Shown piece after piece: positions 1-64,000 of a stretch of DNA of 64,000 bases; position 1 is the first letter of the stretch, and each line of letters opens with the position of its first letter. Position numbers and translations under genes: made by a program. The stretch lies in the NCBI RefSeq assembly GCF_030817535.1, contig NZ_JAUSZL010000002.1:6262001-6326000 (forward strand), in the 5' to 3' direction. This stretch comes from Streptomyces sp. V3I8. GTDB lineage: Bacteria; Actinomycetota; Actinomycetes; Streptomycetales; Streptomycetaceae. The notes beneath the pieces were generated by a model, which was not told the origin of the DNA, did not search any database, and saw only the letters and a program-made list of their open reading frames with translations.

Positions 1-449
1 CACGGGCCCTCGGACCACTCCTGCGCCGTACCGCCGTCCGCGCCGGACGCCACATCGGACACCGGCCCGGACTCCGCAGCGGCGGTGACCCGGCCGCGTA
101 CGACCCGGCCGCGTACGACCCCGCCCCCTACGACCTGGTCCGGAGCGCCTACTCCACCAGCCGCTTCCTCCGGGCCGTCCTCGCCGAGAACGCGAGCTAC
201 CGGGACCAGGCCGCCGAGCTCGCCTCACTCCGGGAGCGGCTCGGGCTCGCCGCGCCGGTCACCGTGCTTGCCGCGTACGCGGGCGGCTCACGACGATGGC
301 TCGACCGCCAGGAACGCCTCGCGGACCGGCTCGGCGGCACGTTCCGGACGGTGGCCCCGGCCGGGCACCTCGTCATGCTCGACCGCCCCGGGGACGTGGC
401 GGACGCGGTCCTGGACACACCACGGCACCCGCCCCCCGCCACCGGCTGA
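1..449 (+). CDS. alpha/beta hydrolase, C-terminal part (truncated by window edge)
   Basis: An open frame (codons in register with base 3) runs from the window edge to a TGA at 447-449, so the start lies outside. The last 50 residues read like the end of an alpha/beta hydrolase: a helix-rich cap segment (SRRWLDRQERLADRLGGTF) followed by the typical catalytic-histidine strand and helix, VAPAGHLVMLDRPGDVADAV, where GH is the presumed catalytic His. The nucleophile serine is not in the window. A tandem AYDPAAYDPA stretch lies near the visible N-terminus. Substrate cannot be inferred. The gene converges on the DUF305 gene 20 bp away. Confidence 0.6.
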   Translation, partial: RALGPLLRRTAVRAGRHIGHRPGLRSGGDPAAYDPAAYDPAPYDLVRSAYSTSRFLRAVLAENASYRDQAAELASLRERLGLAAPVTVLAAYAGGSRRWLDRQERLADRLGGTFRTVAPAGHLVMLDRPGDVADAVLDTPRHPPPATG

Positions 450-469
450 CCGACCGGCCCGGTGCCGGG

Positions 470-1102
470 TCAGTTCCGCGGCTCGGCGCCGCGCTTCGCC
501 AGCAGGTCCGAGATCAGCTTCATCTCGGACTCCTGGGCCTGGACCATGCCCTGCGCGAGCCGTCGCTCCACACCGACCTGGCACCGCTCCACGCACCCCT
601 TGGCCATGTGCACACCGCCCACGTGGTGGGCGTACATGAGCTGCAGATAGCGCACTTCGGCCGCCTTGCCGCCGAGCTTGCGCAGCGCGTCCAGCTCGGT
701 GTCGGTCGCCATGCCGGGCATCAGCGCGCCGTCCTCGCCGGTCCCCATGCCGGCCATGCCCATCCACTCCATGGGCTCGTCGGCGGACACCTTGGGCAGC
801 TCCCACAGGTCCAGCCAGCCGAGCATCATGCCGCGCTGGTTGGCCTGGGTCTGCGCGATGTCGTACGCGAGGCGGCGCACCTCCTCGTCGTCGGTGAGGT
901 CGCGCACGATGTACGACATCTCGACGGCCTGCTGATGGTGCACGGACATGTCGCGCGCGAAGCCCGCGTCCGCGGAGTCGGCCGCGGGAGGCCTCATCCC
1001 GGAGTCGTCGCCGTCGGCGACCGCGTACGTGATCGCCCCGGCCGCCACGAGGACGGCCGCGGCGGCTCCGCCGATCCAGCCCGCGGTCCTGGTCCCGGTC
1101 AC
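470..1102 (-). CDS. DUF305 family membrane-anchored protein
   Basis: This is a 210-residue protein beginning at a GTG that overlaps the stop of the upstream DUF3105 gene (GTGA, 4-bp overlap), so the two are translationally coupled. An N-terminal membrane anchor (about residues 5-28, GGAAAAVLVAAGAITYAVA) precedes the DUF305 domain. The domain carries the His/Met-rich pairs typical of the family: DMSVHHQQAVEMSYIV, a Met-rich MEWMGMAGMG stretch, and YAHHVGGVHMA. DUF305 proteins are ferritin-like helical bundles often linked to metal handling, but no biochemical role is established. An upstream in-frame ATG would overlap the partner gene by over 100 bp and is disfavoured. Confidence 0.85.
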   Translation of the reverse strand: MTGTRTAGWIGGAAAAVLVAAGAITYAVADGDDSGMRPPAADSADAGFARDMSVHHQQAVEMSYIVRDLTDDEEVRRLAYDIAQTQANQRGMMLGWLDLWELPKVSADEPMEWMGMAGMGTGEDGALMPGMATDTELDALRKLGGKAAEVRYLQLMYAHHVGGVHMAKGCVERCQVGVERRLAQGMVQAQESEMKLISDLLAKRGAEPRN

Positions 1103-1770
1103 TTCGACAGACCGTTGGTGCAGGCGGCTCCCGGCTCCGGTGTCTGCTTGCCCTGGACGTACGTCTCGAAGAACGTGGCCACGTCCGGGTCGCTCGCCGC
1201 CTTCACGGTCCGCTGGTGCCCCCACGCGGAGAGCATGATCGGGTCCTGCTGGTCCTCGACGGGGCTCATCAGCGAGTACGGCGTCTTCCTGACCTTCTCG
1301 GCGAGCGCCTTCACGTCGGCGTCCGGGGCCTTGCTGTTGTACGTCACCCAGACCGCGCCGTGCTCCAGCGAGTGCACGGCGTTCTCGTTCTTGATCGCCT
1401 TGTCGTAGACGTCGCCGTTGCAGTTCATCCAGACCTGGTTGTGGTCACCGCCGACCGGCGGCTCCATCGGGTACTTCACGTCCTTGGCGACGTGGTTCTG
1501 GGTGAGCTTCGTACTCCACTTCCTCACCCCGTCCTTGCCCGTGACGAACTTCCCCGAGGCCGCCTTCGAGTCGCTCGCCGCGCTGTCGTCGGAGGAGTCG
1601 GACTGCGACGTGATCAGGAACGCGCCACCGGCGACGAGACCGGCGACGACGATCGCGCTGGCGGTGATCGTGAGGATCCGGTTGCGGCGCTCGCGGGACT
1701 GCTCGGCGCGCCGCATCTCCTCTATCCGCGCCTTGCGCGACGTGGTGTCTGTCTTCTTGGCGGAACCCAT
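1099..1770 (-). CDS. DUF3105 domain protein, membrane-anchored
   Basis: The ATG at 1770 (MGSAKKTDTT) is preceded by an AAGGA ribosome site. The 223-residue product has a charged N-terminal cytoplasmic segment (RKARIEEMRRAEQSRERRNR), one transmembrane helix at about residues 33-55 (ILTITASAIVVAGLVAGGAF), and an outside-facing DUF3105 domain. That domain holds the family hallmarks MNCNGDVYDKAI and SLEHGAVWVTY, followed by the LSAWGHQ motif. DUF3105 is widespread in actinobacteria, usually next to DUF305 as here, and has no proven function. The pair is divergent from nsrR, so shared regulation is possible but unproven. Confidence 0.85.
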   Translation of the reverse strand: MGSAKKTDTTSRKARIEEMRRAEQSRERRNRILTITASAIVVAGLVAGGAFLITSQSDSSDDSAASDSKAASGKFVTGKDGVRKWSTKLTQNHVAKDVKYPMEPPVGGDHNQVWMNCNGDVYDKAIKNENAVHSLEHGAVWVTYNSKAPDADVKALAEKVRKTPYSLMSPVEDQQDPIMLSAWGHQRTVKAASDPDVATFFETYVQGKQTPEPGAACTNGLSK

Positions 1771-1887
1771 GGGGTGGTCCTTCTGGGGGAAAGGGGCAGT
1801 GGAGTGGTCAGCTGATCGTAATGGGGGAGGAGCGGATGTAGGCCAGAAGCCCACGGGATTGGCCGAATGGCCAGGGCCCCGGCGGAT

Positions 1888-1910
1888 AATTTGAACGAGA
1901 GATGCGCATT
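1888..1910. promoter_or_regulatory. candidate NsrR box upstream of nsrR
   Basis: The 23-bp stretch can be read as 11-1-11 half-sites. The right half AGATGCGCATT resembles the right half of the much clearer site upstream of hmpA (8 of 11 matches to AGATGCAAGTT), while the left half AATTTGAACGA matches only partly. It lies 15 bp before the nsrR start, in the gap shared with the DUF3105 gene, which would suit autoregulation. This is an inference from similarity. Confidence 0.35.
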
Positions 1911-1925
1911 ATTTACGCTGCTGGT

Positions 1926-2360
1926 ATGCGGCTGTTGCGATCGACCGACCTGGCTCTGCGCGTCCTGATGCGGCTCGCCGTCGCCGACGGGACGACGACG
2001 CCGACCACCCGTGATGTCGCGGCCGCCATGGAGGTGCCGTACACGCACGCCGCGAAAGTGGTCGCCGAGCTGCAGCACCTCGGGCTCCTCGCCGCGCGGC
2101 GGGGGCGGGGCGGCGGTCTCACGCTCACCGAAGCGGGGCGTACGGCCTCGGTCGGAGCGGTCGTGCGGGCCTTCGAGGGGGAGGGGGACGTTGTCGACTG
2201 CGACGGTGCCGCGCCCTGCCCGCTGAGTTCGGGATGCCGACTGAGGGCCGCCCTGCGGCGGGCCCAGGAGGCGTTCTACGTCTCGCTGGACCCGCTGACG
2301 GTGGAGGACATGGTGGCCGCCCCGACGGGGCCGCTGCTGCTGGGCATCACCATGAGGTAG
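1926..2360 (+). CDS. nsrR: NsrR, nitric-oxide-sensing Rrf2-family repressor
   Basis: This is a 144-residue Rrf2 regulator. The start at MRLLRSTDLALR matches the conserved N-terminus of the family; an in-frame ATG 24 bp upstream is less likely. The winged-helix part covers residues 1-80 (TPTTRDVAAAMEVPYTHAAKVVAELQHLGLL, then the RRGRGGG wing). Three cysteines spaced C-x5-C-x5-C (VDCDGAAPCPLSSGCRL, near residues 91-103) match the [4Fe-4S] ligands known for Streptomyces NsrR. NO destroys the cluster and relieves repression of hmpA-type genes. The gene converges tail-to-tail with hmpA, whose promoter has a strong NsrR box. Confidence 0.88.
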   Translation: MRLLRSTDLALRVLMRLAVADGTTTPTTRDVAAAMEVPYTHAAKVVAELQHLGLLAARRGRGGGLTLTEAGRTASVGAVVRAFEGEGDVVDCDGAAPCPLSSGCRLRAALRRAQEAFYVSLDPLTVEDMVAAPTGPLLLGITMR

Positions 2361-2433
2361 GCCCGGCCCGGGGGTTTGGTCGCGGCCGGGGCCAGGGCCG
2401 GGACGGGGTGCTGCCCTGACAGGGCTGCTTCTC

Positions 2434-3633
2434 TCAGTCCTGGGCGAGCCAGAGGTCCGGGCCGAAGACCTCGTAGTGGATGTCGGCCGGCGCCAGGCCC
2501 TTCTCCAGGAGCTGGGTGCGTACGGCCCGCATGAAGGGGAGGGGGCCGCACAGGTACGCGCGCGTGCCCGACGCGAGCGGCACTCCGGAGAGGTCGACCA
2601 GACCGGTGCGGTCGGCCGGGTGCCCCGGCTGCGGCCGCTCGTACCAGAAGTGCGCCGCCGCGTCGGCGAGCTTCGCCGTGTACGCCTCGTGCTCCTTCCG
2701 CAGCGCGTGCCCGGCGGGGGAGCGGTCGGCGTGGACCACGGTCACCGGGGCGCTGTGCGCGTTCGCCACGAGCTGCTCCAGCATGGCGATCATCGGCGTC
2801 ACGCCGATGCCGGCGGAGGCGAGCAGCACCGGTGTCCGGTCCCCGGCGTCGAGCACGAGATCGCCGTACGGGGCGGACAGTTCGAGCGTGCTCCCGACGT
2901 GCACACGCGCGTGGAGGTGGTGGGAGACCTCCCCGTCGGGGGCTCCGCCGCCGTGCACCCGCTTCACCCCGATCCGGCGCACGGCGGAACCGGGCGCGCC
3001 GATCAGGCTGTACTGGCGCGTCTGGTGCGCCCCGTCCGGCAGTTCGACGCGTACGGAGACGTACTGGCCGGGCCGGAAGGCGGGTGCCGGGGCGCCGTCG
3101 GCCGGGCGGACGAGGAAGGTCGTCACGTCGGCGGTCTCCTCGACGCGCCCGACGACCTTCCAGGTGCGCCGGCCACCCGGACCGGCCGCCTCGGCGGCCG
3201 CGTACAGCCGCTTCTCGATGGCGACGAGGGCGTTCGCCATCAGCCAGTACACCTCGGTCCAGGCGGCGGCCACCGGCGGCGTGATCGCCTCGCCGAGCAC
3301 GTCGGCGACGGCGGCGAAGAGGTACGTGTGGACGACCGGGTACTGCTCGGGGGCGATGCCGAGGGAGGCGTGCTTGTGCGCGATGCGGTTCAGCATCGTG
3401 TCGGGCCGTACGTCCGGCCGTTCGACGAGCTGGGTGGCGAAGGCGGCGAAGGCGCCCGCCAGGGCCCGGCGCTGGACGCCGGAGGACTGGTTGCCCCGGT
3501 TGAAGAGGTCGCGCAGCAGCTCGGGGTGGGCCGAGAAGAGGCCCGCGTAGAAGCGGTCGCTTATCTCCGGCAGGGCCCCGCCGACGGCGGGAAGAGTGGC
3601 GCGGATGGTGGCGGCGGACTGCTCGGACAGCAT
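2434..3633 (-). CDS. hmpA: flavohemoprotein, nitric oxide dioxygenase
   Basis: This 399-residue protein oxidises NO to nitrate using O2 and NAD(P)H. The globin domain covers about residues 1-140 (the distal part includes FYAGLFSAHPELLRDLFN, and the HKHASLGI segment carries the proximal His). It is followed by an FAD-binding ferredoxin-reductase domain (FRPGQYVSVRV, RQYSLIGAP) and an NAD domain (LLASAGIGVTPMIAML, YLCGPLPFM, HYEVFGPDL C-terminus). The ATG at 3633 follows a GAGGAG site; an upstream in-frame ATG would place the start on the operator. The NsrR box at 3670-3692 predicts NO induction. The length is normal for the family. Confidence 0.92.
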   Translation of the reverse strand: MLSEQSAATIRATLPAVGGALPEISDRFYAGLFSAHPELLRDLFNRGNQSSGVQRRALAGAFAAFATQLVERPDVRPDTMLNRIAHKHASLGIAPEQYPVVHTYLFAAVADVLGEAITPPVAAAWTEVYWLMANALVAIEKRLYAAAEAAGPGGRRTWKVVGRVEETADVTTFLVRPADGAPAPAFRPGQYVSVRVELPDGAHQTRQYSLIGAPGSAVRRIGVKRVHGGGAPDGEVSHHLHARVHVGSTLELSAPYGDLVLDAGDRTPVLLASAGIGVTPMIAMLEQLVANAHSAPVTVVHADRSPAGHALRKEHEAYTAKLADAAAHFWYERPQPGHPADRTGLVDLSGVPLASGTRAYLCGPLPFMRAVRTQLLEKGLAPADIHYEVFGPDLWLAQD

Positions 3634-3669
3634 CGGGGCTCCTCGGCTCGGCTGACGGCACCGTATTGA

Positions 3670-3692
3670 AACTTGCATCTGAAATGCAAGTT
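3670..3692. promoter_or_regulatory. NsrR operator of hmpA
   Basis: An 11-1-11 inverted repeat has left half AACTTGCATCT, a central G, and right half AAATGCAAGTT. One half is the reverse complement of the other with one mismatch. Architecture and sequence closely resemble the NsrR sites known in front of S. coelicolor hmpA genes. It lies 37 bp upstream of the hmpA start codon, suited to blocking transcription. Confidence 0.8.
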
Positions 3693-3989
3693 ATAGAGTG
3701 TGCGGGAAGCGTGGGGGAGGGGACGGGGAGAAGGCGGGGAGAGGGGGACGAGGGAGGAGGAGGCGGGGAGGCGGCGGTGGTCGGCCATTTCATGTGCGGC
3801 GCCCAGGGGGCAAGATGGGCGTCGGAGCAGTACATGCGCCGTACGTGAGGCGTTCGGGCGGAGGTCGGCCGGAGGATCGGGGCCCGCAACGCGCATGAAA
3901 TGCTGTTGTGGTGTGATGCACAGGTGCCCGACCGCCTCCCTGGGACGGGAGCAGGCGGCCTGACCAGCAAGATTGGGTGGAAGCGGAAG

Positions 3990-5351
3990 ATGGACAAGCA
4001 GCAGGAGTTCGTGCTCCGTACGTTGGAGGAGCGCGACATCCGTTTCGTACGCCTGTGGTTCACGGACGTGCTGGGCTTCCTCAAGTCCGTGGCCGTGGCC
4101 CCGGCCGAGCTGGAACAGGCCTTCGACGAGGGCATCGGCTTCGACGGATCGGCCATCGAGGGCTTCGCCCGCGTCTACGAGTCCGACATGATCGCCAAGC
4201 CGGACCCGTCGACCTTCCAGGTCCTGCCGTGGCGGGCCGAGGCCCCCGGTACCGCCAGGATGTTCTGCGACATCCTGATGCCGGACGGCTCACCGTCCTT
4301 CGCGGACCCGCGGTACGTGCTGAAGCGGGCGCTGGCCAAGGCCTCCGACCTGGGCTTCACCTTCTACACGCACCCGGAGATCGAGTTCTTCCTGCTGAAG
4401 GACAAGCCGACGGACGGCTCGCGCCCGACCCCGGCCGACAACTCCGGCTACTTCGACCACACCCCGCACAACGTCGGCATGGACTTCCGCCGCCAGGCGA
4501 TCACCATGCTGGAGTCGATGGGCATCTCGGTCGAGTTCTCGCACCACGAGGGCGCCCCGGGCCAGCAGGAGATCGACCTGCGGTACGCGGACGCGCTCTC
4601 CACGGCCGACAACATCATGACGTTCCGCCTGGTCATGAAGCAGGTGGCGCTGGAGCAGAACATCCAGGCGACGTTCATGCCGAAGCCGTTCAGTGAGCAC
4701 CCGGGCTCGGGCATGCACACGCACCTCTCGCTCTTCGAGGGCGACCGCAACGCGTTCTACGAGTCGGGCAGCGAGTACCAGCTGTCCAAGGTCGGCCGCT
4801 CCTTCATCGCGGGCCTGCTGAAGCACTCGGCGGAGATCGCCGCGATCACCAACCAGTGGGTCAACTCGTACAAGCGCATCTGGGGCGGCTCCGAGCGCAC
4901 CGCGGGCGCCGGCGGTGAGGCTCCCTCGTACATCTGCTGGGGCCACAACAACCGCTCGGCACTGGTGCGCGTCCCGATGTACAAGCCCGGCAAGACGGGC
5001 TCGGCGCGGGTGGAGGTGCGCTCCCTCGACTCGGGCGCGAACCCCTACCTGGCGTACGCGGTCCTGCTGGCCGCCGGCCTCAAGGGCATCGAAGAGGGCT
5101 ACGAGCTGCCGCCGGGCGCCGACGACGACGTCTGGGCCCTGCGGGACGCGGAGCGCCGCGCGATGGGCATCGAGCCGCTGCCGCAGAACCTGGGCGAGTC
5201 GCTGACGCTGATGGAGCGCAGCGAGCTGGTCGCCGAGACGCTCGGCGAGCACGTCTTCGACTTCTTCCTGCGCAACAAGCGCCAGGAGTGGGAGGAGTAC
5301 CGCTCCGAGGTGACGGCCTTCGAACTGCGGAAGAACCTGCCGGTGCTGTAG
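3990..5351 (+). CDS. glnA2: GlnA2-type glutamine synthetase-like ligase (gamma-glutamylpolyamine synthetase)
   Basis: This 453-residue GS type I fold starts at MDKQQEFVLRTLEERDIRF, following a purine-rich leader. The beta-grasp domain has FTDVLGFLKSVAV and GFDGSAIEGFARV. The catalytic domain shows the metal and substrate motifs HPEIEFFL, SHHEGAPGQQEIDL, FMPKPFSEHPGSGMHTHLSL, and NRSALVRVP with arginines lining the active site. It lacks the NLY adenylylation loop seen in GlnA at 48033-49442. The S. coelicolor counterpart SCO2241 has been described as a polyamine-glutamate ligase rather than a true GS, so the name rests on close resemblance. The last ~30 codons lie in a duplicated segment at the left edge of an integrated element, so the 3' end appears to be element-supplied. 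Confidence 0.88.
   Translation: MDKQQEFVLRTLEERDIRFVRLWFTDVLGFLKSVAVAPAELEQAFDEGIGFDGSAIEGFARVYESDMIAKPDPSTFQVLPWRAEAPGTARMFCDILMPDGSPSFADPRYVLKRALAKASDLGFTFYTHPEIEFFLLKDKPTDGSRPTPADNSGYFDHTPHNVGMDFRRQAITMLESMGISVEFSHHEGAPGQQEIDLRYADALSTADNIMTFRLVMKQVALEQNIQATFMPKPFSEHPGSGMHTHLSLFEGDRNAFYESGSEYQLSKVGRSFIAGLLKHSAEIAAITNQWVNSYKRIWGGSERTAGAGGEAPSYICWGHNNRSALVRVPMYKPGKTGSARVEVRSLDSGANPYLAYAVLLAAGLKGIEEGYELPPGADDDVWALRDAERRAMGIEPLPQNLGESLTLMERSELVAETLGEHVFDFFLRNKRQEWEEYRSEVTAFELRKNLPVL
5264..5311 (+). repeat. left attachment core (attL), direct repeat copy 1
   Basis: These 48 bases inside the glnA2 reading frame are identical to 7725-7772 (offset 2461 bp). The match starts at CTTCCTGCGCAACAAG and stops at the third base of a Val codon. 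A second identical block of 40 bp (5331-5370 and 7792-7831) follows after four mismatches. Confidence 0.8.
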
Positions 5352-5391
5352 GGGCGGGTCGGCGGGGGTTTCCCGCTGCAACGGCATGTGA

Positions 5392-5416
5392 GGCCGACGG
5401 TCAGTGACCGTCGGCC
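5392..5416 (+). terminator. terminator of glnA2 (element-side copy)
   Basis: A perfect 11-bp stem GGCCGACGGTC with an AGT loop starts 41 bp after the glnA2 stop. A near-identical hairpin follows the displaced glnA2 fragment at 7851-7875, showing that the duplicated unit extends through the terminator. Confidence 0.7.
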
Positions 5417-5437
5417 CCACAGCTTTTCACTGCCCTT

Positions 5438-5456
5438 GGGCCGTCTCTGGGCCGTC
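5438..5456 (+). repeat. arm-type direct repeat, left copy
   Basis: GGGCCGTCTCTGGGCCGTC, itself two GGGCCGTC units, recurs with one mismatch at 7602-7620. One copy lies just inside each end of the element, the layout expected for tyrosine-recombinase arm sites. This is an inference. Confidence 0.45.
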
Positions 5457-5469
5457 ACGCCTTCAACTC

Positions 5470-5727
5470 TTAACCTTTTTGGATGCCCGTTGTGTCCTGC
5501 AGTACTCCGCGACGGCCGTCCCGCTCTTGTATGACAAGTGTTGGGCCTCGCTCCTCAACTGCGAGGTACCAAGTACCCGGAGCGACCGTGAACACGGGAA
5601 CTGCAGAGCCATCCTCAGAAAATGCTGAACGCTCTACTGGTACGGCAAGCCAGAAGGGTGAGAACGTATCGACTGGTGCCTGGCTAAGCTCGACCCAAGG
5701 GTCCCACCGCCCGATCAGCCGCTGCAC
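5470..5727 (-). CDS. doubtful small ORF inside the element
   Basis: An 85-codon frame opens with GTG at 5727 and has no clear ribosome site. The C-terminal 40 residues (TWYLAVEERG, TLVIQERDGRRG, DTTGIQKG) look like a genuine small beta-rich protein, with acidic and basic residues in normal balance. The true start may be internal, for example a GTG near 5590. The family is not recognised. It ends close to the left arm repeat. It could be a remnant of a longer gene lost from the element. Confidence 0.35.
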   Translation of the reverse strand: MQRLIGRWDPWVELSQAPVDTFSPFWLAVPVERSAFSEDGSAVPVFTVAPGTWYLAVEERGPTLVIQERDGRRGVLQDTTGIQKG

Positions 5728-5870
5728 ACCAGCAAGATCGTGTTACGAGTTCTTAGTGCCGCCTCCTGCTGCTTGTAGGAGCCCACCTCACCGTACAAAA
5801 CAGGTGGTCAAGCGGGGTAGATGACCTTGCTCCTGTTGCGTCAGAACGAGTATGAGACTCGGTATGCAGA

Positions 5871-5897
5871 GGGACCCGGACAGTTTGTCCGGGTCCC
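5871..5897. terminator. strong hairpin downstream of the PIN-like gene
   Basis: A perfect 11-bp inverted repeat GGGACCCGGAC with a 5-nt AGTTT loop lies 151 bp past the stop of the minus-strand PIN-like gene. It can end transcription from either direction and may insulate the cargo from glnA2 readthrough. About 150 bp between it and the gene hold nothing recognisable. Confidence 0.55.
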
Positions 5898-6047
5898 TGA
5901 TCCGAGAGTTACGGGGTCTCAGATGACTAACCGAAGCCCGCGCGAGAGCGGTTTGGAGTAAAAACTCACTCGTGGGCAGCATGATCTCGAAGGCCAGCCG
6001 CCAGTTAGTGGATGAACTCCATTTGCGGAAAAGTCATGGGCACTTAC

Positions 6048-7484
6048 TCACTTACCCTCCCTCTGGTTGGCGCTGAGTTGCTCATTCCGCATGCGATAAA
6101 TGGCCCTGTCGAGTTTCTCTTCAAGTGTGTGAATATGCCTGTCAAGTTCAGCTAGATGCACTTGGGATGAGCCATCTTCGCGCTCTTTCATTACTGATAG
6201 CGAGGCGCGCCGATTCCTCAGAGTTTTGATCTCATCCTCAAGGGCACTTAGGTGTAGCCAAGCTTGTGACACCTCATGCGGTGCTGCGAAATCATCTCGA
6301 GCGTCACGGCCGAATTGACGTTTCCGCTTGTCTTGCACCATGGAATACGCGAGCTGCCAGTCCCCGAGGGGCATATGTAGAATTACGTCATTGCCAGACA
6401 GTCTGGGATTCTTGGTTATATGGTTGACGATGCGTTCGACGTCGTCGATTATCCTCCAGTGTCGACGCTGTCGCGCCAGGCTTTGCTCTGCGACTTCCTC
6501 GGGAGTCATATCTATGTACTCGCGAAGTGTGCTCACCATTTCGATGTACTGAGATTCAGGGATCTCGTAGCGATAGATATCTTCCGCGCCTACTCGGAGA
6601 GGAGGGTTTTCGGCCTCGGCGACAGTTGATTCGCTAATCGCGGCGCCGAGCTCCCTCTTCGCTATCTGCAAAAATCTTCCAAGCTGTGTCACCATGAAAT
6701 CAGCGTTGCACCTTTTCCTGAACTCGGATAGCAGCTCAGGGCGTGCTCCAACGATTAGATCGGACTCCTTCCTGACCCAGTCTTCTTTGGTGTCGTTCGT
6801 GATGAAGAGAACCGAGTGTGAACCTTCCTTGCAGTCACGAAGTAGCTGCTCCCATATGAAGAAATCACCGTGAGCATTCTCAGGTTTGGCGGCATCCATA
6901 TAGCCGGGGGGAACTCCATCTGCGGCGCGCCGCTGGAACTCAGTTACGAGCTGGGAAGCTTCTCCATCTTCGAATCCTGAACCGGTTCTCTCGTCAAAGA
7001 TCTCACCTAGTCTGGCCAAAATTGGATCGGAGTTCACAACAGTTTCAAGGGACAGGTCAAATGTGTCCCGGTGCATTTCTATTTCAGCTCGAACGTCAGC
7101 GAATGCCTTACTGATTGGGGCGGTGAGTTTATTTCTTTCCTCGCCGCTGAGAGAGCACCTTTTTGCGAAAGTATTAACCTCTTGAAGTACCTTGCGTTCG
7201 TGCGCTTCAAGTGCTGCCGAGGTTGTCTTGTATAGTCCTAGATGATCTTTTACGGCGGATATGCGGCGGGCGTAGTACTCCGATGCGACTTGATGCGTGA
7301 CCCATAGTCGATCCTTGAGAAGATAAAGGACGCTCAGTAGCTCATCGCGGGATTTGGGTGTGAATCGATATAGTTCGAGTAGGACATTAGTGTCGACGGA
7401 TATTCGATAGTTATGCACTGCGTGTTCGTATTCTGCTGGTGGGCGACGCCAGAATCCGTCAAACGCACGCAAGAAAGTGGACAA
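6048..7484 (-). CDS. PIN-like domain protein, cargo of the integrated element
   Basis: This is a 478-residue protein. The chosen start is TTG at 7484 because an AGGGGG site sits six bases before it and upstream in-frame codons run through the arm-repeat region. The N-terminal half reads as a PIN-like nuclease domain: SVDTNVLLELYRF (first acidic residue on a beta strand), a helical insert (residues ~45-195), DFFIWEQLLRDC, and a late SVLFITNDTKEDWV strand with the conserved ND acidic position. The C-terminal 150 residues are charged and helical, ending in a predicted coiled coil (ALEDEIKTLRNRRASL through LDRHIHTLEEKLDRAI). Codon use is much less GC-biased than in the neighbours, indicating transfer. 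PIN domains are usually RNases. A role in phage defence or abortive infection is plausible for a lone cargo gene but unproven. Confidence 0.75.
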   Translation of the reverse strand: MSTFLRAFDGFWRRPPAEYEHAVHNYRISVDTNVLLELYRFTPKSRDELLSVLYLLKDRLWVTHQVASEYYARRISAVKDHLGLYKTTSAALEAHERKVLQEVNTFAKRCSLSGEERNKLTAPISKAFADVRAEIEMHRDTFDLSLETVVNSDPILARLGEIFDERTGSGFEDGEASQLVTEFQRRAADGVPPGYMDAAKPENAHGDFFIWEQLLRDCKEGSHSVLFITNDTKEDWVRKESDLIVGARPELLSEFRKRCNADFMVTQLGRFLQIAKRELGAAISESTVAEAENPPLRVGAEDIYRYEIPESQYIEMVSTLREYIDMTPEEVAEQSLARQRRHWRIIDDVERIVNHITKNPRLSGNDVILHMPLGDWQLAYSMVQDKRKRQFGRDARDDFAAPHEVSQAWLHLSALEDEIKTLRNRRASLSVMKEREDGSSQVHLAELDRHIHTLEEKLDRAIYRMRNEQLSANQREGK

Positions 7485-7601
7485 ACCAACCCCCTGGTAA
7501 GGCTTACAGTCGTAGACTAGTAACGACTCGCCGGTTTGTGAGGGCTTTCGACCAAACCACGAGCAAGAGGGTCGCTGGCTGGAGCAGACCATGAGGTCGC
7601 C

Positions 7602-7620
7602 GGGCCGTCTGTGGGCCGTC
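7602..7620 (+). repeat. arm-type direct repeat, right copy
   Basis: GGGCCGTCTGTGGGCCGTC matches 5438-5456 with one mismatch. It is followed by a GGTGGCCCACAGTGACCAAC stretch that inversely repeats part of the motif (TGTGGGCC / GGCCCACA). This stretch, about 100 bp before the right core, contains no gene. Confidence 0.45.
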
Positions 7621-7724
7621 GAAGGGTGGCCCACAGTGACCAACAACGACCGATGATGACTGCTCGACCACAGGCCGGCGTTGTGCCTACGTCGATGGCG
7701 TGAGGTCGCTCCGGACCGATGTCA

Positions 7725-7772
7725 CTTCCTGCGCAACAAGCGCCAGGAGTGGGAGGAGTACCGCTCCGAGGT
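7725..7772 (+). repeat. right attachment core (attR), direct repeat copy 2
   Basis: Identical to 5264-5311. Sequence to its left shows no resemblance to glnA2, and sequence to its right continues as the remaining glnA2 3' end and its terminator before the next host gene. Confidence 0.8.
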
Positions 7773-7812
7773 CACGGCGTTCGAGCTGAGGAAGAACCTG
7801 CCGGTGCTGTAG
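7726..7812 (+). pseudogene. displaced 3' fragment of glnA2 (28 codons plus stop)
   Basis: The frame FLRNKRQEWEEYRSEVTAFE through LPVL and TAG is amino-acid identical to the last residues of glnA2 but has no start or upstream coding part. It differs from the active copy at four codons, all synonymous (GTG/GTC, GCC/GCG, GAA/GAG, CGG/AGG). The simplest reading is that this is the original chromosomal gene end left behind after integration. Confidence 0.8.
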
Positions 7813-7850
7813 GGGCGGGTCGGCGGGGGTTCCGCCGGTCTGGTCGCGGG

Positions 7851-7875
7851 GGCCGGCGGTCGTGGACCGTCGGCC
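7851..7875 (+). terminator. terminator following the displaced glnA2 end
   Basis: Stem GGCCGGCGGTC / GACCGTCGGCC with a GTG loop and one mismatch, orthologous to the hairpin at 5392-5416. The surrounding sequence has diverged more than the hairpin, suggesting the structure is under selection. Confidence 0.6.
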
Positions 7876-7980
7876 CCGACGGCGTTTCGGCGTCCCCGGA
7901 TCCCGTCGCCGGCTCCATGCGAAGATCTACAGGCCCTTTCGGGCTCCGCCCCGCCGCAGTGACGATTCCTCGGAGAGCCC

Positions 7981-8763
7981 ATGCGCCGCGCCCATCTCTT
8001 TTCCGTTGCCGTCCTCCTGCTCTGCACCGCCTGCTCCAGCGGTTCGGAGGGAGAGGAGAAGAGAACCGTGGACCACGGGGCGGCCGTGCGCGCCGCGATA
8101 GGGAGGACGAGCGCGGACAGCGCCCGCCTGGCCGAGACGATCGAGATGCGGTCCACGGACAGTCCCACGACGTACGTGTTCACGATCGCCGGCGCCTTCG
8201 ACCTGGCGGGTGACCGGGGCCGGCTCACGGTGGGTCTCAAGGACAGCGGCATGGACCCCGTCGAGGAGGTCTTCGTCGGCGACACCGTCTATGTGCGGGG
8301 CTCGCGGGCGGTGGACGAGGGCACATGGGCCTCGGCCGTCCGGAGCGAGGCCCTGACCCGCTACTTCCTGCGGGCGCCGCTGAACGACCCCGAGCACCTG
8401 CTCCGTCAGATGAAGGCGATGCGGCAGGTGACGAAGGAGGGCCAGGAGCAGGTGAACGACGCCCCCGCGGTGCACTACCGGGGCACGATCGACCATGCCA
8501 CCGCGACGCTCCGGATGACGACGAAGACGAAACAGGGACTGGACGACGTACGCGAGCAACTGGGCGAGGACGTGCCCGTCTACGCGGACGTGTGGGTCGA
8601 CGGGAAGGGGCGCGCCGTGCAGGCCCGGCTGTCCTACTTCGGCGGCATGAAGGCCGTGACGACGATGACACTGTCGGACTTCGGGACGCCGGTGAAGGCC
8701 GAGGCGCCACCGGCCGGGCAGGTCGTCCCCGTGACGGCGGGCGAGGACGTCCTGCTGGCCTGA
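7981..8763 (+). CDS. secreted lipoprotein, LppX/LprG-like fold
   Basis: This 260-residue lipoprotein begins MRRAHLFSVAVLLL with lipobox LCTAC, so Cys18 is the expected lipidated residue. The mature part has alternating beta-strand patterns (TYVFTIAGAFDL, RGRLTVGL, EEVFVGDTVYVRG, YADVWVDGKGRAVQARLSY) typical of the half-barrel LppX/LprG-like lipoproteins of actinobacteria that bind hydrophobic ligands. Family assignment is by pattern only. A GGAGAG site precedes the ATG. It is the first host gene to the right of the element and was originally adjacent to glnA2. Confidence 0.75.
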   Translation: MRRAHLFSVAVLLLCTACSSGSEGEEKRTVDHGAAVRAAIGRTSADSARLAETIEMRSTDSPTTYVFTIAGAFDLAGDRGRLTVGLKDSGMDPVEEVFVGDTVYVRGSRAVDEGTWASAVRSEALTRYFLRAPLNDPEHLLRQMKAMRQVTKEGQEQVNDAPAVHYRGTIDHATATLRMTTKTKQGLDDVREQLGEDVPVYADVWVDGKGRAVQARLSYFGGMKAVTTMTLSDFGTPVKAEAPPAGQVVPVTAGEDVLLA

Positions 8764-8815
8764 GCGGGGCGGAACGGACGTCCTCCGCACGCATTTGCGT
8801 CGGTGTGACCGAGTG

Positions 8816-9289
8816 TCACCTCTCGCCGAGGGATGCCTGGCGGGCACGGAACTCCTCGAACGCCGCCTTCTGCTTCGGATCCATGAAGCCCTGACGGACA
8901 TGGCGGGCCTTCTCCTGGAGCCAGTGCGCCTCGTCGGGGTCCAGGAGCTCCGCGACCACCACGCCTTCGCGGGCGACCGCCGTGCGCCCTCCCACGCGAC
9001 GCCGAAGGAGCGTGAACGCCCCGAACTCCGCCGGGTGGGCCAGTTCCGGCTCCTTCGAGACAGCCCCGTTCTCGGCACCGACGTCCCTCGTCGCGTAGGC
9101 GGTGGGGGCCCAGTGCTCCCAGAGCGCCAGCGTGGCCGCGGGCACCAGCACCACGCGTTCCGCCTTTTCACGCCCTTCCCACATGAACGTGACCGTGACG
9201 GGCTCCCCGACCGCCTCGGCCAGTCCGAGCACCCTCTCCACCTCGTCGTCGACCGGGTAACCCACCACTGCATCGATCTGAATGCCCAT
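8816..9289 (-). CDS. conserved hypothetical protein, 157 aa
   Basis: Start chosen at MGIQIDAVVGYPVDDEVERV, where coding character begins; an upstream in-frame ATG would add 28 low-quality residues. The protein is acidic, soluble and without signal or membrane segments. Two beta-rich blocks ([48 protein letters not shown]) are followed by a helical tail ending FEEFRARQASLGER. No family recognised. It converges on the lipoprotein gene 52 bp away. Confidence 0.6.
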   Translation of the reverse strand: MGIQIDAVVGYPVDDEVERVLGLAEAVGEPVTVTFMWEGREKAERVVLVPAATLALWEHWAPTAYATRDVGAENGAVSKEPELAHPAEFGAFTLLRRRVGGRTAVAREGVVVAELLDPDEAHWLQEKARHVRQGFMDPKQKAAFEEFRARQASLGER

Positions 9290-9725
9290 GGCGCCCGAGG
9301 CTACCGGCCACTTCTGACAGTCGGCCCAGGGTTCCTGAGCCACGCGAGCCACGCGGAGGCGTGCGGCATCCACGCACCGGTTCGCGCCCTGTCCGACGGC
9401 ACGGCCGGGGCGATCGTCGTCGCGCCGGGCGGGCCGCGGCGGACGGGATCCTCCGTGCGCTCACGGCGCGGACCCGGCAGATGCGGCTGGTTCTCGCGCC
9501 GTCCACTCCGGAGATCCTCGACGCGACTCTCGACGTACGAGCGCGGTACGTGTCGCTCGCCGCCGAGTACGACTCCGGCTCCAGCTCCGGCTCCTGCGGC
9601 GCGCGCTGTCGACCACCCGTACGCGGGCCCGGCGTACGGGTCACGCGGTGGACGGTAAGGGTAACCGTCCGTGACCATAGGTGACTTGGTGGAGTTGGTG
9701 GGTGTGGGTCGACGGAGGGGCTGGG
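9290..9725. other. 436-bp gap with no convincing gene
   Basis: Short frames exist on both strands: a minus-strand frame 9301-9678 beginning VTDGYPYRPPRDPY and a plus-strand frame 9361-9684 with RLVLAPSTPEILDATL. Neither has a ribosome site or a recognisable fold, and coding signal switches between frames. It may hold a decayed gene. Promoters for the flanking divergent genes must lie here. Confidence 0.4.
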
Positions 9726-10601
9726 ATGGCGGACGGCGTGGGTGGGGCGGGTGCCCCGGGGTGCGGTGGCGGTAGCGGTAGCGGCGAGCCGGAGGTGTCC
9801 GACAGCCTCAAGACGTTCGGCGAGGTGGTCAAGGCATTCCGGAAGCGGGCGGGGCTGACGCAGGAGGAGTTCGCGCCCAGAGTGCGGTACTCGCTGCCGA
9901 CCGTGGCCTCCATCGAGCAGGGGCGCCGCTTTCCGCCGCCGGATTTCGTCGAGCGGGCGGAGGAGGTGCTCGACGCGTTCGGGGCGCTGCGGGGGGCCGC
10001 CCGGCATGTGTCCCGGCGGCCCGGGCTGGCGAGTTGGTTCCGTCAGTGGGCGCGGTTCGAGGCCGATGCGGTGAGCCTGTACACCTACGAGTGCCGGGTG
10101 GTACCTGGCTTGTTGCAGACGGAAGGGTACGCGCGAGCGGTGTCTTTCAGCGTGCCGCCGCTTCCCGCCGCGGAGGAGATGGACGAGCGCATCGCGGCCC
10201 GCATGGCTCGGCACGAATTGCTGGCGACGAGCCGCAGGCCCCCGACGGCGTTCAGTTTCATCGTGGAGCAGGCGGTCCTGGAGCGGCATACGGGCGGCGC
10301 GGAGGTCACGCAGGAGCTGTACGACCACCTGCTCGACCTGATCGGACGGCACTGGAACGTGGAGTTCCAACTCATGCCGCTGCGGCAGCCGGTGCACGCA
10401 GGACTGGACGGGCCGATGCGCTTGGCGGAGACCCCGGACAACCGGTGGTTCGGGTACTCCGAAGGACAGGAGAACGGGCGGCTCATCACCGCACCGGAAG
10501 AGATCAGCCGACTCCATCAGCGCTATGCCAAGATGCGTTCACAGGCCCTGACGCCCGAGGACTCGCTGGGCCTGCTGCGGCGAATGCGAGGAGCGCTATG
10601 A
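9726..10601 (+). CDS. XRE-family regulator with DUF5753 domain
   Basis: This is a 291-residue regulator. The ATG at 9726 follows GGAGGGG. A Gly-rich leader of about 25 residues precedes an XRE helix-turn-helix (residues ~30-85, FGEVVKAFRKRAGLTQEEFA, YSLPTVASIEQGRRFPPPDF). The remaining 200 residues are the DUF5753 domain (PGLASWFRQWARFEADAVSL, ECRVVPGLLQTEGYARAV, LYDHLLDLIGRHWNVEFQLMP). Its TGA overlaps the ATG of the DUF397 gene. Such pairs are the most common paralogous regulator module in Streptomyces, often tied to development, and are regarded as regulator and cognate small partner. Confidence 0.88.
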   Translation: MADGVGGAGAPGCGGGSGSGEPEVSDSLKTFGEVVKAFRKRAGLTQEEFAPRVRYSLPTVASIEQGRRFPPPDFVERAEEVLDAFGALRGAARHVSRRPGLASWFRQWARFEADAVSLYTYECRVVPGLLQTEGYARAVSFSVPPLPAAEEMDERIAARMARHELLATSRRPPTAFSFIVEQAVLERHTGGAEVTQELYDHLLDLIGRHWNVEFQLMPLRQPVHAGLDGPMRLAETPDNRWFGYSEGQENGRLITAPEEISRLHQRYAKMRSQALTPEDSLGLLRRMRGAL

Positions 10602-10861
10602 ACACGTCCGGCCTGGCCTGGTTCAAGAGCAGTTACAGCGGCTCGCAGGGCGACGACTGCGTCGAAGTGGCCCTGTCCTGGCGCAAGTCCAGTCGCAGCG
10701 GCAGCGGCAGCGGCAGCGGCAGCGGCAGCGGCGACTGCGTCGAGGTGGCCGCCCGGTCCGGCGCCGTCCACGTCCGTGACTCCAAAGCGCGGCGCGGGCC
10801 CCAACTCGCCGTCTCCCCAGGCGCATGGGCCGGTTTCCTAGCGTACGCAACCCGTCGCTGA
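10598..10861 (+). CDS. DUF397 protein with duplicated N-terminal motif
   Basis: Start ATG at 10598 overlaps the regulator's stop (ATGA). The 87-residue product has the DUF397 core W-[FR]KSS-x-S-x-DCVEVA twice: WFKSSYSGSQGDDCVEVA and, after a short link, WRKSSRSGSG repeat GDCVEVA, then ARSGAVHVRDSK and a C-terminal WAGFLAYA. Usually one copy is present in about 60-70 residues. The second copy holds a Ser-Gly dipeptide run encoded by a GGCAGC hexamer repeat (about 10697-10733), which may vary in length. Predicted partner of the preceding regulator. Confidence 0.85.
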   Translation: MNTSGLAWFKSSYSGSQGDDCVEVALSWRKSSRSGSGSGSGSGSGDCVEVAARSGAVHVRDSKARRGPQLAVSPGAWAGFLAYATRR

Positions 10862-11054
10862 TGTCGGTCGTCCTACAGGTATAAGAACGTTGCGCACGGG
10901 CACGTTGACACCCGTGGGGACATAGGGGGCAGAGGTTCGGGGGAAGGTACTGTGTTCGAGGCTTGAACGGTCCACCGGGTGAACCGCGGTGGCCATCGCG
11001 ACGGACACTCCGTCCGTCCGAGCCGCCTGCACGCGACCTCTGAGAGTGAAGCTG

Positions 11055-12218
11055 ATGAACGTGTCGACCGGCGGCAGACGGCTGCGGAGCCGCGCCACCA
11101 CAGCGACCCTTGTCCTCGCCATCTCCCTGATGTCCGGGATGTTCGTGATGCCCGGGCCGAGTTACGCCGCTCCGGGTGAACCCGACCCGCGGGGCAGGTC
11201 CGTCGAGGAGATCCACGCCGAACTGGAGGGCCTCTACCGCACGGCGGAGGTGGCCACCGAGGCATACAACGCCGCGAACGAGAAGGCCACCAAGCAGGAG
11301 AAGCGGCTGAAGTCCCTCCGCAAGGGCCTGGCCCGTGCCGAGGACCGGGTGGACGAGCTGCAGGAGCTGTCGGGCGCGGCGGCCCGTACGCAGTACCGCG
11401 GGGGCAGCCTCGCCGCCACGGGCATCCAGTTGCTGCTCGGCGACCACCCCGACCAGGCCCTGAACGATGCGTCCCAGGCCCGGCAGGCACTGCGGAGCCT
11501 GGTCAACGTGGCCGAGACCCAGAAGACCGCCCGCGCGGAACTGGACCGGCAGACCGACAGCGCCGAGAAGGAGCTGGAAAAGCTCGAGGACAGCCGCGCG
11601 GACAAGGCCGAGTCGAAGAAGAAGATCGAGGGGAAGATCGCCGAGGCCGAACAGGTCGAGGCGGGACTCAAGGCGGACGAGGCCCGCAGGCTCGCCCGGC
11701 TGGAGAAGGACAAGGCCAAGGAGGCCGAGGCCCGCTGGACGGGCTCCGGCGCGGGCGGCGGCACCTCGACCGGGACCGGCGCGGGCGGCTCCGGGGCCGG
11801 TGGCTCCGACAACAACGGCGGTGGCGGCGGCGGTGGCGGCTCGGTCGGCGGCGGCACGCAGGCGACCGGGGCGGCGGCGCAGGCCGTCTCCTTCGCCATG
11901 GCGCAGATCGGCAAACCGTACGGCTGGGGCGCCGTGGGCCCCTCGGCGTACGACTGCTCGGGACTCACCTCCGTGGCGTGGGCGCGGGCGGGGCACCCCA
12001 TCCCCCGTACGTCGCAGGCGCAGTGGGCGGGACTGACCCGGGTGAGTCTGTCCTCCGCGCGGCCCGGGGACCTGATCATCTACTTCAACGACGCCACGCA
12101 CGTGGGCATGTACATCGGGGGCGGGAAGATCGTCCACGCACCGCGGCCCGGACGTACGATCACGACCGCGCCGGCCGCCTCCATGTCCATCCTCGGTGTC
12201 GTCCGACCTGGAGCCTGA
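11055..12218 (+). CDS. secreted NlpC/P60 peptidoglycan hydrolase with coiled-coil
   Basis: Start taken at MNVSTGGRRLRSRATTATLV, which gives a normal signal peptide ending PSYAAPGEP; a GTG at 10989 would add 22 residues and an odd leader. The mature part has a long helical coiled-coil (about residues 45-235, from RSVEEIHAELEGLYRTAEVA through KIAEAEQVEAGLKADEARRL), a Gly/Ser-rich linker (SGAGGG to GGGGSVGGG), and a C-terminal NlpC/P60 domain (AVSFAMAQIGKPYGWGAVGP). Catalytic Cys is in YDCSGLTSVAWARAG and His in THVGMYIGGGKIVHAPRPG. The RipA-like architecture suggests peptide cross-bridge cleavage in cell-wall remodelling. Confidence 0.9.
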   Translation: MNVSTGGRRLRSRATTATLVLAISLMSGMFVMPGPSYAAPGEPDPRGRSVEEIHAELEGLYRTAEVATEAYNAANEKATKQEKRLKSLRKGLARAEDRVDELQELSGAAARTQYRGGSLAATGIQLLLGDHPDQALNDASQARQALRSLVNVAETQKTARAELDRQTDSAEKELEKLEDSRADKAESKKKIEGKIAEAEQVEAGLKADEARRLARLEKDKAKEAEARWTGSGAGGGTSTGTGAGGSGAGGSDNNGGGGGGGGSVGGGTQATGAAAQAVSFAMAQIGKPYGWGAVGPSAYDCSGLTSVAWARAGHPIPRTSQAQWAGLTRVSLSSARPGDLIIYFNDATHVGMYIGGGKIVHAPRPGRTITTAPAASMSILGVVRPGA

Positions 12219-12222
12219 GCGG

Positions 12223-13224
12223 ATGCCCCACTCGTCGTCCCCCTCGCCGTCCCCTTCGTCGTCCTCATCGGCGTTCAACTCGCCGGTCCCCCGCCACCAG
12301 GGGAACCTGCCCGTGCTCAGCGCACCGCCGCTGATCCGTCTCGACGCCTACGTGGCCGAGGACGGGTCGACGGTGGTCAACGGCCATCTGCTGCAGATGG
12401 GCGGCACCCGGCCGCCGAACGAGGCGATCCTCGACGCCGTCGCCATGTTCGCCCGGACCCTGGGCGCGCCGGTGGCGGCCACCGTCATCGACCGGACCGT
12501 GATGCAGGTGGCCCGCGTGCGGGTGTACCCCGACGGGTCGAGCCGGACCATCGCCGACGAGGACGACCTGCCGCCCGGGCACGAGCGCACCGCCGCGGAG
12601 GAGGCGGCGTTCCCCCCGCTCGCCCGGGTCGAGCGGGTCATCCAGCACGCGCAGCGCGAGGAGCTGCACGCGGCGTTCGTCCTCGCCAGCGCGCTGCGGG
12701 AGCACCTCACGCTGCGCAGGGGCGCGGAGGACGAACTCTCCCTGGAGGCACGGGCGATCGAGGCGTACCTCGCGTACCTGCGCGGTGACTACACCCTCTC
12801 CATCACCCTCGCGCTGACCGTCGCACGCATCCGCTGCCGCACCGACCTGAACCGGGCGGCGCCCGACGTGGCCCGTGCCACGGCGGCGTGGCAGCGACTG
12901 GAGGACCAGGCACAGGTGGCCACCCGGGGACAGGAGTTGCTGCGCATGTGGGAGCAACTGTCGGCCGGCGGCCTGCTGCTGGAACCGTCCCACCAGGCCA
13001 TGGCCCGCGCCGTCCAGGGCCGGCTCGCACAGGGCGGGAGTTCCGTGCGGGCGCCGTCCGCGGTTCCCGCCCTGCCCCCGGGGCAGGGGCGGGGCACGGG
13101 ACAGGCGCCGACGACCGCCGGTCCGGGTGTGCTCGCTCCCGAGGACCAGCCGCTCAGGCCCGCGCGACGCGGGATGCGGCGCTTCACCCGGTGGCCCGGC
13201 CGGTCCGCCGGGGCGGCTTCCTAG
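12223..13224 (+). CDS. conserved hypothetical protein following the NlpC/P60 gene
   Basis: This 333-residue protein starts only 4 bp after the hydrolase stop, so it is likely co-transcribed. A Ser/Pro-rich N-terminal 30 residues is followed by a domain beginning LPVLSAPPLIRLDAYVAEDG that includes HLLQMGGTRPPNEAILDAVAMFARTLG. A helical region (about 130-250) has TPR-like pairs (REELHAAFVLASALREHLTL, ARAIEAYLAYLRGDYTLSIT). The C-terminal tail is disordered and basic. No signal peptide. Function unknown; position suggests an accessory cell-wall role. Confidence 0.65.
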   Translation: MPHSSSPSPSPSSSSSAFNSPVPRHQGNLPVLSAPPLIRLDAYVAEDGSTVVNGHLLQMGGTRPPNEAILDAVAMFARTLGAPVAATVIDRTVMQVARVRVYPDGSSRTIADEDDLPPGHERTAAEEAAFPPLARVERVIQHAQREELHAAFVLASALREHLTLRRGAEDELSLEARAIEAYLAYLRGDYTLSITLALTVARIRCRTDLNRAAPDVARATAAWQRLEDQAQVATRGQELLRMWEQLSAGGLLLEPSHQAMARAVQGRLAQGGSSVRAPSAVPALPPGQGRGTGQAPTTAGPGVLAPEDQPLRPARRGMRRFTRWPGRSAGAAS

Positions 13225-13294
13225 CCCGACCCCGCCGACCCCGCCGCCCCCCGACCCCGGCCCCCGGCCCGTCGGTCCGGACGGGCCCGCTCCG

Positions 13295-13732
13295 CTACTG
13301 CTGTGCCGCCAGTTCGGCCATCAGCCGGTGCAGGGGCTTCGCGGCGCGTTCGCGGTACTCCTGGACGGCCCACCCGTTGCCGTCCGGGTCGGTGAAGTGC
13401 ATGAACGTGCCGCCGTCCTGGGGCGCGTACTGGACGGGCTCGCTGATCTCCAGACCCCGCGCGGTCAGCTCCTCGTACGCCGCCTTGGCGTCCGCGACCA
13501 CCAGCTGCAGACCGTGGTACGTGCCCGGCTGCGATGTCCCCGTCGGGCTCGGCACGCCCTGGGCGAGCGCGATCGAACACCCCGAGCCGGGCGGTGTGAG
13601 CTGCACCACGCGCGAGCCCGGCATCACCTCCGAGTCGAGGTCGACGTGGAAACCGACCTTGTCCTGGTAGAAGGCCTTCGCCCGGTCGATGTCGGTGACC
13701 GGCAGCATGATCACTTCAAGGGCCATGTCCAT
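13295..13732 (-). CDS. VOC-family (glyoxalase/dioxygenase-like) protein
   Basis: A 145-residue protein starts at MDMALEVIMLPVTDIDRAKAFY after an AAGGAG site. The two beta-alpha-beta-beta-beta modules of the vicinal oxygen chelate fold are visible: VTDIDRAKAFYQDKVGF with SGCSIALAQG, and GLQLVVADAKAAYEELTARG with FMHFTDPDGNGWAVQEY. The Glu in the last strand is a typical metal ligand. Substrate unknown. Divergent from glnE. Confidence 0.85.
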   Translation of the reverse strand: MDMALEVIMLPVTDIDRAKAFYQDKVGFHVDLDSEVMPGSRVVQLTPPGSGCSIALAQGVPSPTGTSQPGTYHGLQLVVADAKAAYEELTARGLEISEPVQYAPQDGGTFMHFTDPDGNGWAVQEYRERAAKPLHRLMAELAAQQ

Positions 13733-13902
13733 GGAACGACTCCTTCGTCGTAAGGAAGCAAACGGCTCCCCCCACCGAAACGGAAAACGGCCCCGGGCGC
13801 CACCGAGTCGACGAAGACCGTCCATGCGCTTCCCCCGCCCTCTCCGGTTAGGCTCATGGCCGTACGACCTTGATCGATCGCGTGGGACGACGGAGGCCTG
13901 GG

Positions 13903-16899
13903 ATGACGGTGCCGGGGCGCAGGAGCAGTACCTTCTCGCGGCTGCTGCGGCACGGTTTCACCGATCCGTCGGCCGCCGAGCGGCTGCTCGACAGCCCGGA
14001 GCTCGCGGCGGTGACGAACGACCCGGTGCTGCTCGACGCGCTCGGCGCCACCGCCGACCCGGACCTGGCGCTGCTCGGGCTCGTCCGGATCGTCGAGGCG
14101 CAGGAGGACGACGCGGGGCGGCGCGAACTGCTCGACACGCTGATCGCGTCGAAGCCGCTGCGCGACCGGCTGCTCGGGGTGCTGGGGGCCTCCGACGCGC
14201 TCGGCGACCACCTCGCGCGCCACCCGCTCGACTGGCAGGCCCTCGTGACGTACGAGCCGCAGGACCTGCACCCCGGGGTCGCGGAGTTCGAGCGCGGGCT
14301 CGCCGAGGCCTGCGACCCGGTGTCGCTGCGGGTCGCCTACCGGCGGTGCCTGCTGTCCATCTCCGCCCGTGACGTGTGCGGCACCACCGACATCGCACAG
14401 GTCGCCGCGGAGCTCGCCGACCTCGCGACCGCCACGCTGCGGGCCGCGCTCTCCCTCGCACAGGCGGCCGCGCCCGAGGACGCCGCGATGTGCCGGCTCG
14501 CGGTGATCGCGATGGGCAAGTGCGGCGGCCACGAGCTGAACTACGTGTCCGACGTCGACGTCATCTTCGTCGGAGAGGCCGTGGACGGCGCCGACGAGGC
14601 CAAGGCGCTGCGGGCCGCCACCCGGCTCGCGGCCCATCTGATGCGTATCTGCTCCGAGACCACCGTCGAGGGATCCATCTGGCCCGTCGACGCCAACCTG
14701 CGCCCCGAGGGACGCAACGGGCCGCTCGTGCGGACGCTCAGCAGTCACCTCGCCTACTACCGGCGGTGGGCCAAGACCTGGGAGTTCCAGGCCCTGCTGA
14801 AGGCCCGGCCCGTCGCGGGCGACGCCGAGCTGGGCCAGGAGTACGTCGACACGCTGGCGCCGCTCGTGTGGCAGGTCGCCGAGCGGGAGAACTTCGTCAC
14901 CGACGTGCAGCGGATGCGGCGGCGCGTGGTCGAGAACATTCCGCCCGCCGAGGTCGAGCGGGAGCTGAAGCTCGGGCCCGGTGGACTGCGGGACGTCGAG
15001 TTCGCGGTGCAGATGCTGCAGTTGGTGCACGGCCGCGTCGACACGTCACTGCGCAGCGGGACCACGCTCGACGCCCTGAAGGCACTGGCCGCGGGCGGGT
15101 ACGTGGGACGCGCCGACGCCGTCGAGTTCGACGAGGCCTACCGGTTCCTGCGGTCCATGGAGCACCGCATACAGCTCTTCCGGCTGCGGCGCACCCACCT
15201 CGTGCCCGAGGACGGGGCGGACCTGCGGCGTCTGGGGCGCTCGCTCGGCCTGCGCAACGATCCCGTCACCTCGCTGAACCGGGAGTGGAAGCGCCACGCC
15301 GGTGTCGTACGGCGCCTGCACGAGAAACTCTTCTACCGGCCGCTGCTCGACGCCGTCGCCCAGCTCGCGCCCGGCGAGAGCCGGCTGAGCCCCGGCGCGG
15401 CGCGGGAACGGCTGGTCGCGCTCGGTTACGCGGACCCCGCCGCCGCGTTGCGCCACCTGGAGGCGCTGGCCTCCGGCGTCTCCCGCAAGGCCGCCATCCA
15501 GCGGACCCTGCTGCCCGTCCTGCTGGGCTGGTTCGCCGACTCCGCCGACCCCGACGCGGGGCTGCTCAACTTCCGCAAGGTCTCCGACGCGCTGGGGAAG
15601 ACCCCCTGGTACCTGCGGCTGCTGCGGGACGAGGGGGCCGCCGCCGAGAACCTCGCCCGGGTCCTGTCCGCCGGACGGCTCGCCCCCGACCTGCTCATGC
15701 GGGCGCCCGAAGCCGTGGCCCTGCTCGGCAACGGCACCGGCGGCGGGCTCGTCACCCGTACCAGGGCCCACCTGGAGCAGGAGATCCTCTCCGCGGTGGG
15801 ACGGGCCGGCACGGGGGAGGCCGCGGTCACCGCGGCGCGCGGCGTACGGCGGCGGGAGCTGTTCCGTACGGCCGCCATCGACATCGTCGGCTCGTACGGC
15901 ACCGAGGAGACGCCCGCCAACGCCGACCAGGGCGCGCTGGTGGACCTCGTCGGCGGCGCCATCTCGGACCTCACCGCGGCGACGCTCGCCGGCACCCTGC
16001 GGGCCGTCGTCCGGGACGGCTGGGGCGAGGAGCTGCCCACCCGCTTCACCGTCATCGGCATGGGACGGTTCGGCGGCCACGAGATGGGTTACGGGTCCGA
16101 CGCGGACGTGCTCTTCGTGCACCAGCCCCGGGCGGGCGTGGCCGAGGAGGAGGCCGCCCGCGCCGCGGGCGCCGTCGTCTCCGAGATGCGGCGGCTGCTG
16201 CAGATCCCCAGCGCCGACCCGCCGCTGCTGATCGACGCCGACCTGCGGCCCGAGGGCAAGTCCGGGCCGCTCGTACGGACGTTGAAGTCGTACGAGGCCT
16301 ACTACCGCCGGTGGTCGCTGGGTTGGGAGTCGCAGGCGCTGCTGCGGGCCGAAGTCGTCGCGGGGGACCCAGAGTTGGGGGCGCAGTTCCTCGAACTCGC
16401 CGATCCGCTGCGGTATCCGGCGGACGGGCTCGGGGAGGACGCCGTGCGGGAGATCCGCCGGCTGAAGGCGCGGATGGAGTCCGAGCGGATGCCCCGCGGG
16501 GCCGACCCGACGCTGCACACCAAGCTCGGGCGGGGCGGGCTGTCCGACGTGGAGTGGACCGTTCAGCTGATGCAGCTGCGGCACGGGGCCTCACAGCCGG
16601 GACTGCGCACCACCCGTACGCGGGAGGCGCTGGCGGCGGCCCTGGCGGCCGGGCTGATCCCGGAGGAGGACGCGTCCACCCTGGACGAGGCATGGGTGCT
16701 GGCGACCCGGGTGCGCAACGCCGTGATGCTCGTGCGGGGGAGGGCGGGGGACACGTTCCCGTCCGACGGGCGGGAACTGGCGGCCGTGGGCCGGTACCTG
16801 GGATACGGCCCCGGGCACGTGGGCGACATGCTCGACGACTACCGGCGGACGACGCGGCGGGCGCGCGCGGTCGTGGACGAGCTGTTCTACTCGGGGTGA
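13903..16899 (+). CDS. glnE: bifunctional glutamine synthetase adenylyltransferase/deadenylyltransferase
   Basis: GlnE (998 residues, normal length) transfers AMP from ATP to the regulatory tyrosine of GlnA and removes it by phosphorolysis. Two nucleotidyltransferase domains are clear. The N-terminal one, near residues 204-220, has GKCGGHELNYVSDVDVIFV; the C-terminal one, near 718-738, has GMGRFGGHEMGYGSDADVLF. Both keep the paired Asp (SDVDV, SDADV). A helical linker holds the KLGPGGLRDVEFAVQ and KLGRGGLSDVEWTVQ motifs. ATG at 13903 follows GGAGG. Its substrate GlnA is encoded at 48033-49442; GlnII and GlnA2 lack the target tyrosine loop. No GlnR box seen upstream. Confidence 0.96.
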   Translation: MTVPGRRSSTFSRLLRHGFTDPSAAERLLDSPELAAVTNDPVLLDALGATADPDLALLGLVRIVEAQEDDAGRRELLDTLIASKPLRDRLLGVLGASDALGDHLARHPLDWQALVTYEPQDLHPGVAEFERGLAEACDPVSLRVAYRRCLLSISARDVCGTTDIAQVAAELADLATATLRAALSLAQAAAPEDAAMCRLAVIAMGKCGGHELNYVSDVDVIFVGEAVDGADEAKALRAATRLAAHLMRICSETTVEGSIWPVDANLRPEGRNGPLVRTLSSHLAYYRRWAKTWEFQALLKARPVAGDAELGQEYVDTLAPLVWQVAERENFVTDVQRMRRRVVENIPPAEVERELKLGPGGLRDVEFAVQMLQLVHGRVDTSLRSGTTLDALKALAAGGYVGRADAVEFDEAYRFLRSMEHRIQLFRLRRTHLVPEDGADLRRLGRSLGLRNDPVTSLNREWKRHAGVVRRLHEKLFYRPLLDAVAQLAPGESRLSPGAARERLVALGYADPAAALRHLEALASGVSRKAAIQRTLLPVLLGWFADSADPDAGLLNFRKVSDALGKTPWYLRLLRDEGAAAENLARVLSAGRLAPDLLMRAPEAVALLGNGTGGGLVTRTRAHLEQEILSAVGRAGTGEAAVTAARGVRRRELFRTAAIDIVGSYGTEETPANADQGALVDLVGGAISDLTAATLAGTLRAVVRDGWGEELPTRFTVIGMGRFGGHEMGYGSDADVLFVHQPRAGVAEEEAARAAGAVVSEMRRLLQIPSADPPLLIDADLRPEGKSGPLVRTLKSYEAYYRRWSLGWESQALLRAEVVAGDPELGAQFLELADPLRYPADGLGEDAVREIRRLKARMESERMPRGADPTLHTKLGRGGLSDVEWTVQLMQLRHGASQPGLRTTRTREALAAALAAGLIPEEDASTLDEAWVLATRVRNAVMLVRGRAGDTFPSDGRELAAVGRYLGYGPGHVGDMLDDYRRTTRRARAVVDELFYSG

Positions 16900-16966
16900 C
16901 GGCGGGGCCCCTGGCTCCGGAATCCGGTCCGGAACCGGGTCCGGAGCCAGGGCCGCAACCGCGCGT

Positions 16967-17863
16967 TCAAGACGTTCGGGCCGGACGGACGCCCCGGAAC
17001 GTCCCCGCCGCCGTGAACGCGTCGGTGATCGGCGCGACGAGCGAGGCGAGGCGGCGGGCGCCCGCGGCGCCGATCGGTGCCCACAGCGCGGCGCAGTGCT
17101 CGTCCGTCTCCGCCTCGATCCGCTCGCGCGCCGCGCTGCCGGCGTCGGTGACGACGCCGTCGGGGCCGAGCCAGCCGCGCGCGGCGAGACGCGCCGTCGC
17201 CGCGGCCCACTCCGCGTCGTCCCACCGGCGGGTCGCCCGTGCGAGAGCTGTCGACAGGCGGCCCGTCGCGGTGTGCAGGACGAGGCAGTCGCACGGGCCG
17301 AGACCGTTGTCGGCGAGCACGACGAGATGCGCGTCGCCGCGCCACTCGCGCGCCACCGTGATCTGCTGCCACAGCGCGACGAGCGGATCGGCCGGCAGCG
17401 CGACCGACGCGTTCGCGGCGGCCAGCACCTTGCCGGCGTAGTCGGCGCCGGCGACGACCGGGTCGATCAGCGAGCGTGCCTCGGCGAGCCGGTCGGCCGT
17501 GAGGTGCGCGCCGACCCGCCGCATCGCGCGTCCGGCGGCCAGGAAGCGGGCCGCCTGCCACCGCTCGGGCGGCGCGGCGTCCCAGACGCCGGCCATGGCC
17601 CGGACCGCCCGCGGGCTGAAGTTGTAGAAGGCCGCGAGCACGACCTGCCAGGTGACCGCGCCCATCGCGGCCGACCGGAACGCCAGGTACGCCGGTCCGC
17701 GGTCGGTCACCCCGAACCCGGCCGCCGCCTCGGCGCCTTCCGGGACGAGGTAGGTGAACAGATGCGCCGAGTTGACGGCGTCGCCGACTTCGCGGACGGC
17801 GCCCAGGTCCATGGGGCCGTCGCCGGCGCGAACGGCGTGGGGACGGTGGTCGAGGTGTGTCAC
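16967..17863 (-). CDS. SCO6745-family protein (helix-turn-helix-like domain)
   Basis: This 298-residue protein resembles the actinobacterial SCO6745 family: an N-terminal part (FTYLVPEGAEAAAGFGVTDRG, YLAFRSAAMGAVTWQVVLAAFYNFSPRAVRAM, PPERWQAARFLAAG) and a C-terminal winged-helix-like part (WDDAEWAAATARLAARGWLG, ERIEAETDEHCAALW). Families of this type carry two such domains; biochemical role unknown. It sits downstream of the PEBP gene on the same strand with a 31-bp gap, so likely co-transcribed. Confidence 0.7.
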   Translation of the reverse strand: MTHLDHRPHAVRAGDGPMDLGAVREVGDAVNSAHLFTYLVPEGAEAAAGFGVTDRGPAYLAFRSAAMGAVTWQVVLAAFYNFSPRAVRAMAGVWDAAPPERWQAARFLAAGRAMRRVGAHLTADRLAEARSLIDPVVAGADYAGKVLAAANASVALPADPLVALWQQITVAREWRGDAHLVVLADNGLGPCDCLVLHTATGRLSTALARATRRWDDAEWAAATARLAARGWLGPDGVVTDAGSAARERIEAETDEHCAALWAPIGAAGARRLASLVAPITDAFTAAGTFRGVRPARTS

Positions 17864-17894
17864 GGTCGGTTCTCCCGGGAATCGCGGGGCACTG

Positions 17895-18428
17895 TCAGGC
17901 GGGGGTCTCGGCGGTGGCGGTCAGCACCGCGCGGCCGAGGATGTGACCGGCCATGGTGAAGCCGAGGACGGCCGGGGTGGCGTCGGCCGGGACACCGATG
18001 GACGCGGTGTCGAGGGCGTGCACCACGACGGAGTAGCGGTGCGGGCCGTGCCCGGCCGGCGGGGCGGCGCCGAGGTAGCGGGCCAGGCGGGCGTCGTTGG
18101 GCAGCTGGTAGGCGCCTTCGGGCAGGCCCGGACCCGAGTCGTCGCCGGCGCCCTCGGGCAGTTCGGTGACGGTGGCGGGGATGTCGGCGACCGCCCAGTG
18201 CCAGAACCCGGACCCGGTGGGGGCGTCGGGGTCGTGGACGGTGACGGCGTAGCTCCTGGTGCCGTCCGGAGCGCCGCTCCAGGACAGCTGCGGGGAGAGG
18301 TCCTTCCCGCCGGGCAGGCCCGAGGCGAGCTGCTCGGGCGGCCAGGCGGCCCCGTCGGCGACGGTGGTGCTGGTGACGGTGAAGGACGCCGCCTCGGGGA
18401 GGCGGGCGAAGAGGTCGTCGGTGCGCAC
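17895..18428 (-). CDS. YbhB/YbcL-type PEBP (Raf kinase inhibitor-like) protein
   Basis: 177 residues with the PEBP core: GKDLSPQLSWSGAPDGTRSYAVTVHDPDAP, GFWHWAVADIPATVTEL, GAAPPAGHGPHRYSVVVHALD. The DPDAP and GPHRY motifs line the conserved anion pocket. Bacterial members are cytosolic and of uncertain role. Divergent from the GntR gene across 115 bp containing a perfect palindrome, so it may be that regulator's target. Confidence 0.85.
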   Translation of the reverse strand: MRTDDLFARLPEAASFTVTSTTVADGAAWPPEQLASGLPGGKDLSPQLSWSGAPDGTRSYAVTVHDPDAPTGSGFWHWAVADIPATVTELPEGAGDDSGPGLPEGAYQLPNDARLARYLGAAPPAGHGPHRYSVVVHALDTASIGVPADATPAVLGFTMAGHILGRAVLTATAETPA

Positions 18429-18506
18429 GCGATGTTCCTTTCCGGGCCGCGGGGCCGACGAAGGATGTCGTCGGTCGGCCGCGGTACGGAATCGACAGTA
18501 ACACCA

Positions 18507-18518
18507 ATAATCGATTAT
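18507..18518. promoter_or_regulatory. 12-bp perfect palindrome, candidate GntR operator
   Basis: ATAATCGATTAT is self-complementary over all 12 bases, AT-rich against its surroundings, and lies 26 bp before the GntR start in the gap shared with the PEBP gene. Autoregulation is inferred. Confidence 0.5.
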
Positions 18519-18543
18519 CGAGAGAATCGTCTATGCTGAGGTC

Positions 18544-19236
18544 ATGACCGTCACGCCTCACAGCCCGGCTCCCTCCGGGAAGCAGATGCTTTCCGAGCAG
18601 GTCCACGCACACCTACGGGACGCGATCATGCGCGGAGAGCATGCCCCCGGTGCCGCCCTGAAGCCGCAGGACCTGGCCAAGGAGAAGGGGGTGAGTCTGG
18701 CCGTCGTGCGCGAGGCGCTCGTGCGGCTGGTCGGTGAGGGGCTGGCCGACCGGCTGCCCAACCGCGGGTTCACGGTCCCGTCCTACTCCGACCGCCGGTG
18801 GCAGGAGATCGCGGAGGCCCGCCGGACCGTCGAACCGGCCGTGCTGCGGATGTCCGTCGAGCGCGGCGACGTCGACTGGGAGGCGCGGGTGCGCGCCGCC
18901 CACCATCGCCTGGTCCGCACCCCGGCGTACCTGCCGGAGAAGGGCGAGTACTACACCGACGCCTGGGCCGAGGCCCACCGGGCGTTCCACCGCACGCTGC
19001 TGGAGGGCTGCGGCAACCCCGTACTGCTGGAGACCTTCGACCGGTTGTGGACCGCGAGCGAGCTGGCCCGCCGCTGGTCGGCGCACCGCGCCCCCGGCCG
19101 GGACGGCGCGCAGGAGCACCGCAGGCTGGAGGAGGCGGCGCTGGCCCGCGACGCCGACACCGCGGCCGCGGTCCTGGTCCAGCACCTCACCCTGACCGCC
19201 GCCGCGCTGACCGGCGATCCGGGCCGGGTCGTCTGA
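18544..19236 (+). CDS. GntR-family transcriptional regulator (FCD/FadR type)
   Basis: A 230-residue regulator. The N-terminal winged helix (residues ~15-80) has MLSEQVHAHLRDAIMRGEHAPGAALK, VSLAVVREALVRLVGEGL and DRLPNRGFTVP. The helical FCD effector domain follows (WQEIAEARRTVEPAVLRMSV, DAWAEAHRAFHRTLLEGCGN, DGAQEHRRLEEAALARDADT), with His residues positioned as in metal-binding FCD domains. The 3' end overlaps the convergent PAP2 gene by 50 bp. Confidence 0.88.
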   Translation: MTVTPHSPAPSGKQMLSEQVHAHLRDAIMRGEHAPGAALKPQDLAKEKGVSLAVVREALVRLVGEGLADRLPNRGFTVPSYSDRRWQEIAEARRTVEPAVLRMSVERGDVDWEARVRAAHHRLVRTPAYLPEKGEYYTDAWAEAHRAFHRTLLEGCGNPVLLETFDRLWTASELARRWSAHRAPGRDGAQEHRRLEEAALARDADTAAAVLVQHLTLTAAALTGDPGRVV

Positions 19237-20089
19237 TCCGCGCCGCACGGTCCCGGTCCGGCACCGACCGCGGCAGCGCGTGGGGGAGGGCGCCGTACCA
19301 GAGCCTGGCGACCCCGTAGCCGAAGGCCAGGCAGGCCATCCCGCCGACGGCGTCCAGCCAGAAGTGGTTGGCCGTGGCGACGATGACCACCAGCGTCGCG
19401 GTGGGGTACAGCAGGCCCAGGACGCGCACCCACGGGACCGAGGCCAGCGCGAAGATCGTGAGGCCGCACCACAGCGACCAGCCGATGTGCATGGAGGGCA
19501 TCGCGGCGTACTGGTTCGACACGCTCTTGAGGTCGCCGGAGGCCATCGAGCCCCAGGTCCGGTGGACCACGACCGTGTCGACGAAGTCGTTGCCGGTCAT
19601 CAGGCGCGGCGGGGCCAGCGGGTACAGGTAGTAGCCGACCAGGGCCACCCCCGTGGTGGCGAACACGACCGTGCGCGTCGCCGCGTACCGGCCCGGGTGG
19701 CTGCGGTAGAGCCACACCAGGACGCCGATGGTCACCACGAAGTGCAGCGTCGCGTAGTAGTAGTTCATGCCGACGATCAGCCAAGTCACCGAGTTCACGG
19801 CATGGTTGACCGACTCCTCGACGGCTATGCCGAGGTGGTGCTCCAGTCTCCAGAGCCAGTCGGCGTTCTCCAGCGCCTGGGACCGCTGCTCCGGGACCGC
19901 GTTGCGGATCAGTGAGTACGTCCAGTAGCTCGCCCCGACGAGCAGGACCTCGAACCAGAGCCGTGGGCGGCGGGGCGCGCGCAGCCGTCGCAGGAGACGG
20001 TGTCCCGCGCTGACGTGCGCCTCGTCCGCGACGGGCTGTGGAGGGGCCTGCTCCTGGCCTTCCAGTGTCGTCACGGTGCTCTCACCCAT
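19187..20089 (-). CDS. PAP2-superfamily integral membrane phosphatase
   Basis: 300 residues starting MGESTVTTLEGQEQA. About six transmembrane helices are visible (LWFEVLLVGASYWTYSLI, VTWLIVGMNYYYATLHFVVT, TVVFATTGVALVGYYLYPLA, VLGLLYPTATLVVIVAT). The active-site signatures are AMPSMHIGWSLW (His) and ANHFWLDAVGGMA (His and Asp). Likely an undecaprenyl- or lipid-phosphate phosphatase; related Streptomyces proteins include inositol-phosphorylceramide-synthase-like ones. The basic C-terminal tail is read through the 3' end of the GntR gene on the opposite strand. Confidence 0.85.
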   Translation of the reverse strand: MGESTVTTLEGQEQAPPQPVADEAHVSAGHRLLRRLRAPRRPRLWFEVLLVGASYWTYSLIRNAVPEQRSQALENADWLWRLEHHLGIAVEESVNHAVNSVTWLIVGMNYYYATLHFVVTIGVLVWLYRSHPGRYAATRTVVFATTGVALVGYYLYPLAPPRLMTGNDFVDTVVVHRTWGSMASGDLKSVSNQYAAMPSMHIGWSLWCGLTIFALASVPWVRVLGLLYPTATLVVIVATANHFWLDAVGGMACLAFGYGVARLWYGALPHALPRSVPDRDRAARIRRPGPDRRSARRRSG

Positions 20090-20208
20090 AGGGACAGAGT
20101 CTGCCAGATGAGCCTTTCCCCACCGATCATCCCTTGGGTGGGTCCTGCCCGCACGTTCTACGCCCGGGGTAGGTGGAGCACTACGTCCTGGGCATGACGG
20201 CGCCGCCG

Positions 20209-21243
20209 CTACGCGCGACCGCGGTCCCCGGAGGCCGAAGCGGTCGATCCGCGCACCACCAGTTCCGGCATGAACACGAATTCGCTGTGGGGCGCCGGCG
20301 TCCCGCCGATCTCCTCCAGCAGCGTGCGCACCGCGGCCTGGCCCATGGCCGGGACCGGCTTGCGGACCGTGGTCAGGGGCGGGTCCGTGAAGGCGATCAG
20401 CGGGGAGTCGTCGAAGCCGACCACGGAGATGTCGTCGGGGACCTCCAGGCCGCGCTGCCGCGCCGTCCGTATGGCACCCAGTGCCATCATGTCGCTCGCG
20501 CAGACGATCGCCGTGCAGTCGCGGTCGATGAGCGCCGCCGTGGCCGCCTGCCCGCCCTCCAGCGTGTACAGCGAGTGCTGGACCAGCCGCTCCTCGATGT
20601 CCGACGTGGCCAGGCCCAGCAGGTCCTGCATCGTGCGGACGAAGCCCTCGATCTTGCGCTGCACCGGGACGAAGCGCTTGGGCCCGAGCGCGAGACCGAT
20701 CCGGGTGTGGCCGAGCGAGACGAGGTGGGTGACCGCGAGGGCCATCGCCGCACGGTCGTCGGGTGAGATGAAGGGAGCCTGCACCTTCGGCGAGAAACCG
20801 TCGACGAGGACGAACGGCACTCCCCGACCGCGCAGTTGTTCGTAGCGCTGCATGTCCGCGGAGGTGTCCGCGTGCAGCCCCGAGACGAAGATGATGCCGG
20901 CGACCCCCCGGTCGACCAGCATCTCGGTCAGCTCGTCTTCGGTGGAACCGCCCGGGGTCTGGGTGGCGAGGACCGGGGTGTAGCCCTGCCGGGTCAGCGC
21001 CTGGCCGATGACCTGGGCCAGGGCCGGGAATATGGGGTTCTCCAGCTCGGGGGTTATCAGCCCGACGAGCCCCTCGCTGCGCTGGCGCAGGCGGACGGGC
21101 CGTTCGTAGCCCAGCACGTCGAGGGCGGCCAGAACGGACTGGCGCGTGGTGGCGGCGACGCCCGGCTTCCCGTTCAGTACGCGGCTGACGGTCGCTTCGC
21201 TCACCCCCGCCTGCGCTGCGATGTCGGCAAGCCGTGTGGTCAC
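20209..21243 (-). CDS. malR: MalR, LacI-family repressor of maltose genes
   Basis: This LacI regulator is 344 residues from GTG at 21243 (TTRLADIAAQAGVSEATVSRVLNGKPGV, HTH at residues 1-25, hinge helix near 50). That length agrees with S. coelicolor MalR. An in-frame ATG at 21336 with a GAGGGA site would add 31 residues and cannot be excluded. The sugar-binding domain has LVGLITPELENPIFPALAQV, VGFDDSPLIAFTDPPLTTVRKP and GQAAVRTLLEEIGG. It is divergent from malE with several CTTGCA motifs between and is expected to repress the maltose and amylase genes until maltodextrin is present. Confidence 0.9.
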   Translation of the reverse strand: MTTRLADIAAQAGVSEATVSRVLNGKPGVAATTRQSVLAALDVLGYERPVRLRQRSEGLVGLITPELENPIFPALAQVIGQALTRQGYTPVLATQTPGGSTEDELTEMLVDRGVAGIIFVSGLHADTSADMQRYEQLRGRGVPFVLVDGFSPKVQAPFISPDDRAAMALAVTHLVSLGHTRIGLALGPKRFVPVQRKIEGFVRTMQDLLGLATSDIEERLVQHSLYTLEGGQAATAALIDRDCTAIVCASDMMALGAIRTARQRGLEVPDDISVVGFDDSPLIAFTDPPLTTVRKPVPAMGQAAVRTLLEEIGGTPAPHSEFVFMPELVVRGSTASASGDRGRA

Positions 21244-21455
21244 GGGATGGGACTGTACCGGCCGGGAATCGCGTTGCCCACCGACCGAACGCCGTGTACG
21301 GGCAGTTGGACGGCCCGCTCCGGGCTGCTGCGTCATCGCGTTCCCTCGTGATCCTGGTCGGCTGGGTGGTCGTCGTCGGCCGCGGGCGCCCGTGCGGACG
21401 GGGTGGGTCCTGCAAGGCACCGAGGGGCCGATGATCCTCGCGACGGACCGGTATG

Positions 21456-21480
21456 GCAAGAGCTTGCAGAGTCTTGCACG
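21456..21480. promoter_or_regulatory. candidate MalR operator, distal
   Basis: GCAAG-AG-CTTGC (21456-21467) is an inverted repeat, followed by a second CTTGC at 21473-21477. The same CTTGC/GCAAG core occurs nearer malE and before the amylase and pullulanase genes. Site assignment is by shared motif. Confidence 0.5.
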
Positions 21481-21564
21481 ACGGCCGCACCCCCGGTGAA
21501 CCGGCCTGCGGCAAGGCCTCGGGGCGGTCGAGAGGAGATTACGGCGGGGTAACTGTCGGCCGGT

Positions 21565-21585
21565 CTTGCATTTTTTTGCTGCAAG
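21565..21585. promoter_or_regulatory. candidate MalR operator, malE-proximal
   Basis: CTTGCA, nine bases including a T7 run, then TGCAAG forms a clean inverted repeat about 135 bp before malE. The AT-rich spacer stands out in this GC-rich gap. The 477-bp malR-malE gap otherwise holds only promoters. Confidence 0.6.
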
Positions 21586-21720
21586 GTCTTTCGCGCCGCT
21601 TACATCGCTGTTACGTTCACGTCGCCCGGCGGCGGCAACGGTGCGGTCGGCGAATTCGGTGGGGACGGCGGACGGGGCCGCCCCCTCGTGCACACGGGCT
21701 TTCACCCTCAAGGAGAACTC

Positions 21721-22995
21721 ATGCGGCGTGGCATAGCGGCCACCGCACTGGTGGCGTCCCTCGCCCTCACGGCGACGGCCTGCGGTTCGGACGGCGACGA
21801 CAGTGGCGAGGCGGACGGCCCGGTCACCCTCACGTGGTGGGACACGTCCAACGCCACCAACGAGGCACCGACGTACAAGGCCCTCGTGAAGGAATTCGAG
21901 AAGGCCAACCCGGACATCAAGGTCAAGTACGTCAACGTGCCCTTCGACCAGGCACAGAACAAGTTCGACACCGCCGCCGGTTCCAAGGGAGCCCCGGACG
22001 TCCTGCGTTCCGAGGTCGGCTGGACCCCCGCGTTCGCCAAGAAGGGCTTCTTCCTGCCGCTCGACGGCACCGAGGCCCTGGCGGAGCAGGACAAGTTCCA
22101 GCCCAGCCTGATCGAGCAGGCCAAGTACGAGGGCAAGACGTACGGGGTGCCGCTGGTCACCGACACCCTCGCGCTGGTCTACAACAAGAAGCTCTTCGAG
22201 AAGGCCGGCCTCGACGGGGCGCCCACCACCTGGGCCGACCTCAAGTCGGACGCCGCCACCGTCAAGGGCAAGACGGGCGTCGACGGCTACTGGGGCTCCA
22301 CCCAGGCCTACTACGCGCAGTCCTTCCTGCACGGCGAGGGCACCGACACCGTCGACGCCGAGGCCAAGAAGATCACCGTCAACTCGCCCGAGGCGGTCAA
22401 GGGCTACAAGACCTGGCAGGGCCTGTTCGACGGCAAGGGCCTGCACAAGGCCGACACCACCGCCGACGCGTACGCCCACATCCAGGACGCCTTCGTCAAC
22501 GGCAAGGTCGCCTCGATCATCCAGGGCCCGTGGGAGATCACGAACTTCTACAAGGGCTCGGCCTTCAAGGACAGGAACAACCTCGGTATCGCCACCGTCC
22601 CGGCCGGCTCCACCGGCAAGGCGGGCGCCCCGACCGGCGGCCACAACCTGTCCGTGTACGCGGGCTCGGACAAGGCCCACCAGAAGGCCTCGCTCACGTT
22701 CCTGAAGTTCATGACGTCGGCGAAGTCCCAGGAGACCGTCGCCCTCAAGAACTCCACGCTGCCGACCCGCGAGGACGCCTACACCACCGAGGTCAAGTCC
22801 GACCCGGGGATCGCCGGCTACCAGGGCGTGCTCTCCGCCGCCCAGCCGCGCCCGGCGCTGCCCGAGTACAGCTCCCTGTGGGGTCCGCTGGACACCGAAC
22901 TGCCGAAGATCGCCGGCGGCAAGGAGTCCCTCGACAAGGGCCTGGACAACGCGGAGACCTCGATCGCCAAGCTGGTCCCGGACTTCGGCAAGTGA
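21721..22995 (+). CDS. malE: maltose/maltodextrin-binding lipoprotein
   Basis: 424 residues from an ATG after AAGGAG. Lipobox LTATAC near residues 15-20 gives a lipidated Cys. The mature protein is an extracellular solute-binding family 1 protein: VTLTWWDTSNATNEAPTYKA, FDQAQNKFDTAAGSKGAPDV, YGVPLVTDTLALVYNKKLFE, ASIIQGPWEITNFYKGSAF, TGGHNLSVYAGS. It captures maltodextrins for MalFG. First gene of the malEFG operon, controlled by MalR operators upstream. Confidence 0.93.
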   Translation: MRRGIAATALVASLALTATACGSDGDDSGEADGPVTLTWWDTSNATNEAPTYKALVKEFEKANPDIKVKYVNVPFDQAQNKFDTAAGSKGAPDVLRSEVGWTPAFAKKGFFLPLDGTEALAEQDKFQPSLIEQAKYEGKTYGVPLVTDTLALVYNKKLFEKAGLDGAPTTWADLKSDAATVKGKTGVDGYWGSTQAYYAQSFLHGEGTDTVDAEAKKITVNSPEAVKGYKTWQGLFDGKGLHKADTTADAYAHIQDAFVNGKVASIIQGPWEITNFYKGSAFKDRNNLGIATVPAGSTGKAGAPTGGHNLSVYAGSDKAHQKASLTFLKFMTSAKSQETVALKNSTLPTREDAYTTEVKSDPGIAGYQGVLSAAQPRPALPEYSSLWGPLDTELPKIAGGKESLDKGLDNAETSIAKLVPDFGK

Positions 22996-23000
22996 GCCCG

Positions 23001-23044
23001 GGTGGCCGCCGGACCGTTCCCCACGGGACCGTCCGGCGGCCACC
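23001..23044 (+). terminator. intercistronic stem-loop between malE and malF
   Basis: 14-bp perfect stem GGTGGCCGCCGGAC with a 16-base loop starts 5 bp after the malE stop. Such structures in ABC operons usually attenuate transcription or protect the upstream message, giving more binding protein than permease. Confidence 0.6.
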
Positions 23045-23151
23045 GGCCGTGCCCGCGAACGGCCCGTGGCCGGCTCCCGACGGGCCGCGACCGTGACCGT
23101 GACCGTCCAGAACGTGCGCCCAACCGTTGATTTTCCAGAAGGTGTCGAACC

Positions 23152-24156
23152 ATGACAGTCGCCATCGACCGCGCGACCGGCAAGCGCCGCGGTGACCGGG
23201 TCCCGCGCCCCGGCCCGCTCCAGCGCCTGAAGCACGCGTACCAGAGGTACTGGTACGCGTACGTGATGACCGCCCCGGTGGTCGTCGTCCTCGGTGTGCT
23301 GGTGCTCTATCCGCTGGTACGCGGCGTCTACCTGACGTTCACCGACGCCACCAGCCTCAACTCGGCCCGCACGATCGGCGTCAACCACATCGACGCCACC
23401 TACGAGTTCGTCGGCCTGGACAACTACGCCGACATCCTGTGGGGCCCCACCGCGTACGACCGGTTCTGGTCGCACTTCATCTGGACGATCGTGTGGACGG
23501 CGCTGTGCGTGCTGCTGCACTACGCCATCGGGCTCGGACTCGCGCTGTTGCTCGACCAGAAGCTGCGGGGCCGCACCTTCTACCGGCTGATACTCGTCCT
23601 GCCGTGGGCCGTGCCGACCTTCGTCACCGTCTTCGGCTGGCGCTTCATGCTCGCCGACGGCGGCATCATCAACACCGTGCTCGACGCGGTGCACCTGCCG
23701 TCGCCGCTGTGGCTGGAGGACACCTTCTGGCAGCGGTTCGCCGCGATCATGGTCAACACCTGGTGCGGTGTGCCGTTCATGATGGTCTCGCTCCTCGGCG
23801 GCCTGCAGTCCATCGACGCCGTTCTGTACGAGGCCGCCGAGATGGACGGCGCCAACGCCTGGCAGCGCTTCCGGCACGTGACCCTGCCGGGCCTGCGGTC
23901 CGTCAGCTCCACCGTCGTGCTGCTCGGCATCATCTGGACGTTCAACCAGTTCGCCATCATCTTCCTGCTCTTCGGCGACACCGCGCCGGACGCGCAGATC
24001 CTCGTCACCTGGGCCTACCAACTGGGCTTCGGGCAGCAGCCGCGCGACTACGCGCAGTCCGCCGCGTACGGCGTCCTGCTGCTGTCCATCCTGATCGTCT
24101 TCACCTCCGTCTACCGCCGCTGGCTGGCCCGCAATGAGCAGCAGCTCGCGGCCTGA
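23152..24156 (+). CDS. malF: maltose ABC transporter permease MalF
   Basis: 334 residues with six or more transmembrane helices (YVMTAPVVVVLGVLVLYPLV, FIWTIVWTALCVLLHYAIGL, LILVLPWAVPTFVTVFGW, VSSTVVLLGIIWTFNQFAII) and the permease EAA loop YEAAEMDGANAWQRFRHVTL followed by PGL, which contacts the ATPase. No malK lies in the window; in Streptomyces the shared ATPase MsiK, encoded elsewhere, serves this transporter. A 156-bp gap with a hairpin separates it from malE. Confidence 0.93.
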   Translation: MTVAIDRATGKRRGDRVPRPGPLQRLKHAYQRYWYAYVMTAPVVVVLGVLVLYPLVRGVYLTFTDATSLNSARTIGVNHIDATYEFVGLDNYADILWGPTAYDRFWSHFIWTIVWTALCVLLHYAIGLGLALLLDQKLRGRTFYRLILVLPWAVPTFVTVFGWRFMLADGGIINTVLDAVHLPSPLWLEDTFWQRFAAIMVNTWCGVPFMMVSLLGGLQSIDAVLYEAAEMDGANAWQRFRHVTLPGLRSVSSTVVLLGIIWTFNQFAIIFLLFGDTAPDAQILVTWAYQLGFGQQPRDYAQSAAYGVLLLSILIVFTSVYRRWLARNEQQLAA

Positions 24157-24169
24157 GGCAGGAGCCCCC

Positions 24170-25021
24170 ATGAGCACCACGACCGTAAGGCGCGGCGAGC
24201 GCAGCCGCGCCGGCACCCTGACCTCGCACGGCATCCTCGGTGTCGCGAGCCTGATCGCACTCTTCCCGATCGCCTGGCTGGTCTATCTGTCCCTCGGCCC
24301 GGACAAGGACGACTACCTGCACCCCGGAGGCATCTGGGGCAAGATGACGCTCGACAACTACACGTTCGTGCTGCAGCACACGCCGTTCTTCGACTGGCTG
24401 CGGAGCACGCTCGTCGTGTCGCTGGGCACGACCGTCATCGGCGTCATGGTGGCCGCCACCACCGGCTACGCGGTCTCGCGCATGCGGTTCCCCGGCTACC
24501 GGAAGTTCATGTGGGTGCTGCTGGTGACCCAGATGTTCCCGGTCGCCGTGCTGATGGTCCCGATGTACGAGATCCTCAGCGAACTCCAGCTCATCGACAA
24601 CTACTTCGGCCTGATCCTCGTCTACTGCTCGACCGCCGTGCCGTACTGCGCGTGGCTGCTCAAGGGGTACTTCGACACCATCCCCTTCGAGATCGACGAG
24701 GCGGGGCGCGTCGACGGCCTGTCGCCCTTCGGCACGTTCTTCCGGCTGATCCTCCCCCTCGCCAAGCCGGGGCTGGCCGTCGCCGCCTTCTACAGCTTCA
24801 TCACCGCGTTCGGCGAGGTCGCGTTCGCCTCGACGTTCATGCTGTCCGACACGAAGTACACGTTCGCGGTCGGACTGCAGAGCTTCGTCAGCGAGCACGA
24901 CGCGCAGCGCAACCTGATGGCCGCCACCGCGGTGCTGGTGGCCGTTCCGGTGTCCGCGTTCTTCTACCTTGTGCAGAAGAATCTGGTGACCGGCCTGACC
25001 GCGGGCGGCACGAAGGGGTGA
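24170..25021 (+). CDS. malG: maltose ABC transporter permease MalG
   Basis: 283 residues beginning MSTTTVRRGERSRAG, 13 bp after malF, with an AGGAG site. Helices include LGVASLIALFPIAWLVYLSL, STLVVSLGTTVIGVMVAATT, FMWVLLVTQMFPVAVLMVPM and a final LMAATAVLVAVPVSAFFYL. The ATPase-contact loop is FEIDEAGRVDGLSPFGTFFR. Pairs with MalF to form the channel. Confidence 0.93.
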   Translation: MSTTTVRRGERSRAGTLTSHGILGVASLIALFPIAWLVYLSLGPDKDDYLHPGGIWGKMTLDNYTFVLQHTPFFDWLRSTLVVSLGTTVIGVMVAATTGYAVSRMRFPGYRKFMWVLLVTQMFPVAVLMVPMYEILSELQLIDNYFGLILVYCSTAVPYCAWLLKGYFDTIPFEIDEAGRVDGLSPFGTFFRLILPLAKPGLAVAAFYSFITAFGEVAFASTFMLSDTKYTFAVGLQSFVSEHDAQRNLMAATAVLVAVPVSAFFYLVQKNLVTGLTAGGTKG

Positions 25022-25057
25022 CGTCGGCCGCTGAGACCGTTGGTTGTCCGCGGCCCC

Positions 25058-25095
25058 GTCGTGGCTGGTCGCGCAGTTCCCCGCGCCCCTGACGG
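25058..25095 (+). repeat. dispersed Streptomyces intergenic repeat
   Basis: About 38 bp containing GGTCGCGCAGTTCCCCGCGC is shared almost exactly with two copies at 55525-55679, and its palindromic core recurs at 28385-28425 and 43806-43822. It sits in the malG-aglA gap. Confidence 0.6.
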
Positions 25096-25126
25096 GACGC
25101 TACCTCCGTTACGTATCAAGGAAGCC

Positions 25127-26812
25127 ATGAGCCAGCAGCACTCCGCCGACCCGGCGCCGAACTCCGCTCTCGCCACTGTCGCCGACCGCCGCGACTGGTG
25201 GCGCGACGCGGTGATCTACCAGGTCTACCCCCGCAGTTTCGCCGACAGCAACGGCGACGGCATGGGCGACCTGGAGGGCGTACGTGCCCGACTCCCGTAC
25301 CTGCGCGACCTCGGCGTGGACGCCGTGTGGCTCAGCCCCTTCTACGCCTCGCCGCAGGCCGACGCGGGCTACGACGTGGCGGACTACCGGGCCGTCGACC
25401 CCATGTTCGGCAACCTGCTCGACGCGGACGCGCTGATCCGCGACGCGCACGGGCTGGGCCTCAGGATCATCGTCGACCTCGTCCCCAACCACTCCTCCGA
25501 CCAGCACGAGTGGTTCAGGCGGGCCCTCGCCGAGGGGCCCGGTTCGCCCTCGCGGGAGCGCTACCACTTCCGCGCCGGCAAGGGCGAGAACGGCGAACTG
25601 CCCCCCAACGACTGGGAGTCCATCTTCGGCGGCCCCGCCTGGACACGGGTCACCGAGCCGGACGGCGCCCCCGGGGAGTGGTACCTCCACCTCTTCGCGC
25701 CGGAGCAGCCCGACTTCGACTGGACCCACCCGGCGGTCGGCGACGAGTTCCGCTCGGTCCTGCGGTTCTGGCTCGACATGGGCGTCGACGGTTTCCGCAT
25801 CGACGTGGCACACGGTCTGGTGAAGGCGGAAGGGCTGCCGGACCTGGGATCCCACGAGCAGCTCAAGCTTCTGGGCAACGACGTCATGCCGTTCTTCGAC
25901 CAGGACGGTGTGCACGAGATCTACCGCCAGTGGCGCCTCGTACTGGACGAGTACTCGGGCGACCGCATCTTCGTCGCCGAGGCGTGGACGCCGACCATCG
26001 AGCGCACCGCCAACTACGTGCGCCCCGACGAACTGCACCAGGCCTTCAACTTCCAGTATCTGAGCACCCATTGGGACGCCCAGGAGCTGCGGTCCTGCAT
26101 CGACCGCACCCTCGACGCGATGCGTCCCGTGGGCGCCCCCGCCACCTGGGTGCTCTCCAACCACGACGTGACCCGGCACACGACGCGGTTCGCCAACCCG
26201 GCCGGGCTCGGCACCCAGATCCGCCTCGCCGGGGACCGCGCGCTGGGCCTGCGCCGGGCCCGCGCCGCGACGCTGCTGATGCTCGCGCTGCCCGGGTCCG
26301 CGTACCTCTACCAGGGCGAGGAGCTGGGCCTGCCGGACGTCGTCGACCTGCCGGACGAGGTGCGCCAGGACCCGGCGTACTTCCGCGGCGCGGGCCAGGA
26401 CGGGTTCCGGGACGGCTGCCGGGTGCCGATCCCGTGGAACCGCGAGGGCTCGTCGTACGGCTTCGGCAGCGGCGGCAGCTGGCTCCCGCAGCCGGCCGGC
26501 TGGGGCGAACTGAGCGTCGAGGCGCAGACCGGCGTCGCGGGCTCGACCCTGGAGCTGTACCGGTCCGCGCTCGCCGTGCGCAGTGAGCGGGCCGACCTCG
26601 GCGCGGGCGACCGGGTGGAGTGGCTGACGGCGCCCGAGGGTGTCCTGGCCTTCCGCCGCGGGGCGTTCACGTGCACCACCAACACCCGGAGCGAGGCGGT
26701 GAGCGTCCCCGCGTACGGACGCGTACTGCTCGCGAGCGGTGAGGTGACCGTGACGGACGACGGCACGGCGCGGCTGTCCGCCGACACCACCGTGTGGTGG
26801 ATCGCCGGCTGA
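25127..26812 (+). CDS. aglA: GH13 alpha-glucosidase, maltodextrin hydrolysis
   Basis: 561 residues, cytoplasmic (no signal peptide), start [15 protein letters not shown] after AAGGAAG. GH13 landmarks: [20 protein letters not shown] at the N-terminus, [29 protein letters not shown] (nucleophile Asp), [10 protein letters not shown] (acid/base Glu), [14 protein letters not shown] (transition-state Asp), and [12 protein letters not shown]. It releases glucose from imported maltose and short maltodextrins. It follows malG closely and is probably in the operon, ended by the terminator at 26868-26902. The gene name follows the S. coelicolor locus. Confidence 0.9.
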
Positions 26813-26867
26813 CCGTTCACCAACCACCACCAATCGACCCTTCCTGCAAGAACTTTCAGGAAATTCC

Positions 26868-26902
26868 AGAAGCCCGCCTTCCCCTTTGGGAGGCGGGCTT
26901 CT
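26868..26902 (+). terminator. terminator of malEFG-aglA
   Basis: Perfect 12-bp stem AGAAGCCCGCCT with an 11-base loop, 56 bp after the aglA stop. It lies directly before the amylase promoter. Confidence 0.75.
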
Positions 26903-26932
26903 ACGATCTGCGGCACCGCACTGCTGTTGAAT

Positions 26933-26943
26933 CTTGCAGCAAG
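26933..26943. promoter_or_regulatory. candidate MalR operator of the amylase gene
   Basis: CTTGC-A-GCAAG is a perfect inverted repeat 28 bp before the amylase start. An upstream CCTGCAAGAACTTTCAGG (26843-26860) carries a related half-site. Confidence 0.6.
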
Positions 26944-26970
26944 AACCTTCAACGGAGAAGGGACCCCCAC

Positions 26971-28344
26971 ATGGCCAAGAGAGCTCTGTCCTGTGCGCTC
27001 GCCGTGGCGGCCGCCGCGCTCGTCGTCCCCGCGGGCACCGCCCACGCCTCCCCACCGGGCACCAAGGACGTCACCGCCGTCCTCTTCGAGTGGAACTTCG
27101 CGTCCGTGGCCAAGGAGTGCACCAACCGGCTGGGCCCGGCCGGTTACGGATACGTCCAGGTCTCCCCGCCCGCCGAGCACATACAGGGCGCGCAGTGGTG
27201 GACCTCGTACCAGCCCGTCAGCTACAGGATCGCCGGGCGCCTCGGTGACCGTACGGCCTTCCAGAACATGGTCAGCACCTGTCACTCGGCAGGCGTGAAG
27301 GTCGTCGCCGACACGGTGATCAACCACATGTCGGCGGGCAGCGGCACCGGTACGGGCGGCTCGTCCTACACGAAGTACGACTACCCCGGTCTGTACTCCT
27401 CGCCCGACTTCGACAACTGCACCTCGCAGATCAGCAACTACCAGGACCGCGCCAACGTCCAGAACTGCGAACTCGTCGGGCTCGCCGACCTGGACACCGG
27501 CGAGGAGTACGTCCGCTCCGCCGTCGCCAAGTACCTGAACGACCTGCTGTCGCTGGGTGTCGACGGGTTCCGCATAGACGCGGCCAAGCACATCCCGGCC
27601 GCCGACCTCGCCAACATCAAGGGCCGGCTGAGCAACACGTCCGCGTACTGGAAGCAGGAGGCCATCTACGGGGCCGGTGAGGCGGTCCAGCCGACCGAGT
27701 ACACCGGGACCGGGGACGTCCAGGAGTTCCGGTACGCGTTCGACCTCAAGCGCGTCTTCAACAACGAGAACCTCGCCTACCTGAAGAACTACGGCGAGGG
27801 CTGGGGCTATATGGGCAGCGGAGTCTCGGGGGTCTTCGTGGACAACCACGACACCGAGCGCAACGGGTCGACGCTCAGCTACAAGGACAACGCGAACTAC
27901 ACCCTCGCCAACGTGTTCATGCTGGCGTACCCGTACGGGGCGCCCGACATCAACTCGGGGTACGAGTTCTCGTCCACGGACGCGGGGCCGCCCAACGGCG
28001 GTTCGGTGAGCGCCTGTTGGCAGGACGGATGGAAGTGCCAGCATGCCTGGCCGGAGATCAGCTCGATGGTCGCCTTCCGCAACGCCGTGCGGGGGCAGTC
28101 CCTCACCAACTGGTGGGACAACGGGGGTGACGCGATCGCGTTCGGCCGGGGCACCAAGGGCTTCGTGGCCATCAACCACGAGTCGTCCTCGCTGACCCGC
28201 ACCTACCAGACCTCGCTCGCGGCCGGCACGTACTGCAACGTGCAGGCCGGCGCGACGGTGACGGTGAACGGCTCGGGCCAGCTCACGGCGACGCTCGCGG
28301 CGAACACCGCGCTGGCGGTCTACACGGGCAAGTCCGCCTGCTGA
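26971..28344 (+). CDS. secreted alpha-amylase (GH13)
   Basis: 457 residues. Signal peptide [20 protein letters not shown] with cleavage near AHA. Catalytic barrel: [25 protein letters not shown] (nucleophile Asp), [17 protein letters not shown] (acid/base Glu), [13 protein letters not shown] (third acid). A C-terminal beta domain ends [16 protein letters not shown]; no separate starch-binding module follows, so this is the short Streptomyces form. It depolymerises external starch. Own promoter with a MalR-type palindrome. Confidence 0.93.
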
Positions 28345-28384
28345 CCCACCTGCTGACCCGCCTGCAGGCCGGTGGGGTGCTCGC

Positions 28385-28425
28385 CGCGGTTCCCCGCGTC
28401 CCTCGAAGGGGCGCGGGGAACCGCG
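28385..28425. terminator. amylase terminator, palindromic dispersed-repeat form
   Basis: Perfect 14-bp stem CGCGGTTCCCCGCG / CGCGGGGAACCGCG with a 13-base spacer, 40 bp after the amylase stop. Its arms are the core of the dispersed repeat at 25058 and 55525, here arranged as a full hairpin. Confidence 0.7.
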
Positions 28426-28462
28426 CGGTCTTTCGGGCGGCGACTGAAACCTCTTTCCAGTC

Positions 28463-28480
28463 CTTGCAAGACTCTTGCAG
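28463..28480. promoter_or_regulatory. candidate MalR operator of the pullulanase gene
   Basis: CTTGCAAG (perfect 8-bp palindrome) is followed 3 bp later by CTTGCAG. This is the fourth cluster of the CTTGCA motif in the maltose region. Confidence 0.6.
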
Positions 28481-28535
28481 AAAGCGTTTCGGCGGGGATA
28501 GCGTCACGCCGATCCCACCGCAAGGAGTCAGGCCT

Positions 28536-33947
<5,412 letters not shown>

Positions 33948-34017
33948 CGGGGCACTACCTTGGTGGGGCGGACCCGGGACCCCGGACCGCCCCACACGTG
34001 TGTCCAGAGGCTGGCAG

Positions 34018-35661
34018 ATGGACGTCAACGGCAAACGGACCGACGCGACCGTCCTGCTCGTGGACGACACGGCGGCGGGCCGGTACGCCATCGGCGCCCT
34101 GCTGCGCCGGGCCGGCCACCAGGTCGTCGCGGTCGCGACCGGCCACGAGGCGCTGGTCGAACTCGACGCGCGGCTGCGCAGGGGGACGCTGCCCGACGTG
34201 GCCCTCGTCGACGTGGACCTGCCGGACATGACCGGCTTCGAACTGTGCCGTCGCATCAAGTCCCGCCCGCACATGGCCTACCTGCCCGTCGTGCACTTCT
34301 CCGCCTCCTCCACCTCCCCGGGCGGCCGCAGCCGAGGGCTGGAGGCGGGCGGGGACGCGTACCTGACGGTGCCGGCCGAGCCCGAGGAGATCGACGCGGT
34401 GGTCCGGTCCACCGTCCGCACCGCCCGGCTGCGGGCCGGCGACCAGGCACTGGCCAGGCGGCTGACCCTCCTGTCGGAGACGATCGTCACCATCCAGGCC
34501 GCGCGCTCCCTGCAGGAACTCGCCGACGCCGCCGCCAACGGCACCGCCCGCCTCACCGGCGGACCCGCCGCCGTCTTCTTCCTCGGCCCGGACGACGAGC
34601 TGTACCACGGCACCTCCCGGGACCGCACCTCGCTCGCGCTGCCCGACGAGGGCGCCCACCGGGCCGTGGCCGGCCTGCTCCGCCGGCTCACCCGCGGGCA
34701 GTCCGGCGTGCAGATCACCACGGTGCCCGCGCCGCTGTGGCCCGCCGGGTTCTTCCGGCCCGGTGTGCAGCACGACGCCCGGCTGGCGCTGATCCTCACC
34801 CAGGACGGCAAGGCGTCGGTGTGCCTGGCGACGCCCACCCGCGGCATGCGCAGGCCCAATCCCGAGGAGGAGACGCTGGTGGCCCGGCTCGCCCAGGCCA
34901 CCGCGCTCGCCGCCGAACCGCTGCTCATGTACCAGGTCGAACGGCACGTGGCCCTCACCCTCCAGCACAGCTTCCTGCCCCAGCCGCACCGGCTGCCCGA
35001 ACTGCGGGGCCTGGAGGTCGTGGTCCGCTACGTGCCCTCCTCCCAGCAGACCGAGATCGGGGGCGACTTCTACGCCGCGCTGCGCACCGGCGAAGGCGCG
35101 CTCGCCGCGGTCGGCGACGTCGTCGGGCACTCGCTGGACGCCGCCACCGTCATGGTCGAGATCCGGCACGCGCTGCGCGCCTACTGCGTCGACGAGAGCG
35201 ACCCGGCGGTGCTCGCCGAGCGCCTGGACCGGATGCTCCAGCACTACCATCCCGCGCTGACCGCCACCGTCTGCCTGGTCCTGATCGACCCGGCCACCGG
35301 GCGTACGCGCATCGCGAACGCGGGCCACATCCCGCCGCTCGTCCTGCGGGAGAGCGGGACCGCCGACTACGCCAAGGCGGCCGGACCGCTGCTCGGCGTG
35401 GGGCTGCCGCATCCGGCGCCCACCGAGCTGTTCCTCGAAGCGGGGGACCGGCTCCTCATGGTCACCGACGGGCTGATCGAGACCCGCGGCACCGACCTCG
35501 CGGTCTCCATGGAACACCTCCGGGCGGCCTCCGCGGGGGCGCCGCCCGGCCTGGAGGCCCTGTGCGACACCCTGCTCGACTGCTTCGGGCACGAGCGGGA
35601 CGACGACATCGCGATGCTCGCGCTGCGGCTGGCGCCCGGACCGCCGTCCGGCTGCGGCTAG
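34018..35661 (+). CDS. response regulator fused to GAF and PP2C-type (SpoIIE) phosphatase
   Basis: 547 residues from ATG at 34018 after GAGG; a GTG at 34000 is possible. Receiver domain at ~8-130: TVLLVDDTAAGRYAIGALLR with the acidic pair, PDVALVDVDLPDMTGF with phosphoacceptor Asp; the usual Lys near residue 110 is not obvious. A GAF-like middle part (~150-300) follows, then a SpoIIE/PP2C phosphatase (~320-540): QTEIGGDFYAALRTGEGALA, VGDVVGHSLDAATVMVEIRH, IANAGHIPPLVL, LLMVTDGLIE, HERDDDIAMLALRL. Such proteins dephosphorylate anti-anti-sigma factors. No cognate kinase adjoins. Confidence 0.88.
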   Translation: MDVNGKRTDATVLLVDDTAAGRYAIGALLRRAGHQVVAVATGHEALVELDARLRRGTLPDVALVDVDLPDMTGFELCRRIKSRPHMAYLPVVHFSASSTSPGGRSRGLEAGGDAYLTVPAEPEEIDAVVRSTVRTARLRAGDQALARRLTLLSETIVTIQAARSLQELADAAANGTARLTGGPAAVFFLGPDDELYHGTSRDRTSLALPDEGAHRAVAGLLRRLTRGQSGVQITTVPAPLWPAGFFRPGVQHDARLALILTQDGKASVCLATPTRGMRRPNPEEETLVARLAQATALAAEPLLMYQVERHVALTLQHSFLPQPHRLPELRGLEVVVRYVPSSQQTEIGGDFYAALRTGEGALAAVGDVVGHSLDAATVMVEIRHALRAYCVDESDPAVLAERLDRMLQHYHPALTATVCLVLIDPATGRTRIANAGHIPPLVLRESGTADYAKAAGPLLGVGLPHPAPTELFLEAGDRLLMVTDGLIETRGTDLAVSMEHLRAASAGAPPGLEALCDTLLDCFGHERDDDIAMLALRLAPGPPSGCG

Positions 35662-35693
35662 GGTGAGTTCCGTCGCCTAGAACGGGAGTGCCC

Positions 35694-36050
35694 ATGCCGC
35701 AGATCACCGTCGACTACTCGACGCCGCTCGCCGGGAGTTTCGACCGGCAGGGGTTCGCCGTCGCCCTGCACGCCATGGTGGTGGAGACGGCCGCCGCGAA
35801 GAGCGAGGCGTGCAAGTCGCGGTTCCGGGCCGTCGACGACGTCGTGGTCGGGGCGGAGGGCACGGGACACGCCCTCGTGCACGTCTCGCTGGCCCTGCTG
35901 CCGGGGCGGTCCGACGAGGTGAAGTCCGCGTTGACCTCGCGGACGCTGGACCTCGTACGGGAGTATGTGAAGACGGCCGACGGGACGGCGCTGCACGCCT
36001 CCGCGGAGGTCCGCGACCTCGGGGCGTCCTACCAGAAGTTCGTGGACTGA
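35694..36050 (+). CDS. 5-carboxymethyl-2-hydroxymuconate delta-isomerase-like protein
   Basis: 118 residues starting MPQITVDYS after GGAG. The tautomerase-superfamily CHMI fold is suggested by Pro at position 2 (catalytic base after Met removal), DRQGFAVALHAMVVETAAAK, CKSRFRAVDDVVVG, HALVHVSLALLPGRSDEVK and a C-terminal ASAEVRDLGASYQKF. In aromatic degradation CHMI isomerises a homoprotocatechuate intermediate, but no other gene of that pathway is nearby, so the real substrate is open. Confidence 0.8.
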   Translation: MPQITVDYSTPLAGSFDRQGFAVALHAMVVETAAAKSEACKSRFRAVDDVVVGAEGTGHALVHVSLALLPGRSDEVKSALTSRTLDLVREYVKTADGTALHASAEVRDLGASYQKFVD

Positions 36051-36107
36051 CGGCATCCCGCGCCCCTGGGAGCAAGGGCCCGGACCCGGCCCGGTCCAGA
36101 AAGCGCC

Positions 36108-36800
36108 CTAGCCCGCCAGGTTCACCAGGCGGGTCACCAAGGCGGTGAACGGGCTGTCCGCCGGGTCCTCCTGCGCCAGGGCGCGGCGCAGGATCGTGGC
36201 CGTCTCCGGGTCCGCCGCCGCGCTCACCGCCGCCAGGGCCGCGAAGTCGTGCACCAGCTGGACCTCCAGCTCGGCCCGGGGGATGCGGCGGCCGTCCAGC
36301 CAGAGCAGGGCGGTCGCCTCGGCCAGGGCGATCCACGAGCGGACGACCAGTTCGAGCCGGGCCGGCGGCCGTTCGATCCGCAGATGGGCCAGGATCTGCA
36401 GGTACGCCGCCTGCCGCACCCCGTCGACCAGGGCGTTCGTGGTCGTGGAGCCGACCGCCGGGCCGCCGCGCATCAGCGCCGAGAAACCGGGCCCGTGCTC
36501 GTCGACGAAGTCGAAGAAGCGCCGCATCACCCGCAGCAGGCGCGCCCCCAGAGGACCTTCCCGCGGCTCAACGAAACGTTCCGTCAGGTCGTCCGAGGCA
36601 CGCTTCAGGGCAGCTTCGTACAGGCTGAGCTTGCCGGGGAAGTAGTGGTAGACCAGCGGCCGTGAGATACCCGCGGCCGCGGCTATCTCGTCGACGGACA
36701 CGTCCTCCGGCGAGCGCCGGCTGAACAGGTCGAGGGCGACGCCGATCAACTGCCGGCGCCGTTCCTCGACACCCATCCTGCGGCGCACCCCGGTAGTCAT
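36108..36800 (-). CDS. TetR-family regulator
   Basis: 230 residues. HTH at ~12-60: RRRQLIGVALDLFSRRSPED, VSVDEIAAAAGISRPLVYHY and FPGKLSLYEAAL. The ligand-binding part is helical with VMRRFFDFVDEHGPGFSALM and RSWIALAEATALLWLDGR. Lies 51 bp downstream of the 652-residue membrane protein gene and may be read with it. Ligand unknown. Confidence 0.88.
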   Translation of the reverse strand: MTTGVRRRMGVEERRRQLIGVALDLFSRRSPEDVSVDEIAAAAGISRPLVYHYFPGKLSLYEAALKRASDDLTERFVEPREGPLGARLLRVMRRFFDFVDEHGPGFSALMRGGPAVGSTTTNALVDGVRQAAYLQILAHLRIERPPARLELVVRSWIALAEATALLWLDGRRIPRAELEVQLVHDFAALAAVSAAADPETATILRRALAQEDPADSPFTALVTRLVNLAG

Positions 36801-36851
36801 GTGCCCACCCTACCGATCGGCCGCGGTGCCGACCGGCGCCGAACGTCCGTC

Positions 36852-38810
36852 TCAGCGGAGCCCGGTGATCTCCCGTCCGCCCTCCAGGGTCCCCTTCAGG
36901 CCCGCCTTCGCGCCCTGTTCGGCCCGTACGGCGAGGAGGTTCCCCTCGGCGGACCCGCTGACACCGCCGGTCGCCCGGACCGACGCGGTGTCCCCGCTGC
37001 CGGCGGCGAGGAGGTACCAGCCGCCCTTGACGGACTTCCACAGCACGCCCGCCAGGACGTGCGGGTCCTTCGAGCCGCACGCGGACGCGTTCTCCGCCTT
37101 CGCCACGACCGCGCCGTACCGCTGCCCCGGCGCGTGGAACTGGGCCAGCACCCGCGGGCCGCCGCCGCGCCAGGTCTGCGTACGCGTGCACAGCCAGTCC
37201 GCGGTGCCGCTCGCGTCGGGCAGCGGCTGACGGGCGTAGCGCCAGGAGTTGACCGAGCGCACCCCCTGGCCGCGGACGTCCGCGAGGGAGCAGGCGAGCG
37301 GGGACCAGTCCGCCGCCGAGGCGTCGCGCGGCGCGGCGGGACGGCCCGCGGTGAGCCGGGCGGGCGTCAGCTCCCCGAGGTCGGTCGACAGACGGGTGCC
37401 CGTGCGGTCCGTCAGCTCCAGCACGTTCCAGGAACGGCACCCGCCGCTCTGCAGGGCCGGGCTCGCGAACGGCTCGGTCACCCCGTCCGCCGAGCGGGTC
37501 AGTTCGGTCGCACCGTCCGCACCGGGAGCCTTCAGCAGATCACGCACGGCGGCGGTACGCACCCAGGGCGCCGTCAGATAGCGGACGTTGCCGTCGGAGC
37601 GGCCCAGGACCACCGTGTCCGCGTCCGCCGTCGTGGCGCCGTCGACCCGCGCGAAGTCGAGGGCGGCGCCCCGCGTGCCGTCCTTCGCCTCGGCGTACCG
37701 GGCGATGCGCAGTCCGTCGTACATCAGCACGACCCGGCTCTGGTCGACCACGCCCGCGTACAGCAGCTGGGGCGGTCCCGGCGGGGCGCCCGACGGGGTT
37801 CCCGGGGTGGCCGAGACCTGCACGGACCCGCCGGGCCGTGCCCAGACGGCGAGCGCGCGGCGCAGCAGGCCCTTGTCGCCGGTCAGCTCCCCGCGCGCCG
37901 GCCACACGGAGAAGTCGGTGCGCGCCGACGACTCCCAGGCCGCGGCCGGGACCAGCGTCAGCTTCCCCGGCTGCAGGGCCGCCTGGGCCGCCGGGTTCCG
38001 CGCGTACGGGGGCGCCGCCGCGCCGTCGGGGCCCCAGCCGTCCCCCGGCATGCCGAGGAGCGCCCCGCACACCGCCACGGCGGCGACCGCGGCGACCGCC
38101 GCCTTCAGGTGCTGGCGGCGGCGCATCAGATCGGTGGGCCGGGCCTGCAGGGAGCACGGGTCGAACTCGGGGGAGGTCGACAGCACGTCGGCGCCCCCGG
38201 CCCCGCCCGGCCCGGCCACCGTGTCCGCCTCGGCCAGGGCGGCGGCCGGGTCCGCCTCGCCGGCCGCGGCCAGCATCCCGCGTACGTCCGCGTCGGCCAG
38301 CTTCTCCAGGCCGCGCAGGACGTGGGCGGCGCGGGCCGGGGCGGACAGGGCCGAGAGCCGCTGGTCCAGGGCGAGTTCGTCGGCGCCGCCCGAACGCGGG
38401 AAGAGCCGCAGGCCCCACACCTGGGGGAGCAGCGGCGGCAGCTGCGCCCGGGTGGGCCAGGACCGGAAGGTCAGCGGGCGGCCCGCCTCCAGGGCCGCCC
38501 GCAGGACGCGCAGCCGCACGTACGCGTAGCCGGGATCACCGTCGCGGTCCCGGGCGGCGCTCTTCTGGGCGGGAAGGACCGCGGTGTCGCCGGATGCCCG
38601 GCCGCGCGGCAGGGAGCGCTGGGTGAGCGCGTGCGCGGTGAGCACCCGGCGGTTGCGGCCGAGACTCGGCGGCAGGACCAGATAGGCGAGCCGGACCAGC
38701 CGCGGATAGTGCTCGACGAGCGCGGCCTCGGCCTGCTCGACGCCGACCTCCGGCCCGGGGACGGCGGCTGATGCGGGGCGGGGGCGCGGGGCGACATCCT
38801 GTGACTGCAC
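36852..38810 (-). CDS. large membrane-anchored hypothetical protein with sigma-factor-like N-terminus
   Basis: 652 residues. The first ~190 residues resemble the helical part of an ECF-like protein (EAALVEHYPRLVRLAYLVLP, RALTFRSWPT-type loops, LSALSAPARAAHVLRGLEKL) but without recognisable region 4. One transmembrane segment follows near residue 240 (AAVAAVAAVAVCGALLGM). The ~400-residue outside domain has repeated beta-strand patterns (GELTGDKGLLRRALAVWARP, PQLLYAGVVDQSRVVLMYDG) and paired cysteines (GGCRSWNVLE, LACSLAD, WLCTRT, ENASACGSK). Function unknown. The inside-outside layout suggests a sensor. Confidence 0.65.
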   Translation of the reverse strand: MQSQDVAPRPRPASAAVPGPEVGVEQAEAALVEHYPRLVRLAYLVLPPSLGRNRRVLTAHALTQRSLPRGRASGDTAVLPAQKSAARDRDGDPGYAYVRLRVLRAALEAGRPLTFRSWPTRAQLPPLLPQVWGLRLFPRSGGADELALDQRLSALSAPARAAHVLRGLEKLADADVRGMLAAAGEADPAAALAEADTVAGPGGAGGADVLSTSPEFDPCSLQARPTDLMRRRQHLKAAVAAVAAVAVCGALLGMPGDGWGPDGAAAPPYARNPAAQAALQPGKLTLVPAAAWESSARTDFSVWPARGELTGDKGLLRRALAVWARPGGSVQVSATPGTPSGAPPGPPQLLYAGVVDQSRVVLMYDGLRIARYAEAKDGTRGAALDFARVDGATTADADTVVLGRSDGNVRYLTAPWVRTAAVRDLLKAPGADGATELTRSADGVTEPFASPALQSGGCRSWNVLELTDRTGTRLSTDLGELTPARLTAGRPAAPRDASAADWSPLACSLADVRGQGVRSVNSWRYARQPLPDASGTADWLCTRTQTWRGGGPRVLAQFHAPGQRYGAVVAKAENASACGSKDPHVLAGVLWKSVKGGWYLLAAGSGDTASVRATGGVSGSAEGNLLAVRAEQGAKAGLKGTLEGGREITGLR

Positions 38811-38893
38811 GTTCAGCAGAACGAGCGAATCGGCGGATGGTCACCTGGACGTGCCCGGCATCACGGGCGGTCGCCCCCGCGGCCCGTCCGGGA

Positions 38894-39445
38894 TCAGCCC
38901 TCCGGCTCCACGAGGAGGCGCGCGTAGTTCGCCATGGACCGCTGGTAGCGCGGCAGGTGCGGGGCGAGGGCACCCAGTACGAGCGAGAGTCCTTCGCGCT
39001 CACGGCCGAGGCTCGCCAGGCACAGCGCCAGAGTGGCCCGTACCGCGTCGTCCAACTCGTCGGAGACACCGACCAGTTCGGGTGACAGGAGCCTGACGCC
39101 CTCCTCCGGCTGCCCGATGTTCCGCAGCGAGCTGGACAGCTGGATCTTCGCGCGGCGGCCCCGGTAGCCGTCGAGGCCGCGGTCCAGGGCCTCCCGGTAC
39201 AGCGGCACGGCCCGGTCCGAGTGACCCGTCGAGTCCCAGGCACAGGCCAACTCGAAGGGGCCGACCGGGCTGTCGTCCGGCAGTTCGGCGACGAGCGCGC
39301 CGATCACCGCGCGGAAGGCCGCGGCGTCCGTCCCCGGGGCGCTCCCGAAGCCGGCCCAGGCGCTCGCCACGCGCTCCTCCCAGTCCGCCGCCGGGTCCGC
39401 CGTCGTGCCGGCTGCCGTCTCTGTGGCCGTGCTCTTCTCCGTCAC
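38894..39445 (-). CDS. tetratricopeptide-repeat protein
   Basis: 183 residues from GTG at 39445 preceded by GAGGGTG. The helical pairs FELACAWDSTGHSDRAVPLY, YRGRRAKIQLSSSLRNIGQP, DDAVRATLALCLASLGREREG and RYQRSMANYARLLVEPEG fit a compact TPR domain. Upstream of, and on the same strand as, the membrane protein and TetR genes. Adapter role likely. Confidence 0.75.
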   Translation of the reverse strand: MTEKSTATETAAGTTADPAADWEERVASAWAGFGSAPGTDAAAFRAVIGALVAELPDDSPVGPFELACAWDSTGHSDRAVPLYREALDRGLDGYRGRRAKIQLSSSLRNIGQPEEGVRLLSPELVGVSDELDDAVRATLALCLASLGREREGLSLVLGALAPHLPRYQRSMANYARLLVEPEG

Positions 39446-39661
39446 CGGCCCACCCTCGCACAGGCGCGCCCGCGACCGGCATCCCGTTCCACCGGGGTTC
39501 CCCGCCCTCCGCGGCGCCCCTTCGAGCAGACTGGGGCGCACGACCGGCCCGCGCCGGGCGGCCTCCCGATTGAGCACGGAGCGTGCGGGAGCCGTATCGA
39601 AGACGGGGCCCCCGCGAGGGCTCCCGGCGGCGTGGGCCGCCGGAACGGACCGGAGGTACGG

Positions 39662-40114
39662 ATGAGGACGACGCGCAAGGCACTGGCGACCGCCGCGGCA
39701 AGCGCCGCGGTGGGACTGCTGGTCCTGACGGGCTGCGGCTCGGACGACGAGGGGGAGAAGGTCCCCGAGACGGCGACCGGCAGCCTGGAACACCTGGCGG
39801 ACGAGGTGGGCTGCGCACCGAACATGCAGACGGACGCCGACGAGATCCGGCAGGCGGTCTGCAAGAAGAGCGACGTCGGCGGCAAGTTCATCCTGGCCAC
39901 CTTCGCCACCGACCGCGGCCAGCGCGAGTGGCTCGACGGGGCCAAGGACTACGGCGGCTTCTACCTCGTCGGCCGCAAGTGGGTGGCCGTGGCCGAACAG
40001 AAGACGGTGCGGGCCCTGCGCACCACGCTCGGCGGCGACATGGAGATCGGCACCGACCACTCGGGCGGCCACTCCGGGGAGAGCGGGTCGGCGCACCCCG
40101 GTCACAGCGGCTGA
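39662..40114 (+). CDS. small lipoprotein
   Basis: 150 residues, ATG after GGAGGT. Lipoprotein leader TAAASAAVGLLVLTGCGSDD with Cys at about residue 22. The mature part has two further cysteines (EVGCAPNMQTDADEIRQAVC) that may form a disulfide, FILATFATDRGQREWLDGAK and YLVGRKWVAVAE, then a His/Gly/Ser-rich tail (DHSGGHSGESGSAHPGHSG) that could bind metal. No family recognised. Confidence 0.75.
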   Translation: MRTTRKALATAAASAAVGLLVLTGCGSDDEGEKVPETATGSLEHLADEVGCAPNMQTDADEIRQAVCKKSDVGGKFILATFATDRGQREWLDGAKDYGGFYLVGRKWVAVAEQKTVRALRTTLGGDMEIGTDHSGGHSGESGSAHPGHSG

Positions 40115-40164
40115 GCGCCGCGGACGCCGGGTGCCGTGGACGGGGACACGGGAGACGACAGAGG

Positions 40165-40200
40165 GGAAGGCCGGCCACGGAGATCCGTGGCCGGCCTTCC
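40165..40200. terminator. bidirectional terminator
   Basis: A perfect 17-bp stem GGAAGGCCGGCCACGGA with a 2-base centre lies between the convergent lipoprotein and DUF1996 genes. Confidence 0.85.
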
Positions 40201-40237
40201 TCGTGGTTCACCGTGTCAGCGGTTCACCCGTGCTGCG

Positions 40238-41818
40238 TCACCGGCACTTCTTTCCGGTGTTGATGCAGCTGACCACCTTGTTCATCGTGTTCGTGTCGAA
40301 GAAGTTGATGAAGTCGTTGTGGTCGGTGATCGGCTTGTGCAGGTTCTCCGGGAACGAGTCCACCGCGAACGCGTTCTTCACGGTGCCGTTCTCGATGGTC
40401 GGAGCCGCCACCTTGTAGACCAGCCGGACCTGCAGCTGGGGGATCGCCTTGAAGCCGTTGGCGCAGGTGCCGTCCGCCTGGACGAACGCCACGTGCGCGC
40501 GGTGGTTGGCGCTGTCGATGTTCTGACCGTCCCAGCAGCTCTGGAAGTTGGTCGTGCGCACCACGGAGCTGCCCTGGGGGCAGATCGGGTACTTGTCCGT
40601 GAGCTGGCGGTTCTCGAAGCCCGTGCAGCTCCAGTTCACGTTGGCGTTCGCGAGGCCGTTGACGAAGGCCTTGGCGTCACCGGTGATGATGCGCAGGGCG
40701 GTCGGCATGGCGACGACGTTGCCCCGCTTGTTGCCGACGAACTTGAGCTGGGCCTGGCTGGCCTGGAGGATCTTTCCTACGTTGCCCTCCTTGCCACCGC
40801 CGTCGTTGTTCTGGTCGAAGTCCTGCGAGCCGTCCTGCAGGCGCAGCACCGGCCAGAAGTACGAGGACTTGTCGCCCTGGTTCTGGCAGGTGGTGTCCGC
40901 GCCCGCCAGGTCCTCGTCGCTCGCGAAGGCGTCGTTGTTCTGGTTGCCGACGTAGTCGTGCAGGTGGTGCGCGCCGTTGGTGACACCGGGAGCGACGATC
41001 ACGTTGTCCGTGTTGTGGTTGTCGTTCGCGTTGGTGCCACAGCTCGTGGTGAAGGTGCCCTGCGAGCCGCCCCGGCCGTTCGCGGCCAGACCGTTCGCGC
41101 CCACGCCCCGCTTGTTGCTGGGCTGGACGGTCTTGATGTCCTGGAAGTCGGCCGCCACCGGGCCGTTGCCGCCCTGGCCGCCGTTGCCCGCCTGGCCGCC
41201 GCCGCCGTCGGCGGGAGGCTGGCTGGCACCGCCGTCGGCCGGGGGCTGGCTGGTCTCCCCGCCCTGGCCGGCGTTGCCGCCCTGGCCCTGGCCTCCGTTG
41301 TTCTGGCCGTTGTTGCCCTGGCCCTGGCCGGCGTCGGTGTTCGGCTGTCCGGCCGACCATCCGGTGCACTTGGCGAGATTGCCGACACCGCTCGGAGCGG
41401 TACCGCCCACGCGCTTGATGTTGACCGAGATGCGCTCGATGGTCGCCGTGCGCTTGGAGGTCAGCGGGCCGAGGATCGAGTTCTGTACGAAGCCGGTGTC
41501 CCCCGCCTGTGCCTGGCGCGTGGAGGCGAGGCGGGCGTAGGCCTCGGTGATCTGCTGGTCGAGCTTGGCCAACTCCTTGTCCACACCGGCGCGAGCGCGC
41601 TGGGGCACGCTCCTCAGCTGTTGGCCGACGTCGGGGCATTTGATCGTGGCCACCGAGGCGGCGGTCGTCTGCGCGTTCCGTGTCGAGTTCTTGCCCTCGC
41701 CGGCGGAAGCGTAGATGTTGGCCGCAAGCAGACCGCCGCCACCCAGCGCGAGAGCCGCCGATGCGGCTATCGCCCGGTTGGCGAGCGTGGAGCGGCGTTT
41801 TCGGTTCGTGCGTCCCAT
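40238..41818 (-). CDS. secreted DUF1996 domain protein
   Basis: 526 residues starting [20 protein letters not shown]. Signal peptide with a basic n-region, followed by a helical segment (~50-140), a long low-complexity Gly/Gln/Asn linker (~160-215) and the DUF1996 domain (~260-526): [95 protein letters not shown]. Conserved His and Cys residues suggest metal or disulfide stabilisation. The family is common in fungi and Streptomyces as exported proteins of unknown role. Confidence 0.85.
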
Positions 41819-42032
41819 GGAACTCCTCTGGCTTCCTTGCGGGGGCATCGGGGCGCCCGGCAGGAGGTGAAGCGGCAGCCTTGAGTACGGAGGAGGTTCC
41901 TGAGGCGTTCAGAAGCCTCGGGAATTCATGGGAGTCCGGTGGCGCAATCCCGGCGCAAGGGGGCCAGATGCCCTTGAAACAAAGGGCAGTTGAGGCCGTG
42001 TATTTGAATATCGTTCAGTGGGGGTGGAACTC

Positions 42033-42056
42033 GGGACCGGCGTGCGGGCCGGTCCC
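42033..42056. terminator. terminator downstream of the LuxR-type regulator
   Basis: Stem GGGACCGGC / GCCGGTCCC with a 6-base loop, 55 bp past the stop of the minus-strand regulator gene. Confidence 0.6.
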
Positions 42057-42110
42057 GGACGACTGCCGGCGGTCGTCCGCCGGCCCTCCGTTTCCCTTCT
42101 TCGTACGCTT

Positions 42111-42764
42111 TTAGCGGCCCTGGTCCAAATAGGCGATGACGGCCAGGACGCGACGGTTGTCGTCGTCCGACACATCCAGGTCCAGCTTCGCGAAGATGTT
42201 GGACGTGTGCTTGGCGATCGCCCGCTCCGTGACCACGAGTTGGCCCGCGATCGCCGCATTCGACCTGCCCTGCGCCATCAGTTCCAAAACCTCCAGCTCG
42301 CGACGGGTCAGTCTGCCCAGCGGCCGGTCGTCGGCCTGCCGCCGCGACAGCAGCTGCTGGATGACCTGCGGATCCATCACCGTGCCGCCCGACGCCACCC
42401 GGCGCACCGCGTCGATGAACTGCTCGGCGTCGAACACCCGGTCCTTCAGCAGGTAGCCGACCCCGCCGGTCCCGTCGGCGAGCAGTTCACGCGCGTACAA
42501 CTGCTCGACGTGCTGCGACAGTACGAGGACCGGCAGCCCCGGCCTGGCCCGGCGCGCCTGGAGCGCGCACTGCAGCCCCTCGTCGGTGTGCGAGGGCGGC
42601 AGACGGACGTCGACCACGGCGACGTCCGGTGCCAGTTCGGCGAGTGCCCGCGTCAGTTCGGGACCGGTCTCGACGGCGGCGGCGATCTCGAAGTCGAACG
42701 CCTCCAGCATCCGGACCAGGCCGTCGCGCAGCAGGAACAGGTCTTCGGCCAGGACAACTCGCAA
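42111..42764 (-). CDS. NarL/FixJ-family response regulator, orphan
   Basis: 217 residues from TTG at 42764 (LRVVLAEDLFLLRDGLVRML), chosen because GGAG lies six bases upstream and the receiver begins exactly there. The receiver has the acidic AED, phosphoacceptor Asp in DVAVVDVRLPP and Lys in VGYLLKDRVFD. The LuxR-type HTH is RLTRRELEVLELMAQGRSNA, AIAGQLVVTERAIAKHTSNI, FAKLDL. No histidine kinase gene adjoins, so the partner is encoded elsewhere or absent. Confidence 0.88.
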   Translation of the reverse strand: MRVVLAEDLFLLRDGLVRMLEAFDFEIAAAVETGPELTRALAELAPDVAVVDVRLPPSHTDEGLQCALQARRARPGLPVLVLSQHVEQLYARELLADGTGGVGYLLKDRVFDAEQFIDAVRRVASGGTVMDPQVIQQLLSRRQADDRPLGRLTRRELEVLELMAQGRSNAAIAGQLVVTERAIAKHTSNIFAKLDLDVSDDDNRRVLAVIAYLDQGR

Positions 42765-42927
42765 GGGATCTCCATGGTCACCGCGGTGGGGCCGCCCACA
42801 GGGATGTCGACGGCCAAGGCACCGTTGAATGTACCCAGTCGCCGTTCGACTCCGCACAGTCAGGACCCGGTAGCGGCCCCACCCGCCGTCCTCGGGCGGG
42901 ACGCAGCGCCCTCAGGTCGGCGGCGAA

Positions 42928-43524
42928 TCAACTCCCCGTCGGGGGCGCGTACTTGTATCCGACGCGGCGTACCGTCCGGATGGTGTCCCGGTGCTCCGCG
43001 CCGAGCTTGCGGCGCAGCCGGGCGATGTGGACGTCCACGGTCCGGCCGTCGCCCACGTGCCCGTAGCCCCACACCGTGGTGACCAGCTGGTCACGGGTGT
43101 GCACGCGGTGCGGGTGCGCCACCAGATGTGCCAGCAGCTCGAACTCCAGGTAGGTGAGGTCGAGCGGCCGCCCGTCGACCTCGGCGGTCCGCCGGACGGT
43201 GTCGACGCGCACGGGGAAGCCGTCGGGTGCCCCGCCGGACTCCTCGGACGCCGCGCCGGTCTCCGGTACGGCGACCGGCAGCAGGGACGGCTGGTCGGCC
43301 GGGACGAGGACCAGGTACCCGATCATCGGGGGCCGGCCCGGCAGCGTGGGCAGGGTGTGCGGGGGAGCGGGCAGCCAGGTGGCGCCCGGCGGGAGGAGGT
43401 CCGTGACGTCGACCACCTCGTCCCGGTCGACGGACCGCAGCCGATGGCGTGCCGGACCGGCGGACGGGGCGGGGACGGGGGAGGAGGCGGTGGCCACGGA
43501 GGAGAAGGGACGGGTGTTCGCCAT
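42928..43524 (-). CDS. winged-helix regulator of OmpR type lacking a receiver domain
   Basis: 198 residues. The C-terminal ~95 residues are an OmpR/PhoB DNA-binding domain: VDTVRRTAEVDGRPLDLTYL, EFELLAHLVAHPHRVHTRDQ, LVTTVWGYGHVGDGRTVDVH, IARLRRKLG, IRTVRRVGYKYAPP. The N-terminal 100 residues are Pro/Ala-rich with one hydrophobic stretch (MIGYLVLVPADQPSLLPVAV) and no receiver Asp, so activity is probably not phospho-controlled. Located just downstream of glnII. Confidence 0.85.
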   Translation of the reverse strand: MANTRPFSSVATASSPVPAPSAGPARHRLRSVDRDEVVDVTDLLPPGATWLPAPPHTLPTLPGRPPMIGYLVLVPADQPSLLPVAVPETGAASEESGGAPDGFPVRVDTVRRTAEVDGRPLDLTYLEFELLAHLVAHPHRVHTRDQLVTTVWGYGHVGDGRTVDVHIARLRRKLGAEHRDTIRTVRRVGYKYAPPTGS

Positions 43525-43602
43525 GAGGGGTCAGCTCTTTTCGCGCGAGAGGTCGTCGAAGGACGTACGCCGTGCGCGCTGGCCGAAGGCCGGGATACGG
43601 CT

Positions 43603-43725
43603 TTAGAGGGCCTGCGCATGCGTCGCGCGACAACACACCCGGTCGAAGTCGTGGTGCTGACGGGAAGGCCAGAAGGGCTCGAGGTCGTGCCGACCCGTAG
43701 CGATGCACTCCTGGAAGCTGGCCAT
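43603..43725 (-). CDS. possible 40-residue small protein
   Basis: ATG at 43725 to TAA at 43603 encodes a protein starting MASFQECIATGRHDLEPFWP and containing HHDFDRVCC. Third positions are mostly G/C and residue composition is protein-like, but the AGGGG upstream sits only one base from the ATG, so initiation is doubtful. No family recognised. Lies in the 410-bp stretch between the winged-helix gene and glnII, which otherwise holds a terminator and part of the dispersed GCGCGGGGAACCGCGCG repeat (43806-43822). Confidence 0.35.
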   Translation of the reverse strand: MASFQECIATGRHDLEPFWPSRQHHDFDRVCCRATHAQAL

Positions 43726-43888
43726 ACCCCTATTGAAGCAGACCGAGGACGTCGGCAGCAGCCTCCTCTCACGCTCCGGACACCGAGTGCCCCACAGGCG
43801 CAAAGAGGCGCGGGGAACCGCGCGACAGGCCCTGACAGGTCCGCACCCACGCACCCCGTGCCGCCCCGTCCCCCGGGCGAACGCGAAA

Positions 43889-43917
43889 GGGGCGCCCACC
43901 GAAACGGTGGGCGCCCC
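43889..43917. terminator. glnII terminator
   Basis: Perfect 13-bp stem GGGGCGCCCACCG with an AAA loop, 18 bp downstream of the glnII stop. Confidence 0.8.
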
Positions 43918-43934
43918 TCCGGAGCACGGCCGGA

Positions 43935-44963
43935 TCAGACCTGGCCGGCCTTCTCGAGCGCGGTGCAGCACGTGTCGACGATCAGACGCGTCACCAGGTA
44001 CGGGTCGACGTTCGCGTTGGGACGGCGGTCCTCGATGTAGCCCTTGCCGTCCTTCTCGACCTGCCACGGGATACGGACCGAGGCGCCGCGGTCGGACACG
44101 CCGTACGAGTACTCGTTCCACGGCGCGGTCTCGTGCAGGCCCGTCAGGCGGTCGTCGATGCCGGCGCCGTAGTGCTTGACGTGGTCGAGCGGCTTCGAGC
44201 CCTCTCCCAGCGACTCGCACGCGGTGATGATCGCGTCGTAGCCCTCGCGCATCGCCTTCGTGGAGAAGTTGGTGTGCGCGCCGGCGCCGTTCCAGTCGCC
44301 CTTCACCGGCTTCGGGTCCAGCGTCGCGGAGACGTCGAAGTCCTCGGCGGTGCGGTAGAGCAGCCAGCGGGCCACCCACAGGTGGTCGGAGACCTCCAGC
44401 GGGGAGACCGGTCCGACCTGGAACTCCCACTGGCCGGGCATGACCTCGGCGTTGATGCCGGAGATGGCGAGGCCGGCCTTGAGGCAGTTGTCCAGGTGGG
44501 CCTCGACGATGTCACGGCCGAAGATCTCGTCGGCGCCGACACCGCAGTAGTAGCCGCCCTGCGGGGCCGGGAAGCCGCCCACGGGGAAGCCGAGGGGGCG
44601 CTCGCCGTCGAAGAAGGTGTACTCCTGCTCGATGCCGAAGATCGGCTCCTGGGCGGCGAACCTCTCCGAGACCTCGCTGAGCGCGGCACGCGTGTTGGAC
44701 TCGTGCGGCGTCATGTCGATGTTGAGGACCTCGCACATGACGAGGATGTCGTCACCGCCGCGGATCGGGTCCGGGAAGGTCGCGACCGGCTTGAGCACGC
44801 GGTCCGAGGCGTGGCCCTCGGCCTGGTTCGTGGAGGACCCGTCGAAGCCCCAGATCGGCAGCTCGGCGCCCTTCGCGTCGTCGCCGAGTATCTTCGTCTT
44901 CGAACGGAGCTTGGCCGTCGGCTCGGTGCCGTCGATCCAGATGTACTCAGCCTTGAAAGCCAC
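43935..44963 (-). CDS. glnII: glutamine synthetase type II (eukaryotic-like)
   Basis: 342 residues from GTG at 44963 with an AAGGACG site. GSII signatures: AEYIWIDGTEPTAKLRSKTK, LPIWGFDGSSTNQAEG, FGIEQEYTFFDGERPLGFPV, NAEVMPGQWEFQVGPVSPLE, DPKPVKGDWNGAGAHTNFST, RGASVRIPWQVEKDGKGYIE, RRPNANVDPYLVTRLI. It makes glutamine from glutamate, ammonia and ATP; this type is not adenylylated by GlnE. A GlnR box upstream predicts induction under nitrogen limitation. Confidence 0.96.
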   Translation of the reverse strand: MAFKAEYIWIDGTEPTAKLRSKTKILGDDAKGAELPIWGFDGSSTNQAEGHASDRVLKPVATFPDPIRGGDDILVMCEVLNIDMTPHESNTRAALSEVSERFAAQEPIFGIEQEYTFFDGERPLGFPVGGFPAPQGGYYCGVGADEIFGRDIVEAHLDNCLKAGLAISGINAEVMPGQWEFQVGPVSPLEVSDHLWVARWLLYRTAEDFDVSATLDPKPVKGDWNGAGAHTNFSTKAMREGYDAIITACESLGEGSKPLDHVKHYGAGIDDRLTGLHETAPWNEYSYGVSDRGASVRIPWQVEKDGKGYIEDRRPNANVDPYLVTRLIVDTCCTALEKAGQV

Positions 44964-45062
44964 GGGCCACGTCCTTCGGGTGGGTCTCTGAGCGCAGTGC
45001 GGGTGCTGCGGCGCTGCGGCACTGGGGCGCCGCGGAGGATGCCCGAAGCCTGTCAACAGGCA

Positions 45063-45100
45063 GTTTCCCGATCATTGCCCGGGTGTGAACCCCGTGTTAC
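45063..45100 (-). promoter_or_regulatory. GlnR box of glnII
   Basis: Read on the minus strand: GTAAC, 6 bp, TTCAC, 6 bp, GCAAT, 6 bp, GAAAC. The regular pentamer-n6 spacing matches the known GlnR pattern gTnAC-n6-GaAAC. It lies about 100 bp upstream of the glnII start. Confidence 0.75.
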
Positions 45101-45332
45101 CTGGTGCTTCTGTGCGGCGGGTCGCCCACGGAGAGGTCCCTGGCGCCGCACCGGCGCCGGAACGGCCGCCTCCGGAGCTGCCGTCCCGGCCCGCCGTCCC
45201 TCGTATGCGATGGGTTTCGCGCGGGCGTGTGCGACGGGTTGCGCGCGGGTGTACGCGACGGGTTGCGCGCGGGCGGCGGTCAGGCCGCCACCCGCGCGCA
45301 TCACCTCACCCGGTTCGCTCCGTTCGTCCCGG

Positions 45333-46031
45333 CTAGCCCACCTTCTCGATGAGGGCCCGGCGGATCAGGAACTTGCCGGGCTCGCGGACCTGCTCGAACG
45401 CCGCGTTGTTCAGGAGCGCGCAGCTGCCGGAGACCGAGGTGACCTCGACGGTGGTGGACTTGTTGTTGTCGAGGTTCGTGACCTTGAGCTTCGTACCGGC
45501 GGGGAACTGGTTGCTGGACGCGGCGGGGGCGCCCGCCTCGCCGGAGAGGGTGACCGTCGAGCCGTTGCAGACCTGCCGGCCGGCACCGCCGCCCCCGGCC
45601 GCGGGCGCGGACGCCTCCTGCGACGGCTGTCCGGCGGGCGCCGACGCGGCGGGTGCGGACGCGGCGGGCGCCTCGGCCCCGGCCCCCGCACCGGCGCCGT
45701 CTCCCACGGTGGCGTCGGACTCGCCGACCTCGCACCCGGAGGCTTCCTGCTGCACCTTGATCTGCGCGATGACCGCCTCGCGGTTGGCGATCCGCGCCGG
45801 CGACTGGGCGTCGGGGTCGGTGCGCTGGTCCTGGATGAACCTCTCGTTGTTGCCGAGCGCGGTGGCCAGGCCGGAGCAGACCACCGAGGACCGCGCGTTC
45901 TGGGCCGCGGGCGCGGCGGGCGCCGCGTTCGACGTGGCTGCCAGGGCGAACGCCCCGCCGCCAGCCACCGCGGCGGCGCTCACCAGCAGGGCGATCTTCT
46001 TCTTCGTCCCGAGCGTTCTTCTGCGCGACAT
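45333..46031 (-). CDS. secreted protein with RlpA/expansin-like C-terminal domain
   Basis: 232 residues starting MSRRRTLGTKKKIALLVSAA with signal cleavage near SNAAPAAP. A helical N-terminal part (NARSSVVCSGLATALGNNER, ANREAVIAQIKVQQEASGCE) is joined by an Ala/Pro/Ser/Gly linker to a small beta domain: RQVCNGSTVTLSGEAGAPAA, FPAGTKLKVTNLDNNKSTTV, EVTSVSGSCALLNNAAFEQV. That pattern resembles double-psi beta-barrel (RlpA-like) domains, without clear catalytic residues. Possibly cell-wall associated. Function unknown. Confidence 0.65.
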   Translation of the reverse strand: MSRRRTLGTKKKIALLVSAAAVAGGGAFALAATSNAAPAAPAAQNARSSVVCSGLATALGNNERFIQDQRTDPDAQSPARIANREAVIAQIKVQQEASGCEVGESDATVGDGAGAGAGAEAPAASAPAASAPAGQPSQEASAPAAGGGGAGRQVCNGSTVTLSGEAGAPAASSNQFPAGTKLKVTNLDNNKSTTVEVTSVSGSCALLNNAAFEQVREPGKFLIRRALIEKVG

Positions 46032-46186
46032 CGACGGCTCCTGTTCCCCGGCCACCCCTGGCGGCGGCCGTCCGCCGTTATGTACGACATACCGAACGGA
46101 CTTGCTCAGCCGTTGACCGAAGTCGCCCGAGTAACGTGGATCACACGGGAGTTGAGGCCCCCGGGGCCCGCGGTGTGCCGGCGGGG

Positions 46187-46546
46187 CTACCGGCCCAGCG
46201 CGTCCCGTACCGCCTCGTCCGTCCGGGCGACCACCGCGGTCCCGTCCTGCGCGGTGATGATGGGCCGCTGGATGAGCCGGGGGTGCTCGGCCAGGGCCTT
46301 CACCCACCGCTCCCGGGTGCCGGCGTCACGGGCCCACTCCTTCAGCCCGAGCTCCTTCGCCTCGGCCTCCTGGGTCCGGGTGATGTCCCACGGCTCCAGC
46401 CCGAGCCGCTCCAGGACGTCCCGGATCTCGGCCTCGGTCGGCACGTCCTCCAGGTACCGCCGCACCGTGTACCCGGCCCCCTGCGCGTCCAGCAGGGCGA
46501 GGGCGCCGCGGCACTTCGAACAGGCCGGATCGATCCAGATCTCCAT
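46187..46546 (-). CDS. ArsC/Spx-family thioredoxin-fold protein
   Basis: 119 residues. Redox motif near the N-terminus in DPACSKCRGALALLDAQG (C-x-x-C), then YTVRRYLEDVPTEAEIRDVL, GLEPWDITRTQEAEAKELGL and the cis-Pro loop RLIQRPIIT. Matches the arsenate-reductase-like family; the CxxC and lack of an ars operon make arsenate reduction uncertain. Confidence 0.88.
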   Translation of the reverse strand: MEIWIDPACSKCRGALALLDAQGAGYTVRRYLEDVPTEAEIRDVLERLGLEPWDITRTQEAEAKELGLKEWARDAGTRERWVKALAEHPRLIQRPIITAQDGTAVVARTDEAVRDALGR

Positions 46547-46620
46547 GCCGTCCACGGTACGTGAAAACCCGTACCGCTCACCTGTCACGGCATCCCCAAA
46601 GCCCCTCTGGCCAGGGGCGA

Positions 46621-46643
46621 TTGTCAGTGGGCGGCGGTAGAAT
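46621..46643 (+). promoter_or_regulatory. RecA-independent DNA-damage promoter (PafBC-type motif)
   Basis: TTGTCAGTG, eight bases, then TAGAAT exactly fits the actinobacterial RecA-NDp pattern tTGTCRGTG-n8-TAnnnT, which PafBC activates in mycobacteria. TAGAAT serves as the -10 box. It lies about 70 bp upstream of the small gene that follows. Confidence 0.7.
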
Positions 46644-46711
46644 AGAAGCAGTGTTCGAGGGTGTCGCCCGGAGAGGCCGGCCGGTGCCCTGACCGCGACA
46701 GGAGGATGCCT

Positions 46712-47020
46712 GTGCCCGCTGCCGCACTGTTCCCGCTGCCCACCCACTCCACGTCCAAGAGGGCGGTCGTACGCGACCTGCCGTACCGGCCCGTCGAGAG
46801 GCACCCGCTGCCCGCGGGACGCCCGCGCGAGTGGTACATCAGCCACAACCGCCGCCTGAAGGCGATGCGGCTCGCCATCGCGCTCCTCGACTCCGGTGTC
46901 TACGTGCCCCAGCAGGCGCGCAACGAGAAGATCCGCAGCACGGCCGAACTGGTAGGCATACACCCCCCGTCGGACACGACCTGCCACATGGTCCGGGCCC
47001 TGATGAAGTACGCCCGCTGA
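46712..47020 (+). CDS. small conserved protein, predicted DNA-damage inducible
   Basis: 102 residues from GTG at 46712, which is six bases after a perfect AGGAGG; the ATG at 46706 abuts that site and cannot use it. The protein is basic: DLPYRPVERHPLPAGRPREW, YISHNRRLKAMRLAIALLDS, GVYVPQQARNEKIRSTAELV, GIHPPSDTTCHMVRALMKYA. Two or three helices are likely and might form a small nucleic-acid-binding fold. No family recognised. The promoter at 46621-46643 predicts induction by DNA damage. Confidence 0.75.
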   Translation: MPAAALFPLPTHSTSKRAVVRDLPYRPVERHPLPAGRPREWYISHNRRLKAMRLAIALLDSGVYVPQQARNEKIRSTAELVGIHPPSDTTCHMVRALMKYAR

Positions 47021-47090
47021 CCCCGGACCGGGGCGCCGCCCGCCTCCAGGGCGGAGCCCCGGCCGCGCGGTCCCGCGAGGGGGGCCGGCC

Positions 47091-47423
47091 TCAGGAGGAC
47101 GCCGACCCCTTCTCCGGCGGCGTCCGGAAGCGGGGCGTGACCCGGGTGGGGCTCGGCCAGGAGCGCAGCCGGGCGGCCTCCGTCGCAATCGCGCCCTGGC
47201 CCCGCGCCCCGACCGCGAGGTGGACGCTCGCGGAATCCGTCCCGTGCGGCGCCGCCGGCGAGGCCGCGGCCTCCTCGGGACCGCCCGCCCGTGCGGCCAC
47301 GGCCGGCCGCTGCCCGACGGCCGGCCGGACCCGGCGCTCGGCCACCCCGATGTACCGCCGGTACTCTTCCGCGCCGCTCCCCCCGTCCGGTGCGCCCGTC
47401 GCCCCGGGCGCAGATCCGCTCAT
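47091..47423 (-). CDS. hypothetical protein, 110 aa
   Basis: ATG at 47423 or the adjacent GTG at 47426; the ribosome site is weak. An N-terminal Gly/Ala-rich stretch precedes EEYRRYIGVAERRVRPAVGQ, an Ala/Pro-rich middle and a VHLAVGARGQGAIATEAARL segment. The C-terminal tail is Pro/Arg-rich. Composition is poor in hydrophobic residues, so this could be a disordered protein or a false gene. Convergent with the small gene at 46712. Confidence 0.45.
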   Translation of the reverse strand: MSGSAPGATGAPDGGSGAEEYRRYIGVAERRVRPAVGQRPAVAARAGGPEEAAASPAAPHGTDSASVHLAVGARGQGAIATEAARLRSWPSPTRVTPRFRTPPEKGSASS

Positions 47424-47642
47424 CACGAGGGCACCCTATTGCTCTCCTCTGTGACGGTTTCTTTTGACTCCGAGGCCATATGTGACTGCCTGTAAGCGGA
47501 TTCGGTCGTTATTCGTTTCCGTCGGACAGGCGTCGGCGGGCATCCTGAGGGCTACTCTCGTCGTCATCCACGGACCGGCGCACAGCCCGCCGCGCCGGAC
47601 AGTCCGGGGTTCCACCACCACTTACGCGCAAGGAGACCCGTC

Positions 47643-47954
47643 ATGGGTGCCTTGATCTTTCTGGCGATCCTCGCCCTGATCGTCCTCGGGTTCAACAGCC
47701 CGGCCTGGTGGCTCGCCGCGGTCGTCCTGGCCTACCTCTACGTCCGCCACGTACGGACCGACGGGGGATCGGCCGGCTCGTCGCCCACCGGCGGCGCCGC
47801 GGGCGGTTCCGGAGGCGGTTCCGGAGGCGGCGGGTCGAGCTCCTCGACCCGCACCGACAGCAGCTACCACGCGTACCGCCAGCGCCGTGACCGGATGGCC
47901 AAGTGGGAGCGCCGCTACAGCCGCGAACGCCCCTGGAACGTCCGCCAGAAGTGA
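47643..47954 (+). CDS. small membrane protein with Gly-rich linker
   Basis: 103 residues, ATG after AAGGAG. Two closely spaced transmembrane helices fill residues 2-38 (ALIFLAILALIVLGF, WWLAAVVLAYLYVRHV), then a Gly/Ser linker (SAGSSPTGGAAGGSGGGSGG) and a very basic C-terminus (YHAYRQRRDRMAKWERRYSR, ERPWNVRQK). The basic tail probably lies on the cytoplasmic side. Function unknown. Confidence 0.7.
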   Translation: MGALIFLAILALIVLGFNSPAWWLAAVVLAYLYVRHVRTDGGSAGSSPTGGAAGGSGGGSGGGGSSSSTRTDSSYHAYRQRRDRMAKWERRYSRERPWNVRQK

Positions 47955-47976
47955 CCGCCGCCGGCCGGAGCACGAC

Positions 47977-48014
47977 GGAGCCCCGTCACCGCCCTCGGGC
48001 GGTGACGGGGCTCC
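47977..48014. terminator. bidirectional terminator of glnA and the small membrane protein gene
   Basis: Perfect 18-bp stem GGAGCCCCGTCACCGCCC closing on a TC centre, between convergent stops and 18 bp past the glnA stop. Confidence 0.85.
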
Positions 48015-48032
48015 GGACGGATGCCGTGCCGG

Positions 48033-49442
48033 TCACACGTCGTAGTACAGCTCGAACTCGTGCGGGTGCGGACGCAGCTGCAGCGGCGCGATCTCGTTCG
48101 TGCGCTTGAAGTCGATCCACGTCTCGATCAGGTCGGACGTGAACACGTCGCCCGCGAGCAGGAACTCGTGGTCGGCCTCGAGACGGTCCAGGACGGCCGG
48201 GAGCGAGGTCGGGACCTGCGCGACACCCGCGTGCTCCTCGGGCGCCAGCTCGTAGAGGTCCTTGTCGATCGGCTCGGCCGGCTCGATCTTGTTCTTGATG
48301 CCGTCCAGGCCCGCGAGCAGCAGCGCCGAGAAGGCGAGGTACGGGTTGCCGGAGGAGTCGGGCGCGCGGAACTCGACGCGCTTGGCCTTCGGGTTCGAGC
48401 CGGTGATCGGGATGCGCATGGCCGCGGAGCGGTTGCGCTGCGAGTACACCAGGTTGACCGGGGCCTCGAAGCCGGGGACCAGGCGGTGGTAGGAGTTCAC
48501 CGTCGGGTTGGTGAAGGCCAGCAGCGACGGGGCGTGCTTGAGGATGCCGCCGATGTAGAAGCGGGCCGTGTCCGACAGGCCCGCGTAACCGGCCTCGTCG
48601 TAGAACAGCGGGTCGCCGTTGGCCCACAGCGACGAGTGGATGTGCATGCCCGAGCCGTTGTCACCGAAGATCGGCTTCGGCATGAAGGTCGCGGTCTTGC
48701 CGTTGCGCCAGGCGACGTTCTTCACGATGTACTTGAAGAGCTGCAGGTCGTCGGCCGCGGCGAGCAGCGTGTTGAACTTGTAGTTGATCTCGGCCTGGCC
48801 GGCGGTGCCCACCTCGTGGTGCTGGCGCTCGACCTGGAGGCCGGACTTGGCCAGCTCCAGGGAGATCTCGGCCCGCAGGTCGGCGAAGTGGTCGACCGGC
48901 GGGGTCGGGAAGTAGCCGCCCTTGTAGCGGACCTTGTAGCCGCGGTTGTTCTCGACCGAGCCGGTGTTCCAGGCGCCGGCCTCGGAGTCGATGTGGTAGA
49001 ACGACTCGTTCGACTTGGTCTCGAAGCGCACGCTGTCGAACACGTAGAACTCGGCCTCGGGGCCGAAAAACGCGGTGTCGGCGATACCGGTCGACGCCAG
49101 GTAGGCCTCGGCCTTCTTGGCCACGTTGCGCGGGTCGCGGGAGTACTGCTCGCCCGTGATCGGGTCGTGGATGAAGAAGTTGATGTTGACCGTCTTGTCG
49201 CGGCGGAAGGAGTCGACGCGCGCGGTGGACAGGTCGGCGCGGAGCGCCATGTCGGACTCGTGGATGGCCTGGAAGCCCCGGATCGAGGATCCGTCGAACG
49301 CGAGCTCCTCGGCCGGGTCGAAGGCCTCCGCCGGGATCGTGAAGTGCTGCATCACACCCGGCAGGTCGCAGAAGCGGACGTCGACGAACTTGACGTCCTC
49401 GTCCTTGATGAACTTCTTGGCCTCGTCGGCGTTCTGGAACAT
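48033..49442 (-). CDS. glnA: glutamine synthetase type I
   Basis: 469 residues from [11 protein letters not shown] after AGGAGG. GSI motifs: [107 protein letters not shown]. The regulatory Tyr is in [10 protein letters not shown], the target of GlnE encoded at 13903-16899. Dodecameric main ammonium-assimilating enzyme. A GlnR box lies about 100 bp upstream. In S. coelicolor a cis-antisense RNA to glnA has been reported; nothing here tests that. Confidence 0.97.
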
Positions 49443-49540
49443 CCAGCTCCTCCTACTCCCGCCCACTTCGGACCGGGGTGGTAGTTCGTTCGTGCGGCCA
49501 GTGCGGTGGCACACGCTGAGCCCGACCTTAAGGACGGGTG

Positions 49541-49578
49541 ATTTCTCCAGCGTGACCCATTTGTTTCGCCCAAGTTAA
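49541..49578 (-). promoter_or_regulatory. GlnR box of glnA
   Basis: Minus-strand reading: TTAAC, 6 bp, GAAAC, 6 bp, GTCAC, 6 bp, GAAAT. Two consecutive gTnAC-n6-GaAAC units with exact spacing, 99-136 bp before the glnA start. Confidence 0.8.
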
Positions 49579-49641
49579 CCGGACGAGTGCCGGTGTACCC
49601 CACCCGTCCGTATGGCAAAACGGCCGCAGTACCGTGGACGG

Positions 49642-50112
49642 GTGGACAACAGGCAAGCAATCGGATCGTGGCTCTCCGGACCCCGCGCGGCCGCGGAGGA
49701 CGCCGGTGCCGACTTCGGATACCGCGGGGAGCAGCTGGGCTTGCCCGAGTCGGGCCCCGGCTCGATCGCGCGTCCCGGCAGGCGCCTGGGCGCCCTCGCC
49801 GTGGACTGGGCGCTGTGCACCTTGATCGCATACGGCCTGATCACCGACGGCTACGGCCAGGCGACCGGGAACTGGGCACTGCTCGTCTTCTTCGTGCTGA
49901 GCGTCCTGACCGTCGGCACGATCGGCTTCACCCCCGGCAAGCGCCTGTTCGGCCTGCGGGTCGTCGCCCTGGACACCGGCACGGTCAACCCGCTGCGCGT
50001 CCTGGTGCGCACGGTCCTGCTGTGCCTCGCCCTGCCGGCGCTGATCTGGGACCGCGACGGGCGCGGACTGCACGACCGGCTGGCCCGCACGGTCGAGGTC
50101 AGGGCGGCCTAG
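49642..50112 (+). CDS. RDD-family membrane protein
   Basis: 156 residues from GTG at 49642 (DNRQAIGSWLSGPRAAAEDA); an ATG 30 bp upstream would add ten residues and has no ribosome site. The RDD domain has GSIARPGRRLGALAVDWALC with the Arg-Asp pair, then TGNWALLVFFVLSVLTVGTI, GFTPGKRLFGLRVVALDTGT, PLRVLVRTVLLCLALPALIW and DRDGRGLHDRLARTVEV. Three transmembrane helices. Role unknown. Divergent from glnA, so its promoter shares the gap with the GlnR box. Confidence 0.85.
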   Translation: MDNRQAIGSWLSGPRAAAEDAGADFGYRGEQLGLPESGPGSIARPGRRLGALAVDWALCTLIAYGLITDGYGQATGNWALLVFFVLSVLTVGTIGFTPGKRLFGLRVVALDTGTVNPLRVLVRTVLLCLALPALIWDRDGRGLHDRLARTVEVRAA

Positions 50113-50297
50113 GGCGTTTCTTTCGGATCGGCCCGGGTCCGCGGCGCCCGGCCGGCACGGCGCCTCGCGGCGTCGTCGCACGACCCGGGTACGCCCGGTA
50201 CGCGGATCACGCTCCGCCTCGCGACGCACCGCACCGGACACCGCGGCCCGATCCGGCCTGATCCGACCCGATCCGGCCTGATCCGAAAGAAACGCCC
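50112..50297. repeat. MITE-like palindromic element
   Basis: An 18-bp perfect terminal inverted repeat GGGCGTTTCTTTCGGATC brackets 150 bp without coding capacity. The right part contains two tandem copies of a CCGATCCGGCCTGATCCGA unit (about 50247-50286). The left end begins at the last base of the RDD stop codon. No target duplication is obvious. Confidence 0.55.
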
Positions 50298-50390
50298 CAG
50301 CGGCCGTCCGTCCTGCTCGCTGCCTCACCGCCCACCCGCACGGATCGGTTCCGCTCGTACGGACATGAGTCCGCTCGTGCGGGCATGAGA

Positions 50391-50432
50391 ACGGGGCGCC
50401 CCGGAACCGTCGGTGATTCCGGGACGCCCCGT
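50391..50432. terminator. terminator of the DUF4191 gene
   Basis: Imperfect stem ACGGGGCGCCCCGGAA / TTCCGGGACGCCCCGT with a 10-base loop and one mismatch, 24 bp past the minus-strand stop. Confidence 0.75.
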
Positions 50433-50455
50433 CCCAGTGGAGCCCAGGCGCGGCG

Positions 50456-51154
50456 TCAGCGCATCTTTCCGCCGCGCGGCATGCGCATTCCCTTGGGCAT
50501 CGGACCCTTGGGGAGCGGCATGTTGCTCATCAGGTCGCCCAGGGCGCGCAGCCGGTCGTTGGTCGCGGTGACCTGCGGGCCGGTCAGCACCCGCGGGAGC
50601 TTCACCATCGTCGTGCGGAGCTTCTTCAGCTCCACCTGGCCCTCGCCCGTGCCGACGAGGATGTCGTGCACCGGCACGTCCGCGACGATGCGGGCCATCT
50701 TTTTCTTCTCGGCGGCCAGCAGGCTCTTCACCCGGTTCGGGTTGCCCTCGGCCACCAGCACGATGCCGGCCTTGCCGACGGCCCGGTGGACCACGTCCTG
50801 GCTGCGGTTCATCGCCACGGCCGGGGTCGTCGTCCAGCCGCGCCCGATGTTGTCGAGCACCGCCGCCGCCGCGCCCGGCTGGCCCTCCATCTGCCCGAAG
50901 GCCGCACGCTCGGCTCGGCGCCCGAAGACGATCGCCGTCGCGAGGAAGGCGAGCAGGAGTCCGAGAATGCCGAGATAGATCGGGTGACCGATCAGGAAGC
51001 CGATCGCGAGGAAGACACCAAGGGTGACGATTCCGACAGCCGCGAGTACAAGACCGATTTTTTTGTCGGCCTTGCGGGTCATCTTGTAAGTCTGAGCGAT
51101 CTGCTTGAGTCGCCCGGGGTTCGCAGCGTCCGCTGCGGGTTCCTTCCTCGCCAT
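50456..51154 (-). CDS. DUF4191 family membrane protein
   Basis: 232 residues from MARKEPAADAANP. A basic segment (RLKQIAQTYKMTRKADKK) precedes two transmembrane helices (IGLVLAAVGIVTLGVFLAIG, YLGILGLLLAFLATAIVF). A cytoplasmic domain follows with NIGRGWTTTPAVAMNRSQDV, VGKAGIVLVAEGNPNRVKSL, LPRVLTGPQVTATNDRLRAL and a Lys/Met/Pro-rich tail. DUF4191 genes neighbour lipA in many actinobacteria, as here; role unknown. Confidence 0.88.
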   Translation of the reverse strand: MARKEPAADAANPGRLKQIAQTYKMTRKADKKIGLVLAAVGIVTLGVFLAIGFLIGHPIYLGILGLLLAFLATAIVFGRRAERAAFGQMEGQPGAAAAVLDNIGRGWTTTPAVAMNRSQDVVHRAVGKAGIVLVAEGNPNRVKSLLAAEKKKMARIVADVPVHDILVGTGEGQVELKKLRTTMVKLPRVLTGPQVTATNDRLRALGDLMSNMPLPKGPMPKGMRMPRGGKMR

Positions 51155-51253
51155 GGCATGAAGTCTACGTGGCGGGGGGAGCGCGGACGACGGCGGTGCC
51201 GGGTGGGACTTCGTCACAGGGCTCGGGCCGGGCCCCGGCAGGGGCCGTCCGGC

Positions 51254-51454
51254 TCAGCGGCGGACGAGAAAGGACTGCTCCAGGACCTGCTGGGCCTCGA
51301 CGCGGTCCTTGGCGCGGCGGCGGTCCTCCAGGACGGAGGTCCAGGCGTTGCGGCGGGCGGTGCGCTGCCCGCTGCTCAGCAGCAGGGACTCGACGGCACG
51401 GAGTGCATCGGTGAACGACGGAATCGCGGTGGCGCGTACGGGCGCGGCCTGCAT
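51254..51454 (-). CDS. SCO2195-family GlnR-regulated small protein
   Basis: 66 residues starting MQAAPVRATAIPSFTDALRA. It is soluble, helical and basic in the middle (SSGQRTARRNAWTSVLEDRR, RAKDRVEAQQVLEQSFL). The family is known from Streptomyces as a GlnR target; activity unknown. A GlnR-type box lies about 75-100 bp upstream on this strand. Confidence 0.85.
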   Translation of the reverse strand: MQAAPVRATAIPSFTDALRAVESLLLSSGQRTARRNAWTSVLEDRRRAKDRVEAQQVLEQSFLVRR

Positions 51455-51528
51455 GATGGGGGTCCCCCCTCGGGACGGCGGCTCTGGGTGGGGCTCTGTG
51501 TGCGGTAGGACCAGGGTCTCTGAATGGT

Positions 51529-51555
51529 GTTACCAGGGCGTGACCGACCGGTCAA
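51529..51555 (-). promoter_or_regulatory. GlnR box of the SCO2195-type gene
   Basis: Minus-strand pentamers TTGAC, 6 bp, GTCAC, 6 bp, GTAAC. Spacing is exact but the GaAAC half is not canonical, so it is weaker than the glnA and glnII boxes. Confidence 0.6.
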
Positions 51556-51777
51556 ACGCCCATGAAGCCTTGCTGCGCAGGGCCGAAACCCTGAGATGTC
51601 GCCGGGACGGCCCTCATCTGCGAGGATGGCCGGGACTGCGCCGTACCGGCCATTACCGGCAAGTAGCTTCTTGTGCGCGGATTCACACGATCGCCTGGCA
51701 CCGCGTGCCATCCGGAATCGCTCCCGGACGGCACGGACAGCTGCTTCGGACGGCCTGCGCCCCGGGCGGCCGGTGCT

Positions 51778-52743
51778 TCAGACGGCCTGCGAGGCGACGT
51801 ACGAACCGCGCTTCTCGATCGCCATCTGGTAGAGGCGGCCGGCCCGGTACGAGGAACGGACCAGCGGGCCCGACATGACTCCGGAGAAGCCGATCTGGTC
51901 GGCCTCGTCCTTCAGCTCCACGAACTCGTGCGGCTTCACCCAGCGCTCGACGGGGTGGTGACGCACGGACGGGCGCAGGTACTGCGTGATGGTGACCAGC
52001 TCGCAGCCGGCCTCGTGCAGCTGGCGCAGGGCCTCGCTGACCTCTTCGCGGGTCTCGCCCATGCCGAGGATCAGGTTCGACTTCGTGACCAGACCGTAGT
52101 CGCGGGCCTCCGTGATGACCTTCAGCGAACGCTCGTAGCGGAAGCCCGGGCGGATGCGCTTGAAGATGCGGGGGACCGTCTCCACGTTGTGCGCGAAGAC
52201 CTCAGGGCGCGAGGAGAAGACCTCGGCGAGCTGGGCCGGCTCGGCGTTGAAGTCCGGGGCAAGCAGCTCGACCTTGGTCCGGCCCTCGGCGCGGTCCGCG
52301 GTCTGCCGGTGGATCTGGCGGACCGTCTCCGCGTACAGCCAGGCGCCCCCGTCGGCCAGGTCGTCGCGGGCGACGCCGGTGATCGTCGCGTAGTTCAGGT
52401 CCATGGTGACCACGGACTCACCCACGCGGCGGGGCTCGTCGCGGTCCAGCGCCTCGGGCTTGCCGGTGTCGATCTGGCAGAAGTCGCAGCGCCTCGTGCA
52501 CTGGTCGCCGCCGATGAGGAACGTGGCCTCGCGGTCCTCCCAGCACTCGTAGATGTTGGGACAGCCCGCCTCCTGGCAGACGGTGTGCAGGCCCTCGCTC
52601 TTCACGAGGTTCTGCATCTTCGTGTATTCGGGACCCATTTTCGCCCGGGTCTTGATCCACTCGGGCTTGCGCTCGATGGGGGTCTGGGCGTTCCGGACCT
52701 CCAGGCGCAGCATCTTGCGTCCGTCGGGTGCGACTGCGGACAC
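51778..52743 (-). CDS. lipA: lipoyl synthase
   Basis: 321 residues from GTG at 52743 ([17 protein letters not shown]), six bases after GGAG. Radical-SAM motif CTRRCDFC binds the catalytic [4Fe-4S] cluster. The auxiliary cluster Cys lie in [12 protein letters not shown], and the C-terminal RSSY motif ([11 protein letters not shown]) supplies the serine ligand. It inserts two sulfurs into octanoyl chains on lipoyl domains. Follows lipB on the same strand across 165 bp. Confidence 0.96.
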
Positions 52744-52908
52744 ATCGGCTCCCTGTAGCTTCGATTCTTCGGCGTACACCAGGGTACGCCCGTTCGGTTG
52801 TCGGCCCTCGAGGTGGGCAACCTTCGTGAACGGGGGTGCATTCCCGGGGGTTCGGGGGCACCGGCGCCCAGGGTCGGGACGGGAACGGCGGCGGGGCGAG
52901 GGGACCTC

Positions 52909-53706
52909 CTACCCGGCCGCCCGCTCCACCTCCCGCGGCTTCAGCTCCGCGTTGCCCAGGACGTCCGCCAGGTGCCGCTCGGCGACGGGCAGCACCTCCG
53001 CGATCCCCAGGTCGCGTCCCAGCTCGTGCGCCAGCGACGTGACCCCCGCATCCCGGATCCCGCAAGGAATGATCTTGTCGAAGCTCGACACGTCGGGGTT
53101 CACGTTCAGGGCGAACCCGTGCATCGTGACCCCCTTCGCCACCCGGATCCCCACGGCGCAGATCTTGCGGTCCTCCCGCCGCTGCCCGGCGTTGGAGGGC
53201 GCGTACTCGGGCCCGTTCAGCCGCGGGTCGAACTCCTCGTCGGCCAGCCGCGGATCGAGGCCGGGGGTGAGCCCGCCGAGCGCCGGCCGCCGGTCCACGG
53301 GGTCGCCGAGGACCCAGACCCCGGCCCGCCCCTCCACCCGGCTGGTTCCGACGCCGAACTCCGCGCAGACCCGGATCACCGCGTCCTCGAGCCGCCGCAG
53401 GTGGGCGACGACGTCCACCGGGCGCGGCAGCTTCTGGATCGGGTAGCCGACCAGCTGCCCCGGACCGTGCCAGGTGATCTTCCCGCCCCGGTCCACGTCG
53501 ACGACGGGCGTGCCGTCCAGAGGGCGCTCGCTGTCCGCCGTGCGCCGCCCCGCCGTGTAGACCGGCGGATGTTCGAGGAGCAGGCAGGTGTCGGGGATCT
53601 CGTCCTGGAAGCGGGCCGTGTGGACACGGCGCTGCTCGTCCCAGGCCTCCCGGTACTCGACGGCGTCCGCACCGAAACCCATGCGGACGAACCGCAGCTC
53701 ACTCAC
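52909..53706 (-). CDS. lipB: octanoyltransferase LipB
   Basis: 265 residues from GTG at 53706 ([20 protein letters not shown]), with GGAGG about ten bases before. Conserved parts: [58 protein letters not shown] (Lys), [20 protein letters not shown] (Cys nucleophile). Moves octanoate from acyl carrier protein to lipoyl domains, which LipA then sulfurates. Confidence 0.96.
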
Positions 53707-53962
53707 GGCAAGCGCCTCCCTGCAGAGATGTAAGGCTCGTAACGGCCCAAGCCACTGTACGTCCGACCGGTACGCGTCAGCTCCGGGAGCAATCCTCACA
53801 CGATCGGATGAATGCGTGGGGAAGTGTGCGATCGGGTGCTTACGGACCGCTACATTCGCGCCGTTCACGAGGCTTGTCAGGGCTGCTCCACGCACGGCGG
53901 CCGACCTCGTCCTGGCCTGCCCGAACAGGCCCCAGCCCGGAAGGCAGGAGCTCGCACCGCAG

Positions 53963-55441
53963 ATGTCGGAACGACCCGCGCAGCGCACCCCCAACCGTCA
54001 GCTCGCCGCACTTATCGCAGAAGCGGGGTTCTCCAACGCGGGGCTCGCCCGTCGAGTGGACCAACTCGGCCTCGAACACGGTCTCGACCTGAGATACGAC
54101 AAGACATCGGTGACCCGGTGGCTGCGCGGACAGCAGCCCCGGGGCACCACACCGGCCCTGATCGCCGAGGTGTTCACCCGCCGCCTCGGCCGCCGGCTCA
54201 GCGCGCAGGACCTCGGACTCGACGCCTGCGCGCCCGTGTACGCGGGCCTCGAGTTCGCCGCCACGCCCGAGGAGGCCGTCGACATCGTCGGCGGACTGTG
54301 GCGCAAGGACTCGGGCAGCCACGCCGAACTGCGCAAGATCGCGTTCACCCCGGCCGGCCTCGTCGTACCCAGCCGGGACTGGCTGATCGGCCGCGCCGAC
54401 GACCGGGTGGGCCACGGCGACCCCGGTGTCGCGCGCATCCCCGTACAGGCCCGCCCGCCCTCGGCCCGGCTGCCCGCCGTGCCCGAGCAGGCCCGGCCCC
54501 CGTCCCGGCAGCGCGCGGTCACCGAGCGCGGCCCCGGGCAGCGGGTGACCGCGGGCGACATCGCGGCCCTGCGGTCGGTGGGCGAGCTGTTCCGCACGCT
54601 CGACAACACCTACGGCGGAGGGCACGCCCGGCAGGCCCTCGTGCGGTACCTGGAGCACGAACTGGAACCGATGCTGCGCGGCACGTACGGCGAGCAGGCC
54701 GGACGCCGCCTGTTCGCCGCGGCGGCCGATCTGACCCGGCTCGCGGGCTGGACCTCGTACGACATCGCCGCGCACGGGCTCGCGCAGCGGTACTTCGTGC
54801 AGGCGCTGCGGCTCTCGCAGGCGGCGGCGGACCGGGCGTACGGCTCCTACGTGCTCGTGACGATGAGCCGGCAGGCCGTCTACCTCGGACACGGGCGGGA
54901 GGCGGTGCAGCTGGCCCGGGTCGCCCAGCAGGGCGTCGGCTCCTCCGCGCCGCCCGTCGTCCAGGCGCTGCTGTACGCGGTCGAGGCACGGGGCCACGGG
55001 GTGCTGGGCGAGGTGCGGGCGGCCACGGCCTCGCTGGTGCGGGCCGAGCGGGCGCTGGAGACCGCCCGGCCGGGGGACGAGGTCCCGTACTGGGCGCGGT
55101 TCTTCGACGAGGCGCAGCTCGCGGACGAGTTCGGGCACTGCCACCGGGATCTGCAGCAGTACCGGGCGGCCGCCCAGCACGCCGAGCGCTCGCTGCAGTT
55201 GCGCGCGCCCGTGTACGCGCGCAGCCGGCTCTTCTGCCGGGTGGTCCTCGCCTCGGCGCGGCTCGGGCTCGGGGAGCTCGACCAGGCCTGCCAGCTGGGG
55301 GCCGAGGCGGCGACGCAGGCGTCCGAGATGCGGTCGGTCCGGGCGGTGGAGTACGTGCGGGACTTCGAGCGGCGGCTGGAGCCGTACCGGGACGCGGCGC
55401 CCGTGCGGGGGTATCGCGACAAGGTCGCGGCTCTTCACTGA
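53963..55441 (+). CDS. NsdA-like regulator with HTH and TPR-like region
   Basis: 492 residues from ATG at 53963. The N-terminal part matches the NsdA type of Streptomyces regulators: [81 protein letters not shown] Pro-rich linker (~160-190) leads to about 290 residues of helical pairs of TPR character ([60 protein letters not shown]). NsdA itself represses development and antibiotic production; this paralogue's targets are unknown. Confidence 0.82.
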
Positions 55442-55524
55442 GGGGGTGGCTGCGGGGCGGTCGGCTGCGTGACGGTCGGCTGCGCCGCGGTCGGCTGCGC
55501 CGGGCGGGAGAAGGGCGTGTTCCG

Positions 55525-55578
55525 GCTGCGGGTCGGTCGTGGCTGGTCGCGCAGTTCCCCGCGCCCCTGACGGGGCGC
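55525..55578 (+). repeat. 54-bp direct repeat, copy 1
   Basis: Runs from GCTGCGGGTCGGTCGTGGCT to GACGGGGCGC and is identical to 55626-55679, 101 bp away. The separating bases are a run of CGGACC hexamers. The 315-bp gap between the NsdA-like gene and the FAD gene contains nothing else. Confidence 0.75.
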
Positions 55579-55625
55579 ACCCGGACCGGCGCCCGGCCCC
55601 GGACCCGGACCCGGACCCGGCTGCG

Positions 55626-55679
55626 GCTGCGGGTCGGTCGTGGCTGGTCGCGCAGTTCCCCGCGCCCCTGACGGGGCGC
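55626..55679 (+). repeat. 54-bp direct repeat, copy 2
   Basis: Exact copy of 55525-55578. The GCAGTTCCCCGCGCCCC core is shared with 25058-25095. Confidence 0.75.
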
Positions 55680-55756
55680 GCCCGGACCCGGGTCCGGGCG
55701 GGGGAGGGAGGGGCGGAGGTCCTGCCCCGCGGCGGGACCTCCGTCCCGGTCGGGGG

Positions 55757-57127
55757 CTACGCGGCCGTGCGGGCCGGTGAGCGGGGTGCGGCGGGGGACG
55801 CCGTGACGCCCAGGTCCGTCAGGAGGGCCGTGGCCGCCCGGTGGGCCGAGCGCAGGGCGCCCTGGACCGTGCCGGTGTCGCGGTGGTCGCCGCAGACGTA
55901 CAGGCCCGCCAGCAGGCGGACCGGGCGGCGCAGGTCGTGCGGCGGCGGCATCGCCGGCACCGCGTCGCGCGTGTGGTGCACCGCGAGCAGCTCCCAGCGG
56001 CGCGTGGCGGTGCCGTAGAGGGCGGCCAGGTGCGCGCGTACCGCCCGGTCCGGGTCCGCGGGCGGGGCGCCCAGGACCGTCGACGAGATCAGGGCGCGTC
56101 CCGCGGGGGCGCGGGACGGATCGACCTGGCTGATCACCGCGGTGTGGGCCACCGGGCCCCGGCGGTCCGCGTCCAGCAGCAGCGCCGGGTCCGTCAGGGG
56201 CGGCTCGTCCGCCGTGTGGTGCACCACCGTCACCGCGTGGAACGGCGGCACCCGCAGGCCGGGCAGCAGGTCGGCGGCGGCGCGGGCGCCGGTCGCCACC
56301 AGGACGGCCCGGCACCGCAGTTCACCGTGCTCGGCCGTCGTCACCGACGTGGTCGAGACCGAGGTCACCCGCACCCCGGTACGGACCGTCCCGGCCGGCA
56401 GTGCGGCCGCGAGCAGCTCCGGCAGGGCGTCGGCGCCGCCCTCGGGAACGCACAGGCGGCCCGCGGCGAAGGACCGGAGCGCGAGGTCGGCGCACCGGCT
56501 GGACGTCGTCAGGTCCGGGTCGCAGAGCAGCGCCGCCAGCAGCGGGCGCAGGAAGCCCTCGACGGTACGGGCGGGTATGCCGCGCGCCGCGAGCGCCCGT
56601 CCGGCCGGCCGCTCGGGGCGGGCCAGGATCCGTTCCGGGGCGACCGTCGCGATCCGGCCGAGGACCGCGGCCAGCCGGGCCTGGTCGAGCGGGCCCCCGA
56701 GGGGCGGAAACGCCCGTGACAGGGGCGGGGCGGCGGCCGGAGCGGTCTGCCTGGCCCTGCGCAGGGGGCTCACGAAGGCGCGCGCCGCATCGAGTGCGCC
56801 CCTTGTGCCCCCGGCGCTCGCGGGCTCACCCGACCGGTGCACACGCCCCTCGGCGTGCACGAGGACACCGGGGGCGAACGGCCGCAGCACGAGGGCCTCC
56901 AGGCCCGGGGCCGACCGCAGTTCGGGGTACGACGTGAAGAGGAGCCGGCCGAGGCGGTCGAGGCGGAAGCCGTCGACCTTCTCGGTCGTCGTACGGCCGC
57001 CCACCTCGGGGGCGGCCTCCAGGACGACGGTCGTCACACCTGCGCTGTTCAGCCTGTGGGCGGCCGAGAGTCCCGCGACTCCGGCCCCCACCACGACGAC
57101 GTCCGCCTGCGCAGCGGGCTCAAGCAC
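55757..57127 (-). CDS. FAD-dependent amine/protoporphyrinogen-oxidase-like oxidoreductase
   Basis: 456 residues from GTG at 57127 after GAGGAGG. The Rossmann FAD motif DVVVVGAGVAGLSAAHRLNS, VVLEAAPEVGGRT and the C-terminal LYVCGDHRDTGTVQGALRSA are the hallmarks of the amine-oxidase/phytoene-desaturase superfamily. The middle part is rich in Ala/Arg and not diagnostic. Substrate unknown. Same strand as the TIGR01777 gene upstream but 347 bp away. Confidence 0.85.
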   Translation of the reverse strand: MLEPAAQADVVVVGAGVAGLSAAHRLNSAGVTTVVLEAAPEVGGRTTTEKVDGFRLDRLGRLLFTSYPELRSAPGLEALVLRPFAPGVLVHAEGRVHRSGEPASAGGTRGALDAARAFVSPLRRARQTAPAAAPPLSRAFPPLGGPLDQARLAAVLGRIATVAPERILARPERPAGRALAARGIPARTVEGFLRPLLAALLCDPDLTTSSRCADLALRSFAAGRLCVPEGGADALPELLAAALPAGTVRTGVRVTSVSTTSVTTAEHGELRCRAVLVATGARAAADLLPGLRVPPFHAVTVVHHTADEPPLTDPALLLDADRRGPVAHTAVISQVDPSRAPAGRALISSTVLGAPPADPDRAVRAHLAALYGTATRRWELLAVHHTRDAVPAMPPPHDLRRPVRLLAGLYVCGDHRDTGTVQGALRSAHRAATALLTDLGVTASPAAPRSPARTAA

Positions 57128-57334
57128 GTGCCCCTCCTCGAGGTCGCGTGCCCGTCGGGTGCGTCCCGCCCCGGACGGGCATCCGGAACAACCGGTTTCG
57201 GGCCGAGATTAGAGGCGGAGCAGGCCGGGGGAAGTCGCGCGGGGACAGGGCACGGTCGCACACCGGTCGCATGGGGCCGCGTACCGCGACGGCCGTGGTC
57301 AGGGCCGCGGCCCGGAGGTGCCGCCCGGGCCGCC

Positions 57335-57354
57335 CTCCCGCGCCCGCGCGGGAG
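57335..57354. terminator. hairpin between the epimerase and FAD genes
   Basis: CTCCCGCG / CGCGGGAG with a CCCG loop, 121 bp past the minus-strand epimerase stop. The 347-bp gap holds no convincing gene; a 110-codon frame on the minus strand (57120-57452) is Arg/Pro-rich and lacks family resemblance. Confidence 0.4.
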
Positions 57355-57474
57355 CCGTGCCGCCCCGGTACGCGGTGCGGCACGGTACAGGGGGAGCGGC
57401 GCCGGGCCGTCGCCCGGAACGTCGACGGGCCGTCGTCAGAACCGCCGTCCACGGCCGAAAAGCTGCGGCCACGC

Positions 57475-58374
57475 CTACGCCAGGGCCGCCCGGACGGTCT
57501 CCTCGATGCCCGGGAACGCGAAGGTGAAGCCCGACTCCAGCAGCCGGGTGGGCAGCACGCGCTGGCTGCCCAGCACCTCCTGGGCCATCTCGCCGAGCGC
57601 GGCCTTCAGCACCGGCGCGGGCACCGCGAAGAGGGTGGGCCGGTGCAGGACGCGCCCCATGGCGGCCGTGATCTCCGCGTTGGTGAGCGGCTCGGGGGCC
57701 GTCAGGTTGAAGGGCCCGGACAGCGACCCGGAGTCGAGGAGGTGGCGCAGCGCGGCCACGTGGTCGTGCAGCGCGATGTAGCTCCAGTACTGCCGCCCGT
57801 CGCCCATCCGTCCGCCGAGACCTGCCCTGAACAGCGGGAAGAGCCGGCCCCAGGCGCCGCCCTTCGCGGCCACCACGAGCCCGGTGCGGGCGAAGACGGT
57901 CCGCACGCCCGCCTCCTGCGCGGGCGCCGCCGCCTCCTCCCACGCCACGCACACCGAGGGCAGGAACCCGCCCGCGGGAGGCGCGCTCTCGTCCACGGCC
58001 CGCGGGCCCGTGTCCCCGTAGAAGCCCACGGCGCTGCCGTTCAGGAAGACCCGGGGCGGCCGGTCGAGGGCGGCGACGGCCTCCGCGAGCGTGGCCGTGC
58101 CGAGCACCCGGCTGTCGCGGATCGTCCGCTTGTAGGCGTCGGTCCAGCGGTGGTCGGCGATGCCGGCGCCCGCGAGGTTCACCACGGCGTCACAGCCGGC
58201 GAGGCCCACCGCGTCCACGTACTGCCGTCCGGGGTCCCACTCGACCTCGTCGTCCGCCCGGGGGGTACGGCGTACCAGCCGCACCACCTCGTGCCCGTCC
58301 GCGGTCAGTGAGCGCACCAGAGCCGTACCGATCAGGCCGGACGCGCCGGCCACGGCGATTCGCGAAGCTTCCAT
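57475..58374 (-). CDS. TIGR01777-family NAD-dependent epimerase
   Basis: 299 residues from MEASRIAVAGASGLIGTALV. Motifs: the GASGLIG nucleotide loop, CDAVVNLAGAGIADHRWTDA, FLNGSAVGFYGDTGPRAVDE (SAVGFYG replaces the classic YxxxK), VVAAKGGAWGRLFPLFRAGL, YIALHDHVAALRHLLD and a C-terminal DUF1731-type tail (EMAQEVLGSQRVLPTRLLES, GFTFAFPGIEETVRAAL). Substrate unknown. Confidence 0.88.
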   Translation of the reverse strand: MEASRIAVAGASGLIGTALVRSLTADGHEVVRLVRRTPRADDEVEWDPGRQYVDAVGLAGCDAVVNLAGAGIADHRWTDAYKRTIRDSRVLGTATLAEAVAALDRPPRVFLNGSAVGFYGDTGPRAVDESAPPAGGFLPSVCVAWEEAAAPAQEAGVRTVFARTGLVVAAKGGAWGRLFPLFRAGLGGRMGDGRQYWSYIALHDHVAALRHLLDSGSLSGPFNLTAPEPLTNAEITAAMGRVLHRPTLFAVPAPVLKAALGEMAQEVLGSQRVLPTRLLESGFTFAFPGIEETVRAALA

Positions 58375-58468
58375 GCCCCCATCCTGCGCCAGTCCGGGCA
58401 CGGGCACCGCGCCGAGGTCCCGCGCGGCCGCAGGACGGGGCCCGGACGTCCGGATCTACAGTGACCTC

Positions 58469-58957
58469 ATGCCCGAGCCGTACATACGCACCGCGGTGCC
58501 CGGAGACGAGGAGGCGCTAGGTCTCCTCGACCGCGCCGTCTGGTCCTACCTGCACGCGGTCGGACCTCCGCACCGACCGCCGTACGAGCCGTTCTTCAAC
58601 GAGCGCTCCGGGCCCCGGGACCACCTGGTCGCCGAGCTGGACGGGCGGGTCGTCGGGTACGTGCGGCTCGGATTCCCCACCCCGCTCGCCTCCAACGCGC
58701 ACGTACGGCAGATCCAGGGTCTCGCCGTCGCCGACGAGGCCCGTGGCCGGGGCGTGGGCCGGGCGCTGCTCCGGGCCGCCGTCGCGGAGGCCCGCCGCCG
58801 GGGCGCGCTCCGGATCACCCTGCGCGTCCTCGGCCACAACACCCCGGCCCGCACGCTGTACGAGTCCGAGGGCTTCGTGGTCGAGGGGATCCAGCCGCAG
58901 GAGTTCCTCCTGGACGGCGCGTACGTGGACGACGTCCTCATGGGACGCAGGGTCTGA
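58469..58957 (+). CDS. GNAT-family N-acetyltransferase
   Basis: 162 residues. The acetyl-CoA binding motif is QIQGLAVADEARGRGVGRAL (Q/RxxGxG/A), preceded by VAELDGRVVGYVRLGFP and followed by LRITLRVLGHNTPARTLYES and EGFVVEGIQPQEF. Target unknown. Divergent from the TIGR01777 gene; converges on the TetR gene. Confidence 0.9.
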   Translation: MPEPYIRTAVPGDEEALGLLDRAVWSYLHAVGPPHRPPYEPFFNERSGPRDHLVAELDGRVVGYVRLGFPTPLASNAHVRQIQGLAVADEARGRGVGRALLRAAVAEARRRGALRITLRVLGHNTPARTLYESEGFVVEGIQPQEFLLDGAYVDDVLMGRRV

Positions 58958-58986
58958 GGAGCCGGCGGACGCGCCGGCCCGCGGGG

Positions 58987-59646
58987 TCAGTCTTCCTGAG
59001 ATCCCGTCAGCAGCCGCATGCCACCGGTCAGTTCGCGCAGGCAGCGGACCGCGAGGTCGGCGGGGGAGCCGGGGCCGTCGAGGCCTGCGTCCGACTCGGC
59101 CCACACCTCCAGGGCGATGCGGACGGCGTCCGTGGCGGCCGCGGCGACGAGCCGGATCTCCAGCGGATCCGCGTCCTTCGCGGCCAGGCGGGCCACCACG
59201 GGGACGAGCCTGTCCTCGGACTCCCGGTTCACCCGGTACCAGACCGCCCGCAGCGCCGGGTCCTCGGCGGCGGCCCGCAGCAGGCCCCGCGTCCAGCGCA
59301 GACCCTCGGCCTTGGCCTCGTGCGGGACGGTCAGGGTCTCGGTGACGGCCGCCTCCAGCGCCCGGGGGAGCGCGGTGCCCGGCTCGGCCCCCGCGAGCCG
59401 CTCGCGCCAGTGGTCGCCGCCGACCGCGAGCAGCGGGCCGACGGCGTCCTGCTTGTTGCGGAAGTAGCGGTAGAAGGTGCGCAGCGCGACGCCGGCGCGG
59501 GCGGCGATCTCCTCGGCCGTGGTGCCGTCCGGGCCGCGCTCGGTGAAGAGTTCGGCGGCGGCGCGGGCGATGTCGAACTGGGTCGCCGCCTTGCGGCGCT
59601 CGGTCAGCGACGGGGTCCTGGTCGCTGCGGACGGCTTGGTGCTCAC
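58987..59646 (-). CDS. TetR-family regulator
   Basis: 219 residues. HTH at ~18-65: RRKAATQFDIARAAAELFTE, TTAEEIAARAGVALRTFYRY, FRNKQDAVGPLLA. The C-terminal helical domain has LEAAVTETLTVPHEAKAEGL and AVRCLRELTGGMRLLTG. Its upstream side is a long repeat-rich gap, so the operator is not identifiable. Confidence 0.88.
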   Translation of the reverse strand: MSTKPSAATRTPSLTERRKAATQFDIARAAAELFTERGPDGTTAEEIAARAGVALRTFYRYFRNKQDAVGPLLAVGGDHWRERLAGAEPGTALPRALEAAVTETLTVPHEAKAEGLRWTRGLLRAAAEDPALRAVWYRVNRESEDRLVPVVARLAAKDADPLEIRLVAAAATDAVRIALEVWAESDAGLDGPGSPADLAVRCLRELTGGMRLLTGSQED

Positions 59647-59696
59647 GCGGGAAAGCGTACGTCCAGGGGGCCGGAGCCCCGCCCGGCCGCCCGGCT

Positions 59697-59885
59697 GGCC
59701 GGCTGGCCCGCCCGTCCGCTCCGTCCGCCCGTCCGCTCCGCCCGTCCGTCCGTCCGCCCGTCTGCTCCGCCCGTCTGCTCCGCCCGTCCGCCCGTCCGCC
59801 CGTCCGTCCGCTCCGCCCGCCCGTCCGTCCGTCCGTCCGCTCCGCCCGTCCGATCCGTCCGCCCGTTTGTCCGGCCGACCTGTCC
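59697..59885. repeat. low-complexity CCGTCCG/CCGCCCG tract
   Basis: Almost entirely CCGT, CCGC and TCCG tetramers in changing order, strand-biased towards pyrimidines. Frames through it on either strand give Arg/Pro/Ser or Asp-Gly-Arg repeats and are not treated as genes. It fills much of the 585-bp gap upstream of the TetR gene. Confidence 0.7.
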
Positions 59886-60008
59886 GGCTGGCCCGCCCGG
59901 ACGGCGTGGCGGCCCGGCCACTGGTGCGGACGGCCCGGACGGCTGGTGCGGTGGTCCGGCCGGCCGGCGTGACAGGCCGTTCGGACGGCGTGGCGGACCC
60001 GCCGGCCG

Positions 60009-60116
60009 GTGTGGCGGGTCGGACGGCCGGACCACCGGTGCGACAGGTCGGACGGCCGGTGTGGCGGGTCGGACGGCCGGACCACCGGTGCGACAGGTCG
60101 GACGGCCGGTGTGGCG
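60009..60116. repeat. 50-bp minisatellite, 2.2 copies
   Basis: A unit starting TGTGGCGGGTCGGACGGCCG repeats exactly at 60009-60058 and 60059-60108, with eight bases of a third copy. Degenerate copies precede it from about 59930. Confidence 0.75.
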
Positions 60117-60231
60117 GCCGGCCGCGTCGCTCGGCCGGTCGGCGGCGGGCTTCATGCGCGTGCGCGCCCGGTGGGGGCCGGTCGCGTGGTTCCCCGTGCC
60201 CCTTCCGGGCGTCCTGACGGCTCCGGAGCCG

Positions 60232-61416
60232 TCAGGACGTCACGAGGTCGCCCGTGTCCACCGGCGTGGAGGACCTCGCCGCACGCGCGGCGTCGTCCGC
60301 GACCTCGTCGGCGGTCAGGACGTACCCGGTGTCGGCATCGCTCGTGGAGCGCGCGAAGACGACGCCGTAGACCTTGCCGTCGGTGGTGAGCAGAGGTCCG
60401 CCGGAGTTGCCGGGGCGGACCGTGGAGCGGATCGAGTAGATCTCACGGGTGACGGGGTCGGAGCCGTAGATGTTCTGGCCCCGGGCGTCGATCTTGTTCG
60501 CGACCGTGGCCGCCTGGAGGTCGAGGCCGCCGTCCTGCGGGTAGCCCGCGACCACCGCCGCGTCGCCCCGTTCCGCACTCGTGTCGAAGGACAGCACGGG
60601 CGCCTTCAGCCCCGGCACGTCGAGCACGGCCACGTCCTTCTGCGGGTCGAAGAGGACGACCTCGGCCTCGTACGCCCGGCCCGTGCCGCCCACCCGCACG
60701 GTCGGGTCGTCGATGCCCGCCACCACGTGGGCGTTGGTCATCACCCGCTCCGCCGCGTACACGAACCCGCTGCCCTCGCGGCCCTGGGTGCCGACGGCGC
60801 CCTCGACCTTCACCGTGGAGCGCACCGAGGCCTGCTTCGCGGCCGCGGTGACACTGTCCCCTGAGGGCTCGGCGACCTCGGCCGTCGGCTCGTTCTCGAA
60901 GGGGTTGAAGACCTGCGGGAAGCCGGCCTCGGTGAGCGCCGAGGTGGCGCGGGAGAACCAGGCCGGGGTCGTGTCGGGCATCGTGTCCTGCACCGCGCCG
61001 AGCAGCGCGGAGTCGCGGATGGCCGAGGTGACGACGGGCGAGGCGGACGCGCCGAGGACGCTCGCCGCCACCCACGCCACGAGCAGCACGGAGACCGTGT
61101 TCGCCGCGGCCCCGCCCACCCCGTCGACCACCCGCAGGGAGCCCCGGTCCAGCTCGCGGCGCAGCTTCAGCGCCAGCCGCCCCGCCAGCTCGTGGCCCAC
61201 GGCCGCGGGCAGCAGCACCGTCAGCACCGCCGTGACCGTCGCGGCCGTGCTCCCCGCCTCCACCAGGTCCATCACCCAGGGCAGCACCCACACGCCGATG
61301 ACGGCACCGCCCACGAAACCGGCCAGCGAGACGCAGCCCGCGACCAGGCCGCGGCGGTAGCCGGACGCCGCGTAGGCCAGGACGACGAACAGCAGCAGGA
61401 TGTCGAGCAGGTCCAC
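60232..61416 (-). CDS. MarP-type membrane serine protease
   Basis: 394 residues from GTG at 61416 after GGGAG. Four transmembrane helices lie in the first ~130 residues (DLLDILLLFVVLAYAASGYR, CVSLAGFVGGAVIGVWVLPW, TVTAVLTVLLPAAVGHEL, ANTVSVLLVAWVAASVLG; CvpA-like). A trypsin-like periplasmic domain follows with the triad VMTNAHVVAG (His), QKDVAVLDVPG (Asp) and VRPGNSGGPLLTTDG (Ser). Matches mycobacterial MarP, an acid and oxidative stress protease. Divergent from the PGRP amidase, a possible cell-wall substrate class. Confidence 0.88.
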   Translation of the reverse strand: MDLLDILLLFVVLAYAASGYRRGLVAGCVSLAGFVGGAVIGVWVLPWVMDLVEAGSTAATVTAVLTVLLPAAVGHELAGRLALKLRRELDRGSLRVVDGVGGAAANTVSVLLVAWVAASVLGASASPVVTSAIRDSALLGAVQDTMPDTTPAWFSRATSALTEAGFPQVFNPFENEPTAEVAEPSGDSVTAAAKQASVRSTVKVEGAVGTQGREGSGFVYAAERVMTNAHVVAGIDDPTVRVGGTGRAYEAEVVLFDPQKDVAVLDVPGLKAPVLSFDTSAERGDAAVVAGYPQDGGLDLQAATVANKIDARGQNIYGSDPVTREIYSIRSTVRPGNSGGPLLTTDGKVYGVVFARSTSDADTGYVLTADEVADDAARAARSSTPVDTGDLVTS

Positions 61417-61605
61417 GGAGCTCCCTTTTCTCTCGGGCCCCTCGATACGCGCCGGGCGGGCCTGGTGACCAGGTACGCGCGTGGGGAACCGGCTGTTCGG
61501 CACACGTGCGTGGACCTGTAGAAACGTCCCGGACCGGGGCGTTGGTTCCACCGGGTGGCACACCACACATCGCGGACGTCCTGGGTGTCCCGGAGAGTGG
61601 ACCCC

Positions 61606-62466
61606 ATGTGCGCCCACCGGACCCCGCCCCCGCGCCCCTCCCGGGGCGTGCCGCGCGGACCGCGCGGGCGCACGCGCACGCGCCGGGGTGCGCGCCGGTC
61701 GCTCCTGGCCCGCGTCCCCCGCCGGCTGCGCGTCACGGTGGCCTGCCTCCCCGGGCTCGCGGCCGTCGCCGGGCTGGTGCTGTGCGCCGTGGGGATCGAC
61801 CGGACGGCGGGCGGCGCCGCCCGCTTCGTGGCGGCCCGTCCCGCGGCCGGGCACAAGGCCCCCCGACCCGTGATCGTGCCGCGGGAGCGCTGGCTCGGCG
61901 ACGCCTCGGCCACCCAGGCACCCACCCGGTACGCCGACCGCGTGTCCGCCGTCTTCGTGCACCACACCGACTCGCCGAACGGCTACGACTGCGCCGACGC
62001 GCCGCGCATCATCCAGTACCTGTACACGGGCCAGGCCGGGGTCCGGCACTGGGACGACATCGGCTACAACTTCCTCGTCGACCGCTGCGGCACCGTCTAC
62101 GAGGGCCGGGCGGGCGGCACCGCCCGTGCCGTCGTCGGCGCCCACACCCAGGGCTTCAACGTGGGCACGGCCGGCATCGCCGCGCTCGGCACCTTCACCG
62201 CGGGCGCGGAGGTCCCCAGGGCGATGACCGACGCCATCGCCGCCGTCGCCGCCTGGAAACTGGGGCTCACGGACATCGACCCGCGCGCCTCCGTACGCCT
62301 CGTCTCCACCAACAGCCTGAGCAGGTACCCGGCGGGCAGCCGCGGCACGTTCACGGCCGTCTCCGGGCACACCGACGGCTACTGGACGGCGTGCCCGGGC
62401 GCCGCGCTCATGGCCAGGCTCCCCGAGATCAGACAGCGCGCCGCCCGGCTGCAGGGGCGCCGCTGA
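61606..62466 (+). CDS. PGRP/amidase_2-type N-acetylmuramoyl-L-alanine amidase
   Basis: 286 residues from ATG at 61606, about ten bases after GGAGAG; in-frame GTGs at 61555 and 61600 are alternatives. A basic N-terminus (RRSLLARVPRRLRV) and one hydrophobic segment (TVACLPGLAAVAGLVLCAVG) suggest a signal anchor. The catalytic domain has Zn ligands in VFVHHTDSPNGYDC and VSGHTDGYWTACPG, plus DDIGYNFLVDRCGTVYEGRA and VGAHTQGFNVGTAGIAALGT. It cuts the sugar-peptide bond in peptidoglycan. The 3' end overlaps the next gene. Confidence 0.88.
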   Translation: MCAHRTPPPRPSRGVPRGPRGRTRTRRGARRSLLARVPRRLRVTVACLPGLAAVAGLVLCAVGIDRTAGGAARFVAARPAAGHKAPRPVIVPRERWLGDASATQAPTRYADRVSAVFVHHTDSPNGYDCADAPRIIQYLYTGQAGVRHWDDIGYNFLVDRCGTVYEGRAGGTARAVVGAHTQGFNVGTAGIAALGTFTAGAEVPRAMTDAIAAVAAWKLGLTDIDPRASVRLVSTNSLSRYPAGSRGTFTAVSGHTDGYWTACPGAALMARLPEIRQRAARLQGRR

Positions 62467-62764
62467 ACGGCCGCGGCGCCTCCCCGGCCCGGGGCGCGCC
62501 GGCCCCCGGCGCGCTGTGCGGGGGCGCCGCGTTGGCCCGGTCCAGCGCGGACGCGGTGGCGGCGGACGGCCCCACCACGACGGCGGCGACCACACAGGCC
62601 ACGGTCCAGGGGCTGCGGGCGACCCGCGCCCACAGGGGCGTACGCCCGGCCCGCGACCGCCCGCGGCCGGCCGCGCCCGCGTGTCCGCGCACGGCCGTGT
62701 CCGCGTTCGTACTCGCATTCGTACTCGCGTTCGCGTTCGTACTCGCGCTCGTGTGACTGTTCAT
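62429..62764 (-). CDS. hypothetical exported protein with Ala/Ser/Thr/Asn repeats
   Basis: 111 residues. The N-terminus is a run of TNAS units (MNSHTSASTNANASTNASTN), from a hexamer-like DNA repeat. It then has a basic stretch (GRGRSRAGRTPLWARVARSP) and a hydrophobic segment (WTVACVVAAVVVGPSAATAS) that could be a late signal anchor. It overlaps the amidase 3' end by 38 bp. It may be a real secreted peptide or a composition-driven false gene. Confidence 0.4.
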   Translation of the reverse strand: MNSHTSASTNANASTNASTNADTAVRGHAGAAGRGRSRAGRTPLWARVARSPWTVACVVAAVVVGPSAATASALDRANAAPPHSAPGAGAPRAGEAPRPFSGAPAAGRRAV

Positions 62765-62846
62765 CATCCCCGCCTCCAGTCAGTGCGTGCCCTGACGCTA
62801 CGAGGCGTGGCTCGGGGTGCCCGGTGAGACCGCTGTGGCGTACCTG

Positions 62847-63365
62847 TCAGCCCGCGAACCGGTCCCACAGCCGGGGGAACCGTTCCGCCAGCAGCGACTG
62901 GTCCTCCAGGTCGAACGCGGTGCCCAGCGGCTCGGCAGGCGCCGCCGGAATACCCAGGTCGGGCGCGACCGCGCCGGTGAGCTGCTCGTACGCCTCGTCC
63001 GCCGCGTACCCCAGCTCCTCCGCGTCCCCGTCGACCTCGTCATCGAAGTCCGCGAGCAGCTCGGCCAGTTGGTCCGGGTCGTGCACGGCACCCTCGTAGG
63101 TCTCCCGGCCCTGGCCGATCAGCCAGCAGCGGAAGAAGTCGAAGGCGTCGTCGCCGGCCCCGTCGAGCAGGATCCACGCGGCACCCCACAGGTCCCAGGT
63201 GTACGCGCGGTTGTAGCGGGCCTCGAAGTGACGGGCGAAGTCGAGGACCATCTCCGGGTCCAGCCGCAGGAGCCGTTCGACGAGCAGGTCGGCCTGCTCC
63301 TCGGGGTCGCCCTCGGCGGCCTCGCGGGCCCCGTCCACCAACTCCCAGAACTGCGTCTCGTCCAT
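62847..63365 (-). CDS. DUF4240 domain protein
   Basis: 172 residues starting MDETQFWELVDGAREAAEGD. The family core is clear: FWELVD, EEQADLLVERLLRLDPEMVL, DFARHFEARYNRAYTWDLWG, AAWILLDGAGDDAFDFFRCW, LIGQGRETYEGAVHDPDQLA. Acidic and cytosolic. DUF4240 proteins are often found near toxin or regulatory genes but have no assigned activity. Confidence 0.88.
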   Translation of the reverse strand: MDETQFWELVDGAREAAEGDPEEQADLLVERLLRLDPEMVLDFARHFEARYNRAYTWDLWGAAWILLDGAGDDAFDFFRCWLIGQGRETYEGAVHDPDQLAELLADFDDEVDGDAEELGYAADEAYEQLTGAVAPDLGIPAAPAEPLGTAFDLEDQSLLAERFPRLWDRFAG

Positions 63366-63487
63366 CACGGGACAAGCATCGGGCCTGTACCCGGCCCGCG
63401 CACCCGGGGACAGGCGGATCGTTATCACGCACATGCCCGCGAAAAAGTCCGACAGCAGGTGTCGGGATTCGGCGGGATGCTCGGCGC

Positions 63488-64000
63488 ATGGAGACAACGG
63501 AACGAACACTGCAGGGGAACACGGGGCCGCTGAGCGGGAGGATCGCCCTGGTGGCGGGGGCCACCCGCGGCGCCGGACGGGCCACGGCGGTCGAACTGGG
63601 ACGCGCGGGAGCCACGGTGTACGTCACCGGCCGCACGACCCGCGAGCACGTCAGCGAGGTCGGCAGGAGCAGCGAGACGATCGAGGGGACGGCCGAACTG
63701 GTCGACGCGGCCGCCGGTGCCGGGGGCCGGGGCATCGCCGTACCGACGGACCACCTCGAACCGGAGCAGGTACGGGCCCTGGTCGACCGCATCGACAAGG
63801 AACAGGGCCGCCTCGACATCCTCGTCAACGACCTCTGGGGCGGCGACGTCCACCTCGACTTCACGGCGGAGAAGCAGCCCGACCTGTGGGAGATGGACCT
63901 CGGCAAGGGGCTGCGGGTCATGCGCCTCGGCATCGAGTCGCACCTCGTCACCAGCCACTGCGCACTGCCGCTGCTGATCCGCAACCCCGGCGGACTGCTC
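63488..64000 (+). CDS. short-chain dehydrogenase/reductase (truncated by window edge)
   Basis: An open frame begins at ATG 63488 (METTERTLQG) and runs off the window after 171 codons. The cofactor-binding motif ALVAGATRGAGRATAVELGR and TVYVTGRT mark a classical SDR. The RLDILVNDLWGGD strand carries ND in place of the usual NNAG. The catalytic Tyr-x-x-x-Lys is beyond the edge. No ribosome site is obvious. Substrate unknown. Confidence 0.85.
   Translation, partial: METTERTLQGNTGPLSGRIALVAGATRGAGRATAVELGRAGATVYVTGRTTREHVSEVGRSSETIEGTAELVDAAAGAGGRGIAVPTDHLEPEQVRALVDRIDKEQGRLDILVNDLWGGDVHLDFTAEKQPDLWEMDLGKGLRVMRLGIESHLVTSHCALPLLIRNPGGLL

Follow-up and report, generated by a model that had tools for sequence, protein, structure and literature searches.

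The glnA2 locus

The window analysed here is a stretch of 64 kb from Streptomyces sp. V3I8, near one end of which an intact reading frame on the forward strand (3990..5351) encodes a 453-amino-acid protein of the glutamine synthetase family (Pfam, and TIGR00653 above its cut-off). We take this gene to be glnA2, a name that is backed by a gene for GlnE (13870-16899) lying 8.5 kb further downstream. Its final 28 codons lie within one copy of a direct repeat of 107 nt (96% identity, offset 2461), comprising these codons and the stop followed by 19 nt. The left copy (5264..5370, forward strand, attL side) provides the present translated 3′ end of glnA2, and the right copy (7725..7831, forward strand, attR side; core 7726-7740) appears to be the displaced chromosomal 3′ end. 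The initial annotation had described a perfect 48-bp direct repeat of glnA2 coding sequence with an offset of 2461 bp; both figures were reproduced, the longest perfect run being exactly 48 nt (5264-5311 and 7725-7772), but the repeat as a whole is longer than had been noted. Mutually similar terminator hairpins occur 3′ of both copies, and the one after the left copy (5387..5421, forward strand), which is like that of a glnA2 terminator, is probably element-borne, as similar hairpins are found in the left ends of relatives.

The DNA between the copies (about 2.4 kb) is indeed AT-richer, as had been claimed, with a GC fraction of 0.547, the two flanks having 0.694 and 0.713 (insert 55%, chromosome 70%). 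Its sole large gene, beside attR on the reverse strand (6048..7484), encodes a nuclease-like protein of the PIN_8 family (PF18476) of 478 amino acids, with an inferred TTG start; no RNA family was detected at gathering score. In the downstream flank, outside the element, is a gene for a SCO4651-family lipoprotein (7981..8763, forward strand).

The ends of the element

At attL the core, TTCCTGCGCAACAAG, occupies 5265..5279 (forward strand), and CGCAACAA is found in both copies of all 27 elements that have both arms (see below). The left arm motif, GGGCCGTCTCTGGGCCGTC (5438..5456, forward strand), is 173 nt from the core, and the right arm motif, GGGCCGTCTGTGGGCCGTC (7602..7620, forward strand), lies 124 nt before the core at attR; a conserved attR accessory sequence of the GACCAACAACGACCAATGACGACC type (7638..7661, forward strand) lies 88 nt before that core. 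The geometry common to these elements is a GGGCCGTCTSTGGGCCGTC arm at core+173 on the left and core-124 on the right, and the window element has both cores, both arms and the accessory sequence intact at exactly the standard spacing. With up to two mismatches allowed, the arm motif occurs within the 64 kb only at 5438 and 7602 (0.01 expected). It was absent from the observations of the initial annotation.

On the reverse strand at 5427..5456 are the terminal nine codons (DGPETAQGQ) and stop of an integrase gene, a remnant read by eye and then tested at its boundary, where comparison revealed no int similarity beyond the nine codons. In the window element, in G007 and in that of S. musisoli (L168), int has been lost up to the inner edge of the arm, with no larger fragment remaining. 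The two tail copies in the window differ at four sites, all four synonymous, so there are no amino-acid changes, an outcome with a probability of about 0.003 without constraint; because all four differences are synonymous, the insertion looks recent.

Occupied and empty sites across Streptomyces

If an integrative element had used the 3′ end of glnA2, as was initially proposed, then empty sites and other inserts might be expected in related genomes. In a set of 392 Streptomyces (one genome per species, at most two glnA2-end matches scored in each), both were found, in support of the proposal. A single 3′-end match was present in 318 of the 392, including the close relatives G109 and G032, whose glnA2 genes are 96-97% identical to that of the window and which, by eye, agree with its left copy at two of the four differing tail sites and with its right copy at the other two. 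A further 40 had two same-strand copies 784-26178 bp apart, giving different inserts of 0.8-26 kb, many of them with a site-specific integrase. The additional expectation that glnA2 would be followed directly by the lipoprotein gene at empty sites did not hold, as the genes between glnA2 and glnE differ among relatives.

These 40 come from 69 two-match genomes picked by hand; the 29 that were not counted (a hand tally) had copies on opposite strands (three), on separate contigs (eight) or far apart (three), or a weak second match (15). Several of the regions counted depart from a clean element, with partial duplications in G141 and G051 and the loss of a core in G234, G308, G144, G031 and G154. 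Both arms are present in 27 of the 41 regions at glnA2, with a left spacing of 173 in 26 of 35 and a right spacing of 124 in 24 of 28. An exact attR pattern was found at 60 loci in named genomes, and at 51 of these it is followed by the complete GlnA2 tail with its stop. A Microtetraspora locus (L147) considered as a both-arm element was rejected, having no left arm.

Integrases and larger relatives

The large inserts at glnA2 resemble actinomycete integrative and conjugative elements (AICEs), with genes for a tyrosine integrase, an HTH (excisionase-like) protein, a replication-type protein and an FtsK-like protein. Full-length homologous tyrosine integrases are present in 19 of the 41 regions, broken ones in nine and none in 13. 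In searches with one reference plasmid, 14 of the 21 regions of at least 10 kb gave a replication-type match and 11 an FtsK match, and only nine showed replication, HTH, FtsK and integrase genes together; TraB and excisionase profile matches in the large relatives were below cut-off.

Each of the best 23 integrases (at least 68% identity) is part of a region at glnA2; 20 directly adjoin a copy and three (G026, G059 and G281) lie 1-4.6 kb inside. None of the next 50 (59-65%) is at glnA2: 25 share a contig with the glnA2 end but are at least 88 kb away from it, 24 are on another contig and one is in a genome without a match to that end. Among plasmid records, that of NBC_00562 (18 kb) contains an integrase of 59% identity, and the glnA2 tail gave one match, to an 11.8-Mb Nonomuraea entry. 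A search of the whole window genome found no intact integrase of the glnA2 type (the best match was a 193-aa fragment, 60% identical and located elsewhere; others were partial and at most 37%), so a helper integrase within the same genome was rejected and the window element is, at present, stranded. Site-specific integration, as first suggested, is supported, but the insert has no integrase and so is not autonomous.

The PIN_8 gene and the attR cargo slot

The acidic residues of PIN domains have a catalytic role. The protein encoded in the window element scores 191 bits against the PIN_8 profile (gathering score 26.1) and conserves D31, N33, E69 and D207, together with the nearly invariant D231; among 47 chosen PIN_8 sequences, D31, E69 and D207 are invariant and D231 is conserved in at least 90%. 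On both score and acidic residues, it belongs to this family. Relatives were found in 33 of the 392 genomes at E 1e-20 (36 matches, window genome included), the best other being that of G325 (39% identity), which is located at the glnA2 site too. Among the 30 of these 36 loci that were examined, with 1.5-kb flanks, an arm plus core was seen only in the window and G325; one other locus (L090) has an arm-like match without a core. When 100 relatives were searched with the protein at E 1e-40 there were four matches, including the window genome, the others being 30-34% identical. An 81% identical protein is on record (as a protein only) from S. variegatus, and in S. sp. XY006 (L166) a PIN_8 gene (26%) is upstream of a right arm. 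The protein had no match in phage records, and no relative of solved structure at E 0.01.

In relatives, the slot adjacent to attR often holds genes of anti-phage type. The cargo comparison covered 63 proteins (the window's and 62 of the 81 listed), chosen by an automatic rule of length and codon bias, and some are surely wrong; the L168 entry was left out because the rule had picked glnA2 itself. No PADLOC family matched the PIN_8 protein at E 0.1, and it is not part of a known defence system by that measure. From its position in the attR slot, and by analogy with other PIN systems, we infer that the gene may have a role in defence.

Origin and mobility of the window element

We consider it likely that the window element is a CIME-like derivative of an AICE, dependent on a helper integrase. 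In this model, the 3′ end of glnA2 is the chromosomal attachment site of an AICE family, the attP of each member bearing a spare glnA2 end (28 codons with their stop, and the terminator). A tyrosine integrase, presumably bound at the two arm sites, would recombine a core in TTCCTGCGCAACAAG, the likely point of strand exchange, with the chromosome, and integration would rebuild glnA2 while displacing the old tail to the far end of the element. The window element would be a stripped derivative, consisting of attL and attR with core and arms and one PIN_8 gene, that seems to have arrived recently, presumably either by its own integrase, later lost, or by an integrase acting in trans from another element; any movement now would depend on a helper (the CIME-like state).

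Could the end of glnA2 instead have been duplicated locally, in tandem and together with foreign DNA, without site-specific recombination? Partial glnA2 duplications do exist, G141 and G051 each having a second copy that (by eye) reaches further into the gene, but the window repeat shares with nearly all the integrase-bearing regions both its start (TTCCTGCGCAACAAG) and the arm spacing; on this common start and the arms we rejected duplication as very improbable. It is scarcely credible, too, that the element is autonomous, its recombinase being either PIN_8 itself or some small protein that has escaped recognition: the absence of a second large gene might point to PIN_8, but the ends of the element match an AICE integrase family, and of the 30 PIN_8 loci examined only that of the window and that of G325 combine arm and core. 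A more serious contender, to which we give only a little less than an even chance, is that the element is the immobile remnant of a dead AICE, which integrated at glnA2 and decayed until a single cargo gene was left, its ends being preserved only by chance. Such decay has been described (Choufa et al., 2022, PMC9513070), nine of the 41 regions have visibly broken integrases, several without an integrase lack arms or core, and the window genome offers no helper. Synonymous-only tail differences are likewise found in seven elements with broken integrases (17 codons), so the decay of an integrase can be as recent as insertion, and such divergence is no proof of movement without an element's own integrase. 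Against a dead remnant are the intact, exactly spaced ends, the three cases in which the arm's inner edge marks the limit of int loss, and the unchanged amino-acid sequence of the displaced tail, compared with seven, four and two changes in G191, G231 and G127, where one or both arms are missing.

Returning to the helper-dependent derivative, one may tentatively go further, though the balance is rather against it, and suppose that AICEs at glnA2 have true satellites, consisting of a core, two arms and one or a few (often anti-phage) cargo genes. Such satellites, of which the window element, G007 and S. musisoli L168 might be instances, would use the AICE integrase in trans, restore the host gene on entry and swap cargo where the arms end on their inner side. 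If stripped elements do move by borrowed integrases, then AICEs, like phages, have satellites. More generally, where most known integration sites are tRNA genes, glnA2 is a further site in a protein gene, and a widespread one; its integrase clade and att layout are defined well enough for the design of an integration vector, which should leave glnA2 intact. The attR-side slot, with its known and candidate defence genes, could be mined for new anti-phage systems.

Comparison with known elements

AICEs in protein genes are already known, as are CIMEs; we found no report in the literature of glnA2 as a site for either. In the account of Ghinet et al. (2011, PMC3218068), AICE groups include pSAM2, SLP1 and pSLS, and those with tyrosine integrases are mostly at tRNA 3′ ends, with the pSLS group as a named exception. 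The large glnA2-site relatives share with the AICEs described there the set of integrase, HTH, replication and FtsK genes but differ in their target. All of these genes are missing from the window element: there is no integrase next to its att site, nor any match to replication or FtsK-family transfer genes. Without an integrase of its own, it is not an integrative and mobilizable element (IME) either.

Another parallel, as described by Choufa et al. (2022, PMC9513070), is AICE06, which with its decayed forms occupies a phospholipid carrier-dependent glycosyltransferase gene. There, too, the site is a protein gene, and empty sites occur alongside the complete AICE and decayed derivatives that have direct repeats, but the target gene is another one and the decayed forms keep truncated integrases, compared with nine codons in the window element. 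In three of seven sister-group loci examined (L140, L142 and L143) the tail resembles the C-terminus of a protein O-mannosyltransferase, and this is probably the same kind of site as that described for AICE06.

CIMEs are defined, in the terms of PMC5704250, by the retention of attL and attR with loss of the genes for integration and transfer, and the CIME of the Streptomyces thaxtomin region is placed at aviX1 (PMC8369830). The window element likewise has its att ends (cores, arms and accessory sequence at standard spacing) and has lost its integration and transfer genes; it differs from the CIMEs of these accounts in its size (2.4 kb), in having one gene, in standing by itself instead of forming a tandem with an ICE, and in its location at glnA2.

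Recurrent insertion at the end of glnA2

The initial annotation had reported a 48-bp perfect direct repeat, at an offset of 2461, enclosing AT-richer DNA. The perfect run of 48 nt is real, but lies inside a longer repeat of 107 nt with 96% identity (5264–5370 and 7725–7831, offset 2461), which takes in the final 28 codons of the glutamine synthetase gene, its stop and a further 19 nt; the base-composition change is also as described (GC 0.547 in the insert, about 0.70 in the flanks). The insert contains a single large gene, on the minus strand, for a protein of the nuclease-like family PIN_8 (PF18476), and no integrase gene. The GlnE gene is downstream of the glutamine synthetase gene, at 13870. 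Gene content between the two (7832–13285) differs among relatives, and close homologues of the lipoprotein gene in three genomes (G091, G109 and G032) do not adjoin glnA2.

The 108-nt glnA2 end was matched in 388 of 392 Streptomyces genomes (at most two candidates scored per genome), and the 69 two-match genomes besides that of the window were re-searched with 12 candidates each. Both the empty sites and the other inserts for which the initial annotation had proposed looking were present: G109 and G032, close to the window in glnA2 sequence (96–97%), have a single tail, with at most two candidates scored, and 40 further genomes carry the tail twice on one contig, in the same orientation. All 40 regions were retrieved, and copy-to-copy offsets ranged across regions from 784 to 26178 bp. 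Three other loci (L078, L079 and L080, in G014, G207 and G350) have a second tail copy in opposite orientation, some 6–10 kb off, which suggests inversions or other rearrangements near the glnA2 site.

Integrases and gene content

The large glnA2 regions are AICE-like (resembling actinomycete integrative and conjugative elements). In the 16.3-kb region of G364, the gene for a 422-aa tyrosine integrase (assigned by Pfam Phage_integrase) is directly beside attL and reads toward glnA2. Across 41 regions, including that of the window, at least 383 of the 422 residues are present in 19, the integrase is broken in nine (among them G199, whose copy was visible in one of two integrase comparisons), and there is none in 13. 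Among the 21 regions of at least 10 kb, scoring against one annotated plasmid gave an HTH gene in 19, a replication-type match in 14 and an FtsK match in 11; nine combine all three with an integrase.

The best 23 integrase matches listed for a G364-type query of the 392 genomes (68–100% identity) are all in glnA2 regions, 20 adjoining a glnA2 copy and three at 1–4.6 kb from one. For the next 50 (59–65%), 25 are at least 88 kb from the glnA2 end on the same contig and 24 are on another contig, the glnA2 end being unmatched in one genome. Seven of these sister loci were inspected: a tRNA search of them found none, and six keep the [DH]GPxTAQ integrase end. Three (L140, L142 and L143; integrase 64–65% identical to the glnA2 type) have a tail similar to the protein O-mannosyltransferase C-terminus, at profile E-values of 0.001–0.0025, under the curated cut-off. 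Their site is probably the AICE06 glycosyltransferase site in the available text of Choufa et al. (PMC9513070). From these spare tails, the integrase family seems to have switched among 3' ends of protein genes.

Attachment-site geometry

One motif, GGGCCGTCTSTGGGCCGTC, recurs at the ends of the elements, and its position and conservation point to putative integrase arm sites. The left motif, itself the integrase gene's end, is at +173 from the core (TTCCTGCGCAACAAG) in 26 of the 35 regions that have it (mismatches allowed), and the right motif is at -124 in 24 of 28. Both arms occur in 27 of the 41 regions, CGCAACAA being kept in both copies of all 27. The window motifs, at 5438 and 7602, stand at exactly +173 and -124, with no further match in the 64 kb (0.01 expected).

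The exact right-end pattern was found at 60 loci of a named genome collection, judged by record title 55 in Streptomyces and one each in Streptacidiphilus, Microtetraspora, Nonomuraea, Thermoactinospora and Acrocarpospora. Of the 60 loci, 51 continue into the complete GlnA2 tail and its stop, five are truncated or masked, and four diverge. At L193 (S. rhizosphaerihabitans), sequence like a tRNA T-arm takes the place of the glnA2 tail beyond the right arm and a core of the glnA2 type, and ARAGORN found one tRNA-Cys in the locus, at 3630–3704, away from the core; L193 is possibly a hybrid or secondary site. About 20–30 nt beyond right arm and core at L175, L191 and L195 the sequence is unlike glnA2, making these candidate secondary sites or deletion junctions.

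Stripped elements and their possible mobility

Both arms are found without an integrase match in the window, G007 (3.4 kb) and G325 (4.8 kb, weak left arm), and the right-end pattern scan added an element of about 1.5 kb in S. musisoli (L168), whose gene appears by eye to be pentapeptide-repeat-like. When DNA beyond the left arm was compared with the integrase gene at 37 left ends, 25 showed likeness, at scores reached by none of 300 control shuffles; it was absent from 12 (the window, G007, L168, G325, G026, G059, G281, G189, G141, G061, G308 and G031), 47 of 300 shuffles reaching the score for the window and 76 of 300 for G325. Likeness to the integrase gene therefore goes no further than the arm's inner edge in the window, G007 and L168. 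Other DNA separates this edge from the integrase in G026, G059 and G281, which are complete elements; arms are degenerate in several of the remaining cases, and a short remnant can be made out by eye in G325.

The right tail is untranslated after integration, so is expected to decay. The window tails differ at four positions, all synonymous (p about 0.003, given that 22.6% of random changes are synonymous), and from their sequence the insertion looks recent. Changed tail codons are also all synonymous in L168 (eight), G325 (five) and G007 (one); pooling these with the window (21 nucleotide changes) gives about 3e-14, a generous figure that assumes independent changes. In regions lacking one or both arms, synonymous and amino-acid changes number 2/7 (G191), 6/4 (G231), 0/2 (G127), 0/1 (G061) and 7/1 (G362). 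Two observations speak against treating the window as special: the seven alignable broken-integrase regions also show synonymous changes only (17 codons), and two full-integrase regions have some amino-acid changes (two in G281, one in G064). The pattern therefore does not distinguish movement by a helper from loss of the element's own integrase shortly after it arrived. At the window's four differing sites, G109 and G032 agree with each copy at two, and thus single out neither as donor.

The element-borne tail rebuilds glnA2, and insertion is thereby tolerated. For excision an integrase would be required, probably together with an excisionase; no intact integrase of the glnA2 type was found in the window's genome. 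A helper AICE may act in trans on the window's attL and attR or, alternatively, may land beside the element and carry it in cis. Cis carriage by a neighbouring element is described, in the available text of PMC5704250, for CIMEs (elements that keep attL and attR, having lost integration and transfer genes).

Cargo beside attR

The genes nearest attR, chosen automatically, gave 63 proteins that were scanned as one set. Among the 25 of 101 Pfam families listed, raw counts, which are not enrichments, were four proteins for AAA_21/AAA_15, three for PIN_8, two each for ApeA, Shedu SduA, reverse transcriptase and UvrD, and one for ThsA; there were also three GntR regulators and one protein each with leucine-rich and pentapeptide repeats. 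At E 1e-5, 341 PADLOC profiles matched the set, most of the 25 listed being of ATPase families matched by three or four proteins. A 2.6-kb insert at glnA2 in G231 (L068; GC 0.52, without arms) has a lone reverse transcriptase gene, with weak similarity, under cut-offs, to antiviral Drt families.

Comparison with known systems

The window PIN_8 protein had no PADLOC match, and its closest PIN_8 relative in the 392 genomes (39%) is in the integrase-less region of G325, at the same site and in the same orientation. The available text of PMC13092281 describes DS-3, a one-protein PIN anti-phage system.

The Tn7 site 'glms' we take to be glmS, a gene other than glnA2. In the available text of PMC2359905 it is given as 'glutamine synthetase gene (glms)'. 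In the literature consulted, which consisted of main texts and mostly open-access papers, no description of glnA2 as an att site was found, and neither 'glutamine' nor 'glnA' occurs in the main texts of Ghinet 2011 (PMC3218068) and Choufa 2022 (PMC9513070). AICEs in protein genes are already known, the available text of the latter giving 14 protein-gene sites, 36 tRNA sites and one intergenic site.
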